In this document: positions 1-64,000 of the stretch, piece after piece
Position numbering within the stretch: position 1 is the stretch's first letter
Layout: each line of letters starts with the position of its first letter
From: Gammaproteobacteria bacterium
GTDB taxonomy: Bacteria; Pseudomonadota; Gammaproteobacteria; UBA6429; Thiohalophilaceae
DNA: 64,000 nt
Assembly (NCBI GenBank): GCA_029881995.1
Contig: JAOULO010000014.1
Span: 1-64,000 of the forward strand
Reading direction: 5' to 3'
Translations under genes and position numbers: made by a program
The notes under the pieces: generated by a model
Database searches by the model: none
The model's input: the letters and a program-made list of their open reading frames with translations, nothing else
Told to the model about the DNA's origin: nothing

Positions 1-842
1 AGCTTTCGCGACTGGGCACTGCTGTAATAACGCTGACGCTTGCGGAAAAAACGCTCCAGCACTAAAAAAGTCAGACTCAATAACACCAGGATCAGACTCA
101 GACCCGCCGCCGCCTGATAATCAAACCGGCCGTTCATCTGTAGATAGATACTCAGGGTAAAGGTCTGGTAGCGCAGCATGCTGACCGCCCCAAAATCAGA
201 AAGTACGTGTAACACCACAAGTGCCAGACCGGCGGCAATGGCGGGGCGCAACATCGGCAGGTTGATGCGCCAGAACACCTGACCTGGCGAGGCACCCTGA
301 ATACGTGCTGCATCCTCAAGATTCTGATGGGTGCGAGACAGGGCGTCTCGAACTAATAAAAATACATAGGAAAAGCCGGCCAGGCTAAGGATAAAGCCAA
401 CCCCAAATACATTATATAAATCCGGCAGACTGGACTCACCAAACAGGGATATCCAAAGGCTGCCGATCCAGCCGCCTGGCTCCAGTAAGATGGTATAGAT
501 ATGGGCAAAGACATAAGTCGGAATGGTCAGCGGTAATACCAGTAACCAGATGGCTATACGCCTGCCCATAAAATCACGCCTGACAATCAACCACGCCGAA
601 GAGACACCCAGTACAAAGGCACCGATCGCAACCAGGATAGACAGACTCAGGGTGTTCCAGATCAGGCCCGGCAATCGACTGGTCCAAAGACCAAACCATC
701 GTTCGACCGATAATTGCAGACTACTGTGGGCAACAAAAATAAGGGGGATGGTCGCCATCGCAACGACCAGAAAACTCAGAAAACCACGCGCGGTAAATCG
801 AGATTTAAGCCAGTGAAAATACACCCCCGGCAAGGTATTCAT
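1..842 (-). CDS. Iron(III) ABC transporter permease, FbpB-like (C-terminus beyond window)
   Basis: Inner-membrane permease of a ferric-iron ABC importer; it should move iron handed over by the binding protein encoded just upstream. I read about 280 codons from the ATG at 842 down to base 1 without a stop; the gene continues outside the window. FbpB-type permeases are about 500-550 residues with two repeated halves, so about half is present. Several hydrophobic segments are visible, and the EAA loop that contacts the ATPase is recognisable (DAARIQGAS, then NLPMLRPAI). It follows the binding-protein gene by 40 bp in the same direction, so the two form an operon under the Fur box at 1950-1964. 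The frame stays open upstream to a GTG at 869, so the start is not certain. Confidence 0.85.
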   Translation of the reverse strand, partial: MNTLPGVYFHWLKSRFTARGFLSFLVVAMATIPLIFVAHSSLQLSVERWFGLWTSRLPGLIWNTLSLSILVAIGAFVLGVSSAWLIVRRDFMGRRIAIWLLVLPLTIPTYVFAHIYTILLEPGGWIGSLWISLFGESSLPDLYNVFGVGFILSLAGFSYVFLLVRDALSRTHQNLEDAARIQGASPGQVFWRINLPMLRPAIAAGLALVVLHVLSDFGAVSMLRYQTFTLSIYLQMNGRFDYQAAAGLSLILVLLSLTFLVLERFFRKRQRYYSSAQSRK

Positions 843-882
843 CTGGCTTTTCGCAACAACATCATACACCGAATTATAACAC

Positions 883-1881
883 TCAGGGCATACCGGCGGC
901 TTCTATGAGATCCAGTGTTGCATTACGCAAGGTGCCCAATTTGGCCATGGGGACATCAGCAACCTTAAAAGTACCCACGGCAGGAATTTCCTTAGAGGCC
1001 GAAATACCGGGGCGAGTGGGGTACTCCCGATTTACGTTGGCAAATAATTTCTGACCATCATTGGACACCATAAAGGTCATCAATTTTTCCGCGAGTTTCG
1101 CCTGCTTGCTGTGTTTGGTGATTGCCGCACCGGCCACATTCCAGGCTACGCCAAGTTCTCCCCTGCCCTGATCGGGGACAACGATATGAATCGGTGCCTT
1201 GGGGTGTTTTTCCAGATGACGATAGATGTAATAGTGGTTGACTAGGCCAACGACCTTTTTACCACTGGCAACGGCTTTAACAATCTTGCTATGTTTATTG
1301 AAAACCCCATCATCAAGATTCTGCTTCATCCCTGACAGCCACTTTTTGGTAAATTTCTTTCCCTTGCCCTGCATATATACCGTGACCCCAGCAATATAAC
1401 TTTCGTTACCACTGTGTGTCAGAGCAATCTTGCCCCGCAGATCCTTATTAGCCAGGTCAAAAACAGATTTTATGCCTTTGGCAGAAGCATCCTTGCTATT
1501 TACCACCAGTACCCTGGCCCTGGCAGACAGGCCTAACCAGTCATTCTGAGCAGAACGATAATTGGAGGGAATATTTCGGTATATGGATTTTGGCAGGGTA
1601 CGGAATAATTTCAGATCGGCCCCTTTCTGCAGGTTGCCAGCATCATTACTGATGTAAATATCCGCCTTGGTTCGCTTGCCTTCAAGCTGTAACTTATTCA
1701 ACAGGGCTGTAGAACTACCCGCATGCAATACCACCTTGATACCGGTTTGCTGGGTAAAGGCCTCAACCACCGGTTTGACGAATTTATCGCTTCGGCCAGA
1801 GTAGACCAGCAGCTCATCGGCTGACTGGGCACCAGATAAGGGTAAAAGAGCACTTATTAGAATTAGGCTTATGTATCGCAT
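883..1881 (-). CDS. Iron(III) ABC transporter substrate-binding protein, FbpA-like
   Basis: Periplasmic ferric-ion binding protein that delivers iron to the permease encoded downstream. The 332-residue product starts with a signal peptide (MRYISLILISALLPLSGAQS) and has the extracellular-solute-binding fold typical of FbpA/AfuA, including LLVYSGRSDK at the mature N-terminus and the paired tyrosines (NHYYIYRH) that ligate iron in this family. I place the start at the ATG at 1881 because GGAGAG lies just upstream; an open frame reaches 1965 but would put 28 residues before the signal peptide and run into the Fur box. Regulation by Fur is indicated by the near-consensus site at 1950-1964. Confidence 0.92.
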   Translation of the reverse strand: MRYISLILISALLPLSGAQSADELLVYSGRSDKFVKPVVEAFTQQTGIKVVLHAGSSTALLNKLQLEGKRTKADIYISNDAGNLQKGADLKLFRTLPKSIYRNIPSNYRSAQNDWLGLSARARVLVVNSKDASAKGIKSVFDLANKDLRGKIALTHSGNESYIAGVTVYMQGKGKKFTKKWLSGMKQNLDDGVFNKHSKIVKAVASGKKVVGLVNHYYIYRHLEKHPKAPIHIVVPDQGRGELGVAWNVAGAAITKHSKQAKLAEKLMTFMVSNDGQKLFANVNREYPTRPGISASKEIPAVGTFKVADVPMAKLGTLRNATLDLIEAAGMP

Positions 1882-1949
1882 GATTCTCTCCATTGTGACG
1901 GCCCATATATATAAGAGTAAATTCGTGGCAGAAGGCCACTGTTTACTAA

Positions 1950-1964
1950 TGATAATCGTTATCA
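1950..1964 (-). promoter_or_regulatory. Fur box upstream of the iron importer
   Basis: TGATAATCGTTATCA matches the 7-1-7 Fur consensus TGATAATNATTATCA at all but one position, within a longer near-palindrome (1948-1966). It lies about 70 bp upstream of the fbpA start, where iron-loaded Fur would block transcription of the fbpA-fbpB operon. Seen directly; function is inferred from the consensus and from the iron-transport genes. Confidence 0.88.
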
Positions 1965-2012
1965 TTTAGTTCTACAAGTTTTTTCTAATATATTCGGTTA
2001 ATTATTAACCAC

Positions 2013-3245
2013 TTAGCGCCCGCCCCGAAGCAATGGCCCAATACTGAGGCCTTGCACCAGGATTGAGAATAAAACCACAGCATAAGTAATGGCCAGGATG
2101 ATCTCCCGTGCCTCACCCGCAGGCAGCGACAGGGCCAGGGCCACGGAAATTCCGCCACGCAAACCACCCCAGGTCATAATTTTTATCACATTAGGGGTAA
2201 AAGTTCGGAAGCGCTGTAAAAATAGTACGGGCATACCCACACTGACGAAACGGGCAAACAATACCAGGGGAATAATGGCCAGGGCTGCCAGTAAATACTC
2301 CAGTTTGAACACCAGGATCATGACCTCCAGACCCAGCAGCACGAACAATACAGCATTCAGAATTTCATCGATCAGTTCCCAGAAGGTATCAAGGCGTTCA
2401 CGGGTTTCATCGGACATTGCTAGAACCCGGCCCTGATTGCCGATCATCAGACCCGCCACCACCATGGCGATGACCCCGGAAAGATGGAAATAATTGGCCA
2501 GGGCATAGCCCCCCATCACCAATGCCAGGGTTAACAGGACTTCGACCTGATAATTATCCACTCCGCGTAACAGGCGATAGACAATGTAACCTGATAGTAA
2601 GCCAAACACCGCACCGCCAACTGTCTCCTGCAGAAACAGCAATCCAATATCAAGTGCTTTCACCTCGGTACCACTCGTTGCGATACCGAGCAATACCAGG
2701 AACACTACCACCCCTACACCATCATTAAACAAAGACTCACCAGCAATCTTGGTGTGCAGACTCTTGGGTGCTGAACTGGTCTTAAGAATACTCATGACGG
2801 CAATGGGATCGGTGGGTGAAATCAGCGCACCGAACAACAGGCAATAAATCAGCGGCAGCTTAATGCCCAGGGCCATGAGTACCATATAGCTTGCGCCACC
2901 AATAATGCCTGTCGATATAATAATACCGAAACTTGCCAATAGCCCAATGACCCACTTCTGTCGGTGCAGATCGTTCAGGTTGACATGCAGGGCCCCGGCA
3001 AAGAGTAAAAAACTTAGCATGCCGTGCATCAGGGTGGTGTAAAAATCGATGTCCCGGGATAGCCAGTTGATATAGGGTTTGAGATCGAGCCAGCCAAGTT
3101 CACCCAGGGTCAGAATGATCAAAGACAGCATCAGGGCAATCAGCATAATGCCAATGGTGGTCGGCAAACGCACAAAACGATGATTTAGATAGGCAAACAG
3201 GGCTGCCAGGCTAATCAGGATCGCGGCTGAATTAAGTATGAGCAT
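2013..3245 (-). CDS. Na+(K+)/H+ antiporter, CPA1/NhaP family
   Basis: Inner-membrane monovalent cation/proton antiporter of 410 residues, working in pH and sodium homeostasis. About twelve hydrophobic segments are visible. CPA1 signatures are present: SPTDPIAVMSIL, the FNDGVGVVVFLV segment, and a TWGGLRGGISVALALSLP segment near the C-terminus. The family usually runs 400-550 residues; this one has no long cytoplasmic tail. The ATG at 3245 has no good Shine-Dalgarno. It ends 130 bp from the Fur-regulated operon and is probably a single transcription unit. Ion preference cannot be read from the sequence. Confidence 0.9.
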   Translation of the reverse strand: MLILNSAAILISLAALFAYLNHRFVRLPTTIGIMLIALMLSLIILTLGELGWLDLKPYINWLSRDIDFYTTLMHGMLSFLLFAGALHVNLNDLHRQKWVIGLLASFGIIISTGIIGGASYMVLMALGIKLPLIYCLLFGALISPTDPIAVMSILKTSSAPKSLHTKIAGESLFNDGVGVVVFLVLLGIATSGTEVKALDIGLLFLQETVGGAVFGLLSGYIVYRLLRGVDNYQVEVLLTLALVMGGYALANYFHLSGVIAMVVAGLMIGNQGRVLAMSDETRERLDTFWELIDEILNAVLFVLLGLEVMILVFKLEYLLAALAIIPLVLFARFVSVGMPVLFLQRFRTFTPNVIKIMTWGGLRGGISVALALSLPAGEAREIILAITYAVVLFSILVQGLSIGPLLRGGR

Positions 3246-3341
3246 GGACTGAATTTATTATGATTTTGTCCTCACCAAGATACTCGATCAGGCTATTAGA
3301 CACCAGTGATCAGGGCCAATCTGCCTCGCTGTAAGCAAAAA

Positions 3342-4589
3342 TTATTGACGATCTACTAGTGGCAGGCCCTGGGACAGGCGGGGTAGACGACCTTCGACAG
3401 GATTACTGTTCATCCCCATGGCGGAACGAACTAGATGGTTTTTGACCGGCCCTATCCGATTGGTCAATGACATACCAAAGTTTCTAATCCACTTAACCGC
3501 CAGGTGTTCAGTGCCAAACAGTCGCTTCAGGCTGTCCATAGCAATGAACAAACTCATGCTATCGGCCTTACGCCAACGCTCATACCGACGTAATACATTC
3601 ATATCACCGATCACATTGGCATCGGCCGCCATTAATACTTCGGCAAGACTGGCCACATCGGCCAGACCCAGGTTAACGCCCTGCCCGGCAAGCGGATGAA
3701 TGGTATGGGCCGCATCCCCCACCAGAGCAAGCCGAGGTCTGACGTACTCATTAGCGACAAAAAACCGTAATGGAAAACCAGCACGAGGACCGCATTCGAT
3801 GACATCGCCCAATGTATGTTCAAAGGCCGTGGATAAGGCCGAGCAAAAGGTATCATCTGTCATGCTGGTCAGTTCCTTTGCATGATCGGGACGTGTCGAC
3901 CAGACGATCGAACTGTAATTATCGGGTAAGGGCAGGAACGCCAGGGGACCAGAGGGTAAAAAACGTTGCCATGCCGTCTCCTGATGATCTTTTTCCGTTT
4001 TAACATAGGTCACTACCGCAGTGTGATCATAATCCCAACCCCTGACACTGATATCGAACTGCTGTCGTATGCTAGATCGACTACCATCTGCACCAATGAT
4101 CAATGATGTTTTGATCGTTTTTCCGTTTTTAAGCGCAAGAGAAGCGTTTTCAGCGCTTATTGAAATTGACTCAGTGTGACAATTCTTAATAACTTCAATG
4201 TTCTCAAACGAGCTTAAACGCTCGTATAAGGCCGCTGTGATCACATTGTTCTCAATAATATGTCCTAAAGTCGCTTCACCGATGTCTGCACTATCAAAAT
4301 GAATCACGCCAGAACCACTTGCATCCCAGACATGCATATCACGATAAGGACTGATACGTCGGCTTTCGATACCAGGCCACACGCCTAAAGTTTCAAAGAT
4401 ACGTTGACTGGCACGAGTGATGGCACTGACACGTAACTCGTAGCCTTTATCCGGTAATGTGTATTCACCACTGCCCGCTTCCAGCAATATCACACTGAGA
4501 TGACTATCACCCAATGCACAGGCAAGTGTTGCACCCACCATACCCCCGCCGACGATAACGATATCGGCCTTTACTATCTGTTCACTCAT
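3342..4589 (-). CDS. ubiI: Ubiquinone biosynthesis FAD-dependent hydroxylase UbiI (VisC family)
   Basis: FAD monooxygenase (415 aa) expected to hydroxylate the C5 position of the polyprenylphenol ring in aerobic ubiquinone synthesis. It has the N-terminal Rossmann motif (IVGGGMVGATLA) and the family signature GDAAHTIHPLAGQGVNLG near residue 295. It is the last gene of a ygfB-pepP-ubiH-ubiI operon, the same order as in E. coli, and its ATG overlaps the ubiH stop by 4 bp. Assignment as ubiI rather than ubiH rests on this order and on the GDAAH-IHPLAGQG-NLG segment, which resembles E. coli UbiI. Regiospecificity in this organism is inferred. Confidence 0.9.
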   Translation of the reverse strand: MSEQIVKADIVIVGGGMVGATLACALGDSHLSVILLEAGSGEYTLPDKGYELRVSAITRASQRIFETLGVWPGIESRRISPYRDMHVWDASGSGVIHFDSADIGEATLGHIIENNVITAALYERLSSFENIEVIKNCHTESISISAENASLALKNGKTIKTSLIIGADGSRSSIRQQFDISVRGWDYDHTAVVTYVKTEKDHQETAWQRFLPSGPLAFLPLPDNYSSIVWSTRPDHAKELTSMTDDTFCSALSTAFEHTLGDVIECGPRAGFPLRFFVANEYVRPRLALVGDAAHTIHPLAGQGVNLGLADVASLAEVLMAADANVIGDMNVLRRYERWRKADSMSLFIAMDSLKRLFGTEHLAVKWIRNFGMSLTNRIGPVKNHLVRSAMGMNSNPVEGRLPRLSQGLPLVDRQ

Positions 4590-5824
4590 AATGGTATTCC
4601 CCTGGCAAGACGCGATAGCTTACCTACATAGCCCATGGCATGACGTGTGATGGCCTGTTTTACCGGTGGCATAACATCCATGGCCAGCAAACCCAGGTTA
4701 CGGGCCGCAATGACCGGCAGCAAGCGACTACTGAAAAGACGCACCAGTCCATCAGTAAAGCCCATGGTCTGAAGATGATCCTTACGCCGCCATGTGGCAT
4801 AGCCTTTGAGGATACTAATTGAACCTATGTCCTGTTTTTGCTTAAGTGCATCAACAATGATTTGTGACAGACTGGCCACATCACGAAGTCCCAGGTTAAA
4901 ACCCTGTCCGGCAACCGGGTGCATGGTGTGGGCGGCATTACCAATGATTGCCAATCGCGGTCTGACATGCTCACGAGCCAACATGACACTCAATGGATAG
5001 GCATGGCGTGGCCCAACTTTGATAAATTGACCGGCGCGAATGCCAAAACGAGACTGCAGGCGTTCGATAAATGCGTCTTCATCCAGTGACAGGATTTCTT
5101 CACGCTTATCATCTGCCACAGTCCATACCAGGGCATACATGTTGTCAGGGTGATCGGGATGGGTCGTCGGTAGCAAAGCCATAGGTCCAGTATCGGTAAA
5201 ACGTTCATAGGCCAGGTTATGATGAGGCTTATCCATCACCACATTGGCAATCACTGCGGTCTGACCATATTGACTCTGCCATGTCCCGATTCCACTTTGC
5301 TGACGTACCAGGGACTGACCTCCATCCGCCGCTATTACCAGTCTGGCCGTTAAGCTTTGTTCTTTGCCGTCCTGTTCGTAATTAACAACTGCCGTGTCTG
5401 CCCTGAAATCGACTGATGTTAAACTGGCAGGACAAACATAATCGGCATCCTTACAGTCCAGCATGTTCTGTCCCAGCACCTTGCCAAGAATACGGATATC
5501 CGCCACATAACCCAGCGCCTCAACTTTCTGATCACGACAATCAAGACGGGCAAGTCCACTGTGTTTACGATCCGAAATATGGATACGTTCGATGGGTGTC
5601 ACACCTTCATTGGCAATAGCCTCCCACAGACCTAAAGCTGAGAAAATCATTTTCGATCCATAAGACAGCGCCACGGTACGCGCATCAAAGCTGGGAGAGT
5701 CTTTGGCATGAAAAGCCGTGGCTTCAATGACCGCTATGTGCAAACCCTGCCCCCTGAGTGCCGCAACCAGGCTAGCACCCACCAGACCACCACCGATGAT
5801 CGCAATATCGTATGATTTACTCAT
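4586..5824 (-). CDS. ubiH: 2-octaprenyl-6-methoxyphenol hydroxylase UbiH
   Basis: FAD monooxygenase (412 aa) for the C1 hydroxylation of the ubiquinone ring. N-terminal dinucleotide motif IIGGGLVGASLVAAL, then UbiH-like segments: FDARTVALSYGS, HISDRKHSGLARL, RFTDTGPMALLP and GNAAHTMHPVAGQGFNLG. The GNAAH variant of the usual GDAAH is also found in E. coli UbiH. It is a paralogue of the downstream ubiI. It overlaps pepP by 8 bp and ubiI by 4 bp, so translation of the three is probably coupled. Confidence 0.93.
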   Translation of the reverse strand: MSKSYDIAIIGGGLVGASLVAALRGQGLHIAVIEATAFHAKDSPSFDARTVALSYGSKMIFSALGLWEAIANEGVTPIERIHISDRKHSGLARLDCRDQKVEALGYVADIRILGKVLGQNMLDCKDADYVCPASLTSVDFRADTAVVNYEQDGKEQSLTARLVIAADGGQSLVRQQSGIGTWQSQYGQTAVIANVVMDKPHHNLAYERFTDTGPMALLPTTHPDHPDNMYALVWTVADDKREEILSLDEDAFIERLQSRFGIRAGQFIKVGPRHAYPLSVMLAREHVRPRLAIIGNAAHTMHPVAGQGFNLGLRDVASLSQIIVDALKQKQDIGSISILKGYATWRRKDHLQTMGFTDGLVRLFSSRLLPVIAARNLGLLAMDVMPPVKQAITRHAMGYVGKLSRLARGIPL

Positions 5825-7133
5825 TGGCCACCGCCATCAGCTTTTCTATCCCTTCAACATCTTTGGGTACACCCGAGGTCAGCACCTCATGGCCATCTTT
5901 GGTAACCAGCACATCGTCTTCAATGCGAATACCAATATCCCACCATTTTTTATCCACGCCCTTGCTGTTGGCTGGGATATAGATACCGGGTTCCACCGTC
6001 ATTACCATGCCCGGTTCCAGAAGACGCCATTCATCATCAATCTTGTAATCCCCTACATCATGCACATCCATCCCCAGCCAGTGGCCGGTGCGATGCATGT
6101 AATAGGTCTTGTATTTTTCTTTCTCAATCAAGGTATCAAGCTTGCCTTTAAGAATACCCAGCTTCACCAGGCCCTCGGTGATCACCCGCACGGCAGCTTC
6201 ATGGGGATCATTCCAGTGCTTATCTGGTCTAACCTGTTCAATGGCAGCCAGTTGCGCATCTAGGATGACCTGATACAGTTCCCGCTGCGCAGGGCTAAAC
6301 CGGCCATTGACCGGAAAAGTTCGGGAGATATCAGCTGCATAAAAATCATACTCGGCCCCTGCATCGATCAACAACAGATCACCGTTTTTTAATTTGTCTT
6401 TATTGTCGACATAGTGCAACACACAGGCGTTGGCTCCACCCCCCACAATCGACGAGTAGGCCGGGAAGCGAGATCCCTGTTGCATAAAGCTGTGTAACAA
6501 CTCAGATTCGATCTGGTACTCATATAGACCCGGCTTACAGACCTGCATGGCACGACAATGGGCCGCAGCGGAAATCTCAGCTGCCTTACGCATGGCCTTC
6601 AGCTCATAGCTGCTTTTAATGAGCCGCATATCATGTAAAAGATGATCAAGGGCAATGAATTCACCGGGTGTATGGACGCCGGCACGGGACTGTTTTTTTA
6701 GATTATTGACCCAGTTGATAAGTCGCTTGTCAAAATCGGGGTAATTGCCCATGGTGTAATAGACCTTGTCCACCCCTTCCAGCAAACCGGGCAATATGTC
6801 ATCCATATCATCAATGGGAAAAGAATCATCGGCCTTGTATTGTTCCACCGCCCCTTCCTGACCGGCACGGGGCCCGACCCAGATTTCTATCTTGGGATCA
6901 CGTTCCTTACAGAACAGGATGTATTCACCGTGGTCTCTACCCGGTTTCAACACCATGACGGCATCAGGCTCAGGAAAACCGGTCAGGTAATAAAAGTCAC
7001 TATCGGGGCGATAGTGGTACTCTGAATCCCGGTTGCGATATTGAATAGGAGCAGCGGGTAGAATGGCAATGGCCCCTTCCCCCATGCTTTGCATAAGATG
7101 TTTACGCCGGCGGGCAAATTCCTGATTACTCAT
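5817..7133 (-). CDS. pepP: Xaa-Pro aminopeptidase
   Basis: Cytoplasmic dinuclear-metal peptidase (438 aa, like E. coli PepP at 441) that removes N-terminal residues preceding proline. An N-terminal AMP_N-type domain (about 1-140) carries the SEYHYRPDSDFYYLTGF signature. The C-terminal creatinase/pita-bread domain shows the metal ligands: LIDAGAEYD, ADISRTFP, the His in HRTGHWLGMDVHDVG, VEPGIY and RIEDDV. It lies second in the operon, 27 bp after the UPF0149 gene, and its 3' end overlaps ubiH. The proximity to ubiquinone genes is conserved in gammaproteobacteria and does not itself imply a role in that pathway. Confidence 0.95.
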   Translation of the reverse strand: MSNQEFARRRKHLMQSMGEGAIAILPAAPIQYRNRDSEYHYRPDSDFYYLTGFPEPDAVMVLKPGRDHGEYILFCKERDPKIEIWVGPRAGQEGAVEQYKADDSFPIDDMDDILPGLLEGVDKVYYTMGNYPDFDKRLINWVNNLKKQSRAGVHTPGEFIALDHLLHDMRLIKSSYELKAMRKAAEISAAAHCRAMQVCKPGLYEYQIESELLHSFMQQGSRFPAYSSIVGGGANACVLHYVDNKDKLKNGDLLLIDAGAEYDFYAADISRTFPVNGRFSPAQRELYQVILDAQLAAIEQVRPDKHWNDPHEAAVRVITEGLVKLGILKGKLDTLIEKEKYKTYYMHRTGHWLGMDVHDVGDYKIDDEWRLLEPGMVMTVEPGIYIPANSKGVDKKWWDIGIRIEDDVLVTKDGHEVLTSGVPKDVEGIEKLMAVANE

Positions 7134-7160
7134 AGACCCATTATAAGACGTGGACTGGCC

Positions 7161-7742
7161 TCAGTGTATAGAAACATGGCCATCATCATGACTTGAGTGG
7201 AGTTGCGATAATTCCATTTTTACCAGCATAACTCCCATGCGGACATATTCATTGAGCTCCATGTAGGCATTTTCATCCTCTTCCTCATTTTCCAGGGTAA
7301 AACTGCCAGCTCGGCTAAATTCGACCAGATCATCAAGTAATTCCGGGATATCACCGGGCAGGCCTTTGAATTCCTTTATGCCCCCCATGGCCAGCCCCAG
7401 CAGAAACCCACTACACCACTCAGCTAGCTGTTCCAGGCGAACCGCCAGACTTTCATCATCTCCTGAAATATATAACTGAAAACCCAGTTCCCGATCGACA
7501 ATACCCTGTTCAGTATCTGCAAATAACTGCTGTAGCAGACCATCGGTTTCTGCTGCCAAAGCGTTGCCACTGTTTTTTGCTTCAATTAATTCAGGTAGAG
7601 CCATCTCCAGCCAGGCGGTATATGAAAGCTCTGGTAAGCTGGACAACAACCCGCATAACTGTCCATGGCATTCGGCGGGACTGGTTTCGACAGCGATACG
7701 CTGCAGGGAGGATTGGATGGTGGAATAATCAAGATCGGTCAC
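7161..7742 (-). CDS. ygfB: UPF0149 family protein YgfB
   Basis: Small acidic cytoplasmic protein of the YecA/YgfB (UPF0149) family; the molecular role is not settled, though YgfB has been tied to regulation in Pseudomonas. The conserved SPAECHGQLCGLL near the N-terminus, GFQLYISGDDESLAVR and WCSGFLLGLAMGG segments are visible, followed by an acidic stretch (ENEEEDENAYMEL). No ATG is available. I choose the GTG at 7742, which has AGGTG upstream and gives 193 residues, close to E. coli YgfB (192). A TTG at 7787 would add 15 unconserved residues. It is the first gene of the operon with pepP-ubiH-ubiI and is divergent from the zapA pair. Confidence 0.88.
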   Translation of the reverse strand: MTDLDYSTIQSSLQRIAVETSPAECHGQLCGLLSSLPELSYTAWLEMALPELIEAKNSGNALAAETDGLLQQLFADTEQGIVDRELGFQLYISGDDESLAVRLEQLAEWCSGFLLGLAMGGIKEFKGLPGDIPELLDDLVEFSRAGSFTLENEEEDENAYMELNEYVRMGVMLVKMELSQLHSSHDDGHVSIH

Positions 7743-7897
7743 ACTGACACCTGTGATGCTGTGGTTATCGGTTAAGCACACTAGCAAAATTCAACACAAT
7801 GGCAAGCAATTTGTCACAAAATGAGGCCTGTTTCACCGTTGACCCTGCCTGCCAGCGGCTCTATATTGGCAAGTAGTACAAGTACAATAAACCGGAA

Positions 7898-8104
7898 ATG
7901 AAGGAATTGGATATTAAACAACTGGAAGATCGCGTCGATGACTTGATTCAGGCAGTAGAACGCCTGCGACAGGAGAACAAGGATCTACGTGAATCTCAAT
8001 CCAGCCTGATGACAGAACGCAGCCAGCTCGTTGAAAAGACGGAACTGGCCCGGACCAGAGTAGAGGCGATGATCAGTCGCCTGAAGGCGCTGGAAAATGA
8101 CTGA
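7898..8104 (+). CDS. TIGR02449 family coiled-coil protein (ZapB-like)
   Basis: Tiny (68 aa) all-helical protein with a heptad pattern throughout (DIKQLEDRVDDLIQAVERL), most likely a continuous coiled coil. Proteins of this family (TIGR02449) sit directly before zapA in many gammaproteobacteria and have been likened to ZapB; a cell-division role is inference from position and shape. Its stop overlaps the zapA start by 8 bp, so translation is probably coupled. Promoter and start lie in the 110-bp gap divergent from ygfB. Confidence 0.8.
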   Translation: MKELDIKQLEDRVDDLIQAVERLRQENKDLRESQSSLMTERSQLVEKTELARTRVEAMISRLKALEND

Positions 8105-8408
8105 TAGTAACGCGGTCAATATTTCCATCATGGGCAAAGACTACTTAGTGGCCTGTAGTGAAGATGAAAAGCAGGAACTGATTCGCTCCGCTGAGTTTCT
8201 GGATCGGAAAATGTGTGAAATTCGAGACAGCGGTAAAATCATTGGTACGGATCGCATTGCAGTTATGGCGGCACTGAATATCGCCCATGAGCTGTTAAAT
8301 CAGGATACAGAAGGAAATAATTCTGAAAATGCCATTCGCGACAGGATCATGAGCCTGTCTAACAAAATTGAAGACGCCTTATATAAAAGTCGTCAACTTG
8401 AAATTTAA
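8097..8408 (+). CDS. zapA: Cell division protein ZapA
   Basis: FtsZ-associated protein (103 aa) that bundles FtsZ filaments at the Z-ring. The N-terminal ZapA domain has the expected opening (VNISIMGKDYLVACSEDEK) and the RIAVMAALNIAHELL helix, followed by a C-terminal dimerising coiled coil. It overlaps the upstream small coiled-coil gene and is followed by the 6S RNA gene, as ygfE (zapA)-ssrS-ygfA is in E. coli. Confidence 0.93.
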   Translation: MTDSNAVNISIMGKDYLVACSEDEKQELIRSAEFLDRKMCEIRDSGKIIGTDRIAVMAALNIAHELLNQDTEGNNSENAIRDRIMSLSNKIEDALYKSRQLEI

Positions 8409-8467
8409 CGCGCAGGCATAATGGAATTCAGCGCGCAGGAATCAGCCAAACAGATTCCGAACAGTGT

Positions 8468-8660
8468 TATGGGTATTCCCTGTCATATTCGATAACGACC
8501 GGGATATTTCTTGAGCCGTAATTCACATCCCCGGGGACCACATCGCGGTGTTGTGAGCAGGTCCACCTTGTAGTGGAAAGCCTAATGCATCGCTCGCGGT
8601 GCCCACTTGAACCCCAGGTTCAAGACGAAGGTCCAGTCGGTATAGATGGGGAATACCCGC
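8468..8660 (+). ncRNA. ssrS: 6S RNA
   Basis: RNA of about 190 nt that binds and sequesters the sigma70-RNA polymerase holoenzyme in stationary phase. The closing stem is visible: GGGTATTCCC (8471-8480) pairs with GGGAATACCC (8649-8658). Internal blocks match the E. coli RNA: GATATTTC(T)TGAGCC on the 5' side, GGAAAGCCTAATGC on the 3' side, and the hairpin CTTGAACCCCAGGTTCAAG near 8610. Location between zapA and the folate cyclo-ligase gene is the conserved position. Ends are estimated from the stem and could move by several bases. Confidence 0.9.
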
Positions 8661-8683
8661 CCTTTCAGCTAAACTCATCAAAC

Positions 8684-9283
8684 ATGGATAAACGTCAACA
8701 AATTCGCACTGAGATGCGCACTAAACGCCAGCAACTCAGCCTGGCTGAACGTGAATCCGCCGCGCTTCAGCTGTGTCATCAGCTGGATCGTTCAAGACTC
8801 TTTAATACCAGCCAGCATATTGCCTTATATCTCACTAATGATGGTGAAATCGATCCCTTCTACCTGATGCAGGCAGCCTGGCAACGAGCAAAACACTGCT
8901 ACTTACCGGTACTGGCTATGCGACCAGCCAATAAACTCTGGTTTATCGACTATCAACCCGATACCCCTCTTTGCAATAACCGTTTTGGGATCCCCGAACC
9001 CATACATCAGAATAAACAACGCCAGTTCAAAACTCGCCAGCTAGATCTTATCTTGATGCCATTGGTTGCCTTTGATCTGGAAGGTAATCGCCTGGGTATG
9101 GGGGGCGGCTTTTATGATCGAACACTGTCATATCTCAAACAACGACGCTACTGGCACAAACCCAAACTGGTAGGACTGGCCTATGAGTTTCAACATCACA
9201 GCTCACTACCAGAGCAGTACTGGGATGTCCCATTGGATGCTATTGCAACGGAAAAAGCAGTTTACATCATCAATTCACGATAA
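8684..9283 (+). CDS. ygfA: 5-formyltetrahydrofolate cyclo-ligase
   Basis: ATP-dependent enzyme (199 aa) converting 5-formyl-THF to 5,10-methenyl-THF. The family signature LVAFDLEGNRLGMGGGFYDR is present around residues 126-146, and the basic N-terminus (RTEMRTKRQQLS) fits the family. The start is the ATG at 8684. The frame remains open back to 8573, but that stretch is inside 6S RNA and encodes nothing conserved. It is probably processed from a transcript shared with 6S RNA, as in E. coli. No convincing Shine-Dalgarno is visible. Confidence 0.93.
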   Translation: MDKRQQIRTEMRTKRQQLSLAERESAALQLCHQLDRSRLFNTSQHIALYLTNDGEIDPFYLMQAAWQRAKHCYLPVLAMRPANKLWFIDYQPDTPLCNNRFGIPEPIHQNKQRQFKTRQLDLILMPLVAFDLEGNRLGMGGGFYDRTLSYLKQRRYWHKPKLVGLAYEFQHHSSLPEQYWDVPLDAIATEKAVYIINSR

Positions 9284-9327
9284 CATTATCTATATATGCT
9301 TTTTCACATAGACTTTAGGGCAATTTT

Positions 9328-9798
9328 ATGAAGTATTGGCTTATGAAGACGGAACCAGATGTCTTCAGCATTGAGGATCTCTATAAGAAGCCCAGGAAAA
9401 CAGAACATTGGGATGGCGTGCGAAACTATCAGGCCCGCAATATGATGCGGGACGAGATGAAAAAGGGTGATCAGGTATTTTTCTATCACTCCAATTGCAA
9501 GGAGCCTGGTATTGTTGGTATTGCCGAGGTAGCAAAAGAAGGCTATCCAGATTTCACGGCAAATGATCCTAAGTCAAAGTACTATGATCCCAAAAACAAT
9601 CCGGACAAGCCCCGTTGGTACATGGTGGATATCTGCTTCAAACGCCAGTTTCAACGTACGATCAGCCTATCAGAACTGAAAAACTATAAAACTCTTACCG
9701 ATATGCGTCTGCTAGCTCGTGGTAATCGCTTATCAGTGATGCCGGTGAGCAAAAAACACTGGGATTTTATTCTTAAGCTGGACAATAAGGGCGAATAA
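9328..9798 (+). CDS. EVE domain-containing protein
   Basis: A single EVE (PUA-like) domain protein of 156 residues, related to eukaryotic THYN1. EVE domains bind modified bases or RNA; the ligand here is unknown. Typical features are the opening YWLMKTEPDVFSIEDL, WDGVRNYQARN, and MKKGDQVFFYHSN followed by GIVGIAEV. It lies 45 bp after ygfA, an arrangement common in proteobacteria, and is probably co-transcribed with it. The ATG at 9328 follows AGGGCAA. Confidence 0.92.
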   Translation: MKYWLMKTEPDVFSIEDLYKKPRKTEHWDGVRNYQARNMMRDEMKKGDQVFFYHSNCKEPGIVGIAEVAKEGYPDFTANDPKSKYYDPKNNPDKPRWYMVDICFKRQFQRTISLSELKNYKTLTDMRLLARGNRLSVMPVSKKHWDFILKLDNKGE

Positions 9799-10473
9799 CT
9801 CTCAGAAGCATATCTATAGTCCCTCTTTGAGTCCAAACAGCCTCTTTAGTTAGGAAACCTACTATAGATAAAGCTGCATAAAGCCAAATCACCGCTCTAG
9901 AAGTAGAAATTTTATAAAAAATACTGTTTGGGGTACCTGTTCCAAACAACTTATAGCGTCGTATTGAAGAAATTTTTTAATTTATGAGCAAATTTGGTGC
10001 TTGATAAGCTTAATTTGAGCTTCAAGTGTCAGAGATTCTATAAACTATTAGTAAATTAAATATAAAAATGTAAAGCAAACCGACATTTCTATAAAAAATC
10101 ATGTTCAGTTATTTATAAAATTGATCGTTTTTATAAAAATTTTTAACTTTAGCGCGTAAATTTTATAATAATTCTGCATTCAACAAGCTCTGTAATCCAT
10201 TTTTTACTACTTAAGCGTCAAAAATTTGTTCAAACTAGTAAAATATTTCTAAAAATCATAAAGATTTTGCATTCAAACATGAAATTTTTTCTTTTAAACG
10301 TCAAATTTTTGAAATTTTTTACTGAAAACTGTTTGTTTAAACGTTTTACACATCAAATTTTATAAAACTTATAGTAAACAGTAGCTAACATTAAAAAAAT
10401 AATGCATCACGCTAGCATTTTATGCTAACTTAGCTATACTCACGTAAACTCAGTGTCCAATGGAGGGTTGATA
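9799..10473. other. AT-rich gene-free spacer
   Basis: About 675 bp without a credible coding frame and far richer in A and T than its surroundings. TTTATAAAA-like words recur (for example near 9911, 10087, 10117, 10132, 10162 and 10359). A perfect 10-bp inverted repeat (TATCTATAGT 9811-9820, ACTATAGATA 9861-9870) brackets 40 nt just after the EVE gene. A second pair, TGTTTGG/CCAAACA, lies at 9925-9948, and TAGCAT/ATGCTA at 10413-10427 is just before a TATACT box (10435) for the next gene. It could be a promoter region bound by nucleoid proteins; nothing more can be claimed. Confidence 0.5.
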
Positions 10474-10737
10474 ATGGCAACCAAAAAGAAAACAGCAAAG
10501 AAAAAGGCTAAGAAGAAGACAGCCAAAAAGAAGACAGCCAAGAAAAAGGCTAAGAAGAAAGCAGCTAAAAAGAAAGTAGCTAAAAAGAAAGCAAAGAAAA
10601 AAGCCAAGAAAAAGGCTAAGAAAAAAGCCAAGAAAAAGGCTAAGAAAAAAGCCAAGAAAAAGGCTAAGAAGAAAGCCAAGAAAAAGGCTAAGAAGAAAAC
10701 CACAAAGAAAAAGGCCGCTCGTCGTAAAAAGCGGTAA
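10474..10737 (+). CDS. Lysine-rich histone H1-like repeat protein
   Basis: An 87-residue protein built almost wholly of KKKAK / KKKTA repeats, ending in AARRKKR; essentially only Lys, Ala, Thr, Arg and one Val. Such low-complexity basic proteins resemble the C-terminal tail of eukaryotic H1 and bacterial AlgP/HctB-type proteins, and are expected to bind DNA or RNA electrostatically and compact the nucleoid. GGAGGG at 10462-10467 precedes the ATG at 10474 at good distance. The repeats are near-identical at DNA level (AAGAAAAAGGCT units), so length may vary by slippage. Preceded by the AT-rich spacer and followed by a strong terminator, so it is a single-gene unit. Confidence 0.85.
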   Translation: MATKKKTAKKKAKKKTAKKKTAKKKAKKKAAKKKVAKKKAKKKAKKKAKKKAKKKAKKKAKKKAKKKAKKKAKKKTTKKKAARRKKR

Positions 10738-10766
10738 GCAGGAGAGGGAAACCTCGATAGCAATTA

Positions 10767-10793
10767 AAAAGGGCCTGATTTCAGGCCCTTTTT
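10767..10793. terminator. Bidirectional rho-independent terminator
   Basis: GGGCCTGA (10771-10778) pairs with TCAGGCCC (10781-10788), with A-tract before and T-tract after. It serves both the histone-like gene on the plus strand and ilvA on the minus strand. Confidence 0.9.
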
Positions 10794-10817
10794 CTATTCA
10801 TTCAACAAAACCCTAAG

Positions 10818-12335
10818 TTATTTTCCAAGAAACAATCGATAGGCCGGATTATTCGTTTCTTCCTGCCAGTGATACCCCAATCCCTCTAAAAATTTATGAA
10901 CTTCCGCCTCTTCATTATCAGGAATCTGTATCCCAACCAGTACTCGACCATAATCGGCACCATGATTACGATAATGAAACAGACTGATGTTCCATTGTTG
11001 GCCCATTTTATTGAGAAAGCGCAATAAAGCACCAGGCCGCTCTGGAAACTCAAATCGAAACAGTCGTTCATCCAATACCTGATTAGAATGACCACCGACC
11101 ATATAACGAATATGAATCTTGGCAATCTCATTATCGGTCATGTCCAGTAATGGATAGCCCCTGTTCTCCAGGGTCTGCAACAATTTAAGCTTTTCGCTAC
11201 TACCCTGTTTCATCTGTATACCGACAAAAATATGGGCGTTTGTGGAATCGGCAAAGCGATAATTAAATTCTGTAATACCCCGCTTACCGATAATTTCACA
11301 AAATTCACGAAAGCTACCTGGTCTTTCCGGGATGGTCACAGCTAACAATACTTCTCGTTGTTCACCCAGTTCAGCACGTTCAGCCACATGTCGTAGGCGA
11401 TCAAAGTTCATATTGGCACCACTGACAATGGCCACCAGGGTCTGTTGAGAACACTTTTCTCGTTCCACATATTTTTTAATACCTGCAACCGCCAGGGCCC
11501 CAGCAGGTTCAGCAATCATACGGGTATCGTCAAAGATATCCTTAATCGCGGCACAGATCTCATCCGTCGTTACCAGCAGCATCTCATCAACATATTTGGA
11601 GGCAATACGATAGGGTTCTTCGCCTGCCTGTCTCACGGCTACCCCATCGGCAAAAATACCAACCTGATCAAGAATGACACGCTCATTTTGTTTGAGAGCC
11701 TGATACATACAGGCGGCATCATCGGGCTCAACACCGATAATCTTTATTTCTGGATGGACCGACTTTATATAAGCAGCAACCCCAGCAATCAGGCCACCGC
11801 CCCCAACCGGGACAAAAATCGCATCGATCGGATTCGAGTATTGGTTAGTGATCTCCATGGCCACAGTACCCTGGCCGGCAATAACATAAGGATCATCATA
11901 AGGATGGACAAAGGTCATGCCCTGTTCCTGTTCCAGTTCTCGGGCATGCTTATAAGCATCATCGTAGGCATTACCAACTAGCACCACTTCACCACCCAGT
12001 TGCCTGACGGCATTGACCTTGATGTCTGGTGTTGTTTTGGGCATGACAATCACGGCCCTGAGGTTCATTTTACTGGCGGCCAGGGCCACACCCTGGGCAT
12101 GATTACCTGCAGATGCGGCAATAACTCCCTTTTCACTCACCGATTCAGGCAGGTGAATCATTTTGTTATAGGCACCTCGCAGCTTAAAGGAAAAAACCTG
12201 CTGCAGATCCTCTCGTTTCAATAGCACCTGGTTTTCAAGTCGGCGGGACAGGCCTTTGGCCAGATCCAGGGGGGATTCCTGGGCCACATCATAAACCGGG
12301 GCCTGGCGAATCATTTCTAGGTATTTTTCAAGCAT
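10818..12335 (-). CDS. ilvA: Threonine ammonia-lyase, biosynthetic
   Basis: PLP enzyme deaminating threonine to 2-oxobutanoate, the first step of isoleucine synthesis. The 505 residues fit the long biosynthetic form: a catalytic PLP domain with the Schiff-base lysine in SFKLRGAYN (Lys51) and the phosphate-binding loop PVGGGGLIAG, followed by two C-terminal ACT-like regulatory domains (about 330-500), which give isoleucine feedback inhibition in the family. Divergent from rpiA, with a gap of about 140 bp. Closes at the bidirectional terminator. Confidence 0.96.
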   Translation of the reverse strand: MLEKYLEMIRQAPVYDVAQESPLDLAKGLSRRLENQVLLKREDLQQVFSFKLRGAYNKMIHLPESVSEKGVIAASAGNHAQGVALAASKMNLRAVIVMPKTTPDIKVNAVRQLGGEVVLVGNAYDDAYKHARELEQEQGMTFVHPYDDPYVIAGQGTVAMEITNQYSNPIDAIFVPVGGGGLIAGVAAYIKSVHPEIKIIGVEPDDAACMYQALKQNERVILDQVGIFADGVAVRQAGEEPYRIASKYVDEMLLVTTDEICAAIKDIFDDTRMIAEPAGALAVAGIKKYVEREKCSQQTLVAIVSGANMNFDRLRHVAERAELGEQREVLLAVTIPERPGSFREFCEIIGKRGITEFNYRFADSTNAHIFVGIQMKQGSSEKLKLLQTLENRGYPLLDMTDNEIAKIHIRYMVGGHSNQVLDERLFRFEFPERPGALLRFLNKMGQQWNISLFHYRNHGADYGRVLVGIQIPDNEEAEVHKFLEGLGYHWQEETNNPAYRLFLGK

Positions 12336-12472
12336 TTTATTCTACAAAGTCGAGTTTTAAGGCCTTTGGCTGGATATGGCAGGGCTTTGCCTAATATAAT
12401 GGCTACCACCTTGTCCAACAATGCTTAATGACAAATTGCTGCCGTTTTTCTATCGGTAAGTGGAGTAAGAGA

Positions 12473-13132
12473 ATGAATCAAGACGAAATGAAACAGGCCG
12501 TTGCCAAAGCGGCCATCGAATATGTCGTACCAGGGACCATCATTGGTGTCGGTACCGGATCAACGGCCAATTTCTTTATTGATGAACTGGCCAGCATAAA
12601 AGGCAAGATCGAAGGTACAGTTGCTAGTTCAGTCGCCAGTGCCGAACGCCTCAAGGGACACGGTATTCCTGTGTTCGACCTGAATGCAGTGGATGGAATC
12701 TCGGTTTATATCGATGGTGCCGATGAGTCCACCAAACACCTGCACCTGGTTAAAGGGGGCGGTGGCGCCCTGACTCGAGAGAAGATTGTCGCTGCTGCCA
12801 GTGAAAAATTTGTCTGCATCGCCGATGAATCGAAACTGGTGGATCGATTAGGCAAGTTTCCCCTGCCAGTGGAAGTCATCCCCATGGCCAGAAGCCTGGT
12901 GGCCCGTGAAATTATTAAGAAGATTGGTGGTGAACCCGTCCTGCGTGAAGGCTTCACTACTGATAACGGTAATATCATTCTCGATATTCATAACCTGGAT
13001 ATCATGGACCCGGTCAAGACTGAAGAGATCCTCAATGATATTACCGGCGTAGTCACCAATGGTCTGTTTGCCATGAAACCGGCCAATACCCTGCTACTCG
13101 GTTGTCAGGATGGCGTAAAAGTCATCGAATAA
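12473..13132 (+). CDS. rpiA: Ribose-5-phosphate isomerase A
   Basis: Interconverts ribose 5-phosphate and ribulose 5-phosphate in the pentose phosphate pathway. 219 residues from the ATG at 12473, the same length as E. coli RpiA; GGAG lies upstream, while the open frame back to 12428 adds unconserved residues. Signature segments are [22 protein letters not shown] and [11 protein letters not shown], which carries the catalytic glutamate and lysine. The ilvA/rpiA divergent arrangement is common in gammaproteobacteria. Confidence 0.96.
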
Positions 13133-13151
13133 TAAGACTTCGATTACCCTA

Positions 13152-13352
13152 ATGACACGAATTCTCATCGGTCTGGGTATCCTCCTGATTATCCTCGGCC
13201 TGATCTGGCCCTGGCTGCAAAAGCTTGGGCTGTTCAGGTTGCCAGGGGATATCATTATAGAGAAAGAAAACTTCCGATTTTATTTTCCCATTACCAGCGC
13301 GATTATAATCAGTATCGTCCTAAGCCTGATTTTTCTTTTCTTTAGGCGCTAG
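13152..13352 (+). CDS. DUF2905 family small membrane protein
   Basis: A 66-residue protein with two hydrophobic helices separated by the conserved LPGDIIIEKENFRFYFPIT segment, which is the hallmark of DUF2905. Function unknown. It starts 19 bp after rpiA and is likely co-transcribed with it. No clear Shine-Dalgarno is seen. Confidence 0.85.
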   Translation: MTRILIGLGILLIILGLIWPWLQKLGLFRLPGDIIIEKENFRFYFPITSAIIISIVLSLIFLFFRR

Positions 13353-13385
13353 AATCAGTTTCCGAACTTTATAAATCCAGCTGAA

Positions 13386-13413
13386 ATAAAAAACCCCGAT
13401 CGAATGACCGGGG
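13386..13413 (-). terminator. Rho-independent terminator of the porin gene
   Basis: CCCCGATC (13394-13401) pairs imperfectly with GACCGGGG (13406-13413); on the minus strand the stem is followed by a run of T (13393 to 13388). It closes the minus-strand porin transcript and may also act weakly on the plus strand. Confidence 0.8.
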
Positions 13414-13483
13414 TAATATGCACAGACGATTTATTATTGTTATCTATTAGAGCAAATACTTCTCACTACTCGCTCACTATTTC

Positions 13484-14926
13484 TTAGAAAATTACCAGAA
13501 TCTGGGCAGACAGACGGTCATCTACACTATCCAGAATCTTATTGGCATTATGGTCAGCCGGAAGATTGGGTGCCTCTGCCTCACGCTGCTCATAGTTAAT
13601 AATCAGGCGACTTTTCTTGTTAAAGAAATACTGTACACCAAGGGTATTTGTTTCAAATTTACGCTCCTTGGCAGCAACATCTGTCATACGATTATATTCA
13701 TCATAACGGAAGTCAACTTCCAGTTTTGGTGTAATGGCATAGCCAACATGGAGATACATACCATCTGCTTTACCAATTGGTTCCATGTTGAACGAAGCAT
13801 TTAGCTGACCATCACCGCCCACATCACCATTGGTTGTGAACTTTCCAGCTGCACCAGCAGGTAATTTGGATTTTGTTCCAGCCACTGCACCACCGTCTGT
13901 TCCATTAAAGATCATACCATCTGCCTTAATGGCCTCAAATGCGGCACGGTAGTTTCCCTTTTTAAAGGTAAAACCATAACCTGAACGTTTGCGGTCAAAT
14001 TGTTTTTCTTCATCATCAGATGCAACGGCATTTCCCTTTTCCAGGGTCAGATTGCGTTTACCTTCCTGATTCCAGGCAAACAGCTTAAATCCCTGGCGAC
14101 GGGGTCCTTTACCACCAAAGACTTTTTCAGTAGAAAGATAGGCATAAGTTTCCATTTCTCCATCATTATCACCGCGGGTAATCCCATTTCCGTTACCAAC
14201 CATATAAGCATAGCTCGTATCCCAACCACTCAGGTTAAATGAGTTGAATACCTGAATACCTGTATCGCGAAAGGCACCAACTGGGCCAGTCGGCTTGTTC
14301 ACCTGTCCACTGTCAGAGGCTGTATTTGGACCAGCATTGGGACTAACAAATGTACCTGAACCATCATATTTGAAGAAACGCTCAAGTAACAGACCATTTG
14401 TGGCACCCGTAAAATTGATATAGTCAAAAACGTGAATGGCCTGCAGACCTTCTTCAGAACCCGGTGTCTTGAATGTACCGACTCGGAAACGTGCAAAATC
14501 TTTTAAGTGGTTTAAAGTGACACTGGCATCGGTCACTTTGGCACTGCCACCATCACCACGGGTAATACCATTATTACCAAATTCTGCCAGTAAAAAATAG
14601 TTAACATTGCTATCAAGTGGCATACCAGTGCCACGCACACCTAATCTGGCACGTAACATATTAAAACCTTCACTAGATTTAAGATCCGGACGCATCTGGT
14701 TGAGGATCATGTCCTCGCCCTTCCAGGGACCAGCTTTGATTTTTGTACCATCCGTTTTGGTGTATTCAGGTTGTATAAAACCCCAGACTTTGGCTCTCGG
14801 TGCAGAACCTTCAGGTTCAGTACCCTGTAGCATCAACCAGTTGGCGGCATTGGCAGGTGCAACTATACCTCCCAGCATAGTCGCCAAAATTGCCGAAGAA
14901 GCAACTTTTGATAAATTTATTTTCAT
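13484..14926 (-). CDS. Outer-membrane porin, OprO/OprP-like
   Basis: A 480-residue outer-membrane barrel with a signal peptide (cleavage near PANA-ANW) and alternating strand pattern; the C-terminus ends QILVIF, with the terminal Phe needed for barrel insertion. The overall layout (VWGFIQPEY, MLRARLGVRGTG, FRVGTFKTPGSEEGLQ) resembles phosphate-selective porins O and P, although the conserved lysine ladder cannot be assessed by eye, so substrate is open. It is 48 bp downstream of the secreted DsrE-family gene and in the same direction, with GGGGAG before the ATG, so both are expected to come from the ECF-type promoter at 15510-15535. Its position beside a sigma/anti-sigma pair suggests stress-controlled expression. 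Confidence 0.75.
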   Translation of the reverse strand: MKINLSKVASSAILATMLGGIVAPANAANWLMLQGTEPEGSAPRAKVWGFIQPEYTKTDGTKIKAGPWKGEDMILNQMRPDLKSSEGFNMLRARLGVRGTGMPLDSNVNYFLLAEFGNNGITRGDGGSAKVTDASVTLNHLKDFARFRVGTFKTPGSEEGLQAIHVFDYINFTGATNGLLLERFFKYDGSGTFVSPNAGPNTASDSGQVNKPTGPVGAFRDTGIQVFNSFNLSGWDTSYAYMVGNGNGITRGDNDGEMETYAYLSTEKVFGGKGPRRQGFKLFAWNQEGKRNLTLEKGNAVASDDEEKQFDRKRSGYGFTFKKGNYRAAFEAIKADGMIFNGTDGGAVAGTKSKLPAGAAGKFTTNGDVGGDGQLNASFNMEPIGKADGMYLHVGYAITPKLEVDFRYDEYNRMTDVAAKERKFETNTLGVQYFFNKKSRLIINYEQREAEAPNLPADHNANKILDSVDDRLSAQILVIF

Positions 14927-14974
14927 TAGAAATCTCCCCTAAAACATTTATTTGTTTCGAATAAGTAAGTGTGC

Positions 14975-15421
14975 TTATGGTTTTACGAGGGTGTAACCCT
15001 GCTTGACCAGATCAATAATCCTGACCACACCGGCATCAACCTTGACTGCATGTTGATTCAGTTCTGGATCACTACCCAGTTTCTTTGCCATGTTTTTTAT
15101 TGTGTTTTTACAGGCACTAAAGCGCACACCGTTACTGACCAGACTATTCACACGACCTTTATTGGAATTTTCTGCAAACAACAGTCTTAGACCTGGTCCA
15201 AAGGCAACGATCTCAACATCCACTTGATCAGGGCCATAGTGCTTGATCAGGTTATTGGCCACATTCAGGACAAGCGTCTGTTTAAATGGATTAGGATCAC
15301 TGATTTGCAATACCACTTTCTTATCAGCAAACGATTTTTTAGCAGCCTGTGCGTTGAAGCTTGTCAGCATCATGCCAAGCGATAGACAGGTAGCGATTAA
15401 CGCTACGATTGAACGTTTCAT
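14975..15421 (-). CDS. Periplasmic DsrE-family protein
   Basis: A 148-residue exported protein: signal peptide (about 1-26, ending NAQA), then a single DsrE/TusD-like alpha/beta domain (KKVVLQISD, VEIVAFGPGLRLL, GVRFSACKNTIKN, QGYTLVKP). Family members of this periplasmic type keep one cysteine in an AC-x-NT-like motif, here Cys104; it can carry sulfur or act in redox in relatives, but the reaction here is unknown. The start at 15421 is chosen because GGGGAG precedes it and because it begins the signal peptide; the open frame to 15541 is discarded. It is the first gene of a two-gene unit with the porin and divergent from the sigma factor gene. Its domain looks homologous to the C-terminal part of the anti-sigma factor at 16256. 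Confidence 0.85.
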   Translation of the reverse strand: MKRSIVALIATCLSLGMMLTSFNAQAAKKSFADKKVVLQISDPNPFKQTLVLNVANNLIKHYGPDQVDVEIVAFGPGLRLLFAENSNKGRVNSLVSNGVRFSACKNTIKNMAKKLGSDPELNQHAVKVDAGVVRIIDLVKQGYTLVKP

Positions 15422-15509
15422 GGATTTTCTCCCCAGCTTGTTAGATTTAATACAAAAATAATTATTTTTTAATTCCCTTCCATGGGATCTTTGGTCTTTC
15501 AAATAGCTT

Positions 15510-15535
15510 GACGTAACAAGCTGAAGATTTATTCC
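15510..15535 (-). promoter_or_regulatory. ECF-type promoter for the dsrE-like/porin unit
   Basis: On the minus strand the sequence reads GTTTGGAATAAA (GGAAT at 15535-15531), a 17-nt spacer, then CGTC (15513-15510). The same -35-like block, spacer and -10-like block occur in front of the sigma factor gene on the plus strand. GGAA-containing -35 and CGTC-containing -10 elements are typical of ECF sigma factors. It lies about 90 bp upstream of the DsrE-like start. Confidence 0.75.
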
Positions 15536-15627
15536 AAACAATTTAAAATTTTTTGTATATTAGCTTTCAGTTATATATTAATAACTGTTAATTTAGAAAC
15601 AGTCTTAATGATCCCTGCATATAGTTT

Positions 15628-15653
15628 GGAATAAAAATCCCGCTTACCACGTC
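15628..15653 (+). promoter_or_regulatory. ECF-type promoter for the sigma/anti-sigma operon
   Basis: GTTTGGAATAAA with GGAAT at 15628-15632, a 17-nt spacer, and CGTC at 15650-15653, followed by AA. It matches the divergent promoter at 15510-15535 in both elements and in spacing, and lies 48 bp before the sigma factor ATG. This is the expected layout for autoregulation by the encoded ECF sigma factor. A sigma70-like TATAAT-type word (TATAAT at 15660-15665) is also nearby. Confidence 0.75.
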
Positions 15654-15701
15654 AATTGTTATAATGCGGTCCGGGGGATAACCAGCAACAGGGAATAAGC
15701 A

Positions 15702-16259
15702 ATGAAGAATCCAATATTGGGGTATTGCCAAATCCGGGACTTTAGACAGCGTCTATCCAATAATAGATCCAGGCTATACCGTCTGGCTTACAGTTGGTGC
15801 CATCAGCATGAACTTGCTGATGACCTGACCCAGGAGACAATGGCAAAGGCCTTAAAAAATATAAAACAACTTCGTGATCCAGAAGCATTGGACAGTTGGT
15901 TGTATGGGATATTAAACAACTGCTGGCGGGATTATCTGAGAGCAAAAAAGAACCTGGAAAATATCGATGATGTTGTCATGATAAATGAAGAAACCCCAGA
16001 ATCAACATTTGAAAGACAGGACCTGTGTAATATTATCCAGTCACAAATGCAGCAATTAAACTTAGGTCAACGACAGGTACTCAGCCTGGTTGACCTGCAG
16101 GGCTGCAGCTATGAAGATGTTGCCAAGGTTCTGGATATACCAGTTGGTACCGTAATGAGCCGACTATCAAGAGCAAGAAAAAATCTTGCCGACGCTTTGC
16201 TGGAATATAGACCTGTCAATACAGGTCAACATAATAAGATACTCAGGAGAATTGTATGA
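15702..16259 (+). CDS. ECF RNA polymerase sigma factor
   Basis: A 185-residue extracytoplasmic-function sigma factor. Sigma region 2 is at about 20-90 (RLYRLAYSWCHQHELADDL, then TQETMAKAL) and sigma region 4 at about 110-170, with the helix-turn-helix in YEDVAKVLDIPVGTVMSRLS. There is no region 3, as expected. It overlaps the anti-sigma gene by ATGA (16256-16259), so the two are translationally coupled. It probably drives its own operon and the divergent dsrE-like/porin unit from the twin GGAAT-N17-CGTC promoters. The ECF group cannot be assigned by eye. Confidence 0.92.
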   Translation: MKNPILGYCQIRDFRQRLSNNRSRLYRLAYSWCHQHELADDLTQETMAKALKNIKQLRDPEALDSWLYGILNNCWRDYLRAKKNLENIDDVVMINEETPESTFERQDLCNIIQSQMQQLNLGQRQVLSLVDLQGCSYEDVAKVLDIPVGTVMSRLSRARKNLADALLEYRPVNTGQHNKILRRIV

Positions 16260-16990
16260 ACGATAAAACTCAATTTTCTGATGAATACCTGAATGCCTAT
16301 CTCGATAATGAGTTGGCCTCATCAGATAAGGTACGATTGATTCGTGCATTACGCAGTGATGAAGAACTTAGTCGTAGACTCTGTCAGTTACAGCGCGTCA
16401 AGAACATGGTGCAACTGGCCTATCATGATATACAGCCTCCAAGGATTGAGCAGCCTGTCGCTACTGAAAAACAACCAACACAGGTATCGCGTTATGCCAT
16501 TGCTGCATCAATACTTCTGGTAATTGGTGTTTTTGCTGGCTGGCTGGCACACACCCACTTTCAAAAACCTGGGCTGACAGAAATCGTTCAGGAATTAAGG
16601 ACTAACACTCCAACTAATGGTAATCCATGGAAATTAATCGTTCAGGTGAGCTCCAATGACCAGCACCGTTACAATGTCTTGATGGATGAAACTGAGCGCC
16701 TGTTAAAAACGGCTCGTAGCAACAATGAGCAGGTTGTTATTCAGTTACTGGCCAACTCCAAAGGTATTGATTTACTAAAAAATGATAACTCACCTGTGTC
16801 TCTACGGATGCGTCAGTTAAGCAGACAATATAATAATCTGATACTCACAGCCTGTGGCCAAACATTGAAAAAACTGAAGCTTAACAACAAGCCCATACCT
16901 CAGCTATTAGACGACACAAAAGTTGTTCAGTCAGCTCTGCATGAGGCCATTCAGAAACAAAAGGCGGGTTGGACATTTATCAAGATATAG
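16256..16990 (+). CDS. Transmembrane anti-sigma factor with C-terminal DsrE-like domain
   Basis: A 244-residue inner-membrane protein. The cytoplasmic N-terminus (1-60) has the anti-sigma-like YLDNELASSDKVRLIRAL but no His-Cys-Cys zinc motif. One membrane helix spans about 80-99 (AIAASILLVIGVFAGWLA). The periplasmic part (about 124-244) follows the DsrE strand-helix order: WKLIVQVSSND, VVIQLLANSKGIDLL, NNLILTACGQTLKKL, AGWTFIKI. It lines up with the secreted DsrE-family protein encoded next door, including the Ala-Cys position (Cys200 here, Cys104 there). I infer that the periplasmic domain senses a ligand, partner or sulfur/redox state and controls release of the sigma factor. The role as anti-sigma comes from topology and 4-bp overlap with the sigma gene; the DsrE relationship is my own alignment by eye. 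Confidence 0.78.
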   Translation: MNDKTQFSDEYLNAYLDNELASSDKVRLIRALRSDEELSRRLCQLQRVKNMVQLAYHDIQPPRIEQPVATEKQPTQVSRYAIAASILLVIGVFAGWLAHTHFQKPGLTEIVQELRTNTPTNGNPWKLIVQVSSNDQHRYNVLMDETERLLKTARSNNEQVVIQLLANSKGIDLLKNDNSPVSLRMRQLSRQYNNLILTACGQTLKKLKLNNKPIPQLLDDTKVVQSALHEAIQKQKAGWTFIKI

Positions 16991-17000
16991 GAACTGTTTT

Positions 17001-20000
17001 TTACAGTAGAACCTGTTCGACACCACCACGGGCAATGTTTCGGATAAATTGCTTTTGCCAGTCTTTACCTTGCAGATTACTGACCAGTTCCACAACGATA
17101 TACTCTGTCTTCAGCCCGGTTGACGCTTCATAACGTGACAATCCCTGTTGGCAGGCAGGGCATGAGGTTAACAATTTAACTTCCTTTTTGCTGGCATGCG
17201 GTTTTCCTGTTAATGCCTGAATACTTTTACTCAGTTCCTCTTTCTTTCTAAATCGCACCTGGCTGGAAATATCCGGTCGAGACACGGCAAAGGTCCCCGC
17301 CTCACCGCAGCAGCGTTCAGTCAAACTCACCTCCTGCTTTAACAGGCTTGAGGCTACGCGTACCGGGTTATGTGTCTTCATGGGGGTATGACAGGGATCG
17401 TGATAGAGATACTTCATACCGGTGGCCTGCTCAAGCTGAATACCTTTTTCCATTAGATACTCATGAATATCCAGCAAACGACAACCGGGAAAGATCTTAT
17501 TAAACTGGTATTGCTGTAACTGATCCATACAGGTGCCACAGGAAACAATCACGGTTTTAATGTCCATGTAGTTGAGCGTATTAGCCACCCGATGAAACAG
17601 CACCTGGTTATCAACCGATATCTTTTTGCCCCTGGCCTCATCCCCACCGGCACTTTGCGGATAACCACAACAGAGATAACCCGGAGGTAAAACCGTCTCT
17701 GCACCGGACTCATACAGCATGGCCAGGGTTGCCAGGCCTATCTGACTGAACAGTCGCTCAGAGCCACAACCGGGGAAATAAAATACCGCATCCGAGTTAT
17801 CTGTCACCTTGTCAGGATCACGAAGAATCGCCACGGTCTTCGCATCTTCAAGGTTTAACAGGGCACGCATGGTCTTAGCCGGCACATTATCCGGCATAGG
17901 TGTTTTGACAAAATGCACCAGCTGGCTGGTGGTACCACTCTTACCTGTTGTCGAATGAGGAAGTTTTTTACCCTGGCGCGGTAACAGAACCTTTGCCAAA
18001 CGATAGGCCATGCGTTGCATGCGATAACCCAGTCGAATTGCCGTATTACGTAATAACTTAATGGCCGTGGGATCGGAGATATTCAGATACAACATGCCCA
18101 TCCAGGTACCAAAATTCCAGTTTTTCTTACCATGTCGACGCAGGATGGTGCGCATACTAACCGACACATCACCAAAATCGATATTCACAGGGCAGGGGTT
18201 CAGGCACTTATGACAGACGGTACAGTGATCCGCTATATCATTCATTTCCTCAAAATGGCGTATGGAAATCCCACGACGGGTCTGTTCTTCATATAAAAAG
18301 GCCTCGATAATCAGACCTGTGGCCAGGATCTTGTTACGTGGTGAATACAACAGGTTGGCCCTTGGGATATGGGTATTACAGACGGGTTTGCACTTACCAC
18401 AACGCAAACAGTCCTTGATGGCCGTATTCAGTTCACCAAGCTCACTGGCTTCAAGGATTAAGGCCTCCTGTTCCACCAGTCGCAAAGATGGGGTATAGGC
18501 ATTTTTCAGATCAGCATTTGCCCTTAGCTTGCCTGGATTAAATACATCATTTGGGTCGACCTTGTTCTTGTATTCAACGAAGTCCTTAATAATATCCTTA
18601 TCCAGAAACTCCAGTTTGGTAATACCGATACCATGTTCACCGGAGATCACACCTCCCAGGGATTCCGCCAGTTGCATAATACGGGCAACCACCCTTTCGG
18701 CCTCATGTAACATGGCATAATCATTCGAGTTGACCGGGATATTGGTATGCACATTGCCGTCACCGGCGTGCATGTGTGTTGCAACAAACAGGCGACTGGA
18801 ACGGACCTTGGTGTGGATTTCATCGAGTCGATCGCGAAGCGCATTGAACTCCCGACCATTGAATATGGTTCTCAGAGGATGGGCGATACGGTGACGGTAG
18901 GAGATACGAAAGGCCCGACGCTGCAGGAGACGAAAGACGGTATCGTCTTTTTGCAATTCACTTCTGGCCTGTTCATCCAGCAAATCCAGATATTGACTGG
19001 CTGGCTTGTCCATATCCTGTAATAACTGCTGCCACTGCGTCTTAACCGATTGCAGGAGGTCTTTCGCAGCCTGTAGCTTGTTTTCAATTAAATGTACTGT
19101 TTCCTCATCGCGATCCTCCGGCGCCTGACCAGCCACCACGGTGTAAAGCTCAGGAATATCTCCATCGAGATAAGCCAGCACCCCATCAATCATATCCAGT
19201 TTATTGCGCGTGGAAAGCTCGATGTTAATGTGTTCAATGCCATCGTTATAGTCAGCAAGCCGCGGCAGAGGAATCACCACATCTTCATTGATCTTGAAGG
19301 CATTGGTATGGGCCGCAATGGCCGCTGTGCGAGTTCTGGCTTCCCAGAAACGTTTGCGAGCCTCGGCACTGACCGCAATAAAACCCTCACATTCACGTTC
19401 GGCCGCCATCTCGATGACTTTATCGGCTGCCGTTGCGACACTGTTTTCGTCATCACCGGCCACATCCACCAGTAACACCATCTTGGGCAGATCCTGGCGT
19501 GAGGCCTTGGTGGTATAACTGACCGCTCGCACATAGCGCTCATCCAGATGTTCCATCCCCGCCAGTTGTACATCAGCAAGGCCATCCAGATAATCCTTGG
19601 TTTCGACGATGGCAGGCACCGCCTTGCGCAAGTCACTGCCAAAGAATTCGAGACACACGGTGCGAATAAACTTCGGCATCCGGTGTACCACAAAGCGGGC
19701 CGAGGTAATAATCCCATCACAGCCTTCTTTTTGAATACCGGGTAACCCTTCGAGAAACTTATTGGTGACGTCCTTGCCCAGACCCCGCTTGCGAAGCTTT
19801 ACCCCCGGAATACGCAGGATCTCAGGATCACAAAGTTCTGTCTTAGCATCGGCCGCATAATGGGTAATACGGAATAACACCTCGGGTTGTTCATGGATCT
19901 TGCCCAGATTATGGTTCAGCCTTTCTACTTCCAGCCAGTTGGCATCAGGTGTGACCATTTTCCAGGACACCAGGTTATCCAGGGTCGTGCCCCACAGCAC

Positions 20001-20867
20001 GGCCTTCTTACCACCGGCATTCATGGCAATATTGCCGCCGATGCAGGAGGCATCCTGCGAGGTGGGATCAACCGCAAACACATGCCCAGCTGACTCGGCC
20101 TGTTCTGCTACTCGGCGAGTCACCACACCGGCACCGGTCGCTATCACGGTAGCGGTTATTTCTGCCCCAGTATCGCTCGCCAAAAGGCTTGGCTCGGCAT
20201 CACCAACTTGATCCAGTTTTTCGGTGTTGATAACGACACAGTCATTACTCAATGGCACGGCCCCGCCGGTATAACCCGTGCCACCACCACGAGGAATAAT
20301 ACTCAGACCAAGTTCAATACAGGCCGCCACCACCTTTTGCACTTCCTGTTCCGTATCCGGATTGATGACCACCAGGGGAAATTCAACCCGCCAGTCCGAG
20401 GCATCGGTGACATGGGAGACCCGAGCCAGGCCATCGAAACCAATATTGTCCCGCCGGGTGACCTTGCCCAGTTTTTGGAGGATTTGCTTGCGTAATTTGC
20501 GCTGCCGGGGAAACCAGCCCTCAAATTCGGCAACCGCGCCACGGGCCTTGATGGCCAGGGTATGGGCCATGTCATTATCCCCGGCCCGGGCAAGAATCTG
20601 GTCCAGTCGGTGATGTAAGGCATGAATGAGCGACTCAAGACGGCGGGGATTGGACAATAAATCGTCCTGAATGAAGGGGTTACGAACTACCACCCACATG
20701 TCCCCCAGCACCTCAAACAGCATTCGGGCCGAACGACCAGTGACCCGCTCACCCCGCAGGGTATTCAGCACCTCCCACATCTCCTCACCCAGGAAACGAA
20801 TCACAATTTCCCGATCAGAAAACGAGGTGTAGTTATAGGGGATTTCGCGAATGCGGGTATCGGGCAT
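17001..20867 (-). CDS. FAD-linked oxidase / Fe-S oxidoreductase fusion (DUF3683-containing)
   Basis: A 1288-residue fusion related to D-lactate/glycolate dehydrogenases. Order: an N-terminal helical DUF3683 region ([20 protein letters not shown]); a PCMH-type FAD-binding domain with [15 protein letters not shown] near residue 192; an FAD-oxidase C-terminal domain ending in the histidine-rich [15 protein letters not shown] and SGEHGIG segments; two 4Fe-4S motifs, [11 protein letters not shown] near 822 and [12 protein letters not shown] near 882; then two CCG domains ([12 protein letters not shown] near 1032 and [15 protein letters not shown] near 1186). It probably oxidises a 2-hydroxy acid and passes electrons to the quinone pool. 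The ATG at 20867 is chosen by family fit; a TTG at 20891 is possible. Single-gene unit between two convergently or tandemly placed neighbours. Confidence 0.88.
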
Positions 20868-21040
20868 GAAAAACCAGTTAAATATTAGCAAAACCTGATT
20901 TTAGCATGGAAAAATAACTCAAAGGACAGATACAGAAGAAAAGAGTCAAGTTATTACACAGATAAAAAGAACTGGGAAATAAACTCTCAATCCTTCCTCT
21001 AAACAGTTTTGGATGTTTTTCATTTTATCAGATTCCAAAA

Positions 21041-21066
21041 TAAAAAACGGGGTCCAAAGACCCCGT
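21041..21066 (-). terminator. Terminator of the general porin gene
   Basis: ACGGGGTC (21047-21054) pairs with GACCCCGT (21059-21066) around a CAAA loop, followed on the minus strand by TTTTTTA. Strong rho-independent form, 29 bp after the porin stop. Confidence 0.92.
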
Positions 21067-21094
21067 TCAATTACTTCTAAGTAATTAATTATTA

Positions 21095-22237
21095 TTAGAA
21101 GTCGACGCGCAGACCAACTGAAGTTACAGATCCGTCAACAGTCTTACTACCTGGAGTGTTGTTAGAATCTGACGTAGTGCTATGACCTACAAAAGCACGA
21201 GTCTTTTTGCTGAACTTATGGATTGCACCAATAGCCAGGTACTCAGTAGTGCTCTTGAAAGTATCTGCACTTGATTCACGTTCACCCAGCTGGGCAACAA
21301 ACACATTCTTACCCATCTTGAATTCAGCACCGATGAACATAACATCAGATTCCCACGCTTTAGAGTAGAAGCCAGTAGTTGCTGTAAATGCACCAGCACC
21401 ATCAGTCTGAGTCTTATTGTATTTCTGCTCAGTTGTTTCCAGCTGGAGCTTCAGCTTGAGGCTACCCATCTTGAACATACCACCGAACTTGCTAGCAGAA
21501 TATTCGCCAGAGTATTTATCATTGTCACCAGCAGCACCAAGGCCAAGGTCAGTTGTACCAGTAGTATGATCGTCTACTGCCATAGCATAGAAGGCTTCAA
21601 AGTTACCACCGTCATATTTAACAGACAGATTCATGTCGCCATCTCTACCTTTGGCTCCACCTTTTTCATCAAAGCTAGTGGCAACCCAGACAGAAATCGG
21701 ACCAAACTTGTTTTTATAGGCCAGGGCATCAGTAAAGAAGCCATGGTGACCAAATGAACCTGAAGTAGAATGACCACGATCAGTTGTTTTACCTGACATA
21801 CCACCGCGTGAACGGGCTTCCATGTAGGTTGTCACGAATGGGTCATACTTAACACCACCAGTATATTTGTATGGCTGTTTCAGAGCACCGGCTTCAACCG
21901 TACCGAAACCACCTTTCAGACCGACCATACCTACACGAGAACCATCATTAGGGTTACCCTGTGTAGTTTCAACCTGCCATTCGAAGTTGTAGATGGCGCT
22001 CATGCCATTACCCAGATCTTCAGAACCTTTAACACCTAAACGACCACGTTTGTTATCGTCAGTGCCCATGTAGCTAGAACCGGGAGTACCAGTATCTTCA
22101 TTAGCTTTCTTAGTGCCGCCATCGTCAATGCTGGCTACTTCAACCTGCAGGTGACCATAGACAGTTGGCTCAGCGCTTGCAGCCAGAGGTGCAGACAGAC
22201 CTGCAGCAACGGCCATTGCAATCAGTTTCTTATTCAT
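21095..22237 (-). CDS. General outer-membrane porin (Gram-negative porin family)
   Basis: A 380-residue 16-strand-type porin. Signal peptide at 1-22 (MNKKLIAMAVAAGLSAPLAA), mature start EPTVYGHLQVEVAS, then the typical porin blocks GRLGVKGSEDLGNGMSAIY and VGMVGLKGGFGTVEAGAL; the chain ends VGLRVDF with the terminal Phe. AGGAG lies upstream of the ATG at 22237; the open frame further up to 22303 lacks any signal-like start. It is a single gene with a strong terminator and a long AT-rich upstream region that probably holds its regulation. Ion selectivity cannot be read from the sequence. Confidence 0.93.
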   Translation of the reverse strand: MNKKLIAMAVAAGLSAPLAASAEPTVYGHLQVEVASIDDGGTKKANEDTGTPGSSYMGTDDNKRGRLGVKGSEDLGNGMSAIYNFEWQVETTQGNPNDGSRVGMVGLKGGFGTVEAGALKQPYKYTGGVKYDPFVTTYMEARSRGGMSGKTTDRGHSTSGSFGHHGFFTDALAYKNKFGPISVWVATSFDEKGGAKGRDGDMNLSVKYDGGNFEAFYAMAVDDHTTGTTDLGLGAAGDNDKYSGEYSASKFGGMFKMGSLKLKLQLETTEQKYNKTQTDGAGAFTATTGFYSKAWESDVMFIGAEFKMGKNVFVAQLGERESSADTFKSTTEYLAIGAIHKFSKKTRAFVGHSTTSDSNNTPGSKTVDGSVTSVGLRVDF

Positions 22238-22781
22238 AATATTTTTGCTCCTATTTCTTATTCTCGAGTAGTGAGTTTGAAATTTCAGAGTTAGGTTAAC
22301 CAAACTCGAACGTTTTTATACCTAAGTGAAACACAATAAGCAAATTTATTTTCTTAAACGCAACAAAACATAATTTTGTTGCGTTAACGCAACATTTCAA
22401 ACAGAAATACTTAATAACTGTATTTTTATTGAGATAAATTTATCCACAGTAATGATATTTGTAAGCTTATGTTTTATTTTATGTAAACGTATTTCGGATG
22501 AATTTTATACATGTGGATATTTAAATAAATGAACAAAACATGATCAATATATTTATAGTTCTTTATTGTTTATAAAATGAGACATACTTCACACTTATTT
22601 TATTATTTAATGAGTTGCTAATAGAGTTTTTATAAAAAATTATGATTTTAGATATACAGGAAGTTAATAAAGAAAATGATCACTAATAAAAGTTACGTCT
22701 AAATATAAAACGATTTAAATAATGATCAGATAAATGATCCGGCAGAAATGCCAACTAAAGAAATAAAATTAATACGAGATA
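22238..22781. other. AT-rich region upstream of the porin gene
   Basis: About 540 bp with no coding frame I can support. The base composition is very AT-rich, with GTTGCGTTAACGCAACA near 22378-22394 forming a perfect palindrome (TGTTGCGTTAACGCAACA from 22377). Such a symmetrical element 140 bp before a porin start could be an operator. The rest shows no clear structure. Confidence 0.45.
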
Positions 22782-22812
22782 AAAAAGCCCATCATATACT
22801 AACGGGCTTTTT
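22782..22812. terminator. Orphan rho-independent terminator
   Basis: AAAAAGCCC (22782-22790) pairs with GGGCTTTTT (22804-22812) over a 13-nt loop. No annotated gene ends here. On the minus strand it follows the degenerate tRNA-like stretch at 22818-22898 in the same way that the terminator at 22939-22968 follows the intact tRNA-Gln. Confidence 0.7.
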
Positions 22813-22817
22813 ATATT

Positions 22818-22898
22818 AGCTGGGAAATAAGGACAACTCGATGTCTGTTCCCTTCACAGCTCAAAATCACCTCAGGCAATTTTGACGACCATTCCCCT
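22818..22898 (-). pseudogene. Possible degenerate tRNA-Gln copy
   Basis: Plus-strand AGCTGGGAAATAAGGACAAC (22818-22837) resembles GGCTGGGGAACAAGGATTCG at the 3' end of the real tRNA-Gln (22976-22995). GACGACCATTCCCC (22884-22897) resembles GACGATTCCCC at its 5' end, at about the right distance. Both are preceded, on the plus strand, by a GCCCATC-containing terminator hairpin. The middle does not align and no cloverleaf survives, so this is a tentative relic of a tandem duplication. A chance similarity remains possible. Confidence 0.35.
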
Positions 22899-22938
22899 GG
22901 CAATGAAACAGGAATCACTATGGTTCGCTATAAAGCAC

Positions 22939-22968
22939 AAAAGGCCCATCTATCCAGATGAGCCTTTT
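22939..22968 (-). terminator. Terminator after rplM-rpsI-tRNA-Gln
   Basis: AAAAGGCCCATCT (22939-22951) pairs with AGATGAGCCTTTT (22956-22968) with one mismatch; the minus strand ends in TTTTGTG. It lies 7 bp beyond the tRNA 3' end. Confidence 0.8.
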
Positions 22969-22974
22969 GATTAT

Positions 22975-23048
22975 TGGCTGGGGAACAAGGATTCGAACCT
23001 TGATTGACGGAGTCAGAGTCCGTTGTCCTGCCGTTAGACGATTCCCCA
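22975..23048 (-). tRNA. tRNA-Gln (CTG anticodon)
   Basis: 74 nt including an encoded CCA. Acceptor stem TGGGGAA/TTCCCCA, anticodon stem ACGGA/TCCGT with loop CTCTGAC, so anticodon CTG reading CAG; T-arm CAAGGTTCGAATCCTTG. It is 46 bp downstream of rpsI on the same strand and probably processed from the ribosomal-protein transcript or its own. Confidence 0.95.
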
Positions 23049-23094
23049 ATTTGGGAAAGGGTCTGCGGGCCAGACCTCCCAACAGCTCGAAAAC

Positions 23095-23487
23095 TTAACG
23101 TTTCGAGTATTGTGGACGTTTACGGGCTTTGTGCAGACCGACTTTCTTACGCTCAACTTCACGGGCATCACGAGTAACATAACCCGCACGACGCAGAGAA
23201 GGGCGCAATGTCTCGTCATATTCCATCAGTGCACGGGTAATACCGTGACGGATGGCACCGGCCTGGCCTGTGTTACCACCACCTGTGACGAAGACCTTGA
23301 CGTCAAACTTGTCATCGGTTTCGGTCAGCTGCAGTGGCTGGCGTACGACCATGCGAGCTGTCTCGCGGCCAAAGTATTCGTCCAGGGGACGGTTGTTAAC
23401 GCTGATCTGGCCGCTACCGGCGCTTATATAGACGCGGGCCGCAGAGTTTTTGCGACGACCTGTACCGTAAAATTGTTCAGTTGCCAT
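23095..23487 (-). CDS. rpsI: 30S ribosomal protein S9
   Basis: Small-subunit protein (130 aa, as in E. coli) whose C-terminal tail reaches the P-site tRNA. Conserved [15 protein letters not shown] start, [19 protein letters not shown] centre and the universal C-terminal [17 protein letters not shown]. Follows rplM by 37 bp in the universally conserved rplM-rpsI operon. Confidence 0.98.
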
Positions 23488-23524
23488 GGATCTGTTTCCT
23501 GATTCCTGTCTCTATTTATATATA

Positions 23525-23953
23525 CTAAATTTCCAGCGGCGTAGGCTGCTGTGCAGTATGAGAATGCTCCGGACCTGCATAGACCTTCAGCTTGCGGAAC
23601 ATCGCACGACCCAGCGGATTCTTAGGCAACATGCCCTTCACAGCTGTTTCAATGATGGCACGCGGCTCTTTGGCGCGCAGCTTTTGCAGGCTGATAGACT
23701 TCAGACCACCTGGAAAACCAGTATGGTGATGGTACATCTTATCAGTTTCCTTGTTGCCCGTGACCGCAATCTTGTCAGCATTGACAATTACGATGTAGTC
23801 GCCGGTATCAACATGGGGCGTATATTCTGCCTTGTGTTTACCACGCAGACGACTGGCCACTTCAGCCGCCAGACGGCCAAGTACCTTGTCAGTGGCATCG
23901 ATCACATACCAGTCCCGTTTAACGGTCTCTGGTTTTGCGCTAAAAGTCTTCAT
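23525..23953 (-). CDS. rplM: 50S ribosomal protein L13
   Basis: Large-subunit assembly protein, 142 residues as in E. coli. Signature segments [32 protein letters not shown] and the [20 protein letters not shown] block are complete. First gene of the rplM-rpsI operon, with a sigma70-type promoter at 24001-24029 and AGGA in the leader. Confidence 0.98.
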
Positions 23954-24000
23954 AACTCACTGGTCCTGCAATAAATAATTCGTTGCGAAAAAGAGGCGGA

Positions 24001-24029
24001 ATATTAATAAAATCAGATACAAGATACAA
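24001..24029 (-). promoter_or_regulatory. Sigma70-type promoter for rplM-rpsI
   Basis: On the minus strand: TTGTAT (24029-24024), 17-nt spacer, TAATAT (24006-24001). Predicted transcription start is about 40 nt before the rplM ATG. It lies downstream of the sRNA terminator, so the ribosomal operon does not depend on read-through. Confidence 0.6.
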
Positions 24030-24100
24030 GCCAAATTAGGGGAAAATTCAAGCTAATTCCGCCAGACTTCATAAAAACTGCCAAGTCCCTGAAAAAAAGC

Positions 24101-24210
24101 AAAAAAAAAGCGCGGCAAAGGGGGAAAAGCCGCGCTTAAAGTTATACCACCATAAGGAGGATGGAGGAGTCTTGAAACTGACTGCTTAGTAATAAAGCAG
24201 TAATTCAGTA
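24101..24210 (-). ncRNA. Candidate small RNA with anti-Shine-Dalgarno loop
   Basis: A stand-alone transcription unit without an ORF. The start is set by a near-consensus promoter (24217-24245) and the end by a 9-bp GC-rich terminator stem (AAGCGCGGC/GCCGCGCTT, 24108-24137) followed by nine T. The predicted transcript of about 110 nt begins with a 7-bp hairpin ACTGCTT/AAGCAGT (24207-24187), continues with unpaired ACTCCTCC, then a short CCAT/ATGG hairpin whose loop shows CCTCCTT, complementary to Shine-Dalgarno sequences. This design resembles known trans-acting sRNAs that bind ribosome sites. The alternative is a terminated leader of rplM, but rplM appears to have its own promoter. Confidence 0.6.
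24108..24137 (-). terminator. Strong rho-independent terminator of the sRNA unit
   Basis: AAGCGCGGC (24108-24116) and GCCGCGCTT (24129-24137) form a perfect 9-bp stem; the minus strand continues with TTTTTTTTT. It would also stop read-through from the hydrolase gene at 24334. Confidence 0.92.
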
Positions 24211-24216
24211 TTTGCT

Positions 24217-24245
24217 AATATAGTGATTTAGTTACTGGAAGTCAA
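24217..24245 (-). promoter_or_regulatory. Sigma70 promoter of the candidate sRNA
   Basis: TTGACT (24245-24240), 17-nt spacer, TATATT (24222-24217) on the minus strand: five of six consensus bases in each box at ideal spacing. No ORF with a ribosome site follows before the terminator. Confidence 0.72.
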
Positions 24246-24333
24246 CTATTAATTTAAACCCTGTCTAAAAAAGACTGCAGCTGGCTATGTGGGCCTGGGA
24301 TGATAGTATAACTATTTGATATTAAGATACTTT

Positions 24334-24978
24334 TTAAAGGCTATCCTGCCAGACACGTTTTACATAGTCCCGCAGGAAATTGAGCTGGCCATGAAAAAAA
24401 TGGCTTCCCGGCTCAAACCACTCATATATAGGTGGAGTGGGATGCTGTTTGACCCACAGATCCACTGCCTGGGGATCAATAACCTCATCCTGCCCGCCCT
24501 GGATGACCCACCAGGGGATCTGGACATCCAAGTAGTCGGCCATGTCATAGAGCGTGACAGAGGGAGCCACCAGGAGTAATTTTTCGGCCTTAGCCAATTT
24601 ATGCCCTTTTAAGGCGATATAGGACCCAAAAGAAAACCCACCCAGCCAGATCGGTGAGTCACCATGATGTGTTTTCGCCCAATTGACCACGGCCTGCAGA
24701 TCATCCAGTTCTCCTTTGCCATCATCGAATTCCCCTTCTGACTGGCCAACCCCACGAAAATTAAAGCGTACCGAGGGCAAGCCCAGATCATTCACCGCCC
24801 GACTGAGCATATGGACCACCTTGTTCTTCATGCTCCCACCATAGAGGGGATGGGGGTGACAAAAGATGGCAAGGGGTTTGCTGTCGGGACAGTTATCCGG
24901 ATATTCGAGCAGGAGCTCCAATTGGCCCACAGGCCCATCTATCAGCTGGGTGCCGCTTATACAGGAGGATTCAGTCAT
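24334..24978 (-). CDS. Alpha/beta hydrolase (COG2945-type)
   Basis: Cytoplasmic alpha/beta-hydrolase of about 214 residues. Visible landmarks: CHPHPLYGGSMKNKVVH with the oxyanion region, RFNFRGVGQSEGEFD, the nucleophile elbow GGFSFGSY, an aspartate in GGQDEVIDP and a late histidine in GSHFFHG, completing a Ser-Asp-His triad. The substrate is unknown; relatives are annotated as predicted esterases. I use the ATG at 24978, leaving 13 bp after the ferredoxin stop; a start at 25023 would overlap that gene by 32 bp. Probably co-transcribed with the ferredoxin. Confidence 0.85.
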   Translation of the reverse strand: MTESSCISGTQLIDGPVGQLELLLEYPDNCPDSKPLAIFCHPHPLYGGSMKNKVVHMLSRAVNDLGLPSVRFNFRGVGQSEGEFDDGKGELDDLQAVVNWAKTHHGDSPIWLGGFSFGSYIALKGHKLAKAEKLLLVAPSVTLYDMADYLDVQIPWWVIQGGQDEVIDPQAVDLWVKQHPTPPIYEWFEPGSHFFHGQLNFLRDYVKRVWQDSL

Positions 24979-24991
24979 TTCATTCAATATT

Positions 24992-25300
24992 TTATATTTT
25001 GAGCCGATCAACTGGCTGGCCATTTTGCAGGTGACTGGTGAGTATTTCTTCTATGTCCTCTTCATCCACATAGGTGTACCAGGTTCCTTCAGGGTAGACC
25101 ACGATTACCGGCCCCTGTTCACAGCGCCCCATGCAGCCCGCCAGATTGACCCTGACTCCATCCGGTCCGGCCAGGCCCAGTTCCTTACTGCGCTTTTTGG
25201 CATAATCACGCATGGCCCGGGCATTAAAATCCGCACAGCAGGACTCGCCAGGGTCTCGTTGATTGGTGCAGAAAAACATATGGTATTGATAAAACGACAC
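24992..25300 (-). CDS. Thioredoxin-like 2Fe-2S ferredoxin
   Basis: A 102-residue protein of the thioredoxin-like (Shethna-type) 2Fe-2S ferredoxin family. The cluster cysteines are visible: FFCTNQRDPGESCC near the start and AGCMGRCEQGP in the middle. A soluble electron carrier; partner unknown. It starts with GTG at 25300, supported by AGAGAG upstream and by the conserved SFYQYHMFFCTN opening, which an internal ATG at 25279 would cut off. First gene of a unit with the hydrolase; divergent from the GlcF-like gene. Confidence 0.88.
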   Translation of the reverse strand: MSFYQYHMFFCTNQRDPGESCCADFNARAMRDYAKKRSKELGLAGPDGVRVNLAGCMGRCEQGPVIVVYPEGTWYTYVDEEDIEEILTSHLQNGQPVDRLKI

Positions 25301-25404
25301 GAGATTCTCTCTTTAAGATATGACAGAAGACTCCCATTATAAATTGTTCTGGCATGAGAGATACAGCAACCCTACAATGACGCATCTTTGAATCCGGTAA
25401 GCCA

Positions 25405-26604
25405 TTGTCTTCGATCAAGCACAATCTCAACCTCAAGGCCGACCAGTGCGTCAAATGTGGCCTGTGTCTGCCCCACTGCCCGACCTATCGGATATATGAA
25501 AATGAAAATGAGTCGCCACGGGGACGCATCGCCCTGATTCAGGGCCTGATCAACGAACAGTTCCCTGTCAGCCATCGGTTAAAAGAGCACCTGGATCACT
25601 GTCTAAGCTGTCTGGCCTGTGAGCGAGTTTGTCCTTCAGGGGTTAAATATGGTGAGTTGCTGGATCACGCAAAACAGTCTCTAAGTAAAAAACACACCAC
25701 TAATCGATACCTTGTCACACAGGGACTGCGGCTCGCGAAAAATAAATCGGCACAAAAACGCCTGCAGAACCTGCTGTTTATTTACCAGCGGAGTGGTTTA
25801 CAGGCCCTGCTTCGCCTGTTCAAACTCAGTTCTGTAGAAAAAATAACTCGTGGTGTATCAGCCTATAAGGCTTTTTCGACCTCTAACCAAACCAAAAGTA
25901 AAAAGCTCGGGCTGTTCACGGGTTGTACAGGCCATATGTTTGATCAACAAACCATCAAGGACTGTATTTTTCTGCTAGAAAAGCTGGGCTATGAGGTCGT
26001 TATCCCGGAACAACAAACCTGTTGCGGTGCCCTGCACCAGCATAATGGAGAAATGGATACTGCCCGGGAACTTGCCAGTAAAAACCTGGCAGCCTTCACC
26101 GGCCTGAACACGGTCGTCTATGTGGCCAGTGGTTGTGGGGCTCAACTGAGGCAATACCATACACAGACTGAAACTCATCCCTCCACACAGTCAGATAATC
26201 CAGCATTTATCGAAATCTGCCAATTTTTATCAAAAGAAGACCTGTCTCAATTTAAGTTTCGAGCTTTTCCCCAGTCCGTAAGTGTTCATACCCCCTGCAG
26301 CATGCGTAATGCCCTGCGCCAAAAAGACCCAAGCCCCGATATCCTGAAAATGATTCCTGATATTCGCCTCAATGAGATTCCTGCTGAAACCGGTTGTTGT
26401 GGAGCCGCCGGTAGTTACATGCTTAGCCAGCCGGCGCTGGCAGCAACTGTCAGACAGGCCACACTGGATGTTATCGAGAACCACGCGAGCCAGGCCGTCA
26501 CAACTAGCAATATCGGCTGCCGCCTGCACCTGTCCGCAGGCTTGCCCAATAAAATAGACACCATGCACCCCGTCTCCCTGCTGGTAAAACAGCTGATCCG
26601 ATGA
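25405..26604 (+). CDS. (Fe-S)-binding oxidoreductase subunit, GlcF-like
   Basis: A 399-residue electron-transfer protein like the iron-sulfur subunit of glycolate oxidase. Two 4Fe-4S motifs near the N-terminus (CVKCGLCLPHCP about 15-26, CLSCLACERVCP about 66-77), then two CCG domains with FTGCTGHMFD, TCCGALHQH, TPCSMRN and GCCGAAGSY. The start is a TTG at 25405: the frame is closed by TGA 27 bp upstream and contains no ATG before the conserved region. No glcD/glcE partner is adjacent, which is unusual for glcF; the FAD partner could be the fused protein's relatives elsewhere. Substrate is therefore open. Confidence 0.82.
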   Translation: MSSIKHNLNLKADQCVKCGLCLPHCPTYRIYENENESPRGRIALIQGLINEQFPVSHRLKEHLDHCLSCLACERVCPSGVKYGELLDHAKQSLSKKHTTNRYLVTQGLRLAKNKSAQKRLQNLLFIYQRSGLQALLRLFKLSSVEKITRGVSAYKAFSTSNQTKSKKLGLFTGCTGHMFDQQTIKDCIFLLEKLGYEVVIPEQQTCCGALHQHNGEMDTARELASKNLAAFTGLNTVVYVASGCGAQLRQYHTQTETHPSTQSDNPAFIEICQFLSKEDLSQFKFRAFPQSVSVHTPCSMRNALRQKDPSPDILKMIPDIRLNEIPAETGCCGAAGSYMLSQPALAATVRQATLDVIENHASQAVTTSNIGCRLHLSAGLPNKIDTMHPVSLLVKQLIR

Positions 26605-26671
26605 GCCTTTGGCATTGAGCTTGTCTCATCTATACTTGCTAATACTCTGTTGACTTCAGGACATCTACTTC

Positions 26672-27220
26672 ATGGCATCACACATAAAGGAGTTCATCTT
26701 TTATTTTTCCCTGCTGGTATTTATTTTCATTGCCGGATTTACAGAGGCGGAGGCCAGAGAGCGTGACAGGGATTATTATTTTGGCCTGAGTGGTGGCCAG
26801 ACCCGCGTTAAAAATACCCAAACACAGAAATATCAGGACGCCACTACCTTTGGAGTCAATTTTGGTCTTCGGGTGTTTTCGAATGATTCTATCTGGACGG
26901 GTGCAGAACTTCGCTATACCCAGACCACTGCCAAGGAAAGTGTTAATGATTCCGGTACCAGTACCACTTCTACGTATGAAGTAGAAACCACCGGCCTGTA
27001 TTTTACCGGCCGTTCCCGTGGCAAGGCCTATGTAAAAGCCAGATTGGGTGCCGCCAACCAGGTCATTACCGTCAATAATGCAGTGATTCAGGATACCACC
27101 CGGGGCTCCTATGGCCTTGGGTTAGGGCTACGTCAGGGTGGTGCCGTGCTTGAAATCGATTACACCTGGTATGGCGATGATGTCACCGTAGTTAGTATCG
27201 GCTATGTATTTGGATACTAA
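26672..27220 (+). CDS. Small outer-membrane beta-barrel protein
   Basis: A 182-residue exported protein with a hydrophobic signal sequence (about 1-28) and a mature part of alternating strands (YYFGLSGGQTRVKN, TFGVNFGLRVFS, AELRYTQTT, LGLGLRQGG), ending VSIGYVFGY with an aromatic residue. This is the pattern of eight-stranded OmpA/OmpX-type barrels. Function unknown. Its neighbour at 27391 has the same size and plan, and the two are probably distant paralogues. Confidence 0.7.
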   Translation: MASHIKEFIFYFSLLVFIFIAGFTEAEARERDRDYYFGLSGGQTRVKNTQTQKYQDATTFGVNFGLRVFSNDSIWTGAELRYTQTTAKESVNDSGTSTTSTYEVETTGLYFTGRSRGKAYVKARLGAANQVITVNNAVIQDTTRGSYGLGLGLRQGGAVLEIDYTWYGDDVTVVSIGYVFGY

Positions 27221-27390
27221 ATAACTGAGAACTCCGGCAATATTTTGCCGATTCAAAGTAAAAATCTGTCATATTCTTACCCACTTACCCTTCATTCCCT
27301 CCCAAAACTACCGATATAAGTATTAATAAGTGCTGGCACAAAGATTGCTGCACAAAATAGAAACTCAAACCAGGTGTAAGGTACAAGTCT

Positions 27391-27936
27391 ATGAGCAATT
27401 TAATTAAACGTTTTTCCGTATTGTTGTTTTGCCTGTCAGGCATATTACCCGCAAGCGCTTTTGCCCTTGGCGGCACAGATGCCTATGTAGGAGTAAGTGT
27501 TGGCCAGGCCACCCTGGTTCGGCAGAGTGATCCTGATGAAACGGCCACGGGCTATAAGTTGTTTGGTGGTTTACATGCGACCGGCCCATTTTATGTTGAG
27601 GTCAGCCATGTCAATCTCGGCACCTACTTTAAAGATACCCCCAGCGAATTTGAAGTCAGCGGTAATGCCCTGCACCTGTCAGGTAAATTACCCTTTACTC
27701 CCAGTATCTATGCGCTGGCTAAAGTCGGCATATTTAGCTGGGATGTGGAATATAACTCTTCAAATGTGTCAAGAACTGGAACCGATACCAGCTATGGCTT
27801 TTCCGTTGGCTGGGCAATGCCCACAGGATATACCGTTCGCCTTGATTGGGAACATTATGCTGATATTGGGAAATATAATGCCTTCACAGGTAATGACATG
27901 ACCTTGTTATCTCTTGGTATCAGTATGCACTTCTAA
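27391..27936 (+). CDS. Small outer-membrane beta-barrel protein
   Basis: A 181-residue exported protein: signal peptide (about 1-26, ending ASAFA), then an eight-strand barrel pattern (DAYVGVSVGQATLV, YKLFGGLHATGPFYVEVSH, TLLSLGISMHF) with the C-terminal Phe expected for BAM-dependent insertion. AAGG precedes the ATG. It is 170 bp after the similar barrel gene, same strand, and is closed by a strong terminator. Function unknown. Confidence 0.75.
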   Translation: MSNLIKRFSVLLFCLSGILPASAFALGGTDAYVGVSVGQATLVRQSDPDETATGYKLFGGLHATGPFYVEVSHVNLGTYFKDTPSEFEVSGNALHLSGKLPFTPSIYALAKVGIFSWDVEYNSSNVSRTGTDTSYGFSVGWAMPTGYTVRLDWEHYADIGKYNAFTGNDMTLLSLGISMHF

Positions 27937-27987
27937 CTCATTTTAAGAATAATAATTAGATCCAGCGCGCTTGCGCACCAGACTTGG

Positions 27988-28013
27988 CCCTCCTGAAATA
28001 TGGAGGGTTTTTT
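27988..28013 (+). terminator. Rho-independent terminator
   Basis: CCCTCC (27988-27993) pairs with GGAGGG (28002-28007), followed by TTTTTT. It closes the barrel gene and separates it from coq7. Confidence 0.9.
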
Positions 28014-28070
28014 AGTAGACCATCACCAATTTGATTGAACACAGATTCCTGATCTTGTATCTTCCACACT

Positions 28071-28715
28071 ATGCAACAACGTCAATACAGCCCTTTCGAC
28101 AAACTGATCCAGCAATTTGATGCAGGTCTGCGTACCGTCTTTGGTAACCCTCCTTTGACGGAACGACCCAACCCAGCCTCCAGTATCAAGGAGACCGATC
28201 TTTCCTCCGCAGATAAAGACCTTGCGGGAAGGCTCATGCGTATCAACCATGCTGGCGAAGTCTCCGCCCAGGGCCTGTATCAGGGCCAGGCCCTCACTGC
28301 GCGCCTGCCCGAGGTCCGCGAAAAAATGGAACGCGCCGCCCTTGAGGAAAATGATCACCTGGCCTGGTGTGAACAGCGCTGTCAGGAACTGGGCACTCAT
28401 ACCAGTCTGCTCGGGCCATTCTGGTATGTGGGCTCTCTGGCCATTGGTGCGGCTGCCGGTATCGCCGGTGACAAGTGGAGCCTGGGTTTTGTTGCGGAAA
28501 CTGAACACCAGGTTGTCCGCCACCTGGACAGCCATATGGCGCAAATCAATCCAGCTGATAAAAAGAGCCATGCCATTCTTGAACAAATGAAAGAGGATGA
28601 GGCCCACCATGCCACAGTCGCCTTACATGCGGGTGGTGCTGAATTACCCTCACCAATCAAGAAATTTATGGGACTGACTTCAAAGGTGATGACCAAAACG
28701 GTCTATTGGATTTAA
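28071..28715 (+). CDS. coq7: 2-polyprenyl-3-methyl-6-methoxy-1,4-benzoquinone monooxygenase (Coq7)
   Basis: Membrane-associated di-iron hydroxylase (214 aa) for the C6 hydroxylation of ubiquinone, the role taken by the flavoprotein UbiF in E. coli. The ligand motifs are complete: INHAGEVSAQGLY, EENDHLAWC, ETEHQVVRHL and EDEAHH. A single unit next to convergent speD, as in Pseudomonas. With ubiH and ubiI at 3.3-5.8 kb the window encodes all three aerobic ring hydroxylations. Confidence 0.96.
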   Translation: MQQRQYSPFDKLIQQFDAGLRTVFGNPPLTERPNPASSIKETDLSSADKDLAGRLMRINHAGEVSAQGLYQGQALTARLPEVREKMERAALEENDHLAWCEQRCQELGTHTSLLGPFWYVGSLAIGAAAGIAGDKWSLGFVAETEHQVVRHLDSHMAQINPADKKSHAILEQMKEDEAHHATVALHAGGAELPSPIKKFMGLTSKVMTKTVYWI

Positions 28716-28752
28716 CAAGATTTAAACACCAAATCTCTCAAAGAAAGATACC

Positions 28753-29556
28753 TTATTTAGTAATATTCCTGCCGTAGAAAATTTCCAGCATTTCTTTTTT
28801 TAGACGTCGTTTTATTTTTTTTCGGGTATTCGGGCTCAGGTCACTGGCATCCATACCAAACAGATAATTATCCAGATCAAACTCCTTGAGCATCATCTTG
28901 GTATGAAAAATATTCTCCTGGTATACATTCACATCAATCATCTGATAGATATTCTTGGTATCACGGGCGATAAAATTCTGAATCGAATTGATCTTATGGT
29001 CGTTATAATATTTCCGACCACGAATATCACGAGTAAACCCACGCACTCGATAATCCATGATCACAATATCTGAGTCAAAGCTGTGGATCAGATAGTTCAA
29101 GGCCCGTAGTGGTGAAATACGACCACAGGTCGATACATCGATATCTGCCCGGAAGGTACTGATGCCATTGTCCGGGTGACTCTCTGGATAGGTATGAACA
29201 GTAATATGACTCTTATCCAGATGCCCAACTACCGCTTCAGGCAATGGGCCAGGTGTTTCTTCATTACTGATATGTTCAGAGGCTATGGGTTCTTCTGAGA
29301 TCAACATGGTGACACTGGCACCCTGGGGATCATAATCCTGATGGGCGATGTTAAGGATGTTAGCACCAATGATATTGGACACTTCTGACAGAATCCCAGT
29401 CAGACGTTCAGCATTGTATTCTTCATCAATGTATTCGATATAATCATTCTGCTGTGAAGGGGTCTCTGCATAATTGATATCATAAATATTAAAACTGAGG
29501 GTCTTGGTTAGATTATTAAACCCATGCAGCTTTAATTTTTTGTTGAGACGTGGCAT
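28753..29556 (-). CDS. speD: S-adenosylmethionine decarboxylase proenzyme
   Basis: Makes decarboxylated SAM for spermidine synthesis. 267 residues, the long E. coli-type proenzyme (264 in E. coli). Self-cleavage to form the pyruvoyl group is expected at Ser116 in [13 protein letters not shown]. Other conserved blocks are [21 protein letters not shown] and [26 protein letters not shown] lies in front of the ATG. It is 12 bp downstream of no gene on its strand except the VOC-family gene at 29569, which may share the transcript. Confidence 0.96.
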
Positions 29557-29568
29557 AAAACTTCCCTC

Positions 29569-29958
29569 CTAAACAACCAGGGGTGGATGAAAAATCATTT
29601 GTACCGTATTGCCATCCGGATCCAGACAATAAAAACTCCTGGCACCATCACGATGGGTTTTGGGTCGGGTTTTCATAACGATATCATGCTCAAGTAAAAA
29701 CGTATGCCAGGCATCTACATCTTCTGGCTTATTGAGAATAAAGCCCAGATGATCCAGTTTCTGAGGCCCTGTGGGTTTTTCTACCGCACGATGCAGTGCC
29801 AGATTATCATTGCCCGAAGTCAGATATACATTATCAGCATCCGGTCGCCACTCAACTGACATACCCAGTAAATCGACATAAAAATATTCACAGGCATCCA
29901 GATCCTGAACATATAAGGCCAGGTGACGCATACCGCTAGTAGCTGGAGGTCGGCTCAT
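29569..29958 (-). CDS. VOC (glyoxalase/dioxygenase-fold) family protein
   Basis: A 129-residue vicinal-oxygen-chelate domain. Paired beta-alpha-beta-beta-beta modules: RHLALYVQDLDACEYFYVDL with LGMSVEWR, then LDHLGFILNKPEDVDAWHTF and ARSFYCLDPDGNTVQMIF. Metal ligands would be His12, Glu/His of the second module and the final acidic residue, but the substrate is unknown. Its stop lies 12 bp before the speD start, so the two genes are probably one transcript. Confidence 0.87.
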   Translation of the reverse strand: MSRPPATSGMRHLALYVQDLDACEYFYVDLLGMSVEWRPDADNVYLTSGNDNLALHRAVEKPTGPQKLDHLGFILNKPEDVDAWHTFLLEHDIVMKTRPKTHRDGARSFYCLDPDGNTVQMIFHPPLVV

Positions 29959-30048
29959 CAGCTTAAGGCCTCATGGTCTATTGCCAGAATTGGCAGGCCG
30001 CATATTTTATCCAAAAAAATGCGTTTGTTAACCGTTTTTTGCCTTTTA

Positions 30049-31677
30049 TTAAGCCTTAAAGACCTGTTTACGCACACTTTCCCATAGCGGTTGGCCAAAA
30101 CGACTTCGGATGACAAAGGGCAGAGCAATCGAGCCGGCCGATAATAGCTTGTCATGAAAGTCTTTCAGGTCAAACTTCTTGTCCGATGACTTTAGTCGAT
30201 CTCGTGTGGCATTGATCAAGGCCCAACCCGTCGCATAGCCCATGGGAACGCCAGGTGCCTGGGAATACCAGCTCAGCTCTGCCATGGCCTCGTTGCGACT
30301 GAAGCCGAGCAGGGTCTGCATTTTTTCAGCCGCCTGTTCAACGCCAAGATCCCGGGTCTGAATCTCGACATCGATCATAATGCGCAGGGCACGCCACAGT
30401 CGGTCTTTTAACAAAACAAAGGCAGACTCTTTTTGTTCCAGAAAGCCCTGTTCATGCATCAGCTGTTCACAATACAGGGCCCAACCCTCATACAGGGTCG
30501 CCGAAGCATTGATCAATCTTGGCAGGGTACTGGATGTCTGACACAGGTTGGCCGTAACAAACTGAAGGTGATGACCTGGCCAGGCCTCATGCACACAGGT
30601 ATGTTTTAAACTCACCGGGTTATGTTCCCTGGCCTCATCATTAATCGAGGGAGTGACATAGTAATATCCAAGTTGTTCGGGATCATTAGGTGCGGGATCC
30701 ATATAAGCAGCAAATGGAATGACATGGCGAAGAAAGATTGGAGTTTCAACAACCTTGAGCTGTTCCTTGTCTGGAACGGATACCAGTCCCTTGTCTTTAA
30801 CAAACTGTTTTGCTGCCTCCATGGCTTCACGGTAGGTACTGATTAAATCAGTTCCAGCCATTTTCTGTGACTGTAGAGAAGTCGTCATGGCAGCAATGTC
30901 CTCATCCCCCCTTAATTCTCGGGTGACATCTCGCAGCTCCTGTAAGGTTTGTTCAAACAACTCTTCGCCAAATTTGTGCAAGGTATCGGCATCAATATCC
31001 AGATAATGTCGATGGCTGAGGATCATGTTGTAATAATCCTTGCCCCGGGCAAAACTGCCTTTCGCCTTTTGCGCAAGCTCAGTTTCCAGAAAGCGCGCAT
31101 ACTCATCCAAGGCATGAGCCGCCTCTTCCAGTAACTGCGCAATACCATAGCGAGATAGCTCCTGATGAGTTTCCAGGCTACGAAAATATTGTGCACCCTG
31201 ATTGGCCTCGGTGATTGCCGAATCAAGCCAGAGTTTAGGAATCTGTTCAGGCTCTTCCATCAACTGAGATCGGGCACCACGTAAATAATCCGGAACAGCT
31301 GACAGGCGGGCATGCAGTGCGGCACGAAGATCTTTTACCGACCTGACGGTTAATTGATAGATGGCATGAATCGGTAAATAACGGCCAGGATCACGCAGCC
31401 GCCAGTCGCACTCATCCATGTCCTTCATATCCAGCATCACCCGGCCACGCATCAGGGCAATGTCCATTTTCTGTTCTTCATTTAAATCACTTTCATCAAA
31501 CTCATCCAGGGCAGATAAAAGTTTTTCATGTAATGTAATCAGGGCACCTCGTTCATCTGAACCATAGGGCCGAAGTAGTTCACTGTAGCCTTCGATACCC
31601 AGATCCACCGCCACCTCAGGATGGAAACGAAACCAGGCACGATAATAGCTATCAATCACTTGAGAGAGATTGGACAT
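30049..31677 (-). CDS. DUF885 family protein (putative metallopeptidase)
   Basis: A 542-residue helical protein of the DUF885 family, distantly like M3/M32-type metallopeptidases. The HEAWPGHHLQF segment near residue 364 is the family signature and resembles a zinc-binding HExxH variant. No signal peptide, so cytoplasmic. Activity and substrate are not known for most members. The ATG at 31677 is used. It is downstream of the OsmC gene, 56 bp apart and on the same strand, so possibly co-transcribed. Confidence 0.87.
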   Translation of the reverse strand: MSNLSQVIDSYYRAWFRFHPEVAVDLGIEGYSELLRPYGSDERGALITLHEKLLSALDEFDESDLNEEQKMDIALMRGRVMLDMKDMDECDWRLRDPGRYLPIHAIYQLTVRSVKDLRAALHARLSAVPDYLRGARSQLMEEPEQIPKLWLDSAITEANQGAQYFRSLETHQELSRYGIAQLLEEAAHALDEYARFLETELAQKAKGSFARGKDYYNMILSHRHYLDIDADTLHKFGEELFEQTLQELRDVTRELRGDEDIAAMTTSLQSQKMAGTDLISTYREAMEAAKQFVKDKGLVSVPDKEQLKVVETPIFLRHVIPFAAYMDPAPNDPEQLGYYYVTPSINDEAREHNPVSLKHTCVHEAWPGHHLQFVTANLCQTSSTLPRLINASATLYEGWALYCEQLMHEQGFLEQKESAFVLLKDRLWRALRIMIDVEIQTRDLGVEQAAEKMQTLLGFSRNEAMAELSWYSQAPGVPMGYATGWALINATRDRLKSSDKKFDLKDFHDKLLSAGSIALPFVIRSRFGQPLWESVRKQVFKA

Positions 31678-31733
31678 CGAAAATTCCAGAGTTGTAATTG
31701 GTATTGATTAGATTAGTACAAAATAACCGAGGA

Positions 31734-32150
31734 TCATGCCTCGCGTATTTCATAATCATGACTGATATCAGCGGCCTTGCCCAACATGATGGATGCAGAA
31801 CAGTACTTATCAGCTGATAATTCCACGGCACGTTTGACATGTTTTTCGGATAATTCCTTTCCCGTCACAATGAAATGCACATGAATTTTGGTAAAGACCT
31901 TCGGTTCAGTATCGGCACGGTCGGCTTCGAGTTGTACTTCACAGTCCACCACCTGCTGGCGGCTTTTCTTGAGAATATTAATGACATCAAACGAGGTACA
32001 ACCCCCCATCCCCAGCAACAGCATTTCCATTGGCCTGATACCCAGATTGCGTCCACCATGTTCAGGTGGGCCATCCATTACCACAGCATGACCACTGGCC
32101 GACTCACCCACAAATGTCACTTCTTCCAGCCACTTAACACGTGCCTTCAT
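31734..32150 (-). CDS. OsmC family protein (YhfA-like)
   Basis: A 138-residue OsmC/Ohr-superfamily protein. The two expected cysteines are present: GMGGCTSFDVI and SADKYCSASIML. OsmC relatives reduce organic peroxides; the YhfA branch is uncharacterised. The start is the ATG at 32150 with GGAG upstream, rather than the TTG at 32165. Divergent from crp, the same arrangement as yhfA-crp in E. coli. Confidence 0.9.
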   Translation of the reverse strand: MKARVKWLEEVTFVGESASGHAVVMDGPPEHGGRNLGIRPMEMLLLGMGGCTSFDVINILKKSRQQVVDCEVQLEADRADTEPKVFTKIHVHFIVTGKELSEKHVKRAVELSADKYCSASIMLGKAADISHDYEIREA

Positions 32151-32405
32151 TACTAAAATCTCCAAAAAAAGGTAATAATTTCTCCAGATCCGTCGATACA
32201 GGCTACTAATAGGCCCTGTTCAGTTATATCGGATGGAGTGAATACGCCGCAAAATAGCCCTATTGGCCAGAAACGAAGCATATCTGTTTATGGCCAGTGA
32301 CACCATTCTCAGTTTATTTTGGGTTAATGGATTAAGCTTGGCGCATAGTCACCACAATGGTATAACATAGAACAGGAAACAATAATTATGCTAAGCAGGA
32401 ATGCC

Positions 32406-33047
32406 ATGCCCGAGCTACCAACAGCTTCCCAAACCGGTATCGAATCGCTGGATCAGTTTCTTGAACACTGTCATCGCCGTCAATACCCGGCGAAAAGTGT
32501 CATTATTTATGCGGGTGATAAGCCCGATGTTCTGTATTACATTGTGGATGGCTCCGTTACCGTACTTATCGAAGATGAAGACGGCCGAGAAATCGTATTA
32601 GCATACTTAAATAAAGGTGATTTCTTTGGTGAAATGGGGCTGTTCGAAGACGAACCCCATCGAAGTGCCTGGGTTCGCGCCCGCACCCCCTGTGAAGTCG
32701 CGGAAATGAGTTACAGCAAATTCCGGACGCTTTATGAAGAACACCCTGATGTGCTGTTTGCCATGGCTGGCCAGATGGCCACTCGCCTGCGTAGCACCAG
32801 CCGTAAAGTCAGCGATCTGGCCTTCATGGACGTCACTGGCCGTGTTGCCCGTACCCTGCTGGACCTCTGCAAACAACCTGATGCCATGACCCATCCCGAT
32901 GGTATGCAAATCCGTATTACTCGTCAGGAGATTGGACGTATCGTGGGTTGTTCCCGTGAGATGGTTGGACGGGTATTAAAAGGTATGGAAGAGCAAGGCC
33001 TCATTTCTGTTAAGGGAAAAACCATTGTGGTGTTTGGCACGCGTTGA
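32406..33047 (+). CDS. crp: cAMP-responsive transcription regulator (CRP/Vfr)
   Basis: Global regulator that binds cAMP and DNA as a dimer. 213 residues from the ATG at 32406 (AGGA at -7); an ATG at 32388 would add six. The cyclic-nucleotide domain shows the phosphate-binding FGEMGLFE and RSAWVRA, then the dimerisation helix and the winged helix with [20 protein letters not shown], nearly identical to Vfr and CRP recognition helices. The sequence is closer to Pseudomonas Vfr ([17 protein letters not shown]). It is convergent with trpC and divergent from the OsmC gene. Confidence 0.95.
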
Positions 33048-33066
33048 TTTCAGAGCAAGTATTCAC

Positions 33067-33096
33067 AAAAAAGGCAAACCATCGGTTTGCCTTTTT
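33067..33096. terminator. Bidirectional terminator between crp and trpC
   Basis: AAAAGGCAAACC (33069-33080), ATC loop, GGTTTGCCTTTT (33084-33095): a perfect 12-bp stem flanked by A and T tracts, so it works for both convergent genes. Confidence 0.92.
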
Positions 33097-33100
33097 CGTT

Positions 33101-33898
33101 TTAGAAGAACAATTCTGCGAGCTTTTGTCCTGGGTCGTCTTCCCGCATAAAGGCCTCTCCCACCAGAAAGGTATCCACGGCATTTTCCCGCATCAGATCT
33201 ACATCAGCTCGGGTATGAATCCCGCTTTCAGTGACCACAATTCGTCCATCGGGGATATCTGCCAGCAAGTCGAGGGTTGTATTGAGTGATGTCTCAAAGG
33301 TTCTGAGATTCCGATTGTTGATACCCACCAGGGTAGTATCCAGCTCCAGTGCCAGCTCCAGTTCCTCACCATCATGAACTTCGACCAAAACATCCAACTG
33401 GATTTCATTGGCCAGGCTTGTCAGTTCATTTAGCTGACTGTCGCTCAGTGCGGCGACGATAAGTAAAATACAGTCTGCGCCCATCGCTCTGGCTTCATAG
33501 AGTTGATAGGGGTCGATCATGAAGTCCTTGCGTATGACTGGGAGCTGACAAGCCGCACGTGCCTGTTGCAGGTATTCATCACTGCCCTGGAAAAAATCGA
33601 TGTCAGTGAGTACTGACAGACAGGTAGCCCCATGCCTTGCATAGGATTTAGCAATTTCAGCGGGAATGAAGTTCTCCCTCATCACGCCCTTGCTGGGGGA
33701 GGCCTTTTTGATCTCGGCAATCACCGCAGCACGCCCTACATCAATACTGTCTTCGATGGCCTCAACAAAACCACGTACTGGTGAGGCATCAGCAAGCCGT
33801 GACTCCAGCTCACTCTGTGACACCTGTGACTTGCGATCAGCCACCTCCTCGGCCTTGCGGACGAGAATCTTCTTCAGGATATCGGGCGGGTTACTCAT
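33101..33898 (-). CDS. trpC: Indole-3-glycerol phosphate synthase
   Basis: TIM-barrel enzyme closing the indole ring in tryptophan synthesis; a monofunctional 265-residue form (not fused to trpF as in E. coli). Conserved [16 protein letters not shown] with the catalytic lysine, [33 protein letters not shown] and the phosphate-binding [10 protein letters not shown]. 6 bp after trpD. Stops at the shared terminator with crp. Confidence 0.97.
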
Positions 33899-33904
33899 AC
33901 ATAC

Positions 33905-34921
33905 TCAACAGTTATTGGACAATTCAACCAGGGCATCCAGCTTGGCCATGGCCGCACCACTATCAATCACTTGCTGGGCCTTTTTAATTCCCGCTTCCAG
34001 CGAATCCGCCAGATCCGCAGCATAAATAGCCGCACCGGCATTCAGTGCCACGATATCTCGAGCAGGCCCAGCCTTACCCGATAACACTTCTTTCACCACC
34101 GCCAGTGACTGTTCGGCACCCTCCACAGCTAGCGTCTTAATATCCGCCGTCTTGAGGCCAAATTGTTCTGGTGTGATCTGGTATGTATTCACCTTGCCAT
34201 CTTTCAGTTCAGCTACATGGGTTGGGGAGCCGATACTGATTTCATCCATACCGTCTTCGGCATTCACCACCAGCACATGATTACTGCCCAGCTTATTGAG
34301 CACCTCGGCCAGGGGCTGAACCAGGTCAGCACTGAACACCCCCAGTAACTGGTTGGGCGCACCGGCTGGATTGGTCAGCGGGCCGAGCACATTAAAGATA
34401 GTTCGTACGCCCATCTCCTTGCGCGGGCCGATGGCGTGTTTCATGGCGCTGTGGTGCATGGGGGCGAACATGAAGCCGACACCCACTTCATTGATACAGC
34501 GGGCCACCTGTTCGGGGTTGATATCCAGTTTCACACCGGCTGCTTCCAGCACATCGGCCGAGCCGGATTTACTGGAGACAGAGCGATTGCCATGCTTCGC
34601 CACCGTGCCCCCGGCTGCAGCGACCACAAAGGTACAGGTGGTGGAAATATTGAAGGTATTACTCCCATCCCCACCGGTACCTACGATATCCACGACATGG
34701 TCGCCAGCAACTTTTACACCGGTCGCCAGCTCACGCATCACACCTGCAGCGGCGGCAATCTCGTCTATCGTCTCGCCCTTCATCCGCAGGCCAATAAGAA
34801 AACCACCGATCTGAGCCGGTGTGGCCTCGCCAGTCATTATGGTACGCATCACGGCGGTCATTTCTGCGGCGGATAAATCTTTACGTTCGGTCACGGCCCG
34901 AATGGCGGAAATCATGTCCAT
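33905..34921 (-). CDS. trpD: Anthranilate phosphoribosyltransferase
   Basis: Transfers phosphoribosyl to anthranilate. 338 residues. The glycine-rich [18 protein letters not shown] motif binds PRPP, and [18 protein letters not shown] is the anthranilate-site signature. Monofunctional, unlike the trpGD fusion of enterics. Translation is probably coupled with trpC. An MFS pump gene separates it from trpG upstream (34996-36204), so it may be read through from that gene or have its own promoter in the 75-bp gap. Confidence 0.97.
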
Positions 34922-34995
34922 GGCTCAACCCTTATATTGAGTTCTTATAGAAAAACAAATTGTCGCGTGTCCTGATAGAGGGGGTCAACCTTGAA

Positions 34996-36204
34996 TCAGG
35001 CCTCAATCACATATTCCAGTGACTTACGCCGATTAACATTGATAAATAGCAATAAGGCAAAAGAAAACATCACACACATGGCCAGGGCCAGGTGCTGCAC
35101 GGTATCGAAGGCGATGGGGACCAGAATCCCGGCGACAACGGCATTCATACCCATATGCACAAAACTCTGCAGTGATGAGGCCAGACCTCGATGGTTAGGC
35201 AGTTCATCTAGCCCCAGTATGGAAAGCATGGGCATGACGAAACTCATGCCAACACCGTAAAGTACCAGTGGGGCAATCACGCTAAAGGCCGACACGGGCA
35301 GCCACATGGCGTTGCCGATATTCCATAACGCGCCCATGAGCATGGTGAGATAACCCGCCTGCAGGGCACGTTTGACCTTCAACCTCCCGGCGGTTTTACC
35401 GGCCAGATAGGCCCCCAGCATCATGCCGCCCACCATGGGCACGAACATAATATGAAAATCAGCCGCCGTCAGACCAAGGTGTATGAACATGATCTGTGGT
35501 GCAGCGGTGATATACAGGAAGAAGCCCGCAAAGTTCAGGGCCGTGATCAGACACAGCTCCAGAAAGTGAAACCGGCTCAGGGCATGACCATAATTCTTCA
35601 ACAACTTGATGGGATGCATGGAATGGCGCTTCGCTTTCGGCAGTGTCTCTGGCAGACGAAACACCACTAACAGGATCAACAACACACCAAACAGGGTCAG
35701 AAACATAAAAATCGACCGCCAGCCAAAGGCAATTTCCAGCCAGCCACCGATGATGGGTGCAATGGCCGGAGCGATGCCAAAAATTAACATGATGGTCGAC
35801 ATGACCTGTTGTGCCTGGTGACTATGAAACAGGTCACGCACCACTGCACGACCCACGACAATACCGGCACTGGCAAAGCCCCCCTGAACCAGACGTAACA
35901 AAAGAAAACTTTCAATAGTCTCGGTCAAGTAAAGACCCAATGAAGTCCCGGTAAAACCGACCAGGGCAAATAGGAAAACGGTTCGACGCCCCAGCGCATC
36001 CGACATGGCTCCATAAAACAGGGTCATGACGGCAAAGCCCATTAAGTACAGGCTGAGACTCTGTTGCATTTGCACGGCACTGGCGGTTAAGTCGGATGCA
36101 ATACTGGGGAAAGAAGGTAGATAGGTATCGATACAGAACGGTGCCACCATGGCCAACATGGTAAGGATGACGATGATGAGTTTATGCTGTGGCGTCGCTG
36201 TCAT
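34996..36204 (-). CDS. Bcr/CflA family MFS drug efflux transporter
   Basis: A 402-residue major-facilitator pump with twelve hydrophobic segments. MFS signature A loop GAMSDALGRRTVFLFALVGF, drug-antiporter-like RLVQGGFASAGIVVGRAVVRD (motif C-type region), and the opening PFCIDTYLPSFPSIASDL match Bcr/CflA drug/proton antiporters. It is sandwiched between trpG and trpD, breaking the trp operon. A hairpin at 36216-36239 separates it from trpG. Substrate unknown. Confidence 0.92.
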   Translation of the reverse strand: MTATPQHKLIIVILTMLAMVAPFCIDTYLPSFPSIASDLTASAVQMQQSLSLYLMGFAVMTLFYGAMSDALGRRTVFLFALVGFTGTSLGLYLTETIESFLLLRLVQGGFASAGIVVGRAVVRDLFHSHQAQQVMSTIMLIFGIAPAIAPIIGGWLEIAFGWRSIFMFLTLFGVLLILLVVFRLPETLPKAKRHSMHPIKLLKNYGHALSRFHFLELCLITALNFAGFFLYITAAPQIMFIHLGLTAADFHIMFVPMVGGMMLGAYLAGKTAGRLKVKRALQAGYLTMLMGALWNIGNAMWLPVSAFSVIAPLVLYGVGMSFVMPMLSILGLDELPNHRGLASSLQSFVHMGMNAVVAGILVPIAFDTVQHLALAMCVMFSFALLLFINVNRRKSLEYVIEA

Positions 36205-36215
36205 TATCTGGAAAT

Positions 36216-36239
36216 TAAAAGCCGGGCTAGTGCCCGGCT
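36216..36239 (-). terminator. Probable terminator after trpG
   Basis: AGCCGGGC (36220-36227), TAGT loop, GCCCGGCT (36232-36239); the minus strand continues TTTTAATTT. The T tract is short, so partial read-through into the MFS-trpD-trpC genes is possible. Confidence 0.65.
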
Positions 36240-36243
36240 CTGT

Positions 36244-36837
36244 TTATCGTTTACCTGAACTCTGTTGTAAAAAGTTTCGTAACATATCGTGACCATGCTC
36301 AGTAAGAATGGATTCCGGATGAAACTGCACACCCTCAATCATGAGCTCTTTATGTCTTACGCCCATGATCTCATCTAGCTCACCTTTGTCATTCTGGGTC
36401 CAGGCCGTGACTTCCAGGCAATCTGGCATACTGCTTTGTTCGATCACCAGTGAATGATAACGCGTCGCTTCCAGTGGGTTGGCCAGCCCTGCAAACACAC
36501 CGACGTCATTATGATAGACCATGGAGGTCTTGCCATGCATGATGGCGCTGGCATGAACAATCTTGCCGCCAAAGGCCTGGCCGATACTCTGATGCCCAAG
36601 GCAGACCCCCAGTATCGGTAACTTGCTGGCAAAGTGTTTAATGGCTTCAACAGAAATACCGGCCTCATTAGGCGTACAGGGACCAGGAGAAATCACCAGA
36701 TGATCCGGTTTTAACTTCTCAATCTCGGCAACGGTAATCTGGTCGTTACGATAGACCTGCACATCCGCACCCAGCTCACCAAAGTATTGCACCAGGTTGT
36801 AGGTGAAGGAATCATAATTATCGATCATTAATAACAT
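36244..36837 (-). CDS. trpG: Anthranilate synthase component II (glutamine amidotransferase)
   Basis: Class I amidotransferase of 197 residues that supplies ammonia to TrpE; may also serve para-aminobenzoate synthase (PabA), as single copies often do. Oxyanion and nucleophile region [18 protein letters not shown] with the catalytic Cys; the His-Glu pair is in [23 protein letters not shown] stands before the ATG. 12 bp after trpE and clearly an operon with it. Confidence 0.96.
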
Positions 36838-36849
36838 ATCATTCCTCCC

Positions 36850-38334
36850 CTATTGATGTGTGCCGTCAAGACCGGCTTCGGCCATGGCCACGGCACGGAA
36901 TACGGCACGGCCCTTGTTCATAGTTTCATCCCATTCGTTGGTGGGCACCGAATCATAGACAATACCAGCACCTGCCTGGATATGAAGTTGTTGATCTTTT
37001 ATCACTGCTGTCCGAATTGCGATAGCTGTATCCATGCTGCCACCCCAACCAAGATAGCCTACTGCACCGGAATAAACACCGCGTTTCACCGGTTCCAGTT
37101 CATCGATGATCTCCATTGCACGAATCTTGGGTGCACCTGATACCGTCCCTGCCGGGAAAGTGGCTCGAATCACATCGATAGCCGTCATGCCCTTTTGCAA
37201 TTTACCGATCACATTCGACACGATATGCATCACATGGGAATATCGCTCGATGGTCATTTTCTCGGTCAGTTCCACACTACCGATTTCAGCAATACGCCCG
37301 GTATCGTTTCGACCCAGGTCAATAAGCATCAGGTGTTCAGCAATCTCTTTGGGGTCGGCCAGCAAATCTTTTTCCAGGGCTTTATCTTCTGCTTCATCCT
37401 TACCTCGTGGTCTAGTACCTGCAATGGGACGTACTGTAACAACACCATCTTCAAGCCTGACCAGAATTTCTGGTGAGGAACCCACGATATGAAAATCATT
37501 CAGGTCCATGTAATACATATAAGGAGATGGATTGAGGCTGCGCAGGGCACGATACAGATCCAGTGGTCTTGATTTAAAGGGAATCGACAGGCGCTGAGAG
37601 ATCACTACCTGCATCACATCCCCTTCCACGATGTATTCCTTGATGCGTCGCACGGCGTCTTCATAACCCTGTTGAGTAAAACCCGAAATAAAGTCAGTTT
37701 CGCTTACCTTGACCGAATGGGCATTGACATGTCTGGCCAGTGGTTTGTCCAGCATATTCACCAGCTGATCCAGTCTGGCCTGCCCCTGGTTAAAGGCATC
37801 GCTTTCATTGGGGTCGACATGCACAATCACATGCAGCTTGCCACTGAGGTTATCGAACACCACTACTTCATCAGACACCATCAACAGGATATCCGGCGTG
37901 CCCAGTTCATCAGGTTTTTGGGTTTTGGCCAGCTTGGGTTCAATATAACGAATGGTGTCATAACCGAAGTAACCAACCAGTCCGCCATTAAAGCGTGGCA
38001 GGCCATCCACTTCGGCTATCTTAAAGCTGTCGTAATAACTCTGTACCCACTCGAGGGGGTCATCCACGGTGATGGATTCGGTTTGCTGATTCTCAACCCA
38101 TGTTTGGATCTCATAGCCAAAAATCTTGATGACCTTCTGGCAGGGCAGACCGATGATGGAATAGCGGCCCCATTTCTCGCCACCCTGTACCGATTCGAAC
38201 AGGTAGGAGTAAGGCCCATTGGCCAGCTTGAGGTAGGTACTTAAAGGAGTATCGAGGTCGGCCAACACCTCACGCATCAGGGGGATGCGGTTGTAGCCTT
38301 GCTTTACGAGTGAGTTAAAACTTTTTTCATCCAT
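36850..38334 (-). CDS. trpE: Anthranilate synthase component I
   Basis: Chorismate-utilising subunit (494 aa) that makes anthranilate. N-terminal domain has a [18 protein letters not shown]-like feedback site ([16 protein letters not shown]); the C-terminal catalytic core has the [32 protein letters not shown] and [19 protein letters not shown] segments. It starts the trpEG operon, about 110 bp after gph; the gap may hold a leader (38341-38436). Confidence 0.97.
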
Positions 38335-38340
38335 TATTCT

Positions 38341-38436
38341 AATCCTGAGATGACATTAAACAATACAACGACATGGAACACGCTCAGGCGCGCCATCGTG
38401 TGTCGAACTGTACTGTTAAAATGTTCATCTCAGATT
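38341..38436 (-). promoter_or_regulatory. Possible trpE leader with mini-ORF and long-range stem
   Basis: Between gph and trpE the minus strand carries a 14-codon frame, ATG at 38428 to TGA at 38384 (MNILTVQFDTRWRA), with a single Trp. It is enclosed by arms AATCTGAGATGA (38436-38425) and TCATCTCAGGATT (38353-38341) that can pair with one bulge. This could be a leader that couples translation to trpE expression, but there is no Trp-Trp pair, no strong ribosome site and no T-tract hairpin, so a classical attenuator is not shown. Confidence 0.3.
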
Positions 38437-38443
38437 AGTATCC

Positions 38444-39136
38444 TTATGCCGCACCCTGTTTATCGAGTACCGGTAAAATATCGCGCAATTCAACCATGGA
38501 ATCAATCACTACGTCCGGATTGGCATCACGAATATCGTTACCGTGGTTATAACCATAGCTCATGCAGACGATCTGGAAACCTGCCGCCCGGGCCGCCTTC
38601 ACATCACTGACTGAATCACCCAGCATCAGCGCATTCTCAGGCTTCACGCCAAAGTGTTCCGCTGCATGTAATAAAGGCAGGGGATCAGGCTTTTTCTTTG
38701 GCAGGGTGTCGCCACTGATGATGATCTCGAAATGGCCGCTCACACCCAGGTCTTGTAACAGGGGTACAGTGAACTGCTCTGCCTTATTAGTCACACAACC
38801 CAGTTTGTAACCTGCTTCTTCCAGATAAGCTACACCCTCGGCCACACCGGGATAGAGCTTGCTACGCTTGCTGGTGTTCTCGGCATACAGATCCAGGAAG
38901 ATCGGATAGGCCTTTTCGAACAGGGCGTCATCTGGTTCACCTTCCAGTTGACCGATCAGGGCGCGACGAGTCAGGCGCTCAACACCGTTACCCACCCATT
39001 CACGAACCTTGGCTTCACCATGCACTGGCATGTCCAGAGCCTTCATCATTTCATCAACACAATAAGCAAGGTCCGGTACGCTATCAACCAGCGTACCATC
39101 CACATCAATGAGAACCATTTCTGGTGTCTTAATCAT
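38444..39136 (-). CDS. gph: Phosphoglycolate phosphatase
   Basis: HAD-superfamily hydrolase (230 aa) that removes 2-phosphoglycolate, for example from DNA repair. The nucleophile motif VLIDVDGTLVDSVPDL is at the N-terminus, motif III lysine in KKKPDPLPLLHAAE and motif IV in MLGDSVSDVKAARAAGF. The rpe-gph-trpE order is that of Pseudomonas and supports the assignment. Confidence 0.94.
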   Translation of the reverse strand: MIKTPEMVLIDVDGTLVDSVPDLAYCVDEMMKALDMPVHGEAKVREWVGNGVERLTRRALIGQLEGEPDDALFEKAYPIFLDLYAENTSKRSKLYPGVAEGVAYLEEAGYKLGCVTNKAEQFTVPLLQDLGVSGHFEIIISGDTLPKKKPDPLPLLHAAEHFGVKPENALMLGDSVSDVKAARAAGFQIVCMSYGYNHGNDIRDANPDVVIDSMVELRDILPVLDKQGAA

Positions 39137-39225
39137 CTTAAAACCTCAAATAAAAGTTAAATTCACAAAACCGAGCATCATAGCTGAATACTTTGCAGTG
39201 TTTTGTTAACTTTTGTTGTGTGCTT

Positions 39226-39915
39226 TTATTTAGCCTTTGCCAGCTCGTCACGCATCTGTTTAATCACAGTGTCATAAACGTTTGCGTCGCTGTCATTCTT
39301 GGCACCAAAAATAGCAGAACCTGCCACGAAGGTATCGGCACCGGCTTCTTTGATCTCACGGATATTGTCGACTTTTACACCACCGTCAATCTCAAGACGA
39401 ATATCGCGACCAGAGGCATCGATGATCCTGCGTGCTTCACGCAGCTTGTCCAGTGCAGAAGGAATAAAACTCTGACCACCGAAACCGGGGTTAACGGACA
39501 TCAGCAGCACCATATCGACATTATCGATTTCATATTTCAGGTAATCAAGTGAGGTAGCCGGGTTAAACACCAGGCCGGTTTTACAGCCTTCACCTTTAAT
39601 CAACTGCAGAGTACGGTCGATATGCTCGGAGGCTTCCGGATGAAAGGTAATATAGGTAGCACCGGCCTTGGCGAAATCGGGGATAATGCGATCCACCGGT
39701 TTGACCATCAGATGCACATCAATCGGTGCGGTAACACCATGCTTGCGCAGGGCCTCACAGACCAGCGGACCAATAGTCAGGTTGGGGACATAGTGGTTGT
39801 CCATGACATCGAAGTGCACGATATCGGCACCAGCTTTTAATACATTGTCGACTTCCTCACCCAGGCGCGCAAAATCTGCTGACAGGATAGAAGGTGCAAT
39901 CAGGTTATCGGCCAT
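39226..39915 (-). CDS. rpe: Ribulose-phosphate 3-epimerase
   Basis: TIM-barrel metalloenzyme (229 aa) interconverting ribulose 5-phosphate and xylulose 5-phosphate. [18 protein letters not shown] opening, the metal-ligand motifs [16 protein letters not shown] and [13 protein letters not shown], the [15 protein letters not shown] segment, and [20 protein letters not shown] precedes the ATG. First gene of an rpe-gph-trpEG run. Confidence 0.96.
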
Positions 39916-40096
39916 GACGGTTTCCTCTCGTTTTTAACGTTCACCCGTACCACACGGCAGCTTCGCCCCGGGTACCCCGAAAAATTCAGCCGCCCACTCT
40001 ACCCGATCAAGGCGAATATTTCAGCCTTTTGTCATATCCCATTTGGTAGACTACTCTTTATGGCACTCAATACCTTATAAAGTGGAGGTTTTCCCA

Positions 40097-40891
40097 ATGA
40101 CTGCACGAATTTTATTCGTCATCTGCTCTTTCCTGATTCTGCCCCTCACCCAGGCCTCGGACATGGCCAAGGAAAAACGCTGGGAAGCCCAGGTTGTCGA
40201 TGCCCTGATTGTAGGAGAAGGCACCAAACTCAAGGCAGGCAACACCGAGTTTCTGGCCATTTTCGCCGAGCACACCACTGAAAAGGCCATGGGTGGAGCC
40301 ATTATTCTGCACGGTATTGGTGTTCATCCTGCCTGGCCGGAAGTGATTCAGCCCCTGCGTACCGGCCTGCCAGATCACGGCTGGGCTACCCTCTCATTGC
40401 AAATGCCCATCCTGAAAAATGAGGCCCAGAGTGAAGACTATGCCCCATTGTTTGATGCGGTACCGGGACGTATCCAGGCCGGAGTGGATTATCTGAAAAA
40501 GCAGGGCATCCAGAATATCGTTATCGTGGCTCATAGCCTGGGTGCCTCCATGGCGGCCTACTACCTGGCAGAAAAACCCGATGCAGCCGTTACCGCCTTT
40601 GTGGCCGTGGGCATGTCGGTCCACAAATCTGATAAAAAAATGGACAGTTCACTTCACCTGAGAAAAATTACACTCCCGGTACTGGATATCTATGGCAGTC
40701 GTGATCTTGACCAGGTTCTCAAATCCACCAAAGACCGGGCCACTGCCGCCAATAAGGCAAAAAACAAACGGTATACTCAATTAAAAATTGAAGGTGCCGA
40801 TCACTTCTTTAATAATATGGATGCTGTTCTGGTAAAACGTGTCCGTGGCTGGCTGGCCAAACATGCCGCTGGTACTGAAATCAAAAAATAA
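40097..40891 (+). CDS. DUF3530 alpha/beta-hydrolase family protein, exported
   Basis: A 264-residue protein with a signal peptide (about 1-20, ending LTQASD) and an alpha/beta-hydrolase core: ILHGIGVHPAWPEV, then the nucleophile elbow VAHSLGASMAAYYLA, DIYGSRDLDQV and a late His in EGADHFFNN. This matches DUF3530. Periplasmic by inference; substrate unknown. GTGGAGG precedes the ATG at 40097, which is preferred over 40043. It is 12 bp ahead of the CopD-like gene. Confidence 0.83.
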   Translation: MTARILFVICSFLILPLTQASDMAKEKRWEAQVVDALIVGEGTKLKAGNTEFLAIFAEHTTEKAMGGAIILHGIGVHPAWPEVIQPLRTGLPDHGWATLSLQMPILKNEAQSEDYAPLFDAVPGRIQAGVDYLKKQGIQNIVIVAHSLGASMAAYYLAEKPDAAVTAFVAVGMSVHKSDKKMDSSLHLRKITLPVLDIYGSRDLDQVLKSTKDRATAANKAKNKRYTQLKIEGADHFFNNMDAVLVKRVRGWLAKHAAGTEIKK

Positions 40892-40903
40892 GAAAGGAAA
40901 ATA

Positions 40904-41365
40904 ATGACTATTGCAATTGTTATCCATGTCCTCGCTGCCGTTATCTGGGTCGGCGGTATGTTCTTCGCCTACAATTTTTTACGCCCGGTTGCAGGCAAGC
41001 TGCTTGACCCCCCACAGCGCCTCCCACTCTGGGTCCATGTGTTCGGAAAATTCTTTCCCTACGTCTGGATTGCGATCATCGCCCTACCCCTCACCGGTTA
41101 CTGGATGATGTTTAAAATGTTCGGCGGTATGGGCTCAGCCCCCATTTATATCCATTTAATGAATGGCCTGGGTACCGTGATGATTCTGATCTTCCTGCAT
41201 GTCTTTTTTGCCCCTTACCGTCGTTTAAAACAGGCCGTGACTGAGCAGAACTGGCCGGAAGGGGGTAAAAAACTTGCCCAGATCAGGATTCTGGTTGGAG
41301 TGAATATGGTGCTGGGTTTGATTGTCGTGGTTGTTGCTAGTGGTGGGCGTTTTATTGGACTGTAA
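40904..41365 (+). CDS. CopD-like integral membrane protein
   Basis: A 153-residue membrane protein with four hydrophobic helices and conserved histidines (VIHVLAAVIWVGGMFF, LWVHVFGKFFPYVW, IYIHLMNGLGTVM, LHVFFAPYRRL). The first helix with H-x7-WVGGM is typical of the CopD/YaaH-type membrane family, which is linked to copper or haem. AAGGAAA lies before the ATG. Possibly co-transcribed with the exported hydrolase. A copper ATPase is encoded 2.3 kb away on the other strand; a functional link is only suggested. Confidence 0.8.
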   Translation: MTIAIVIHVLAAVIWVGGMFFAYNFLRPVAGKLLDPPQRLPLWVHVFGKFFPYVWIAIIALPLTGYWMMFKMFGGMGSAPIYIHLMNGLGTVMILIFLHVFFAPYRRLKQAVTEQNWPEGGKKLAQIRILVGVNMVLGLIVVVVASGGRFIGL

Positions 41366-42661
41366 TCAGGCCCCTTCCTGACTGAAGAAAATAAACTTGT
41401 TCTTACCCGCCCCCTTGGCCTCATACATGGCCATATCCGCCTGACGTATCAGGGTCTCAATATCATCCCCATCCTGGGGATACAGGCTGATCCCAATACT
41501 GGTGGTAACCCTGGCATCCTGGTTTTCGATATGGATGGGCATGGCCACCGCATCGATAATCTTTTGTGCCGCCGTTTCAATGCCCTTGCGTTCATCGATT
41601 TCTGAGATCAGGATGGTAAATTCATCGCCACCAAAGCGGGCAATGGTATCGGACTCGCGCATGGCAGCAGACAAACGAGAAGCCACTTCTCGAATGACCT
41701 GATCCCCGGCATTGTGTCCCATACTGTCATTGACCTCTTTAAAACCATCAAGGTCAAGAAACAACACTGCCACCTGGTGATGACTACGCCTGGCCTGTGA
41801 AATGGCGTGTTTAAGACGATCATGGAAAGCCAACCTGTTAGGAAGCTTACTGAGATTATCGTAATGGGCCAGGTAATAAAGACGTTCTTCACTGTCTTTC
41901 TGAGAGGTAATGTCTGAGAAAATGGCCACGTAATGGGTCACTTCACCACTGTCGTCCATCACTGCGGTAATGCTCAACCACTCTGGATAGATCTTGCCAT
42001 CCTTACGTCGGTTCCAGATCTCTCCTTCCCAGCGGTTGTTATGGGTTAATTCATGCCAGAGTTTTTTATAAAAGTCTTCGTCCTGTCGACCTGAATGCAA
42101 AATCCGTGGGTTTTTACCGATTACTTCATCATACTCAAAACCGGTCACATGACAGAAAGCAGGATTAACATTAAGAATGTTCGCTTCCTTGTCAGTTATA
42201 ATCACTCCCTCTTCGGCATTCTCAAAAATCTTGCCCATTAGAGTGGCGATTAACTTTAGATCGTGTTTGATTGAGGCCTTAAGTTCATTTACAGCCTGAC
42301 GAAAGGACTTATTGATTTCGGTAAACTGATCATATTGTTCCTTGGAGATTGAATAATGATGTTTTACCGCATCAATCAGTTTGCGTGCATGGACATGTAA
42401 TTGTTCATGTACTTCGCCAATATTCTGGAAAGCTGACTCTTCTTTGATGACCACCTGATCCATACTTTTATACCAGCGACCAAAATAACACTGATGTAAT
42501 AGATCCTGGCTGAAGTGTTCTATGTCTTCCTGATCATGACAAACCAGGGCTCGATTGAAAGCTGCCAGCCAGCGGTTGTGATACTCCAGGGCAAGGTCAA
42601 TCTCGCTGAGATACTGATCCAGTTCGGAAGCGGTCAGACGTTGAAAAAGAGACAGGTCCAT
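41366..42661 (-). CDS. Zinc-binding diguanylate cyclase (CZB-PAS-GGDEF)
   Basis: A 431-residue soluble c-di-GMP synthase. The N-terminal CZB domain (about 1-125) has all zinc ligands: His28, Cys58 (in CYFGRWY), His85 and His89, with the same spacing (30, 27, 4) as H22, C52, H79, H83 of E. coli DgcZ. A PAS domain follows (about 145-260, EEGVIITDKEANILNVNPAF and RKDGKIYPEWLSI), then GGDEF (about 275-425) with an intact active site ARFGGDEFTIL and the inhibitory RxxD (RESD) five residues before it. DgcZ itself lacks the PAS. I infer that zinc inhibits and a PAS ligand modulates the cyclase. Confidence 0.9.
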   Translation of the reverse strand: MDLSLFQRLTASELDQYLSEIDLALEYHNRWLAAFNRALVCHDQEDIEHFSQDLLHQCYFGRWYKSMDQVVIKEESAFQNIGEVHEQLHVHARKLIDAVKHHYSISKEQYDQFTEINKSFRQAVNELKASIKHDLKLIATLMGKIFENAEEGVIITDKEANILNVNPAFCHVTGFEYDEVIGKNPRILHSGRQDEDFYKKLWHELTHNNRWEGEIWNRRKDGKIYPEWLSITAVMDDSGEVTHYVAIFSDITSQKDSEERLYYLAHYDNLSKLPNRLAFHDRLKHAISQARRSHHQVAVLFLDLDGFKEVNDSMGHNAGDQVIREVASRLSAAMRESDTIARFGGDEFTILISEIDERKGIETAAQKIIDAVAMPIHIENQDARVTTSIGISLYPQDGDDIETLIRQADMAMYEAKGAGKNKFIFFSQEGA

Positions 42662-42729
42662 ATAAGTAAAGGTTTACTACATAATCCAGGGGTTGCCAAA
42701 TATAGCAAATCTCATAGAAAAATAGTCAA

Positions 42730-43530
42730 TCATTTACCTCTTGTTTTCATAATCGTGTCATAGGCTGCCTTTATCTCCTGGGTTTTTTCTGTGGCTATTT
42801 TTATCATCTCTTCAGGCAGGCCTTTGGCCACCAGCTTATCCGGGTGGTGCTGATTCATCAGTCGCCGATAAGCCTTTTTGACTTCGGCATCGCTGGCCTT
42901 CTCGCTTATACCCAAAGCCTGATAAGCCTCCTGCAACATATCAGCTCGTGGTCGGGCAGATTCATAATGCCCACCTCGCCCCTGATGAAAAGCCCGTTGG
43001 GCCTGTACCATGCCCTCCATTTGTGCGAGTTGATACGGAGAAATACCCAACGCCTTGGCAATGTGTTTGAGCAGTTTTTCTTCCTCGGGATGGACGGCAT
43101 CATCGGCATAGACCACAAAGATCAGGATCTCCATAAACATACGGATGAGATTACGCTGGCCATGAGCATTACGACTAAACTGTTTTAAGGCATTGTTTAA
43201 AGGAAAATCAGATTGTTTACCCTGATTAAAGAGATCGATGGCCATTTTACGCTGGGCATCATCCAGTGACATTTGCTGCATGACCGATTTGGCCATTTCG
43301 ATTTCATGTTCACTGACCCGACCATCGGCCTTAGCCAGGTGTCCCATCACCGAAAACAGCGTTGTAAAAAAACTCGCCTGGACACGTTCGACATCTGCCT
43401 GAGATTGAAACACGGTATGACTGAGCGCCTTGTCAAATTGATGACCAAGTAGAGTACCCAGCACCGCACCTATGGGTCCCCACAACATATAACCAAACCC
43501 CGCACCCAATAGCTTCCCCAATACGGACAT
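42730..43530 (-). CDS. djlA: DjlA-type DnaJ-like co-chaperone
   Basis: A 266-residue membrane-anchored J-domain protein. N-terminal glycine-rich transmembrane segment (LGKLLGAGFGYMLWGPIGAV, the DjlA type), a TerB-like central domain (about 55-165), and a C-terminal J domain with HHPDK in YRRLMNQHHPDKLVAKG. It recruits DnaK to the membrane in relatives. Single gene, 120 bp after the CZB cyclase on the same strand. Confidence 0.93.
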   Translation of the reverse strand: MSVLGKLLGAGFGYMLWGPIGAVLGTLLGHQFDKALSHTVFQSQADVERVQASFFTTLFSVMGHLAKADGRVSEHEIEMAKSVMQQMSLDDAQRKMAIDLFNQGKQSDFPLNNALKQFSRNAHGQRNLIRMFMEILIFVVYADDAVHPEEEKLLKHIAKALGISPYQLAQMEGMVQAQRAFHQGRGGHYESARPRADMLQEAYQALGISEKASDAEVKKAYRRLMNQHHPDKLVAKGLPEEMIKIATEKTQEIKAAYDTIMKTRGK

Positions 43531-43563
43531 AACACACCTTTAAATTATATTTTTTAAAACGAG

Positions 43564-43650
43564 TTATTTAGAACCCGGTTTCGATAACCAGAACCAAGCA
43601 ATGATAAACAGAATTAAAAACACGCCCAGTAAATTGATCACTGTATCCAT
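43564..43650 (-). CDS. 28-residue membrane protein downstream of the copper ATPase
   Basis: Frame from ATG at 43650 to TAA at 43564: MDTVINLLGVFLILFIIAWF, then WLSKPGSK. A single hydrophobic helix with a short charged C-terminus. AAAGG sits upstream of the ATG inside the end of the ATPase gene; the ATG starts one base after that stop, so translation is likely coupled. It is too short for many gene finders. Size and position recall small subunits that accompany metal ATPases (such as CcoS with CcoI), but the sequence does not match CcoS by eye. Confidence 0.6.
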   Translation of the reverse strand: MDTVINLLGVFLILFIIAWFWLSKPGSK

Positions 43651-43651
43651 G

Positions 43652-45883
43652 CTATTTACCTTTGGTCCTGTATAAACGCAACCGGTTTGCATTAGTGACC
43701 ACGGTCACTGATGACATAGCCATGGCTGCACCGGCAATCATGGGGTTAAGCAGTAAACCCATAAATGGATAAAGTATCCCGGCTGCAACTGGAATCCCCA
43801 AAGAGTTATAGATAAAGGCACCAAACAGGTTCTGTTTAATGTTCTTTACAGTGGCCCGTGAAATACCTATGGCATCAGCAACCCCAAACAAGGATCCTCT
43901 CATCAGGGTAATGTCGGCACTTTCAATGGCCACATCGGTTCCCGAACCAATGGCAAAGCCCACATCGGCACGGGCCAGGGCTGGCGCATCATTAATGCCA
44001 TCGCCCACCATGGCTACTACCTCACCTTTTTTCTGTAACTCAGCAACTTTTTCATCTTTATCGCGTGGCAAGACTTCTGCCATGACTTCATCCACACCAA
44101 TCTGCTTGGCAACCGCATTGGCTGTCACGCGGTTATCACCGGTCAACATCACCACCTTCAGGCCAAGTTTGTGGAACTGTTTAATGGCAGCAGCCGAATC
44201 TGACTTCACAGGATCAGACACCGCTATAACGCCTGCCAGTTTGTCATCCACTGCCAGCATCATCGGTGTCTGGCCTTTACCAGACAGGCTGGTCATTTGA
44301 TCGAGAATGGTACCCGTAGCAATCTTATTTTGTGCCAGCAGGCGGGCATTACCCAGTAGTGTCCGTTTACCATCGACATTACCTTCAACCCCATAGCCTG
44401 TCATGGCCTTAAACCCAGCTACCTCAAATAACTCAAGCGAGTGTTTATTCGCCGCATTTAAGATTGCCTGGGCCAGCGGATGTTCAGAGGAAGCCTCAAG
44501 GCTGGCCGCATATTGCAGCACCTGATGTTTTGAATAATCCCCAGCGGGAATGATTTTAGTTACCGCCGGTTTACCTTCGGTTATGGTCCCGGTTTTATCC
44601 AGCACAATGGTGGTCAGGCGACCGGCTTCCTGTAACGCATCACCATTACGAATCAATATCCCGTATTCAGCCGCCTTACCGATACCTACCATGATAGAAA
44701 TGGGCGTGGCCAAACCCAGGGCACAGGGGCAGGCGATGATCAAAACCGTCATGGTTGTCACCAACATAAAACTGACCTTCGGTTCCGGCCCAACATTGAA
44801 CCAGACCAAAAAGGTAATCACCGCAATAATCAGGACACTGGGCACAAACACGGCTGCGATTTGATCGACCAGCCGACCGATAGCCGGCTTACTGGACTGG
44901 GCCTGGCGTACCATCTCAATAATCTGGGCCAATACCGTATCCTTACCAATCCGCTTTGACTGAAACAGAAAACTGCCATTGCCATTTATCGTTCCACCAA
45001 TGACTTCATCATCCTTGCTCTTGCTAACCGGCACAGGTTCCCCACTTAACATGGATTCATCGATATTGGACTGACCGGTGATAATGATGCCATCCACCGG
45101 AATGCGCTCACCAGGACGGACTCGAATGGTTTCTCCCAGGCCGACTTCACTGATGGGGATTTCCTTTTCCTTGCCATCACGTACCACCAGGGCAACCTTG
45201 GGTTGAAGCCCAATCAGGCGTTTAATCGCCTCAGAGGTTTTACCCCGTGCCTTCATCTCCAGTGCTGAACCAAAATTGATCAGGGCAATAATGATCACGG
45301 CCGCCTCAAAATAGACATGCTGGGCCATGACCGGTACCAGGGCAGGATGGATGCTTATGATGGTGGAATATACCCAGGCCGTGCCTGTCCCAAGGGCAAT
45401 CAATGTATCCATATTGGCATCGTGACGCAGGAAGGCATTCCAGGCACTGGTATAAAAGTGTCCACCAGAATAGATCATGACACCCAGAGTTGCTGCAGCG
45501 GCTAGTAACCAAACCAATTGACCATAGGCTTCACCAAGTGCTGGGAAGAGTCCACTCATTCCCCCAATGAATAAGGGAATACCCACAGCAGCGGCAACCA
45601 GGGTCTTTCGAATTAATTGCCGGTAATACGCCAGCTCAACGGCTTCTTTTTCCTGTTCCGCCTCTTCACTGGCCAGCTCGGCGGCCTCATAACCGGCCTT
45701 GACTACTGCATCAATTAAGTCTGGGCCATTGATATCCCCTTCCACCATGGCAGTGTGTTCAGCAAAATTCACCACGGCATGGCTTACCCCAGGCGCTTCA
45801 TTAAGTGCCTTCTCAACAGATGCAACACAACCGGCACAACTCATCCCTGAGATAGATAAACGTATTTTGTTTGTTGCATTCAT
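43652..45883 (-). CDS. copA: Copper-translocating P-type ATPase
   Basis: A 743-residue inner-membrane P1B-type ATPase that pumps Cu(I). One N-terminal heavy-metal-associated domain ([15 protein letters not shown], about 12-26), then eight membrane segments, the metal-binding CPCALG motif near residue 383, phosphorylation site DKTGT near 428, and [11 protein letters not shown] near 628. CPC plus a single MxCxxC-type HMA fits CopA rather than zinc/cadmium pumps. The 28-residue gene follows with one base between them. The divergent HDOD gene is 240 bp away; no CueR-type spacer promoter is evident. Confidence 0.95.
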
Positions 45884-45937
45884 ATACGAAGTATATCCCA
45901 GAGTGAAAAAAAACCTGCTGTATTTGGCTGATTTTTC

Positions 45938-45967
45938 ACACTTTTAATAGAGTGATTAAAAGGTGTG
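45938..45967. repeat. Inverted repeat upstream of copA
   Basis: CACACTTTTAAT (45938-45949) and ATTAAAGGTGTG (45956-45967) pair with one mismatch around a 6-nt spacer, about 55 bp upstream of the copA start. It lacks a T tract and so is not a good terminator. A regulator binding site for copA is possible. Confidence 0.35.
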
Positions 45968-46124
45968 TGTGGAATTTGCTGAAACAATGCACTATCTATA
46001 AAGTGTTACGAAATTCGAGACGCTATAACAATTGATTAAATACCAACTTTAAACTTGTGCTATTTCCTGACAATACGGAATGTTGTGATGGGCAAGCAAA
46101 ATTCACCAAGGAGATGGAAAATTG

Positions 46125-46982
46125 ATGTCCCGATTGACTGCCAAAGACCTGATCAACGACAGCCTTGAGCTGGTATCCCTGCCGGATTTAATTCACCGTA
46201 TTAACCTGAAAGTTGAAGACCCTGACTCCAGTGCCGTTGAGATTGGTCAGTTAATCGGTGAAGACCCTGCCCTGACCACCCGACTACTAAAGGTAGTCAA
46301 CAGTCCCATGTTTGGGTTCCCCTCTCGAATCGACACCATCTCCATGGCCATTACCATCCTGGGAATGCGCCAGTTGCGTGATCTGGTTCTTGCTACAGCG
46401 GTGGTAGGCCAATTCCATACACTCACAGACGAAGTTGTCGATATGGAAACCTTCTGGTGCCATAGCGTCTGTACGGGAGTTGCCGCAAAAGTCATCGGCC
46501 AACATCTCAAAGACAATAACTCGGAACGGTTTTTCGTTGCAGGCTTGTTACACGATATCGGCAAACTGGTGATGTATGTGACCCACCCAGATGCCTCAAA
46601 ACAGGTGATTGAACTGGCCGATGATAAAGATCTGGACAAAAGCAGTGTGGAAAAATCCATATTCGGATTTAGTCATGCTGAGGTGGGTGGAGAATTACTC
46701 AGTCATTGGCAGTTACCTGAATCACTGATCGAGCCTGCCAGATACCATCACCACCCCATCCGAGCCACCCGATTTGCCACTGAAACGGCAGCCGTCCACA
46801 TTGCCGACACCATTGCCAATAATATCCAGTCCCCCATTTCATTGGATGATGACAACCCCATTGAAGCCATCACCTGGCCCATCCTGGGTCTGGAATCCAG
46901 CCTGTTGGAACAGATCCACGAAGAGGTTTATGAAATACTGGATGACTCGCTGAAGGTCCTGTATTACTCCCAGGTTGCCTGA
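46125..46982 (+). CDS. HDOD domain protein
   Basis: A 285-residue cytoplasmic protein, mostly one HDOD domain (about 20-215) related to HD-GYP/HD hydrolases: LIGEDPALTTRLLKVVNSP near the start, GLLHDIGKLVMYV with an HD pair, and FGFSHAEVGGELLSHW. HDOD proteins serve in signalling, often near c-di-GMP networks, and most lack enzyme activity. AGGAG precedes the ATG at 46125; a TTG three bases earlier is ignored. Convergent with tsaD (6 bp). Confidence 0.9.
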   Translation: MSRLTAKDLINDSLELVSLPDLIHRINLKVEDPDSSAVEIGQLIGEDPALTTRLLKVVNSPMFGFPSRIDTISMAITILGMRQLRDLVLATAVVGQFHTLTDEVVDMETFWCHSVCTGVAAKVIGQHLKDNNSERFFVAGLLHDIGKLVMYVTHPDASKQVIELADDKDLDKSSVEKSIFGFSHAEVGGELLSHWQLPESLIEPARYHHHPIRATRFATETAAVHIADTIANNIQSPISLDDDNPIEAITWPILGLESSLLEQIHEEVYEILDDSLKVLYYSQVA

Positions 46983-46988
46983 GTAAAT

Positions 46989-48002
46989 TTATACCGCCGC
47001 AAGCTCTTCCATAGGCCAACGTGCCCGGGTCGAAAAATCCAGCCCCTGTCGCTCCCCCACCATCAAGCGTTGACAACCGGCAAAGGCGATCATGGCTCCA
47101 TTATCGGTACAAAATTGTAGACGTGGGTAATAGACACTAGCATTTTCTTTTTCACAGACTTCCGCCAGCCTTGTTCTCAGGCGTTGATTGGCACTCACCC
47201 CACCCGCAATGATTAATCGACTCAGGCCCGTCTGTTTCAGGGCCCGTTTACATTTAATAGCCAGGGTTTCCACCACGGCCACCTCAAAGGCGAGGGCAAT
47301 ATCTGCCCTGGTTTGATCATCAAGGTACTCAGCATGCATGGTATTAAGGGCAAAGGTTTTCAGGCCACTGAAACTGAAATCAAGACCTGGCCGATCCGTC
47401 ATGGGGCGAGGAAACCTGAACCTGTCTGGATTACCCTGCTCGGCCATTCTGGCCAGGGCTGGCCCACCGGGATACCCCAGCCCCAGCAGCTTGGCCGTTT
47501 TATCGAAGGCCTCACCCGCGGCATCATCCAGCGACTCGCCCAGTAATTCGTACTGCCCAATACTACCCACCTTAACCAGTTGGGTATGCCCGCCTGAAAC
47601 CAGTAGTGCCACAAAAGGAAACTCGGGAGGCTCATCTTCCAGCATGGGGGCCAACAGGTGACCTTCCATATGATGGACGGCCACGGCAGGCACGTCCCAG
47701 GCATAGGCCAGACTGCGGCCGATACCGGCCCCCACCATCAGGGCACCCACCAGACCAGGGCCGGCCGTGTAGGCCACCCCATCGATATCGTCTGATTTCA
47801 GTCCGGTTTCATCCAGTACCTGGCGAATCAAGGGCAGAGTCTTTTGTACATGATCCCGTGAAGCCAGTTCCGGCACCACCCCACCATACTCGGCATGCAT
47901 AGCTACCTGGCTGTGCAGAGCATGGCCCAACAGACCATTTTCACTGTCGTAAATGGCAATTCCTGTCTCATCACAGGAGGTTTCGATACCTAAAACTCGC
48001 AT
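46989..48002 (-). CDS. tsaD: tRNA threonylcarbamoyltransferase TsaD
   Basis: Transfers threonylcarbamoyl to A37 of ANN-decoding tRNAs, together with TsaB and TsaE. The 337-residue product has the canonical N-terminus [16 protein letters not shown], the metal-ligand [21 protein letters not shown] and [10 protein letters not shown] blocks. The ATG at 48002 is preferred by homology; a TTG at 48011 has better Shine-Dalgarno spacing and would add three residues. Divergent from rpsU, as usual. Confidence 0.96.
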
Positions 48003-48039
48003 TTTGCTCAATTTTTCCTACTTTTATCCGATATTGCTT

Positions 48040-48068
48040 TTGCATTTGCCCGCGCCGGGCAGTAAAAT
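48040..48068 (+). promoter_or_regulatory. Sigma70-type promoter of rpsU-yqeY-dnaG-rpoD
   Basis: TTGCAT (48040-48045), 17-nt spacer containing a GCCCGCGCCGGGC palindrome, then TAAAAT (48063-48068). It lies about 45 bp ahead of rpsU. The palindrome in the spacer could bind a regulator such as LexA-like or stringent-control factors, but none is identified. Confidence 0.6.
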
Positions 48069-48110
48069 TGCGCGCTTTCACTAAATCAGTCAACCCTAAA
48101 GAGACTATTT

Positions 48111-48326
48111 ATGCCTTCAGTACGTGTACGAGAAAACGAACCATTTGACGTGGCCCTGCGCCGCTTTAAGCGCTCCTGCGAAAAAGCCGGTGTGCTGTCT
48201 GAAGTACGTCGTCGTGAATTCTACGAGAAACCGACATCAGTACGTAAGCGCAAAATGGCTGCTGCTGTTAAGCGCCACGCGAAAAAGGTCAGCCGCGACC
48301 GCATGAACCGCAAACGCCTGTTCTAA
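48111..48326 (+). CDS. rpsU: 30S ribosomal protein S21
   Basis: 71-residue basic small-subunit protein, as in E. coli. [20 protein letters not shown] opening and the C-terminal [14 protein letters not shown]. First gene of the macromolecular synthesis operon. Confidence 0.97.
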
Positions 48327-48358
48327 GCGTCTGCCAGATAGAGCCACTCTATCCCATC

Positions 48359-48805
48359 ATGAGCGAGCTGAAAAATCGCATCAATGAGGACGTCAAGTCC
48401 GCCATGCGAAACAAGGACAAGGAACGCCTTGCTACCTTGCGGTTGATCACCGCTGCCATCAAGCAAAAAGAAGTCGATGAACGTATCGAGATGGACGATG
48501 CGACGGTTCTGGCCGTGCTCGACAAGATGGTCAAGCAGCGCAAGGATTCCATCGAGCAATACACCAAGGCCGACCGGCCCGAACTGGCCGATAAGGAACA
48601 GGCCGAGATCGTCATTATCCAGGAATACCTACCTGCCCAGCTGTCCGATGCCGAAATCGACGCCATGATCGACGAGGCCATCAGTACCACCGGTGCTAGT
48701 GATATGAAAGAAATGGGCAAGGTCATGGGTATACTCAAGCCCAAGCTACAGGGCCGTGCCGACATGGGTGCTGTGAGCGGCAAGATCAAAGCCAAGCTTT
48801 CCTGA
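48359..48805 (+). CDS. GatB/YqeY domain protein
   Basis: A 148-residue protein homologous to the tRNA-binding tail of the GatB amidotransferase subunit (DMKEMGKVMGILKPKLQGRAD is the recognisable block, with AVSGKIKAKL). It may interact with tRNA; its role is not established. 32 bp after rpsU and 86 bp before dnaG, so it is an added member of the rpsU-dnaG-rpoD operon, as in Pseudomonas and many others. Confidence 0.92.
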   Translation: MSELKNRINEDVKSAMRNKDKERLATLRLITAAIKQKEVDERIEMDDATVLAVLDKMVKQRKDSIEQYTKADRPELADKEQAEIVIIQEYLPAQLSDAEIDAMIDEAISTTGASDMKEMGKVMGILKPKLQGRADMGAVSGKIKAKLS

Positions 48806-48891
48806 ACTAAAACATCCCTTTCCAAAACTGATTTTCGTGATTGCCGATATTCCGGCTGATCCGCTGTGCCGGAAAGCTTACAATCCTGCCC

Positions 48892-50679
48892 ATGGCTGGC
48901 CGAATCCCCCAATCGTTTATTGATGAATTATTGACCCGAACCGATATTTTCGAGGTCGTGGATCCCCGGGTGCAGCTGAAAAAGGCCGGCCGGGAATACA
49001 CCGCCTGCTGCCCCTTCCATAATGAAAAGACCCCATCGTTTACCGTCAGCCCGAGCAAGCAGTTCTATCATTGTTTCGGTTGCGGCGCCCATGGCAGTGC
49101 CATCGGTTTTCTCATGGAGTATGACCACCTGAACTTCCCTGAGGCAGTGGAAGAGCTGGCCCGCATGAATGGCATGGAAGTGCCTCGAGAAGAAGGGCCA
49201 GCCCCGGATCCAAAAGCCCGGCAACGCCAGAATACCCTCTACGATCTCATGGCCCAGACAGACCGTTTTTATCGCCAACAGTTGCGCCAGCACCCCCAGG
49301 CCAAAAAAGCGATCAATTATCTGAAACAAAGGGGCCTGAGCGGTGAAATCGCGGCTGCCTTCGGCCTGGGCTACGCCCCACCAGGCTGGGACAATCTGCT
49401 GAAGACCCTCGGTTCAGATGAGGAGAAACGAAAGCAGCTCACCCAGTGTGGCATGCTCAAGGAAAAAGAGGATGGCAAATATTTCGATTTCTTCAGGGAT
49501 CGCATCATGTTTCCCATTCGCGACCAGCGTGGCCGCACCATCGCCTTTGGTGGACGTATTCTCGGTGATGACAAACCCAAATACCTGAATTCGCCCGAGA
49601 CCCCGCTGTTTCACAAGGGCCGGGAACTGTATGGCCTGTTCGAAATGAAACAGGCCCTGCGTAAGATCGACCGTATAATGGTAGTGGAAGGCTATATGGA
49701 CGTAGTCGCCCTGGCCCAGTTCGATATTCGCTATGCGGTGGCCACCCTCGGCACCGCCACCACTCCGGAACACCTTAATCGGCTATTTAGGGTTTGCCCT
49801 GAGGTGGTGTTCTGCTTCGATGGTGACCGGGCTGGTCGCGATGCCGCCTGGCGGGCACTGGATAATGCCCTGCCGATTTTAAAAGAAGGCCATGAACTGC
49901 GTTTCCTGTTCCTGCCCGATGGGGAAGACCCGGACACCCTGGTGCGCAAGGAAGGTAAAGCAGGATTCGAAAAACGGCTTGATACCGCCAGCCCCCTGTC
50001 TCGCTACTTTTTCGACCAGATGAGCAGTCAAATAGATATGCAAAGTCTTGATGGTCGGGCCCGCCTTGTGGAACTAGCCCGGCCCTACCTGGCAAAACTG
50101 CCCAAGGGCCTGTTCCGCCAGATGATGCTTGAGCACCTTGCCAATCTGGCCAAAGTCGACAGACAAGCTATCGAAGTAAAGCTACAACCGAATTCCAGCA
50201 ATCCTGCAACAGAGCAGTCAAAACAACCCACTCGCCCACGCCAGCGCTCATCTTTAGTCGGCAATGCTCCGTTCACCCCCATTCGTCGTGTCATTGCTCT
50301 CCTACTCCATTATCCACACCTGGTAAATCAACTTGAGGACGAAAATAGCCTTCTCGAACTCCAACAAAAAGGAGTGCCTTTCTTGCGCCAGCTGCTTGAA
50401 ATGATTCATCAGCACCCCAATATAACCAGTGCCGTTCTACTGGAGCGCTGGCGCGAAACGGACCACTGGCCCCACCTGGATAAACTCCTCGCCTGGAACC
50501 CCATGGCCGATGCCGGTGTCGAAATTGACATCGAGTTTCGGGCTGCCGTTGAGGCTTTGCTAGAGCAGCCTCGGGAATCCCGTGCTGATCACCTGCTGAC
50601 CAAGTCCGAGCAAGGCCCGTTAAGCTCAGCCGAGAAGGCAGAATTACAACAATTACTTAGCCGAACCGTGGCTGAATGA
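48892..50679 (+). CDS. dnaG: DNA primase
   Basis: Synthesises RNA primers at the replication fork. 595 residues from the ATG at 48892; the frame is open to 48841 but that stretch is not conserved. Zinc-ribbon at 40-64 (CPFHNEKTPSF and YHCFGCG), TOPRIM catalytic domain (MVVEGYMDVVAL, CFDGDRAGRDAA), and the C-terminal helicase-binding domain (about 450-595). Followed by rpoD. Confidence 0.97.
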   Translation: MAGRIPQSFIDELLTRTDIFEVVDPRVQLKKAGREYTACCPFHNEKTPSFTVSPSKQFYHCFGCGAHGSAIGFLMEYDHLNFPEAVEELARMNGMEVPREEGPAPDPKARQRQNTLYDLMAQTDRFYRQQLRQHPQAKKAINYLKQRGLSGEIAAAFGLGYAPPGWDNLLKTLGSDEEKRKQLTQCGMLKEKEDGKYFDFFRDRIMFPIRDQRGRTIAFGGRILGDDKPKYLNSPETPLFHKGRELYGLFEMKQALRKIDRIMVVEGYMDVVALAQFDIRYAVATLGTATTPEHLNRLFRVCPEVVFCFDGDRAGRDAAWRALDNALPILKEGHELRFLFLPDGEDPDTLVRKEGKAGFEKRLDTASPLSRYFFDQMSSQIDMQSLDGRARLVELARPYLAKLPKGLFRQMMLEHLANLAKVDRQAIEVKLQPNSSNPATEQSKQPTRPRQRSSLVGNAPFTPIRRVIALLLHYPHLVNQLEDENSLLELQQKGVPFLRQLLEMIHQHPNITSAVLLERWRETDHWPHLDKLLAWNPMADAGVEIDIEFRAAVEALLEQPRESRADHLLTKSEQGPLSSAEKAELQQLLSRTVAE

Positions 50680-50688
50680 CTATTATTA

Positions 50689-50748
50689 ACAGTGTAAAAA
50701 TAGATAAACCGCCCATGTTGGTGTAGAATTCGGTGGTTTTTACACTGT
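50689..50748. repeat. Long inverted repeat in the dnaG-rpoD gap
   Basis: ACAGTGTAAAAA (50689-50700) and TTTTTACACTGT (50737-50748) are perfect 12-bp arms 36 nt apart, right between dnaG and rpoD. Inner AACCGCC and GGTGGTT can add to the stem. It could be an operator pair or a transcript hairpin that tunes rpoD; there is no T tract, so it is not a standard terminator. Confidence 0.5.
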
Positions 50749-50790
50749 CAAAATGTACGTGGTGTGTTATCTATATCCAGAGCGAAAGTA

Positions 50791-52608
50791 ATGAATCAAA
50801 CTCAACAAGAATCACAACTTAAGTTATTGATTGCTAAAGGCAAAGAGCAGGGCTACCTGACTTATGCCGAGGTCAACGACCATCTACCCAATGATATTGT
50901 GGATCCAGAACAGATCGAAGATATCGTTGCCATGATCAATGATATGGGTATTGCCGTCCATGAGGCTGCCCCCGATTCCGATTCCATGATGATGAACGAC
51001 ACCGATTCGGTGGACGAAGTGGCTGCCGAAGAGGCCGCCGCCGCTCTGGCTTCAGTGGACAGTGAATTTGGCCGCACCACCGACCCGGTTCGTATGTATA
51101 TGCGTGAAATGGGTGCTGTTGAACTCCTGACCCGTGCCGGTGAAATCGAAATCGCCAAACGTATCGAAGATGGCCTCAACCAGATGCTTTCCTCCCTGGC
51201 CATGTACCCGGATACTATCGCCACTGTTTTGGCCCTGTATGACAAAGTTGAAGCTGAACAGGTCAAACTGATCGACATCATTTCTGCCTTTATCGATCCC
51301 AATGCGCCAGATGATATTCCGACTCCGGCTGAAATCGCGGCACAGAGCGAAAAGAATAATAATGATGACAGTGAAGAAGCCGTAGACACCGGTCCGGATC
51401 CTGAGGAAGCCAGGGAACGTTTTGGTCGTTTGCGTAAACACCACGCTAAACTGGTTAGCACCATCAGTAAACACGGTCACATGGACAAGAAGACCGCCAA
51501 GGTACGCGATAGCATGCTGGAAGAGTTTATGCAGTTAAAACTCACTCCTAAGCTGATCGATCTGTTGACCACCAAAATGCGTAATCTGGTAGATAGTATT
51601 CGCCGCCATGAAAGACAGATCATGACCTGCTGTGTGCGACATGCAAAAATGCCACGTAAGACTTTTATTGATAGCTTCCCGGCCAATGAAACCAATCTGA
51701 ACTGGATTGACGAGCACATAAAGACAGGCGAAAGTTATACAGATGCCCTGGCTGTGCATCTAGACGATATTCACAAGGCCCAGAACAAACTGGCCATGAT
51801 TGAAAAAGAATCCGGCCTCACGATTGGTGATATCAAGGACATCAACCGTAAGATGTCTATTGGAGAAGCCAAGGCCCGCCGTGCCAAGAAAGAGATGGTC
51901 GAGGCCAACCTGCGTCTGGTTATCTCCATTGCGAAAAAATACACCAACCGTGGCCTGCAGTTCCTGGATCTTATTCAGGAAGGCAACATTGGTCTGATGA
52001 AGGCCGTGGATAAATTTGAATACCGTCGTGGTTATAAGTTCTCGACCTATGCCACCTGGTGGATTCGTCAGGCAATAACACGATCCATTGCCGACCAGGC
52101 ACGTACCATTCGTATCCCGGTTCATATGATTGAAACCATCAACAAACTGAACCGCATCTCTCGTCAGATGCTACAGGAAATGGGCCGCGAAGCTACGCCA
52201 GAAGAACTGGCCGAGCGCATGGAAATGCCTGAAGACAAGATCCGCAAGGTTCTGAAGATAGCCAAAGAACCGATTTCTATGGAAACACCAATTGGTGATG
52301 ATGAAGATTCCCATCTTGGTGACTTTATCGAAGATCAGAATGATACTTCACCTGTAGATTCAGCAACCATCGGTGGGCTACGTGAAACCACCCAGGAAGT
52401 TCTGGAAGGCCTCACCGCCCGTGAAGCCAAGGTCCTGCGTATGCGGTTTGGTATCGATATGAATACTGACCATACACTGGAAGAGGTCGGCAAACAGTTT
52501 GATGTTACCCGTGAGCGTATTCGTCAGATTGAAGCCAAAGCGCTACGTAAACTGCGTCACCCAAGTCGCTCTGATCACCTGCGCAGCTTCTTGGATATGG
52601 AATCCTGA
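50791..52608 (+). CDS. rpoD: RNA polymerase sigma factor RpoD (sigma70)
   Basis: Primary sigma factor, 605 residues from the ATG at 50791. Region 1.1 at the N-terminus, the non-conserved acidic region ([17 protein letters not shown]), region 2 with [18 protein letters not shown] and [18 protein letters not shown], region 3, and region 4 with [20 protein letters not shown]-like [16 protein letters not shown] and [20 protein letters not shown]. Start chosen by fit to MNQ-type RpoD N-termini, not the GTG at 50764. Confidence 0.98.
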
Positions 52609-52630
52609 GTACAATGTACTTAACAATAAA

Positions 52631-52655
52631 GGGCATCAAATGATGCCCTTTTTTT
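52631..52655 (+). terminator. Terminator after rpoD
   Basis: GGGCATCA (52631-52638) pairs with TGATGCCC (52641-52648), followed by TTTTTTT. Strong rho-independent form closing the rpsU-dnaG-rpoD operon. Confidence 0.94.
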
Positions 52656-52699
52656 ATTTCTCATATAGCGTATTAAACGTTATAATTTGCAGCTTATTC

Positions 52700-52760
<61 letters not shown>

Positions 52761-52776
<16 letters not shown>

Positions 52777-52903
52777 CTTCATTCGCTATCGCTCATTTCG
52801 TGTTGGGCTGGTAGGACTATTCCAGCTTCACTTCGTTTCGCGTTCAACATGCTGCGAAATGACATTTAGTCATTTCGGTCATGTTTCACCCTACCGGGCC
52901 CAC
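52761..52903 (+). repeat. Duplicated tRNA 3' end, 129 bp apart
   Basis: CCTACCGGGCCCAC at 52761-52774 (3' end of the tRNA) recurs exactly at 52890-52903. Between the copies lies a non-coding stretch with a perfect 9-bp inverted repeat, CGAAATGAC (52855-52863) and GTCATTTCG (52869-52877). This looks like a remnant of an integrative element that used the tRNA 3' end as attachment site, or an rtT-like tRNA tail repeat. No integrase remains nearby. Confidence 0.6.
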
Positions 52904-52934
52904 TAAATTATTACTGTTATAGAAAAACTTATTC

Positions 52935-53717
52935 TTATAAATTCAGATCATCGAGCATCTGATGGATGTATTTAACAGGTATGGCATAAGTGATACCACT
53001 GGGTTTTTGTAATATTGTCTCTTTACTTTCTTTGACAAAAACCATATTTATGACCCCGATGACTTTTCCCTTTTTATCGTAAAGTGGGCTACCACTATTA
53101 CCAGGATAGGCCGTGGCATCGAGTTGGTATACGTAATAAGTGTCCCTTAGCTTGCTGATTAATTTAGCTGTTAGCTGTCGACTGTTACTGGGCTGAGAGG
53201 CGATGGGTGTTACTGATGATATAATGGCCCGGTGTGTTACTGGATACAAACCTAGCACGGCACCTATTGGGAACCCGGTAAAGGCACATGATTGACCTTC
53301 TTCGACCAGGGTCGGAGATTCAAGCTTAAGCGAAGGTAAAGGATGGCCGGTAAATTCAACCAGCGCAAGATCATGCTCCTTATCAGATGCCCGGATTTTG
53401 GCCTCCCGATACTTCGCATTTTCACCCTGCCCCACAAATACAACCAGCTTTTCGTTATATTTTAAAGATGTCAGAGGTTCAATGACATGGTAATTGGTAA
53501 CCGCATACCGACCATTACTGACGACAAACCCCGTCCCTGTCAATTTTGCTGGCGGGGTACGAGTTGCCGAGTACGTCCCAATGCCGACAATACTGGGTTT
53601 GATCTTTTTAATGGTCTGAACAAGGTCTGCCTGTGTTGTAGCAGAGACCGCTAACAGTACGATGGATAAAAAAAACTTTATCCTGAAAGCGGTAAACCTG
53701 TTACAGATCTTTTTCAC
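52935..53717 (-). CDS. Exported trypsin-like serine protease, no PDZ domain
   Basis: A 260-residue protein with a signal peptide (about 1-30) and a single trypsin-like S1 protease domain. The catalytic triad is visible: His77 (TNYHVIE), Asp116 (HDLALVEF), Ser208 (GNSGSP). No PDZ domain follows, unlike DegP/DegS, and the length leaves no room for one. The ATG overlaps the stop of the PhnD-like gene by 4 bp, so the two genes are coupled. Periplasmic location is inferred. Substrate unknown. Confidence 0.85.
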   Translation of the reverse strand: MKKICNRFTAFRIKFFLSIVLLAVSATTQADLVQTIKKIKPSIVGIGTYSATRTPPAKLTGTGFVVSNGRYAVTNYHVIEPLTSLKYNEKLVVFVGQGENAKYREAKIRASDKEHDLALVEFTGHPLPSLKLESPTLVEEGQSCAFTGFPIGAVLGLYPVTHRAIISSVTPIASQPSNSRQLTAKLISKLRDTYYVYQLDATAYPGNSGSPLYDKKGKVIGVINMVFVKESKETILQKPSGITYAIPVKYIHQMLDDLNL

Positions 53718-54544
53718 CAGCCAAAGATTACCCCTTCCAGTAAGGAGTTATGACCTGCATACTCTGGATTCTTAGCCGGGATAAAAGACTTTGCCTTTTT
53801 ACCACCAAAGCGTTTGACAATCGGCTGGCTGATCTTGGTGCCATCTCCAAGTGTTAGAGATTGAAGGATCTTGTTTTTTGCCGATGCGTTTATACGCTGA
53901 CTAACAGAAATCCCCTGATTTGGTAATGGAGCACTATGAAACAGGATCTTAAGCTCGTCACGTTGTTTCTGTTGCAATTTTTTCTTGAAAAACGTTGAAC
54001 GCAAAACTGCCGCCTCACATTTACCCGCTTTAAAAGATTTATAAACTTTACCCATTCCACCTTTGACGCCAACGATAACAGGCTGCCTGACCGGGTTTCT
54101 AAATCGATCCAGAACTGTTAGTGTCGAAAGGTTTGGTGGTGATATACCACATATCTTTTTACCAATCAGGTCATCCATGCCGTTTATCTTGTCATTGCCA
54201 CTACTAGTAACAAGATAAAAGTCCAGAATGCCCGGTAATTTCACCAGTACATCATGTTTCAAATGAGCATTACGCCAGGAAATAAAGTGTGGACCATCAA
54301 AGATGATGTCGTAACGGTTATCTCTCATTTCCCGCTGATAGTTTAGCCAGTTTTTGGGATGCTGATACACCACTTCAGCTCCAATCAGATCACTGAGATG
54401 CTTGGCAAGTGGACCATAGATTTTATTTCCAGCCTCTACATTTTCTCGAGGTGGTGCGGTTAAGATTAAGCTTGATGCTTGAGACGGGCCTGCAATAAAT
54501 AGCAGGCACCATAGGGTGATACCCCAGCCTTTACTATTTTTCAT
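53714..54544 (-). CDS. PhnD/phosphonate-type periplasmic binding protein
   Basis: A 276-residue exported protein (signal peptide about 1-24, ending PSQAS) of the PhnD/phosphite-phosphonate binding family: LTAPPRENVEAGNKIYGPLA, the segment YDIIFDGPHFISWR and GKCEAAVLRSTFF. No permease or ATPase is present next to it, so it does not look like a transport subunit. The protease gene at 52935 overlaps its end by 4 bp. I infer that the binding domain senses a small ligand or regulates the protease. GGGGAT precedes the ATG at 54544, which starts the signal peptide; the longer frame to 54610 is not used. Confidence 0.8.
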   Translation of the reverse strand: MKNSKGWGITLWCLLFIAGPSQASSLILTAPPRENVEAGNKIYGPLAKHLSDLIGAEVVYQHPKNWLNYQREMRDNRYDIIFDGPHFISWRNAHLKHDVLVKLPGILDFYLVTSSGNDKINGMDDLIGKKICGISPPNLSTLTVLDRFRNPVRQPVIVGVKGGMGKVYKSFKAGKCEAAVLRSTFFKKKLQQKQRDELKILFHSAPLPNQGISVSQRINASAKNKILQSLTLGDGTKISQPIVKRFGGKKAKSFIPAKNPEYAGHNSLLEGVIFGW

Positions 54545-54756
54545 TTTAATATCCCCAATGCGTTGCAAATTGATTGCGTATTTAGAATAATTCCAATAAT
54601 TATACAGCACTAAATACCGGGTCTGTGCGGGCCGGCTTATCGACCAATATACCAGAAATTCCGCTTATTACAGCCTGTTTTTTTATCTATAGTCTACCTT
54701 TAACTTCAATGAGTTATCTAATCCCATGTAAATAAAATTCCATTATTCTACTGACC

Positions 54757-56451
54757 ATGCCAATTCCTGTTCTTAATCTGCCACAAACACTGGGATCTAA
54801 TCCCCGCTGGTTGCCCGTGAATTTCACCTTGCGGGGCATCAGGACGTGGGCGGAAACCCTCGATACAAAGGCATTCCCTGAATTGATTGATCAGTGCCTG
54901 TACCAGCTTATCAAGTTTAACGCCATAAATTACCCGGTCAGTGCCCGTTTACAAATCCTGGCTCAGGTTCAGAGTTGCTTGATTGAGCTTATTAGAAATG
55001 AAAAGCAGATCATCCGCACAGCTATCAACGCCGATGAACCGGGACTCAATACCCTTCAGCAGCTGGACAAATTATTTGCAGAATTTGCTAATGGCTATAA
55101 GCTTGTAATTAACAAGCTCGCCAGCAACAAAAAACTCAATGAGACTGAATCCCTACAAATACAGGAAGCCATTTATTACTGCCTGAAATTCCTGGCGCAA
55201 CGCCTGTTACTTGCCTATGCACAGTACACACCACCAGAAAAAGGCATCTGGCGTGAAATAAACCACATCTACCGTTATGCAGAAGAAAGTGAACAGCTCT
55301 ATCACATAGTAGATGATCCCGTCTCTGACAGTCCTTTCCCGGTTTTTCACTCTGCAGATTTTGTATATAAACGTATTGTGCTTGTTTCTCTCACTGAACC
55401 CTATCGCTTAATGAAAGATGAATGTCTTGAGCTCTACTACCTCTGCAGTCGCTGGGTAGGAGCATGTTCACTTTTTCCTATTCGTGAATTGTCATCCCAG
55501 GGTGAGCACGTTGTAGATCTTGCCGATGACTTACCCCCCCGCTATGTCACACGTGATTTACACTGGCAACCCCTGACTGGCCGATTGATTGATATCAGTG
55601 AAATTATTAGCCGGGTTGAGAAAGACCTTGACCAATTATTAAAACAACATGCAACAACTATTGATGAATATGAACTTGTCAGCCTGAGTGAACGACAGAA
55701 GCCCGACATGATGTTGCGTATTCTGAACAGCTACAGAGGCAAGCCGGTTCGACAAAGTAAACGGTTTGACCTATCTGGCAATATTTCTTTTGTTATAGGG
55801 ATTAATAATTGCCATTTTTATCTTGCAAATAAAAAACAGATTTCGCCCTATATGGACGAACTTAAACAGTCCACCAGTCGCGTACATCATGAAAACTCTC
55901 AAGCAGGTAATTTTAGTCAACTATACAAATTCGCTCTTGAAAAAGATCGCACATACAAGTGGCATGAACAGGAGATGCAAAATGCGGTACAGGACAACAT
56001 TAATCCCATGGGACTTGCCTTTACCTATCGGGTCAAACGATATCAGACTGGACAGAAAATAACTGTTGGAGAAATCATCACTTACCGTTTAACTAACAAA
56101 ACTTCCGGTAGATGGGTGATCGGTACTATTCACTGGATGAAAAGAAAATCTATTAGTGAAGAACAGATAATATACGATATCGGAATTAAAAATCTGGCTA
56201 GAAATGCAATCTCAATTGCAGCCAGAAAAAACAATGCCAATAAGCTGGAAAATACATATTACCGTTCCCTGTTAATACCAAAACATGTTTCACACCAACA
56301 GTTACGCAGCCTGCTTGTCCCTGCATTGTGTTTCGAGGTAAACGATAAATTATTGCTCAACTTTGGCCGTTCAATAATGAAAATCAGATTGGTTCGATTA
56401 CTGTCTTCCAGCAATGCCTATACACAATTCGAATTTGAAATTGTCAAATGA
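54757..56451 (+). CDS. Hypothetical 564-residue protein
   Basis: I do not recognise this protein. It has no signal peptide and no membrane helix. The N-terminal two thirds (about 1-330) is helical, with leucine-rich helices; the C-terminal part (about 430-564) has strand-like pattern (AFTYRVKRYQTGQKITVGEIITYRL, shown here only in part as KRYQTGQKITVGEI, and RWVIGTIHWMKRKS), somewhat like a PilZ-type barrel, but I could not find an RxxxR/D-x-SxxG pair with certainty. It stands alone between a divergent PhnD/protease pair and the convergent thioredoxin-domain gene (stop-to-stop 3 bp). Confidence 0.75.
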   Translation: MPIPVLNLPQTLGSNPRWLPVNFTLRGIRTWAETLDTKAFPELIDQCLYQLIKFNAINYPVSARLQILAQVQSCLIELIRNEKQIIRTAINADEPGLNTLQQLDKLFAEFANGYKLVINKLASNKKLNETESLQIQEAIYYCLKFLAQRLLLAYAQYTPPEKGIWREINHIYRYAEESEQLYHIVDDPVSDSPFPVFHSADFVYKRIVLVSLTEPYRLMKDECLELYYLCSRWVGACSLFPIRELSSQGEHVVDLADDLPPRYVTRDLHWQPLTGRLIDISEIISRVEKDLDQLLKQHATTIDEYELVSLSERQKPDMMLRILNSYRGKPVRQSKRFDLSGNISFVIGINNCHFYLANKKQISPYMDELKQSTSRVHHENSQAGNFSQLYKFALEKDRTYKWHEQEMQNAVQDNINPMGLAFTYRVKRYQTGQKITVGEIITYRLTNKTSGRWVIGTIHWMKRKSISEEQIIYDIGIKNLARNAISIAARKNNANKLENTYYRSLLIPKHVSHQQLRSLLVPALCFEVNDKLLLNFGRSIMKIRLVRLLSSSNAYTQFEFEIVK

Positions 56452-56454
56452 AAA

Positions 56455-58287
56455 TTACTGTGAAGACAACATCTGCTCGATATGGCTGGCAAACCAGAAA
56501 GGCTCCCTTTTTATATCTTCATGACCAGAGCTAAGTGCTAGTTCTATACGGGTTCTGAGTTTGTTGTCATTTTTGTGTTTTAAAAACTGGCTTGAAGTAT
56601 TTATCAGTACTGCTGAGGCAGAAGGCATTGGTCCATCTGCAAGGGTTGACTGACCCTCGCCATATTTAAGTAACATGTCTTCTGCCAGCAACCAACCACT
56701 CGTGGTATAAAATCGTTGCCATGTCTGTTTAATAATAATTTCAACCGCGTGCCAGTCATCCTTGCTATTGGTCAGCTTTGCCCAATCTAACAGCCCTCTG
56801 GCAAGATAGGCATAGTCTTCCAGACTGGCCTTACCTAATCTCCCCTGCTTACCAACAATTCTTGCCAGGGACTTTCCATCCCAATGTTGTTGCATGAGAT
56901 CATTTCTAAGCTCTTTTGCAGCCTGAAAATATTTTTTCTTTTCACCTGCCTTGATACCTTTAACCAATGCAGAAAGTGCTAGGGCATTCCATGCCGCTAT
57001 GCGCTTGCTGTCTTTTGGAACATGCCGCTTCGCTCGCGCCTTATGCATTTTCACTCGAGCATTTTCCAATAGGGACAATACCAGCGCCTGATTCTTTTTC
57101 AGTAATTTGGCAATCAAATCAGCATTACCGGCCTGAACCAGATGATGACCATGTTCAATATCAGGTGGACCTTCCAGTTGCCAGACGAGATTGGCCACAG
57201 CCAGCTCATCGCCTGTGAGGATTTTCTTTAATTCAGCATGCTCCCAGAGATAGTAACCACCTTCAATTCCTTTATCATCAACTGCCGATAGACTGGCGGC
57301 TAATCCTCCTTTATCCGTTGCCATGTCGCGTAACATAAAATCCAGCGTCTCAAATCCAATGCTTTTATATAGTTTATTGTTAAAAACCTTACCTGCATCA
57401 AGATAGAGTTCTGCTAACAGTGCATTGTCATACAGCATTTTTTCAAAATGGGGGATCATCCAGCCAGGATCGACAGCATAACGAAAAAAACCGCCTCCCA
57501 AATGATCACGCAGCCCAAGGCTGGCCATTTGATTCAGGGTCAGTTCTAAAAAGTTTTTTAAACGGGGTTTAGGATGACGTTGGTAAATATCCAGCAATAC
57601 CATGAGTTGCGGAACACTGGGAAACTTATTCTGCTGGCCAAAGCCGCCCTGCATCTCATCGGCCAGGGTATAGTTTTGATGTAAAAAACTTTGTTCAAAC
57701 TCTCTGGCCAGAACTTTTGATAGATTTGGCCTTTTAGCCATATTGACCCTGGCTAATTCATCACTGGCCTGTCTGGCCAGTTTTTTTAACTCAGCTGACT
57801 GGGCTTGCCATTGTTCCTGCAGCTTTTCCAAAAGCTGTTTAAAATTTTCAGGTGGCACATAGACCATACCAACCAGTGGGTATCCCTCTGGTGAGACAAA
57901 TACATTCAGAGGCCACCCTGAATAGCCCTGGGTCTTTTCCACAAACTCAATTAAACGGCTATCTAATGCAGCATGAATCTCACGGTCAACCTTGACCGGA
58001 ATAAAATATTTATTCAACAGGGCCGCAATGGCCTTGTTTTGGTAACTTTCCCGCTGCATGACATGACACCAGTGGCAGGAAAAATAACCGCTGGAGACAA
58101 ACAGAAGTTTATTTTCACGTTTCGCACGCGCGACCGTGTCTACATTCCACTGTTGCCAGGCTACGGGATCCTGACCATGCATCGCCAGATAAGCCGATGA
58201 ATGGCCAGCCAGACTGTTTTGCAAATCGGCTTTAGAGCTTAACGGAATGATAAAAACTAATACACAAATGAAGAGTGGACGCCACAT
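56455..58287 (-). CDS. DUF255 thioredoxin-domain protein with signal peptide
   Basis: A 610-residue protein: signal peptide (about 1-20), an N-terminal DUF255 thioredoxin-like domain with SCHWCHVM (Cys71, Cys74) and SGWPLNVFVSPEGYPLVG, then an alpha/alpha-barrel similar to N-acylglucosamine epimerase (GGGFFRYAVDPGWMIPHFEK and YDNALLAELYLDAG). The YyaL/SPATA20 relatives are usually cytoplasmic and somewhat longer; a signal peptide here suggests periplasmic location. Function unknown. It is downstream of a GGCT-like and an ABM gene on the same strand. Confidence 0.82.
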   Translation of the reverse strand: MWRPLFICVLVFIIPLSSKADLQNSLAGHSSAYLAMHGQDPVAWQQWNVDTVARAKRENKLLFVSSGYFSCHWCHVMQRESYQNKAIAALLNKYFIPVKVDREIHAALDSRLIEFVEKTQGYSGWPLNVFVSPEGYPLVGMVYVPPENFKQLLEKLQEQWQAQSAELKKLARQASDELARVNMAKRPNLSKVLAREFEQSFLHQNYTLADEMQGGFGQQNKFPSVPQLMVLLDIYQRHPKPRLKNFLELTLNQMASLGLRDHLGGGFFRYAVDPGWMIPHFEKMLYDNALLAELYLDAGKVFNNKLYKSIGFETLDFMLRDMATDKGGLAASLSAVDDKGIEGGYYLWEHAELKKILTGDELAVANLVWQLEGPPDIEHGHHLVQAGNADLIAKLLKKNQALVLSLLENARVKMHKARAKRHVPKDSKRIAAWNALALSALVKGIKAGEKKKYFQAAKELRNDLMQQHWDGKSLARIVGKQGRLGKASLEDYAYLARGLLDWAKLTNSKDDWHAVEIIIKQTWQRFYTTSGWLLAEDMLLKYGEGQSTLADGPMPSASAVLINTSSQFLKHKNDNKLRTRIELALSSGHEDIKREPFWFASHIEQMLSSQ

Positions 58288-58314
58288 AATGATTTTTATT
58301 CTGTTAATAATTCA

Positions 58315-58743
58315 TTATTGATTAACAATCTTGAGACGCCCTTTATTCCGGTGCGATAAATAATCACCACCAGGAATAAGGGACAAGTCCGTGACCGCAT
58401 GTTTATATAAATAGGTCCAGGCCAACAAACTATGCTCAGGTGAATCATGAATTGTCACCAGGTCACGTCGGTATTCATGCGGTTGTGGCTGATGACTGGC
58501 ACAACCTTCATATTCATCCAGGTAGCGAAATAACTCCTCATTTTCCCTTATTATATAAATCTCACCCCAAACAACCTTGCTCGTGTTATTGGACAAAACC
58601 AAGCCAGGGTAATCACCCAGTTCGTAAAGCTTGCCATTAATAAATCCAATACCGGACAAATCAGCATATCGTCCAAGAATTTCATGCATGGGATGGCCAT
58701 AGCCACTAAGCAGGGTGCCGTATATAAATAGGAATTCAGTCAT
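58315..58743 (-). CDS. Gamma-glutamylcyclotransferase-like (AIG2) protein
   Basis: A 142-residue GGCT/AIG2-fold protein. The FIYGTLLSGYGHP signature is at the start and the catalytic glutamate is plausible in YLDEYEGC. Relatives make 5-oxoproline from gamma-glutamyl compounds; the substrate here is not known. Overlaps the ABM gene by 4 bp, so they are coupled, and it leads to the DUF255 gene after a gap of 27 bp. Confidence 0.82.
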   Translation of the reverse strand: MTEFLFIYGTLLSGYGHPMHEILGRYADLSGIGFINGKLYELGDYPGLVLSNNTSKVVWGEIYIIRENEELFRYLDEYEGCASHQPQPHEYRRDLVTIHDSPEHSLLAWTYLYKHAVTDLSLIPGGDYLSHRNKGRLKIVNQ

Positions 58744-59072
58744 TTAAGATTCGCTTCAAATCCATATTCTCTCTCAACCCTGCAGATCTGGAGACGATAA
58801 TACTCATACCATTTTGTCTTACCCTGCTGCTGGGCCTGTAAGTGTTCGGAACATTGTTTCCAGTTGGCAATTGACTCCAAATCACGCCAATAAGATACCG
58901 TTACTCCTTTTCCAGACTCATCACGTACACTCTCCACATGCAAAAAACCCTCCTGTTGACTGGCCAACTTAAGCATTTTTTCGGCCATTTCTTCATAACC
59001 ATGGTTGCTGGCTGAAAGTCTTGTAGAAAAAATCACCGCGTAATATGGGGCCTCAGCAATAGGCGAAAACAT
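58740..59072 (-). CDS. Antibiotic biosynthesis monooxygenase (ABM) domain protein
   Basis: A 110-residue ferredoxin-like dimeric ABM domain: YYAVIFSTRLSA, GFLHVESVRDESGKGVTVSYW, and WKQCSEHLQAQQQGKTKWYE. Such proteins can oxidise quinols or bind haem; no specific role can be read. First gene of a three-gene unit with the GGCT-like and DUF255 genes, divergent from the TetR gene at 59217. Confidence 0.85.
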   Translation of the reverse strand: MFSPIAEAPYYAVIFSTRLSASNHGYEEMAEKMLKLASQQEGFLHVESVRDESGKGVTVSYWRDLESIANWKQCSEHLQAQQQGKTKWYEYYRLQICRVEREYGFEANLK

Positions 59073-59165
59073 GGCTAAGTGCCTCCTTTGACTACAAAAA
59101 ACCTGTATAGCACAGACTGTCTGAAAAATATTCCCACAATATCAATGGGTTAATAATAAACATTT

Positions 59166-59209
59166 AATACTGAATATTATGTTGATCATTCAGTATTCAG
59201 GCGTATACT
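59166..59209 (+). promoter_or_regulatory. TetR operator overlapping a promoter
   Basis: AATACTGAAT (59166-59175) and ATTCAGTATT (59188-59197) are perfect 10-bp inverted repeats 12 nt apart. TTGATC (59182-59187) and TATACT (59204-59209) with 16-nt spacing form a promoter through the operator. The predicted start falls one to a few bases before the ATG at 59217, so the mRNA may be leaderless. It also faces the divergent ABM gene. Confidence 0.7.
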
Positions 59210-59216
59210 TGGAACT

Positions 59217-59822
59217 ATGATAGCCAAAACACCAGAACAGGAATCAGAACTGATTCGTACCGAAATTCTCGATGCCGCAGAGCAACGGCTGAGAACCTAT
59301 GGTTACGGCAAAACCACCATGGCCGAGATTGCCACGGATGTAGGTATGTCGGCCGCTAACCTGTATCGCTATTTCGATAATAAACTGGATATCGGAGCTG
59401 CCCTGGCCCAAAGGTGCTTTCGTGAGCGCTTTGCCCTGTTGCAGGCGGTTGTTGAGCGGACCGATCTGAATGCCAGTCAGAAACTGGAAGAATTTGTGGT
59501 CACAAACCTGCATTACACGCACACCCAGTTCAGTGAAACACCCAAGGTCAATGAGCTGGTGGATATTATCGTGGCGGAGCGCTGTGAAATTATCCAGGCC
59601 AAAATTGAAAACGATCTGAAACTGATCAATCAGATTCTGCAGGAAGGTATCAAAAGCAAGGAATTTTCGATTGACGACATGCCAACCACTGCACAGGCCG
59701 TATTGCATGCCATCGTGAAATTCAGTGTGCCGCTTTTCATGACCATGTACCCATTGAATGAATTCGAGCAACACGCCAGAGATCTGGTAGCCCTGCTCAT
59801 CAGGGGTCTAAGTAACAACTAA
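59217..59822 (+). CDS. TetR-family regulator (first exporter module)
   Basis: A 201-residue repressor. The N-terminal HTH is clear (TMAEIATDVGMSAANLYRYF, near residues 34-54) and the C-terminal ligand domain is helical. It starts at 59217 with no Shine-Dalgarno, apparently leaderless. The operator at 59166-59197 suggests autoregulation and control of the GNAT/MMPL genes after it, two bases after its stop. Ligand unknown. A second TetR with its own operator and a second MMPL pump follows at 62.8 kb. Confidence 0.9.
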   Translation: MIAKTPEQESELIRTEILDAAEQRLRTYGYGKTTMAEIATDVGMSAANLYRYFDNKLDIGAALAQRCFRERFALLQAVVERTDLNASQKLEEFVVTNLHYTHTQFSETPKVNELVDIIVAERCEIIQAKIENDLKLINQILQEGIKSKEFSIDDMPTTAQAVLHAIVKFSVPLFMTMYPLNEFEQHARDLVALLIRGLSNN

Positions 59823-59848
59823 GATTGTGTCCACCACAGGAGGGCATG

Positions 59849-60370
59849 ATGCAAATATATCAAGATACAAATATTCGGCTAAAAGACCAGCATTGTGTGA
59901 AGCTTGGTCTGGTTGGCCCGGAAGACCGGCAACGATTGTTAAATGGGTTTAAAAAGATATCGGCCCGTACCAATATCAACCGATTTCATACCTTTAAAAA
60001 ATGTTTTACCGAAGACGAGTTGCAGTACCTGCTGGTCATCGACAATGTGGATCACCTGGCGATTGGTGCCGTGGATTGCCAAAACCCTGACATTGGAGTT
60101 GGTCTGGCCCGCTATGTTCGCTCAGAGCAACACCACAACATTGCCGAAGTGGCCATTATTGTCATCGATGAATATCAGAGCAAAGGACTTGGAATAACGC
60201 TTTATACCGAACTCATGCGACTGGCACGACAAAATGGCATTCGGTATTTACGGAATATTGTCGGTAAAGACAATCGAGGCATGTTGGCATTATTAAAAAA
60301 AGTGGGTGCAAAAAAATTTGCTGAAGACAGCCATGATTATGAGTTCGTAGTGGATCTCGAACTGGATTAA
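59849..60370 (+). CDS. GNAT-family N-acetyltransferase
   Basis: A 173-residue GNAT enzyme. Motif A is visible in EVAIIVIDEYQSKGLGITLY (Q/RxxGxG/A acetyl-CoA loop as QSKGLG). The start is the ATG at 59849, five bases after AGGAGG; an adjacent ATG at 59846 is also possible. It lies between the TetR and MMPL genes of the first module and may modify the exported substrate. Substrate unknown. Confidence 0.86.
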   Translation: MQIYQDTNIRLKDQHCVKLGLVGPEDRQRLLNGFKKISARTNINRFHTFKKCFTEDELQYLLVIDNVDHLAIGAVDCQNPDIGVGLARYVRSEQHHNIAEVAIIVIDEYQSKGLGITLYTELMRLARQNGIRYLRNIVGKDNRGMLALLKKVGAKKFAEDSHDYEFVVDLELD

Positions 60371-60408
60371 TCCATAAAAAAATAAAAATCAGGAAAAGGA
60401 GCAGGACG

Positions 60409-62721
60409 ATGCATGAGTTTGAGAGAAACTTTGGCCACTGGGTGCTAAAGAACCGGTGGCTGGTCATCATATTCAGTATTTTATTGGTCCTTGCCTTTGC
60501 CTCTGGTGGACGCTTCCTGACCTTCTCCACCAATTATCGAATATTTTTCAGTGCAGATAATCCTCAACTGCTGGCCTTTGATGCACTGGAAAAAACCTAT
60601 GCCAAGAACGATAACGTCATGATTGTTATCACACCAAATGATGGCAATGTCTTTAGCCGTGAAACCCTCACGGCAATAGAAGAATTTACCAAGCTTGCCT
60701 GGCAGATTCCCTATTCCAGCCGTGTTGACTCACTCAGTAATTATCAACATACCGAAGCCAGGACTGATGAACTTATTGTTGCCGATCTTATAAAAAATGC
60801 ACCTAAGCTGCCAGATACCGATCTTCAAAGAATAAAAAAGATTGCAACCAATGAACCCTTATTGCTCAATAAACTGGTTTCACCCTCCGGCCACGTAAGC
60901 GGCATCAATATTACTGTTCAGTTACCCATGAAGGATCCAACCAAAGAGGTTCCTTCAGTGATGAGCCATGCTCGAAAAATGGTAGCGGATATAGAACAAA
61001 AGTACCCCCATATTGATGCTCGCCTGACCGGCATGGTTGCCATGAATAATGCCTTCTCAGAAGCCGCTCAGGGCGATATGAAAAGCCTGGTACCCTTAAG
61101 CTTTGGGCTCATGGCAGTTGCTCTGGGTTTACTATTACGTGGGTTTACCGCTGCTGCAATCACCATGGTTGTAATTTTCTTTTCGATCATGTTTGCCATG
61201 GGGGCAGGCGGTCATGTTGGCCTGTCACTTTCCGGCCCCTCTGTCACTGCACCCACGATCATTATGACGGTCGCTGTCGCCAATTCGGTACATATGCTGG
61301 TTACCATGTTGCAGAAAATGCGCCAGGGTCTTTCCCGGCATGATGCCATTGTCGAAAGCATGCGGCTCAATCTACAACCTGTATTTATCACCAGCCTGAC
61401 AACGGCGCTTGGCTTTTTGACCATGAATTTTTCCGAGGTTCCCCCCTTCCAGCACCTGGGCAATCTGGTCGCCACCGGCGTTGGTGTGTCTTTCATTCTG
61501 GCAGTCGGTTTCCTGCCAGCCATGATGAGTCTGTTGCCACTACGTATTCGTACTGATGAAAATAAACGTGACAGGATGATGGCGAGCTTTGGTGAATTTG
61601 TAGTTACTAAACGTAAACCCCTGTTTATCGGCATGCTGATATTTATTATTGGCCTGATTTCCTTTTTACCAAAGAATGAACTTAATGATGTATTTGTAAA
61701 ATACTTCAATACCAATATCGAGTTTCGCCGTGATGCCGATTACTTTGCCGAAAATCTGGGTGGGCTTTACCTCATCGACTATTCACTGGAATCCGGTGAA
61801 ACAGGGGGAATAAGTGATCCAAATTTTCTGGCTGACGTAGAGAAATTTGCCAACTGGTATCGACAACAGCCTGAAGTCAAACATGTTAATACGATTACCG
61901 ATATCATGAAGAGGCTAAATCGTAATATGCATAATGATAATAATGACTACTACAGGTTGCCAGAACAACGAGACCTGGCCGCACAGTACCTGCTTCTATA
62001 TGAAATGTCGCTACCCTATGGGCTCGACTTGAACAATCAGATCAATGTCGACAAGTCATCGACCCGTTTTACTGTGACACTGGAGACCATGTCATCAAAT
62101 GGCCTACTGGCGCTTGAAAAAAGGGCCGACGAATGGCTTAAGGCCAATACCCAGCACATTACCAAAGCCGACGGCAGTGGCCCGAGTATCATGTTTGCTT
62201 ATATCGGCAGCCGTAATATTCGCAGTATGCTGGTTGGTACAACCGTGGCATTGATCCTGATTTCGATGGTGTTAATCATCGCATTGCGCTCTCTTAAAAT
62301 TGGTGCGATCAGTATGATTCCCAATCTGGTCCCTGCCGCTATGGGGTTTGGTCTGTGGGGGCTTCTGGTCGGTGAAGTAGGCCTGGCACTATCGGTTGTT
62401 ACCACCATGACACTGGGTATCGTTGTGGATGACACGGTGCACTTCCTGAGTAAATACCTGCGCGCACGTCGCGAAGAGGGCCTGGATCAATATGATGCAG
62501 TTCGTTATGCCTTCAGTACAGTTGGGCGTGCCCTGTTAATTACCTCCATTGTCCTGGTCGTTGGCTTTCTTGTGCTCGCCACATCAAATTTCAAGCTCAA
62601 TTCAGGTATGGGGACACTTACGGCGATTGTCATCACCTTTGCGCTGATGGCCGATTTCCTGTTCCTGCCACCCCTGCTCATGAAGCTGGATAAGGTAAAG
62701 CGGGCCATAAGTCGTGCTTAG
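60409..62721 (+). CDS. MMPL/RND-type exporter, first copy
   Basis: A 770-residue inner-membrane pump with two repeated halves, each with a large periplasmic loop between the first and second of six helices. Start MHEFERNFGHWVLKNRWLVI with ASGGRFL in the first helix exit; GPSVTAPTIIMTVAVANSVHM and the later MTLGIVVDDTVHFL carry the conserved acidic/Ser residues. The family exports lipids or hydrophobic compounds. AAAGGAG lies before the ATG. Controlled presumably by the TetR of the first module. About half-identical by eye to the gene at 63426. Confidence 0.9.
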   Translation: MHEFERNFGHWVLKNRWLVIIFSILLVLAFASGGRFLTFSTNYRIFFSADNPQLLAFDALEKTYAKNDNVMIVITPNDGNVFSRETLTAIEEFTKLAWQIPYSSRVDSLSNYQHTEARTDELIVADLIKNAPKLPDTDLQRIKKIATNEPLLLNKLVSPSGHVSGINITVQLPMKDPTKEVPSVMSHARKMVADIEQKYPHIDARLTGMVAMNNAFSEAAQGDMKSLVPLSFGLMAVALGLLLRGFTAAAITMVVIFFSIMFAMGAGGHVGLSLSGPSVTAPTIIMTVAVANSVHMLVTMLQKMRQGLSRHDAIVESMRLNLQPVFITSLTTALGFLTMNFSEVPPFQHLGNLVATGVGVSFILAVGFLPAMMSLLPLRIRTDENKRDRMMASFGEFVVTKRKPLFIGMLIFIIGLISFLPKNELNDVFVKYFNTNIEFRRDADYFAENLGGLYLIDYSLESGETGGISDPNFLADVEKFANWYRQQPEVKHVNTITDIMKRLNRNMHNDNNDYYRLPEQRDLAAQYLLLYEMSLPYGLDLNNQINVDKSSTRFTVTLETMSSNGLLALEKRADEWLKANTQHITKADGSGPSIMFAYIGSRNIRSMLVGTTVALILISMVLIIALRSLKIGAISMIPNLVPAAMGFGLWGLLVGEVGLALSVVTTMTLGIVVDDTVHFLSKYLRARREEGLDQYDAVRYAFSTVGRALLITSIVLVVGFLVLATSNFKLNSGMGTLTAIVITFALMADFLFLPPLLMKLDKVKRAISRA

Positions 62722-62764
62722 CTAAGGGGCAACATATTGTAATCATTGAAATAATTCCAAGTAT

Positions 62765-62793
62765 TTGACACCCTACCTACTAGTAGGTAGGCT
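62765..62793 (+). promoter_or_regulatory. Palindromic operator within promoter of the second TetR
   Basis: CCTACCTACTAGTAGGTAGG (62772-62791) is a perfect 20-bp palindrome filling the spacer between a consensus TTGACA (62765-62770) and TAGGCT (62788-62793), 17 nt apart. A repressor here would block polymerase directly. Predicted start about 62800, one base before the ATG at 62801, so the mRNA may be leaderless. Confidence 0.78.
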
Positions 62794-62800
62794 TAATGCA

Positions 62801-63379
62801 ATGAGTGATAGAAAACAACAAATTATTGAACACGCTGCCGAATTGGTCGCAACCGTGGGTTTTGACAGTTTTAGTTACAACGACCTGTCAGAGCGCCTGG
62901 GGATTACTAAGGCGAGCCTGCATCATCATTTTCCAAAAAAGGAAGATCTTGGTCTTGGCCTGCTGGACCAGATGATCGCCTTTAAAGAACAGAAAAGAGA
63001 TGAGCTGTTACAGGCCGGGGAAACACCACTACAACGGATTGAAGTTTATTTCTCGTTTTACCGTGAAATGTGTGTTGATGCCGAGTGTTCACAAATTTGC
63101 CCTGTTAGTTCACTTCAGGCTGAAATAAATGTCATACCGGCAAGTATGCGAGAAAAACTCATGATACTGGATGAGATTGAATCTCGGCTTGTCACCGAAA
63201 TCTTATCGCAAGGTCGGGAACTGGGTGAATTGAAGTTTTTAGGAGAACCCGAGCACCACGCCATGATGATGATCTCGGCTATTAAAGGAGCAGTCCAGTT
63301 TTCTCGCTCCCACGGTGTTGAAGCAGTTGATAACACAATTAAACAACTGAAATATTCTTTGGGACTCAACCCCCAATAA
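62801..63379 (+). CDS. TetR-family regulator (second exporter module)
   Basis: A 192-residue repressor: N-terminal HTH (YNDLSERLGITKASLHHHFP, near 27-46) and a helical C-terminal domain. It starts at 62801; the open frame back to 62765 would run through the palindromic operator and -35, so it is rejected. No Shine-Dalgarno. It carries CSQICPVSS in its ligand domain, with two cysteines that could be sensors, though this is inference. It is 46 bp before the second MMPL gene. Confidence 0.9.
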   Translation: MSDRKQQIIEHAAELVATVGFDSFSYNDLSERLGITKASLHHHFPKKEDLGLGLLDQMIAFKEQKRDELLQAGETPLQRIEVYFSFYREMCVDAECSQICPVSSLQAEINVIPASMREKLMILDEIESRLVTEILSQGRELGELKFLGEPEHHAMMMISAIKGAVQFSRSHGVEAVDNTIKQLKYSLGLNPQ

Positions 63380-63425
63380 CAACACATCAGGACTGGCGCA
63401 AACAGTCTGATAAGGAGATAAGACG

Positions 63426-64000
63426 ATGCAACATGGAAATAGCTTTGCGGCTAAATTCTCAAACTTTGTTTTACGCTATCGCTGGTGGATAGTCGTTATC
63501 AATATCCTCGCCGTTATGGGGGCTGCAAGTGGTGGGCGATTTCTGCAGTTTACCAATGACTATCGTGTATTTTTCTCTGAAGACAATCCTGAGTTGATTG
63601 CCTTTGAAAATATGGAGAACAGTTATAGCAAAGATGACAATGTTCTGATCGTCATTGCACCAAAAAACAAAAATGTCTTTACCAATGAGACTCTACACAT
63701 TATTGAAAAGTACACCAGGGAAGCCTGGCAAATGCCTTATTCCATCCGTGTTGATTCTCTAAGTAATTTTCAGCACACCTATGCCAGAGGTGATGAGCTG
63801 GTTGTCGCCGATCTGGTAAAAGATGCCAAATCTCTCACATATTCCCAGATTCAGACCATTCGTGATGTTGCTATGAATGAGCCACAACTGGTCAAGCGCA
63901 ATGTCTCGGCAAAAGGCCACGTAACTGGCATTAATGTTACCGTTCAATTGCCAGGCAAGGACCCTGTTGGGGAAGGCCCGGAAGTCACCCAACATGCACG
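63426..64000 (+). CDS. MMPL/RND-type exporter, second copy (cut by right edge)
   Basis: First 191 codons of a pump homologous to the one at 60409. ATG at 63426 with AAGGAG upstream. N-terminal segments line up: ASGGRFLQFTNDYRVFFSED (here) with the ASGGRFLTFSTNYRIFFSAD (first copy), then DNVLIVIAP, PYSIRVDSLSNFQHT and NVTVQLPGKDP. It is a paralogue from a tandem duplication of the TetR-MMPL unit. The rest lies outside the window. Confidence 0.9.
   Translation, partial: MQHGNSFAAKFSNFVLRYRWWIVVINILAVMGAASGGRFLQFTNDYRVFFSEDNPELIAFENMENSYSKDDNVLIVIAPKNKNVFTNETLHIIEKYTREAWQMPYSIRVDSLSNFQHTYARGDELVVADLVKDAKSLTYSQIQTIRDVAMNEPQLVKRNVSAKGHVTGINVTVQLPGKDPVGEGPEVTQHA

Follow-up and report, generated by a model that had tools for sequence, protein, structure and literature searches.

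A four-gene module has been identified in a Gammaproteobacteria bacterium of the Thiohalophilaceae that probably constitutes a switch of sulfur oxidisers, in which an ECF sigma factor is held by an anti-sigma factor whose periplasmic DsrE-type half would read reduced sulfur and free the sigma factor. The module lies at positions 13484-16990 of the window, the 64,000-nt stretch of contig JAOULO010000014.1 (GCA_029881995.1) that was analyzed. The four genes, their order and the overlap between the sigma and anti-sigma genes (4 bases, ATGA) were all found where an earlier note on this DNA had placed them (Table 1). The observation made there is confirmed and is stronger than first stated, its interpretation is partly supported, and the association of the module with sox and dsr genes described below is an addition to it.

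Table 1. Genes, predicted promoters and protein regions of the module (window positions).
Feature	Position	Strand	Evidence or remarks
Probable porin of the outer membrane (480 aa, distantly of Porin_O_P type), encoded second in the DsrE-porin operon	13484..14926	-	ORF call
Secreted DsrE-family protein, 148 aa, N-terminal signal peptide	14975..15421	-	ATG at 15421; invariant C104, codon 15110-15112
Predicted ECF promoter, DsrE-porin operon, GGAATAAATCTTCAGCTTGTTACGTC	15510..15535	-	Motif; kept in orthologous loci
Predicted ECF promoter, sigma-anti-sigma operon, GGAATAAAAATCCCGCTTACCACGTC	15628..15653	+	Motif; kept in orthologous loci
ECF sigma factor, 185 aa	15702..16259	+	Pfam regions 2 and 4
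Membrane anti-sigma factor with DsrE-like domain, putatively periplasmic, 244 aa	16256..16990	+	Profile, fold, homologues
Putative sigma-binding domain in the cytoplasm, anti-sigma residues 1-56, without HxxxCxxC zinc motif	16256..16423	+	
Anti-sigma residues 77-101, single transmembrane helix (predicted)	16484..16558	+	Model helix, hydropathy
Anti-sigma residues 124-244, DsrE/MTH1491-like domain	16625..16987	+	Invariant C200, codon 16853-16855

Single-sequence scans of the window's anti-sigma factor and porin against Pfam and NCBIfam gave no usable match, PF02635 included for the anti-sigma factor, so alignments were used instead. The DsrE-like character of the anti-sigma C-terminus, set beforehand as a test of the earlier note, was borne out in two ways: a profile search located a DsrE/MTH1491-type domain at residues 125-243 (match to 1l1s, E=4.2e-15), and a Foldseek comparison of the predicted fold with the PDB retrieved the same structure (9.3e-9), all seven matches with E<=0.001 being DsrE-family proteins or a protein engineered from this family. 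Plain BLAST likewise supports the domain, and PF02635 (DsrE) was matched by 26 of 63 anti-sigma homologues at E<=0.1 (best 1.3e-7). The window's anti-sigma factor is thus assigned a predicted DsrE domain on the basis of profiles and modeled fold. Residue C200 of this domain is invariant (63/63 homologues, and 64/64 in a second count) and aligns in the profile alignment with the cysteine of MTH1491. It is a candidate sulfur-binding cysteine, its correspondence to DsrE-Cys78 being putative; DsrE-Cys78 carries a persulfide (PMC3397948), and DsrE3A forms a Cys-S-thiosulfonate (PMC4175335).

The model of the anti-sigma factor contains helices at residues 9-16, 22-34, 36-56 and 77-101, and a single hydrophobic stretch was located at about residues 80-98, with the hydropathy peak at residue 80; a hydrophobic linker segment is common to all 63 homologues. 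The N-terminus gave weak profile matches only, to RseA (8z6g, 0.018) and MucA (6in7, 0.024), and at E<=0.1 zf-HC2 was matched by 33 and RseA_N by 10 of the 63 homologues, with the window protein below the cut-off. The HxxxCxxC (ZAS) motif was found in none of the 63, which sets the family apart from the zinc anti-sigma subtype. Being co-encoded with an ECF sigma factor and having one membrane helix, the protein agrees in these two features with Class I membrane anti-sigma factors (ASDI), and it would act as an anti-sigma factor with the DsrE domain on the periplasmic side.

The secreted DsrE protein has a Sec-type signal peptide (ending AQA-A), a profile match to MTH1491 (1l1s, 1.6e-17) and an AlphaFold model (pLDDT 92) with 1l1s as best Foldseek match (1.6e-9), and its C104 is invariant in the alignments. 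Its most constant partner is the porin, adjacent in 79 of 80 loci; PF07396 (Porin_O_P) was matched by 13 of 22 porin orthologues (best 3.6e-12). One protein query of genome contigs retrieved nothing, and an alignment of the secreted DsrE protein retrieved matches. All four genes, in the divergent order porin-DsrE/sigma-anti-sigma, were present in 65 of 80 loci with varying flanking genes; the arrangement is therefore far beyond chance, and the proposed co-conservation of the four genes holds. One locus, L180, belongs to a cultured sulfur oxidiser, Thiohalobacter thiocyanaticus Hrh1.

An alternative is that the secreted protein acts as the sensor and that the DsrE domain of the anti-sigma factor serves for docking, co-oligomerising with the secreted protein in the manner of RseB and RseA, the sulfur-loaded or empty secreted form deciding release. 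DsrE-family proteins oligomerise, DsrEFH being a hexamer (PMC3397948), the secreted DsrE and anti-sigma genes are neighbors in most loci, and both DsrE domains have an identical order of strands and helices in their predicted structures. However, the sigma-anti-sigma pairs at loci L054-L059 have no adjacent secreted DsrE gene, which could be elsewhere in those genomes, and a pure docking domain need not retain a cysteine as invariant as C200; this alternative is considered rather unlikely.

The sigma factor matches Sigma70_r2 (3.4e-15) and Sigma70_r4_2 (2.4e-16), both above the curated Pfam cut-offs and separated by a short linker. Upstream of both divergent operons an ECF-type promoter motif, GGAATA-N15/16-C[G/A]TC, whose presumed -35 element is of the GGAA type and -10 element of the CGTC type, was found in 93 of 136 upstream regions of orthologous loci versus 0.27 in shuffles, which served as control because two promoters facing each other make an opposite-strand control invalid. 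The variable -10 base is only G or A and is usually the same in paired divergent promoters (GG 26, AA 9, AG 5, GA 0). Residue 77 of the sigma factor covaries with this base, a hint only, since it is confounded by phylogeny. The CGTC form was present in 41 of 68 loci with the sigma gene versus 1 of 9 without it; the idea that loci lacking CGTC have no sigma promoter was dropped, as many of them carry CATC.

In the 3.5-Mb genome to which the window belongs, the only two intergenic exact matches to the CGTC form are the divergent pair, the other two matches lying inside genes, so the sequence data make the porin and the secreted DsrE protein very likely targets of the sigma factor. The CATC form, with 16 matches, is common background in this genome, and no targets were assigned from it. 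The porin had been proposed earlier as the output of the circuit; this part gains support from the paired conserved ECF promoters and their uniqueness between genes, and sensing by the DsrE domain remains a proposal.

A survey of 370 genomes revealed the anti-sigma factor in 73, all of which have soxB or dsrA and 72 of which have soxB (raw counts, kinship ignored), and in none of the 198 genomes that lack both genes. Within the class surveyed, the module was present in about 40 groups at family level, each of which has sox or dsr genes, and it lies within or beside sox genes at three loci (L185, L205 and L207). The same promoter motif precedes soxX and/or soxB in several relatives. Among 40 genomes with the anti-sigma factor, six have the motif near soxB, versus none of 40 genomes lacking the anti-sigma factor; the exact motif is absent from most of the 40 positive soxB upstream regions, and when a weight matrix was built solely from module promoters, 12 of these 40 scored above the 97.5th percentile of the negatives. 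The upstream region of soxB in the window's own genome has no match (weight-matrix score -2.9) and soxA starts there at base 370 of its contig, so control of sox genes is proposed for relatives only. Taken together, the promoters suggest that the module switches on its own secreted DsrE protein and porin and, in many relatives, thiosulfate-oxidation genes.

These data also bear on the possibility that the module responds to envelope stress or redox state in general, as a switch like that of RseA/MucA; the DsrE fold would then be no more than structural or dimerising, and the sulfur link a phylogenetic coincidence. The RseA-like topology, the faint resemblance of the N-terminus to RseA and MucA and the mutual relatedness of sulfur oxidisers fit such a switch, but the co-occurrence with dsrA or soxB in every positive genome, the promoter shared with soxX and soxB, the modules inside sox clusters and the invariant cysteine argue against it, making it improbable. 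A switch for anions or nutrients (for example sulfate or phosphate limitation) that serves the porin alone would suit the Porin_O_P assignment and the near-constant adjacency of the porin to secreted DsrE, but it is very improbable given the sigma promoter before soxX and soxB in relatives, and we know of no phosphate role for the DsrE fold.

Computation shows the architecture, the fold, the conserved cysteine, the co-conservation of the genes, the pairing of the promoters, the sox promoters of relatives and the sox/dsr co-occurrence; for the preferred sulfur switch we infer the signal, the chemistry at C200, the release step, the role of the secreted protein and the porin substrate. Without signal, the N-terminal domain of the anti-sigma factor would keep the sigma factor at the membrane. 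The signal would be reduced sulfur in the periplasm, either thiosulfate or sulfane sulfur from Sox chemistry, which the DsrE domain would read either by touching its secreted homologue or by way of C200, modified to a persulfide or a thiosulfonate. The change would be relayed through the single membrane helix, possibly by regulated proteolysis as for RseA, and the freed sigma factor would then act on GGAATA-N15/16-C[G/A]TC promoters of its own operon and of the DsrE-porin operon that diverges from it, and also, in many relatives, of soxXYZA and soxB. The porin would pass a sulfur anion across the outer membrane, and the secreted DsrE protein would carry or buffer signal sulfur. The more specific proposal, that the DsrE-fold transmembrane anti-sigma factor senses periplasmic thiosulfate or sulfane sulfur directly via C200 and controls Sox oxidation in many families of sulfur oxidisers, as a one-protein sulfur receptor with transcriptional output, is tentative and falls a little short of an even chance.

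Tandem sigma and anti-sigma genes, one membrane helix and a non-zinc N-terminal domain (weak similarity) are shared with RseA/RpoE and MucA/AlgU, but here a DsrE fold containing an invariant cysteine would make up the periplasmic part, and the promoter-defined targets are the secreted DsrE protein, the porin and, in relatives, sox genes. An ECF sigma factor with a co-transcribed anti-sigma factor and a small autoregulated regulon is also known from Sinorhizobium meliloti, whose RpoE1/RpoE4 system (ECF26) is activated by sulfite and responds to sulfur compounds including thiosulfate; in contrast, the anti-sigma factor there is described as COG5662 and the target is the sulfite dehydrogenase gene sorT, with no DsrE domain or porin described (PMC3511301). 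An apparent mention of DsrE in that work was an artefact, the matched word being 'DsRed'. The ECF sigma2 of Arcobacter butzleri also up-regulates sox genes, but within a broad regulon that includes nap and hydrogenase genes (PMC3445524), and the sulfane-sulfur-responsive control of sox genes by Hyphomicrobium denitrificans SoxR likewise operates through cysteine modification, but in a cytoplasmic ArsR-type repressor rather than a membrane anti-sigma factor (PMC10451225). MTH1491 (1l1s), YchN (1jx7) and DsrEFH (2hy5) share the fold and have a conserved cysteine, which carries sulfur in DsrE, but they are free proteins, whereas the present domain forms part of a transmembrane anti-sigma factor and would be periplasmic. 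A described DsrE-domain anti-sigma factor was not found in the open-access literature searched.

Thiosulfate sensing by sulfur-oxidising bacteria has been described as poorly understood (PMC10451225). In the module described here, a sulfur-carrier fold appears to have been turned into the external portion of an anti-sigma factor; its candidate cysteine is invariant, and both promoters and a set of targets are defined. The distribution of the module among families with sox or dsr genes indicates that this sulfur switch could be widespread.

A single-sequence Pfam scan gave no usable match for the anti-sigma factor or the porin of the window, and because of this result for the protein alone a stronger test of the anti-sigma domain assignment was needed. 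A profile of 37 homologues matched residues 125-243 to MTH1491 (1l1s, DsrE/MTH1491 type) at 4.2e-15, and residues 3-46 weakly to RseA and MucA (about 0.02). In the AlphaFold model (63 alignment rows, pLDDT 89.6) the N-terminus is helical, residues 77-101 form a membrane helix and an alpha/beta domain begins at residue 125; all seven PDB fold matches at E<=0.001 were DsrE/YchN-type proteins or a protein engineered from one. PF02635 was matched by 26 of the 63 anti-sigma factors at E<=0.1 (best 1.3e-7). Full-length homologues were found in most of the 40 same-family genomes searched, where stand-alone DsrE-like proteins aligned to the C-terminal half as well (down to 5.6e-11); on plasmids, this half matched a protein annotated as DsrE. 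The DsrE-like C-terminus proposed in the earlier note is therefore real, as judged from the profile, the predicted fold and the PF02635 matches in homologues.

Features of the module and neighboring genes in the window
Feature	Coordinates	Strand	Basis or remark
Lysine-alanine repeat protein (KKKAKKK...)	10453-10737	+	no Pfam match
Porin	13484-14926	-	ORF
Secreted DsrE-family protein	14975-15421	-	ORF
GGAATA-N16-CGTC, DsrE-porin operon	15510-15535	-	motif match
GGAATA-N16-CGTC, sigma-anti-sigma operon	15628-15653	+	motif match
ECF sigma factor	15702-16259	+	Pfam regions 2 and 4 both above cut-offs
Anti-sigma factor	16256-16990	+	4-base overlap with sigma gene
Fused FAD-linked oxidase	17001-20891	-	ends 11 bases from anti-sigma stop
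Second porin	21095-22303	-	Porin_4 type, unrelated to module porin

The invariant cysteine of this domain, C200, was kept in 63/63 rows, and the zinc motif HxxxCxxC was present in none of them. By analogy, C200 may work like the sulfur-carrying cysteines of Allochromatium vinosum DsrE, which bears a persulfide on conserved Cys78 (PMC3397948), or of archaeal DsrE3A, which forms a Cys-S-thiosulfonate (PMC4175335). The secreted DsrE protein and the anti-sigma domain have an identical strand and helix order and a common top PDB match; a rival reading makes the secreted protein the sensor, with the anti-sigma domain only docking.

Eighty loci were collected from named genomes by way of their secreted DsrE, mostly of sulfur-oxidising Gammaproteobacteria (e.g. 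Thiohalobacter, Thiogranum, Sedimenticola, Thiolapillus). All four genes were found in the same divergent order in 65 loci, showing them to be co-conserved; the porin adjoins DsrE in 79, and other neighboring genes recur in at most 13. In three loci without sigma the upstream flank of the DsrE gene is cut off by the contig end within 200 bases, and in a few others cytochrome c or other genes replace the sigma-anti-sigma pair (in L120, L160 and L161, cytochrome c genes lie upstream of the DsrE-porin pair). Paralogous sigma-anti-sigma pairs without adjoining DsrE-porin genes were found at L054-L060 and L062, and the window's genome has a second sigma gene (L070, G000:C104) adjoining an anti-sigma gene whose product resembles the window's in its N-terminal half.

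Seven loci (L134, L152, L159, L163, L176, L179, L182) carry, just upstream of the conserved gene, another gene for a secreted DsrE-like protein (about 28% identity to the window's protein, with its own conserved cysteine), and a DUF302-type gene lies near the porin in nine. The large fused oxidase (Fe-S and cysteine-rich domains, DUF3683, DUF3400), ilvA and rpiA are recurrent neighbors in many family genomes. The small lysine-alanine protein, almost entirely repeats, looks histone-H1-like. In the Riftia tubeworm symbiont, the most abundant protein is a porin, EGV52132.1 (PMC7787665).

The motif GGAATA-N15/16-C[G/A]TC was present in 93 of 136 upstream regions of the named loci, compared with 0.27 expected from shuffles. 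Its variable -10 base is only G or A and is mostly shared by facing promoters (GG 26, AA 9, AG 5, GA 0), and the CGTC form occurs in 41/68 loci with sigma versus 1/9 without. In the 3.5 Mb genome of the window's organism, the CGTC pattern is matched exactly at four sites, the module pair and two inside other genes. These conserved paired motifs and few exact matches support the porin, predicted earlier to be the output, and the secreted DsrE as putative sigma targets; the strict CGTC motif suggests that the regulon may be very small in the window's organism. A nutrient switch serving the porin is an alternative reading. Among the L105-L184 sigma genes, two subgroups share the GGAATA -35 element and have a CGTC or CATC -10 element, and sigma residue 77 (Asp or other) tracks the variable letter.

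Full-length anti-sigma factors were found in 73 of 370 genomes of the class, each at least 90% complete. All 73 carry dsrA or soxB (soxB in 72), and the anti-sigma factor was absent from the 198 genomes lacking both; these are raw counts that ignore relatedness, the positives spanning about 40 family-level groups. At L185 the module sits next to soxX, soxZ, soxA and soxB; downstream of its porin gene is one resembling a sulfur transporter, and the promoter motif occurs 37 bases before soxX. At L205 the sigma and anti-sigma genes are followed, all on one strand, by genes for a DsrE protein and a cytochrome and then by soxB, soxX, soxY and soxZ; at L207 they are followed by a SoxX-like cytochrome, soxA and soxB. 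A general envelope or redox switch is a further rival.

A motif search of 68 anti-sigma-positive genomes located the motif a short way upstream of soxB in several, and reading 15 regions revealed that it recurs at two positions, one before soxX and one between soxA and soxB (L224-L227, L229-L233, L235-L238); ten of the 15 had been picked for a nearby match, and the motif was present in four of the five picked otherwise. A cleaner contrast compared 40 further soxB regions from positives (37 genomes) with 40 from negatives. The motif was matched exactly within 400 bases of soxB in 6/40 versus 0/40 (Fisher p=0.026), and over the whole upstream region in 6 versus 2 (not significant). A weight matrix trained solely on module promoters scored at least 12 in ten positive regions (best negative 7.1); of the 40 positives, 12 lay above the 97.5th percentile of the negatives (Mann-Whitney p=0.004). 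Putative sigma control of sox is thus well supported in part of the relatives, not all. The window's genome carries both dsrA and soxB; since the motif had no match upstream of its soxB (L220), and its soxA begins at base 370 of its contig with the operon start beyond readable sequence, no sox control is claimed for this organism.

Parts of the proposed circuit are shared by RpoE4, which responds to sulfite (PMC3511301), ECF sigma2 of A. butzleri, which activates sox (PMC3445524), and SoxR, a cytoplasmic sensor of sulfane sulfur (PMC10451225); no description of an anti-sigma factor with a DsrE domain was found in the open-access papers searched. The anti-sigma factor likely reads reduced sulfur through its periplasmic DsrE domain and thereby frees the sigma factor, which would raise the production of sigma and anti-sigma factors, secreted DsrE and porin and, in many relatives, of Sox proteins too.
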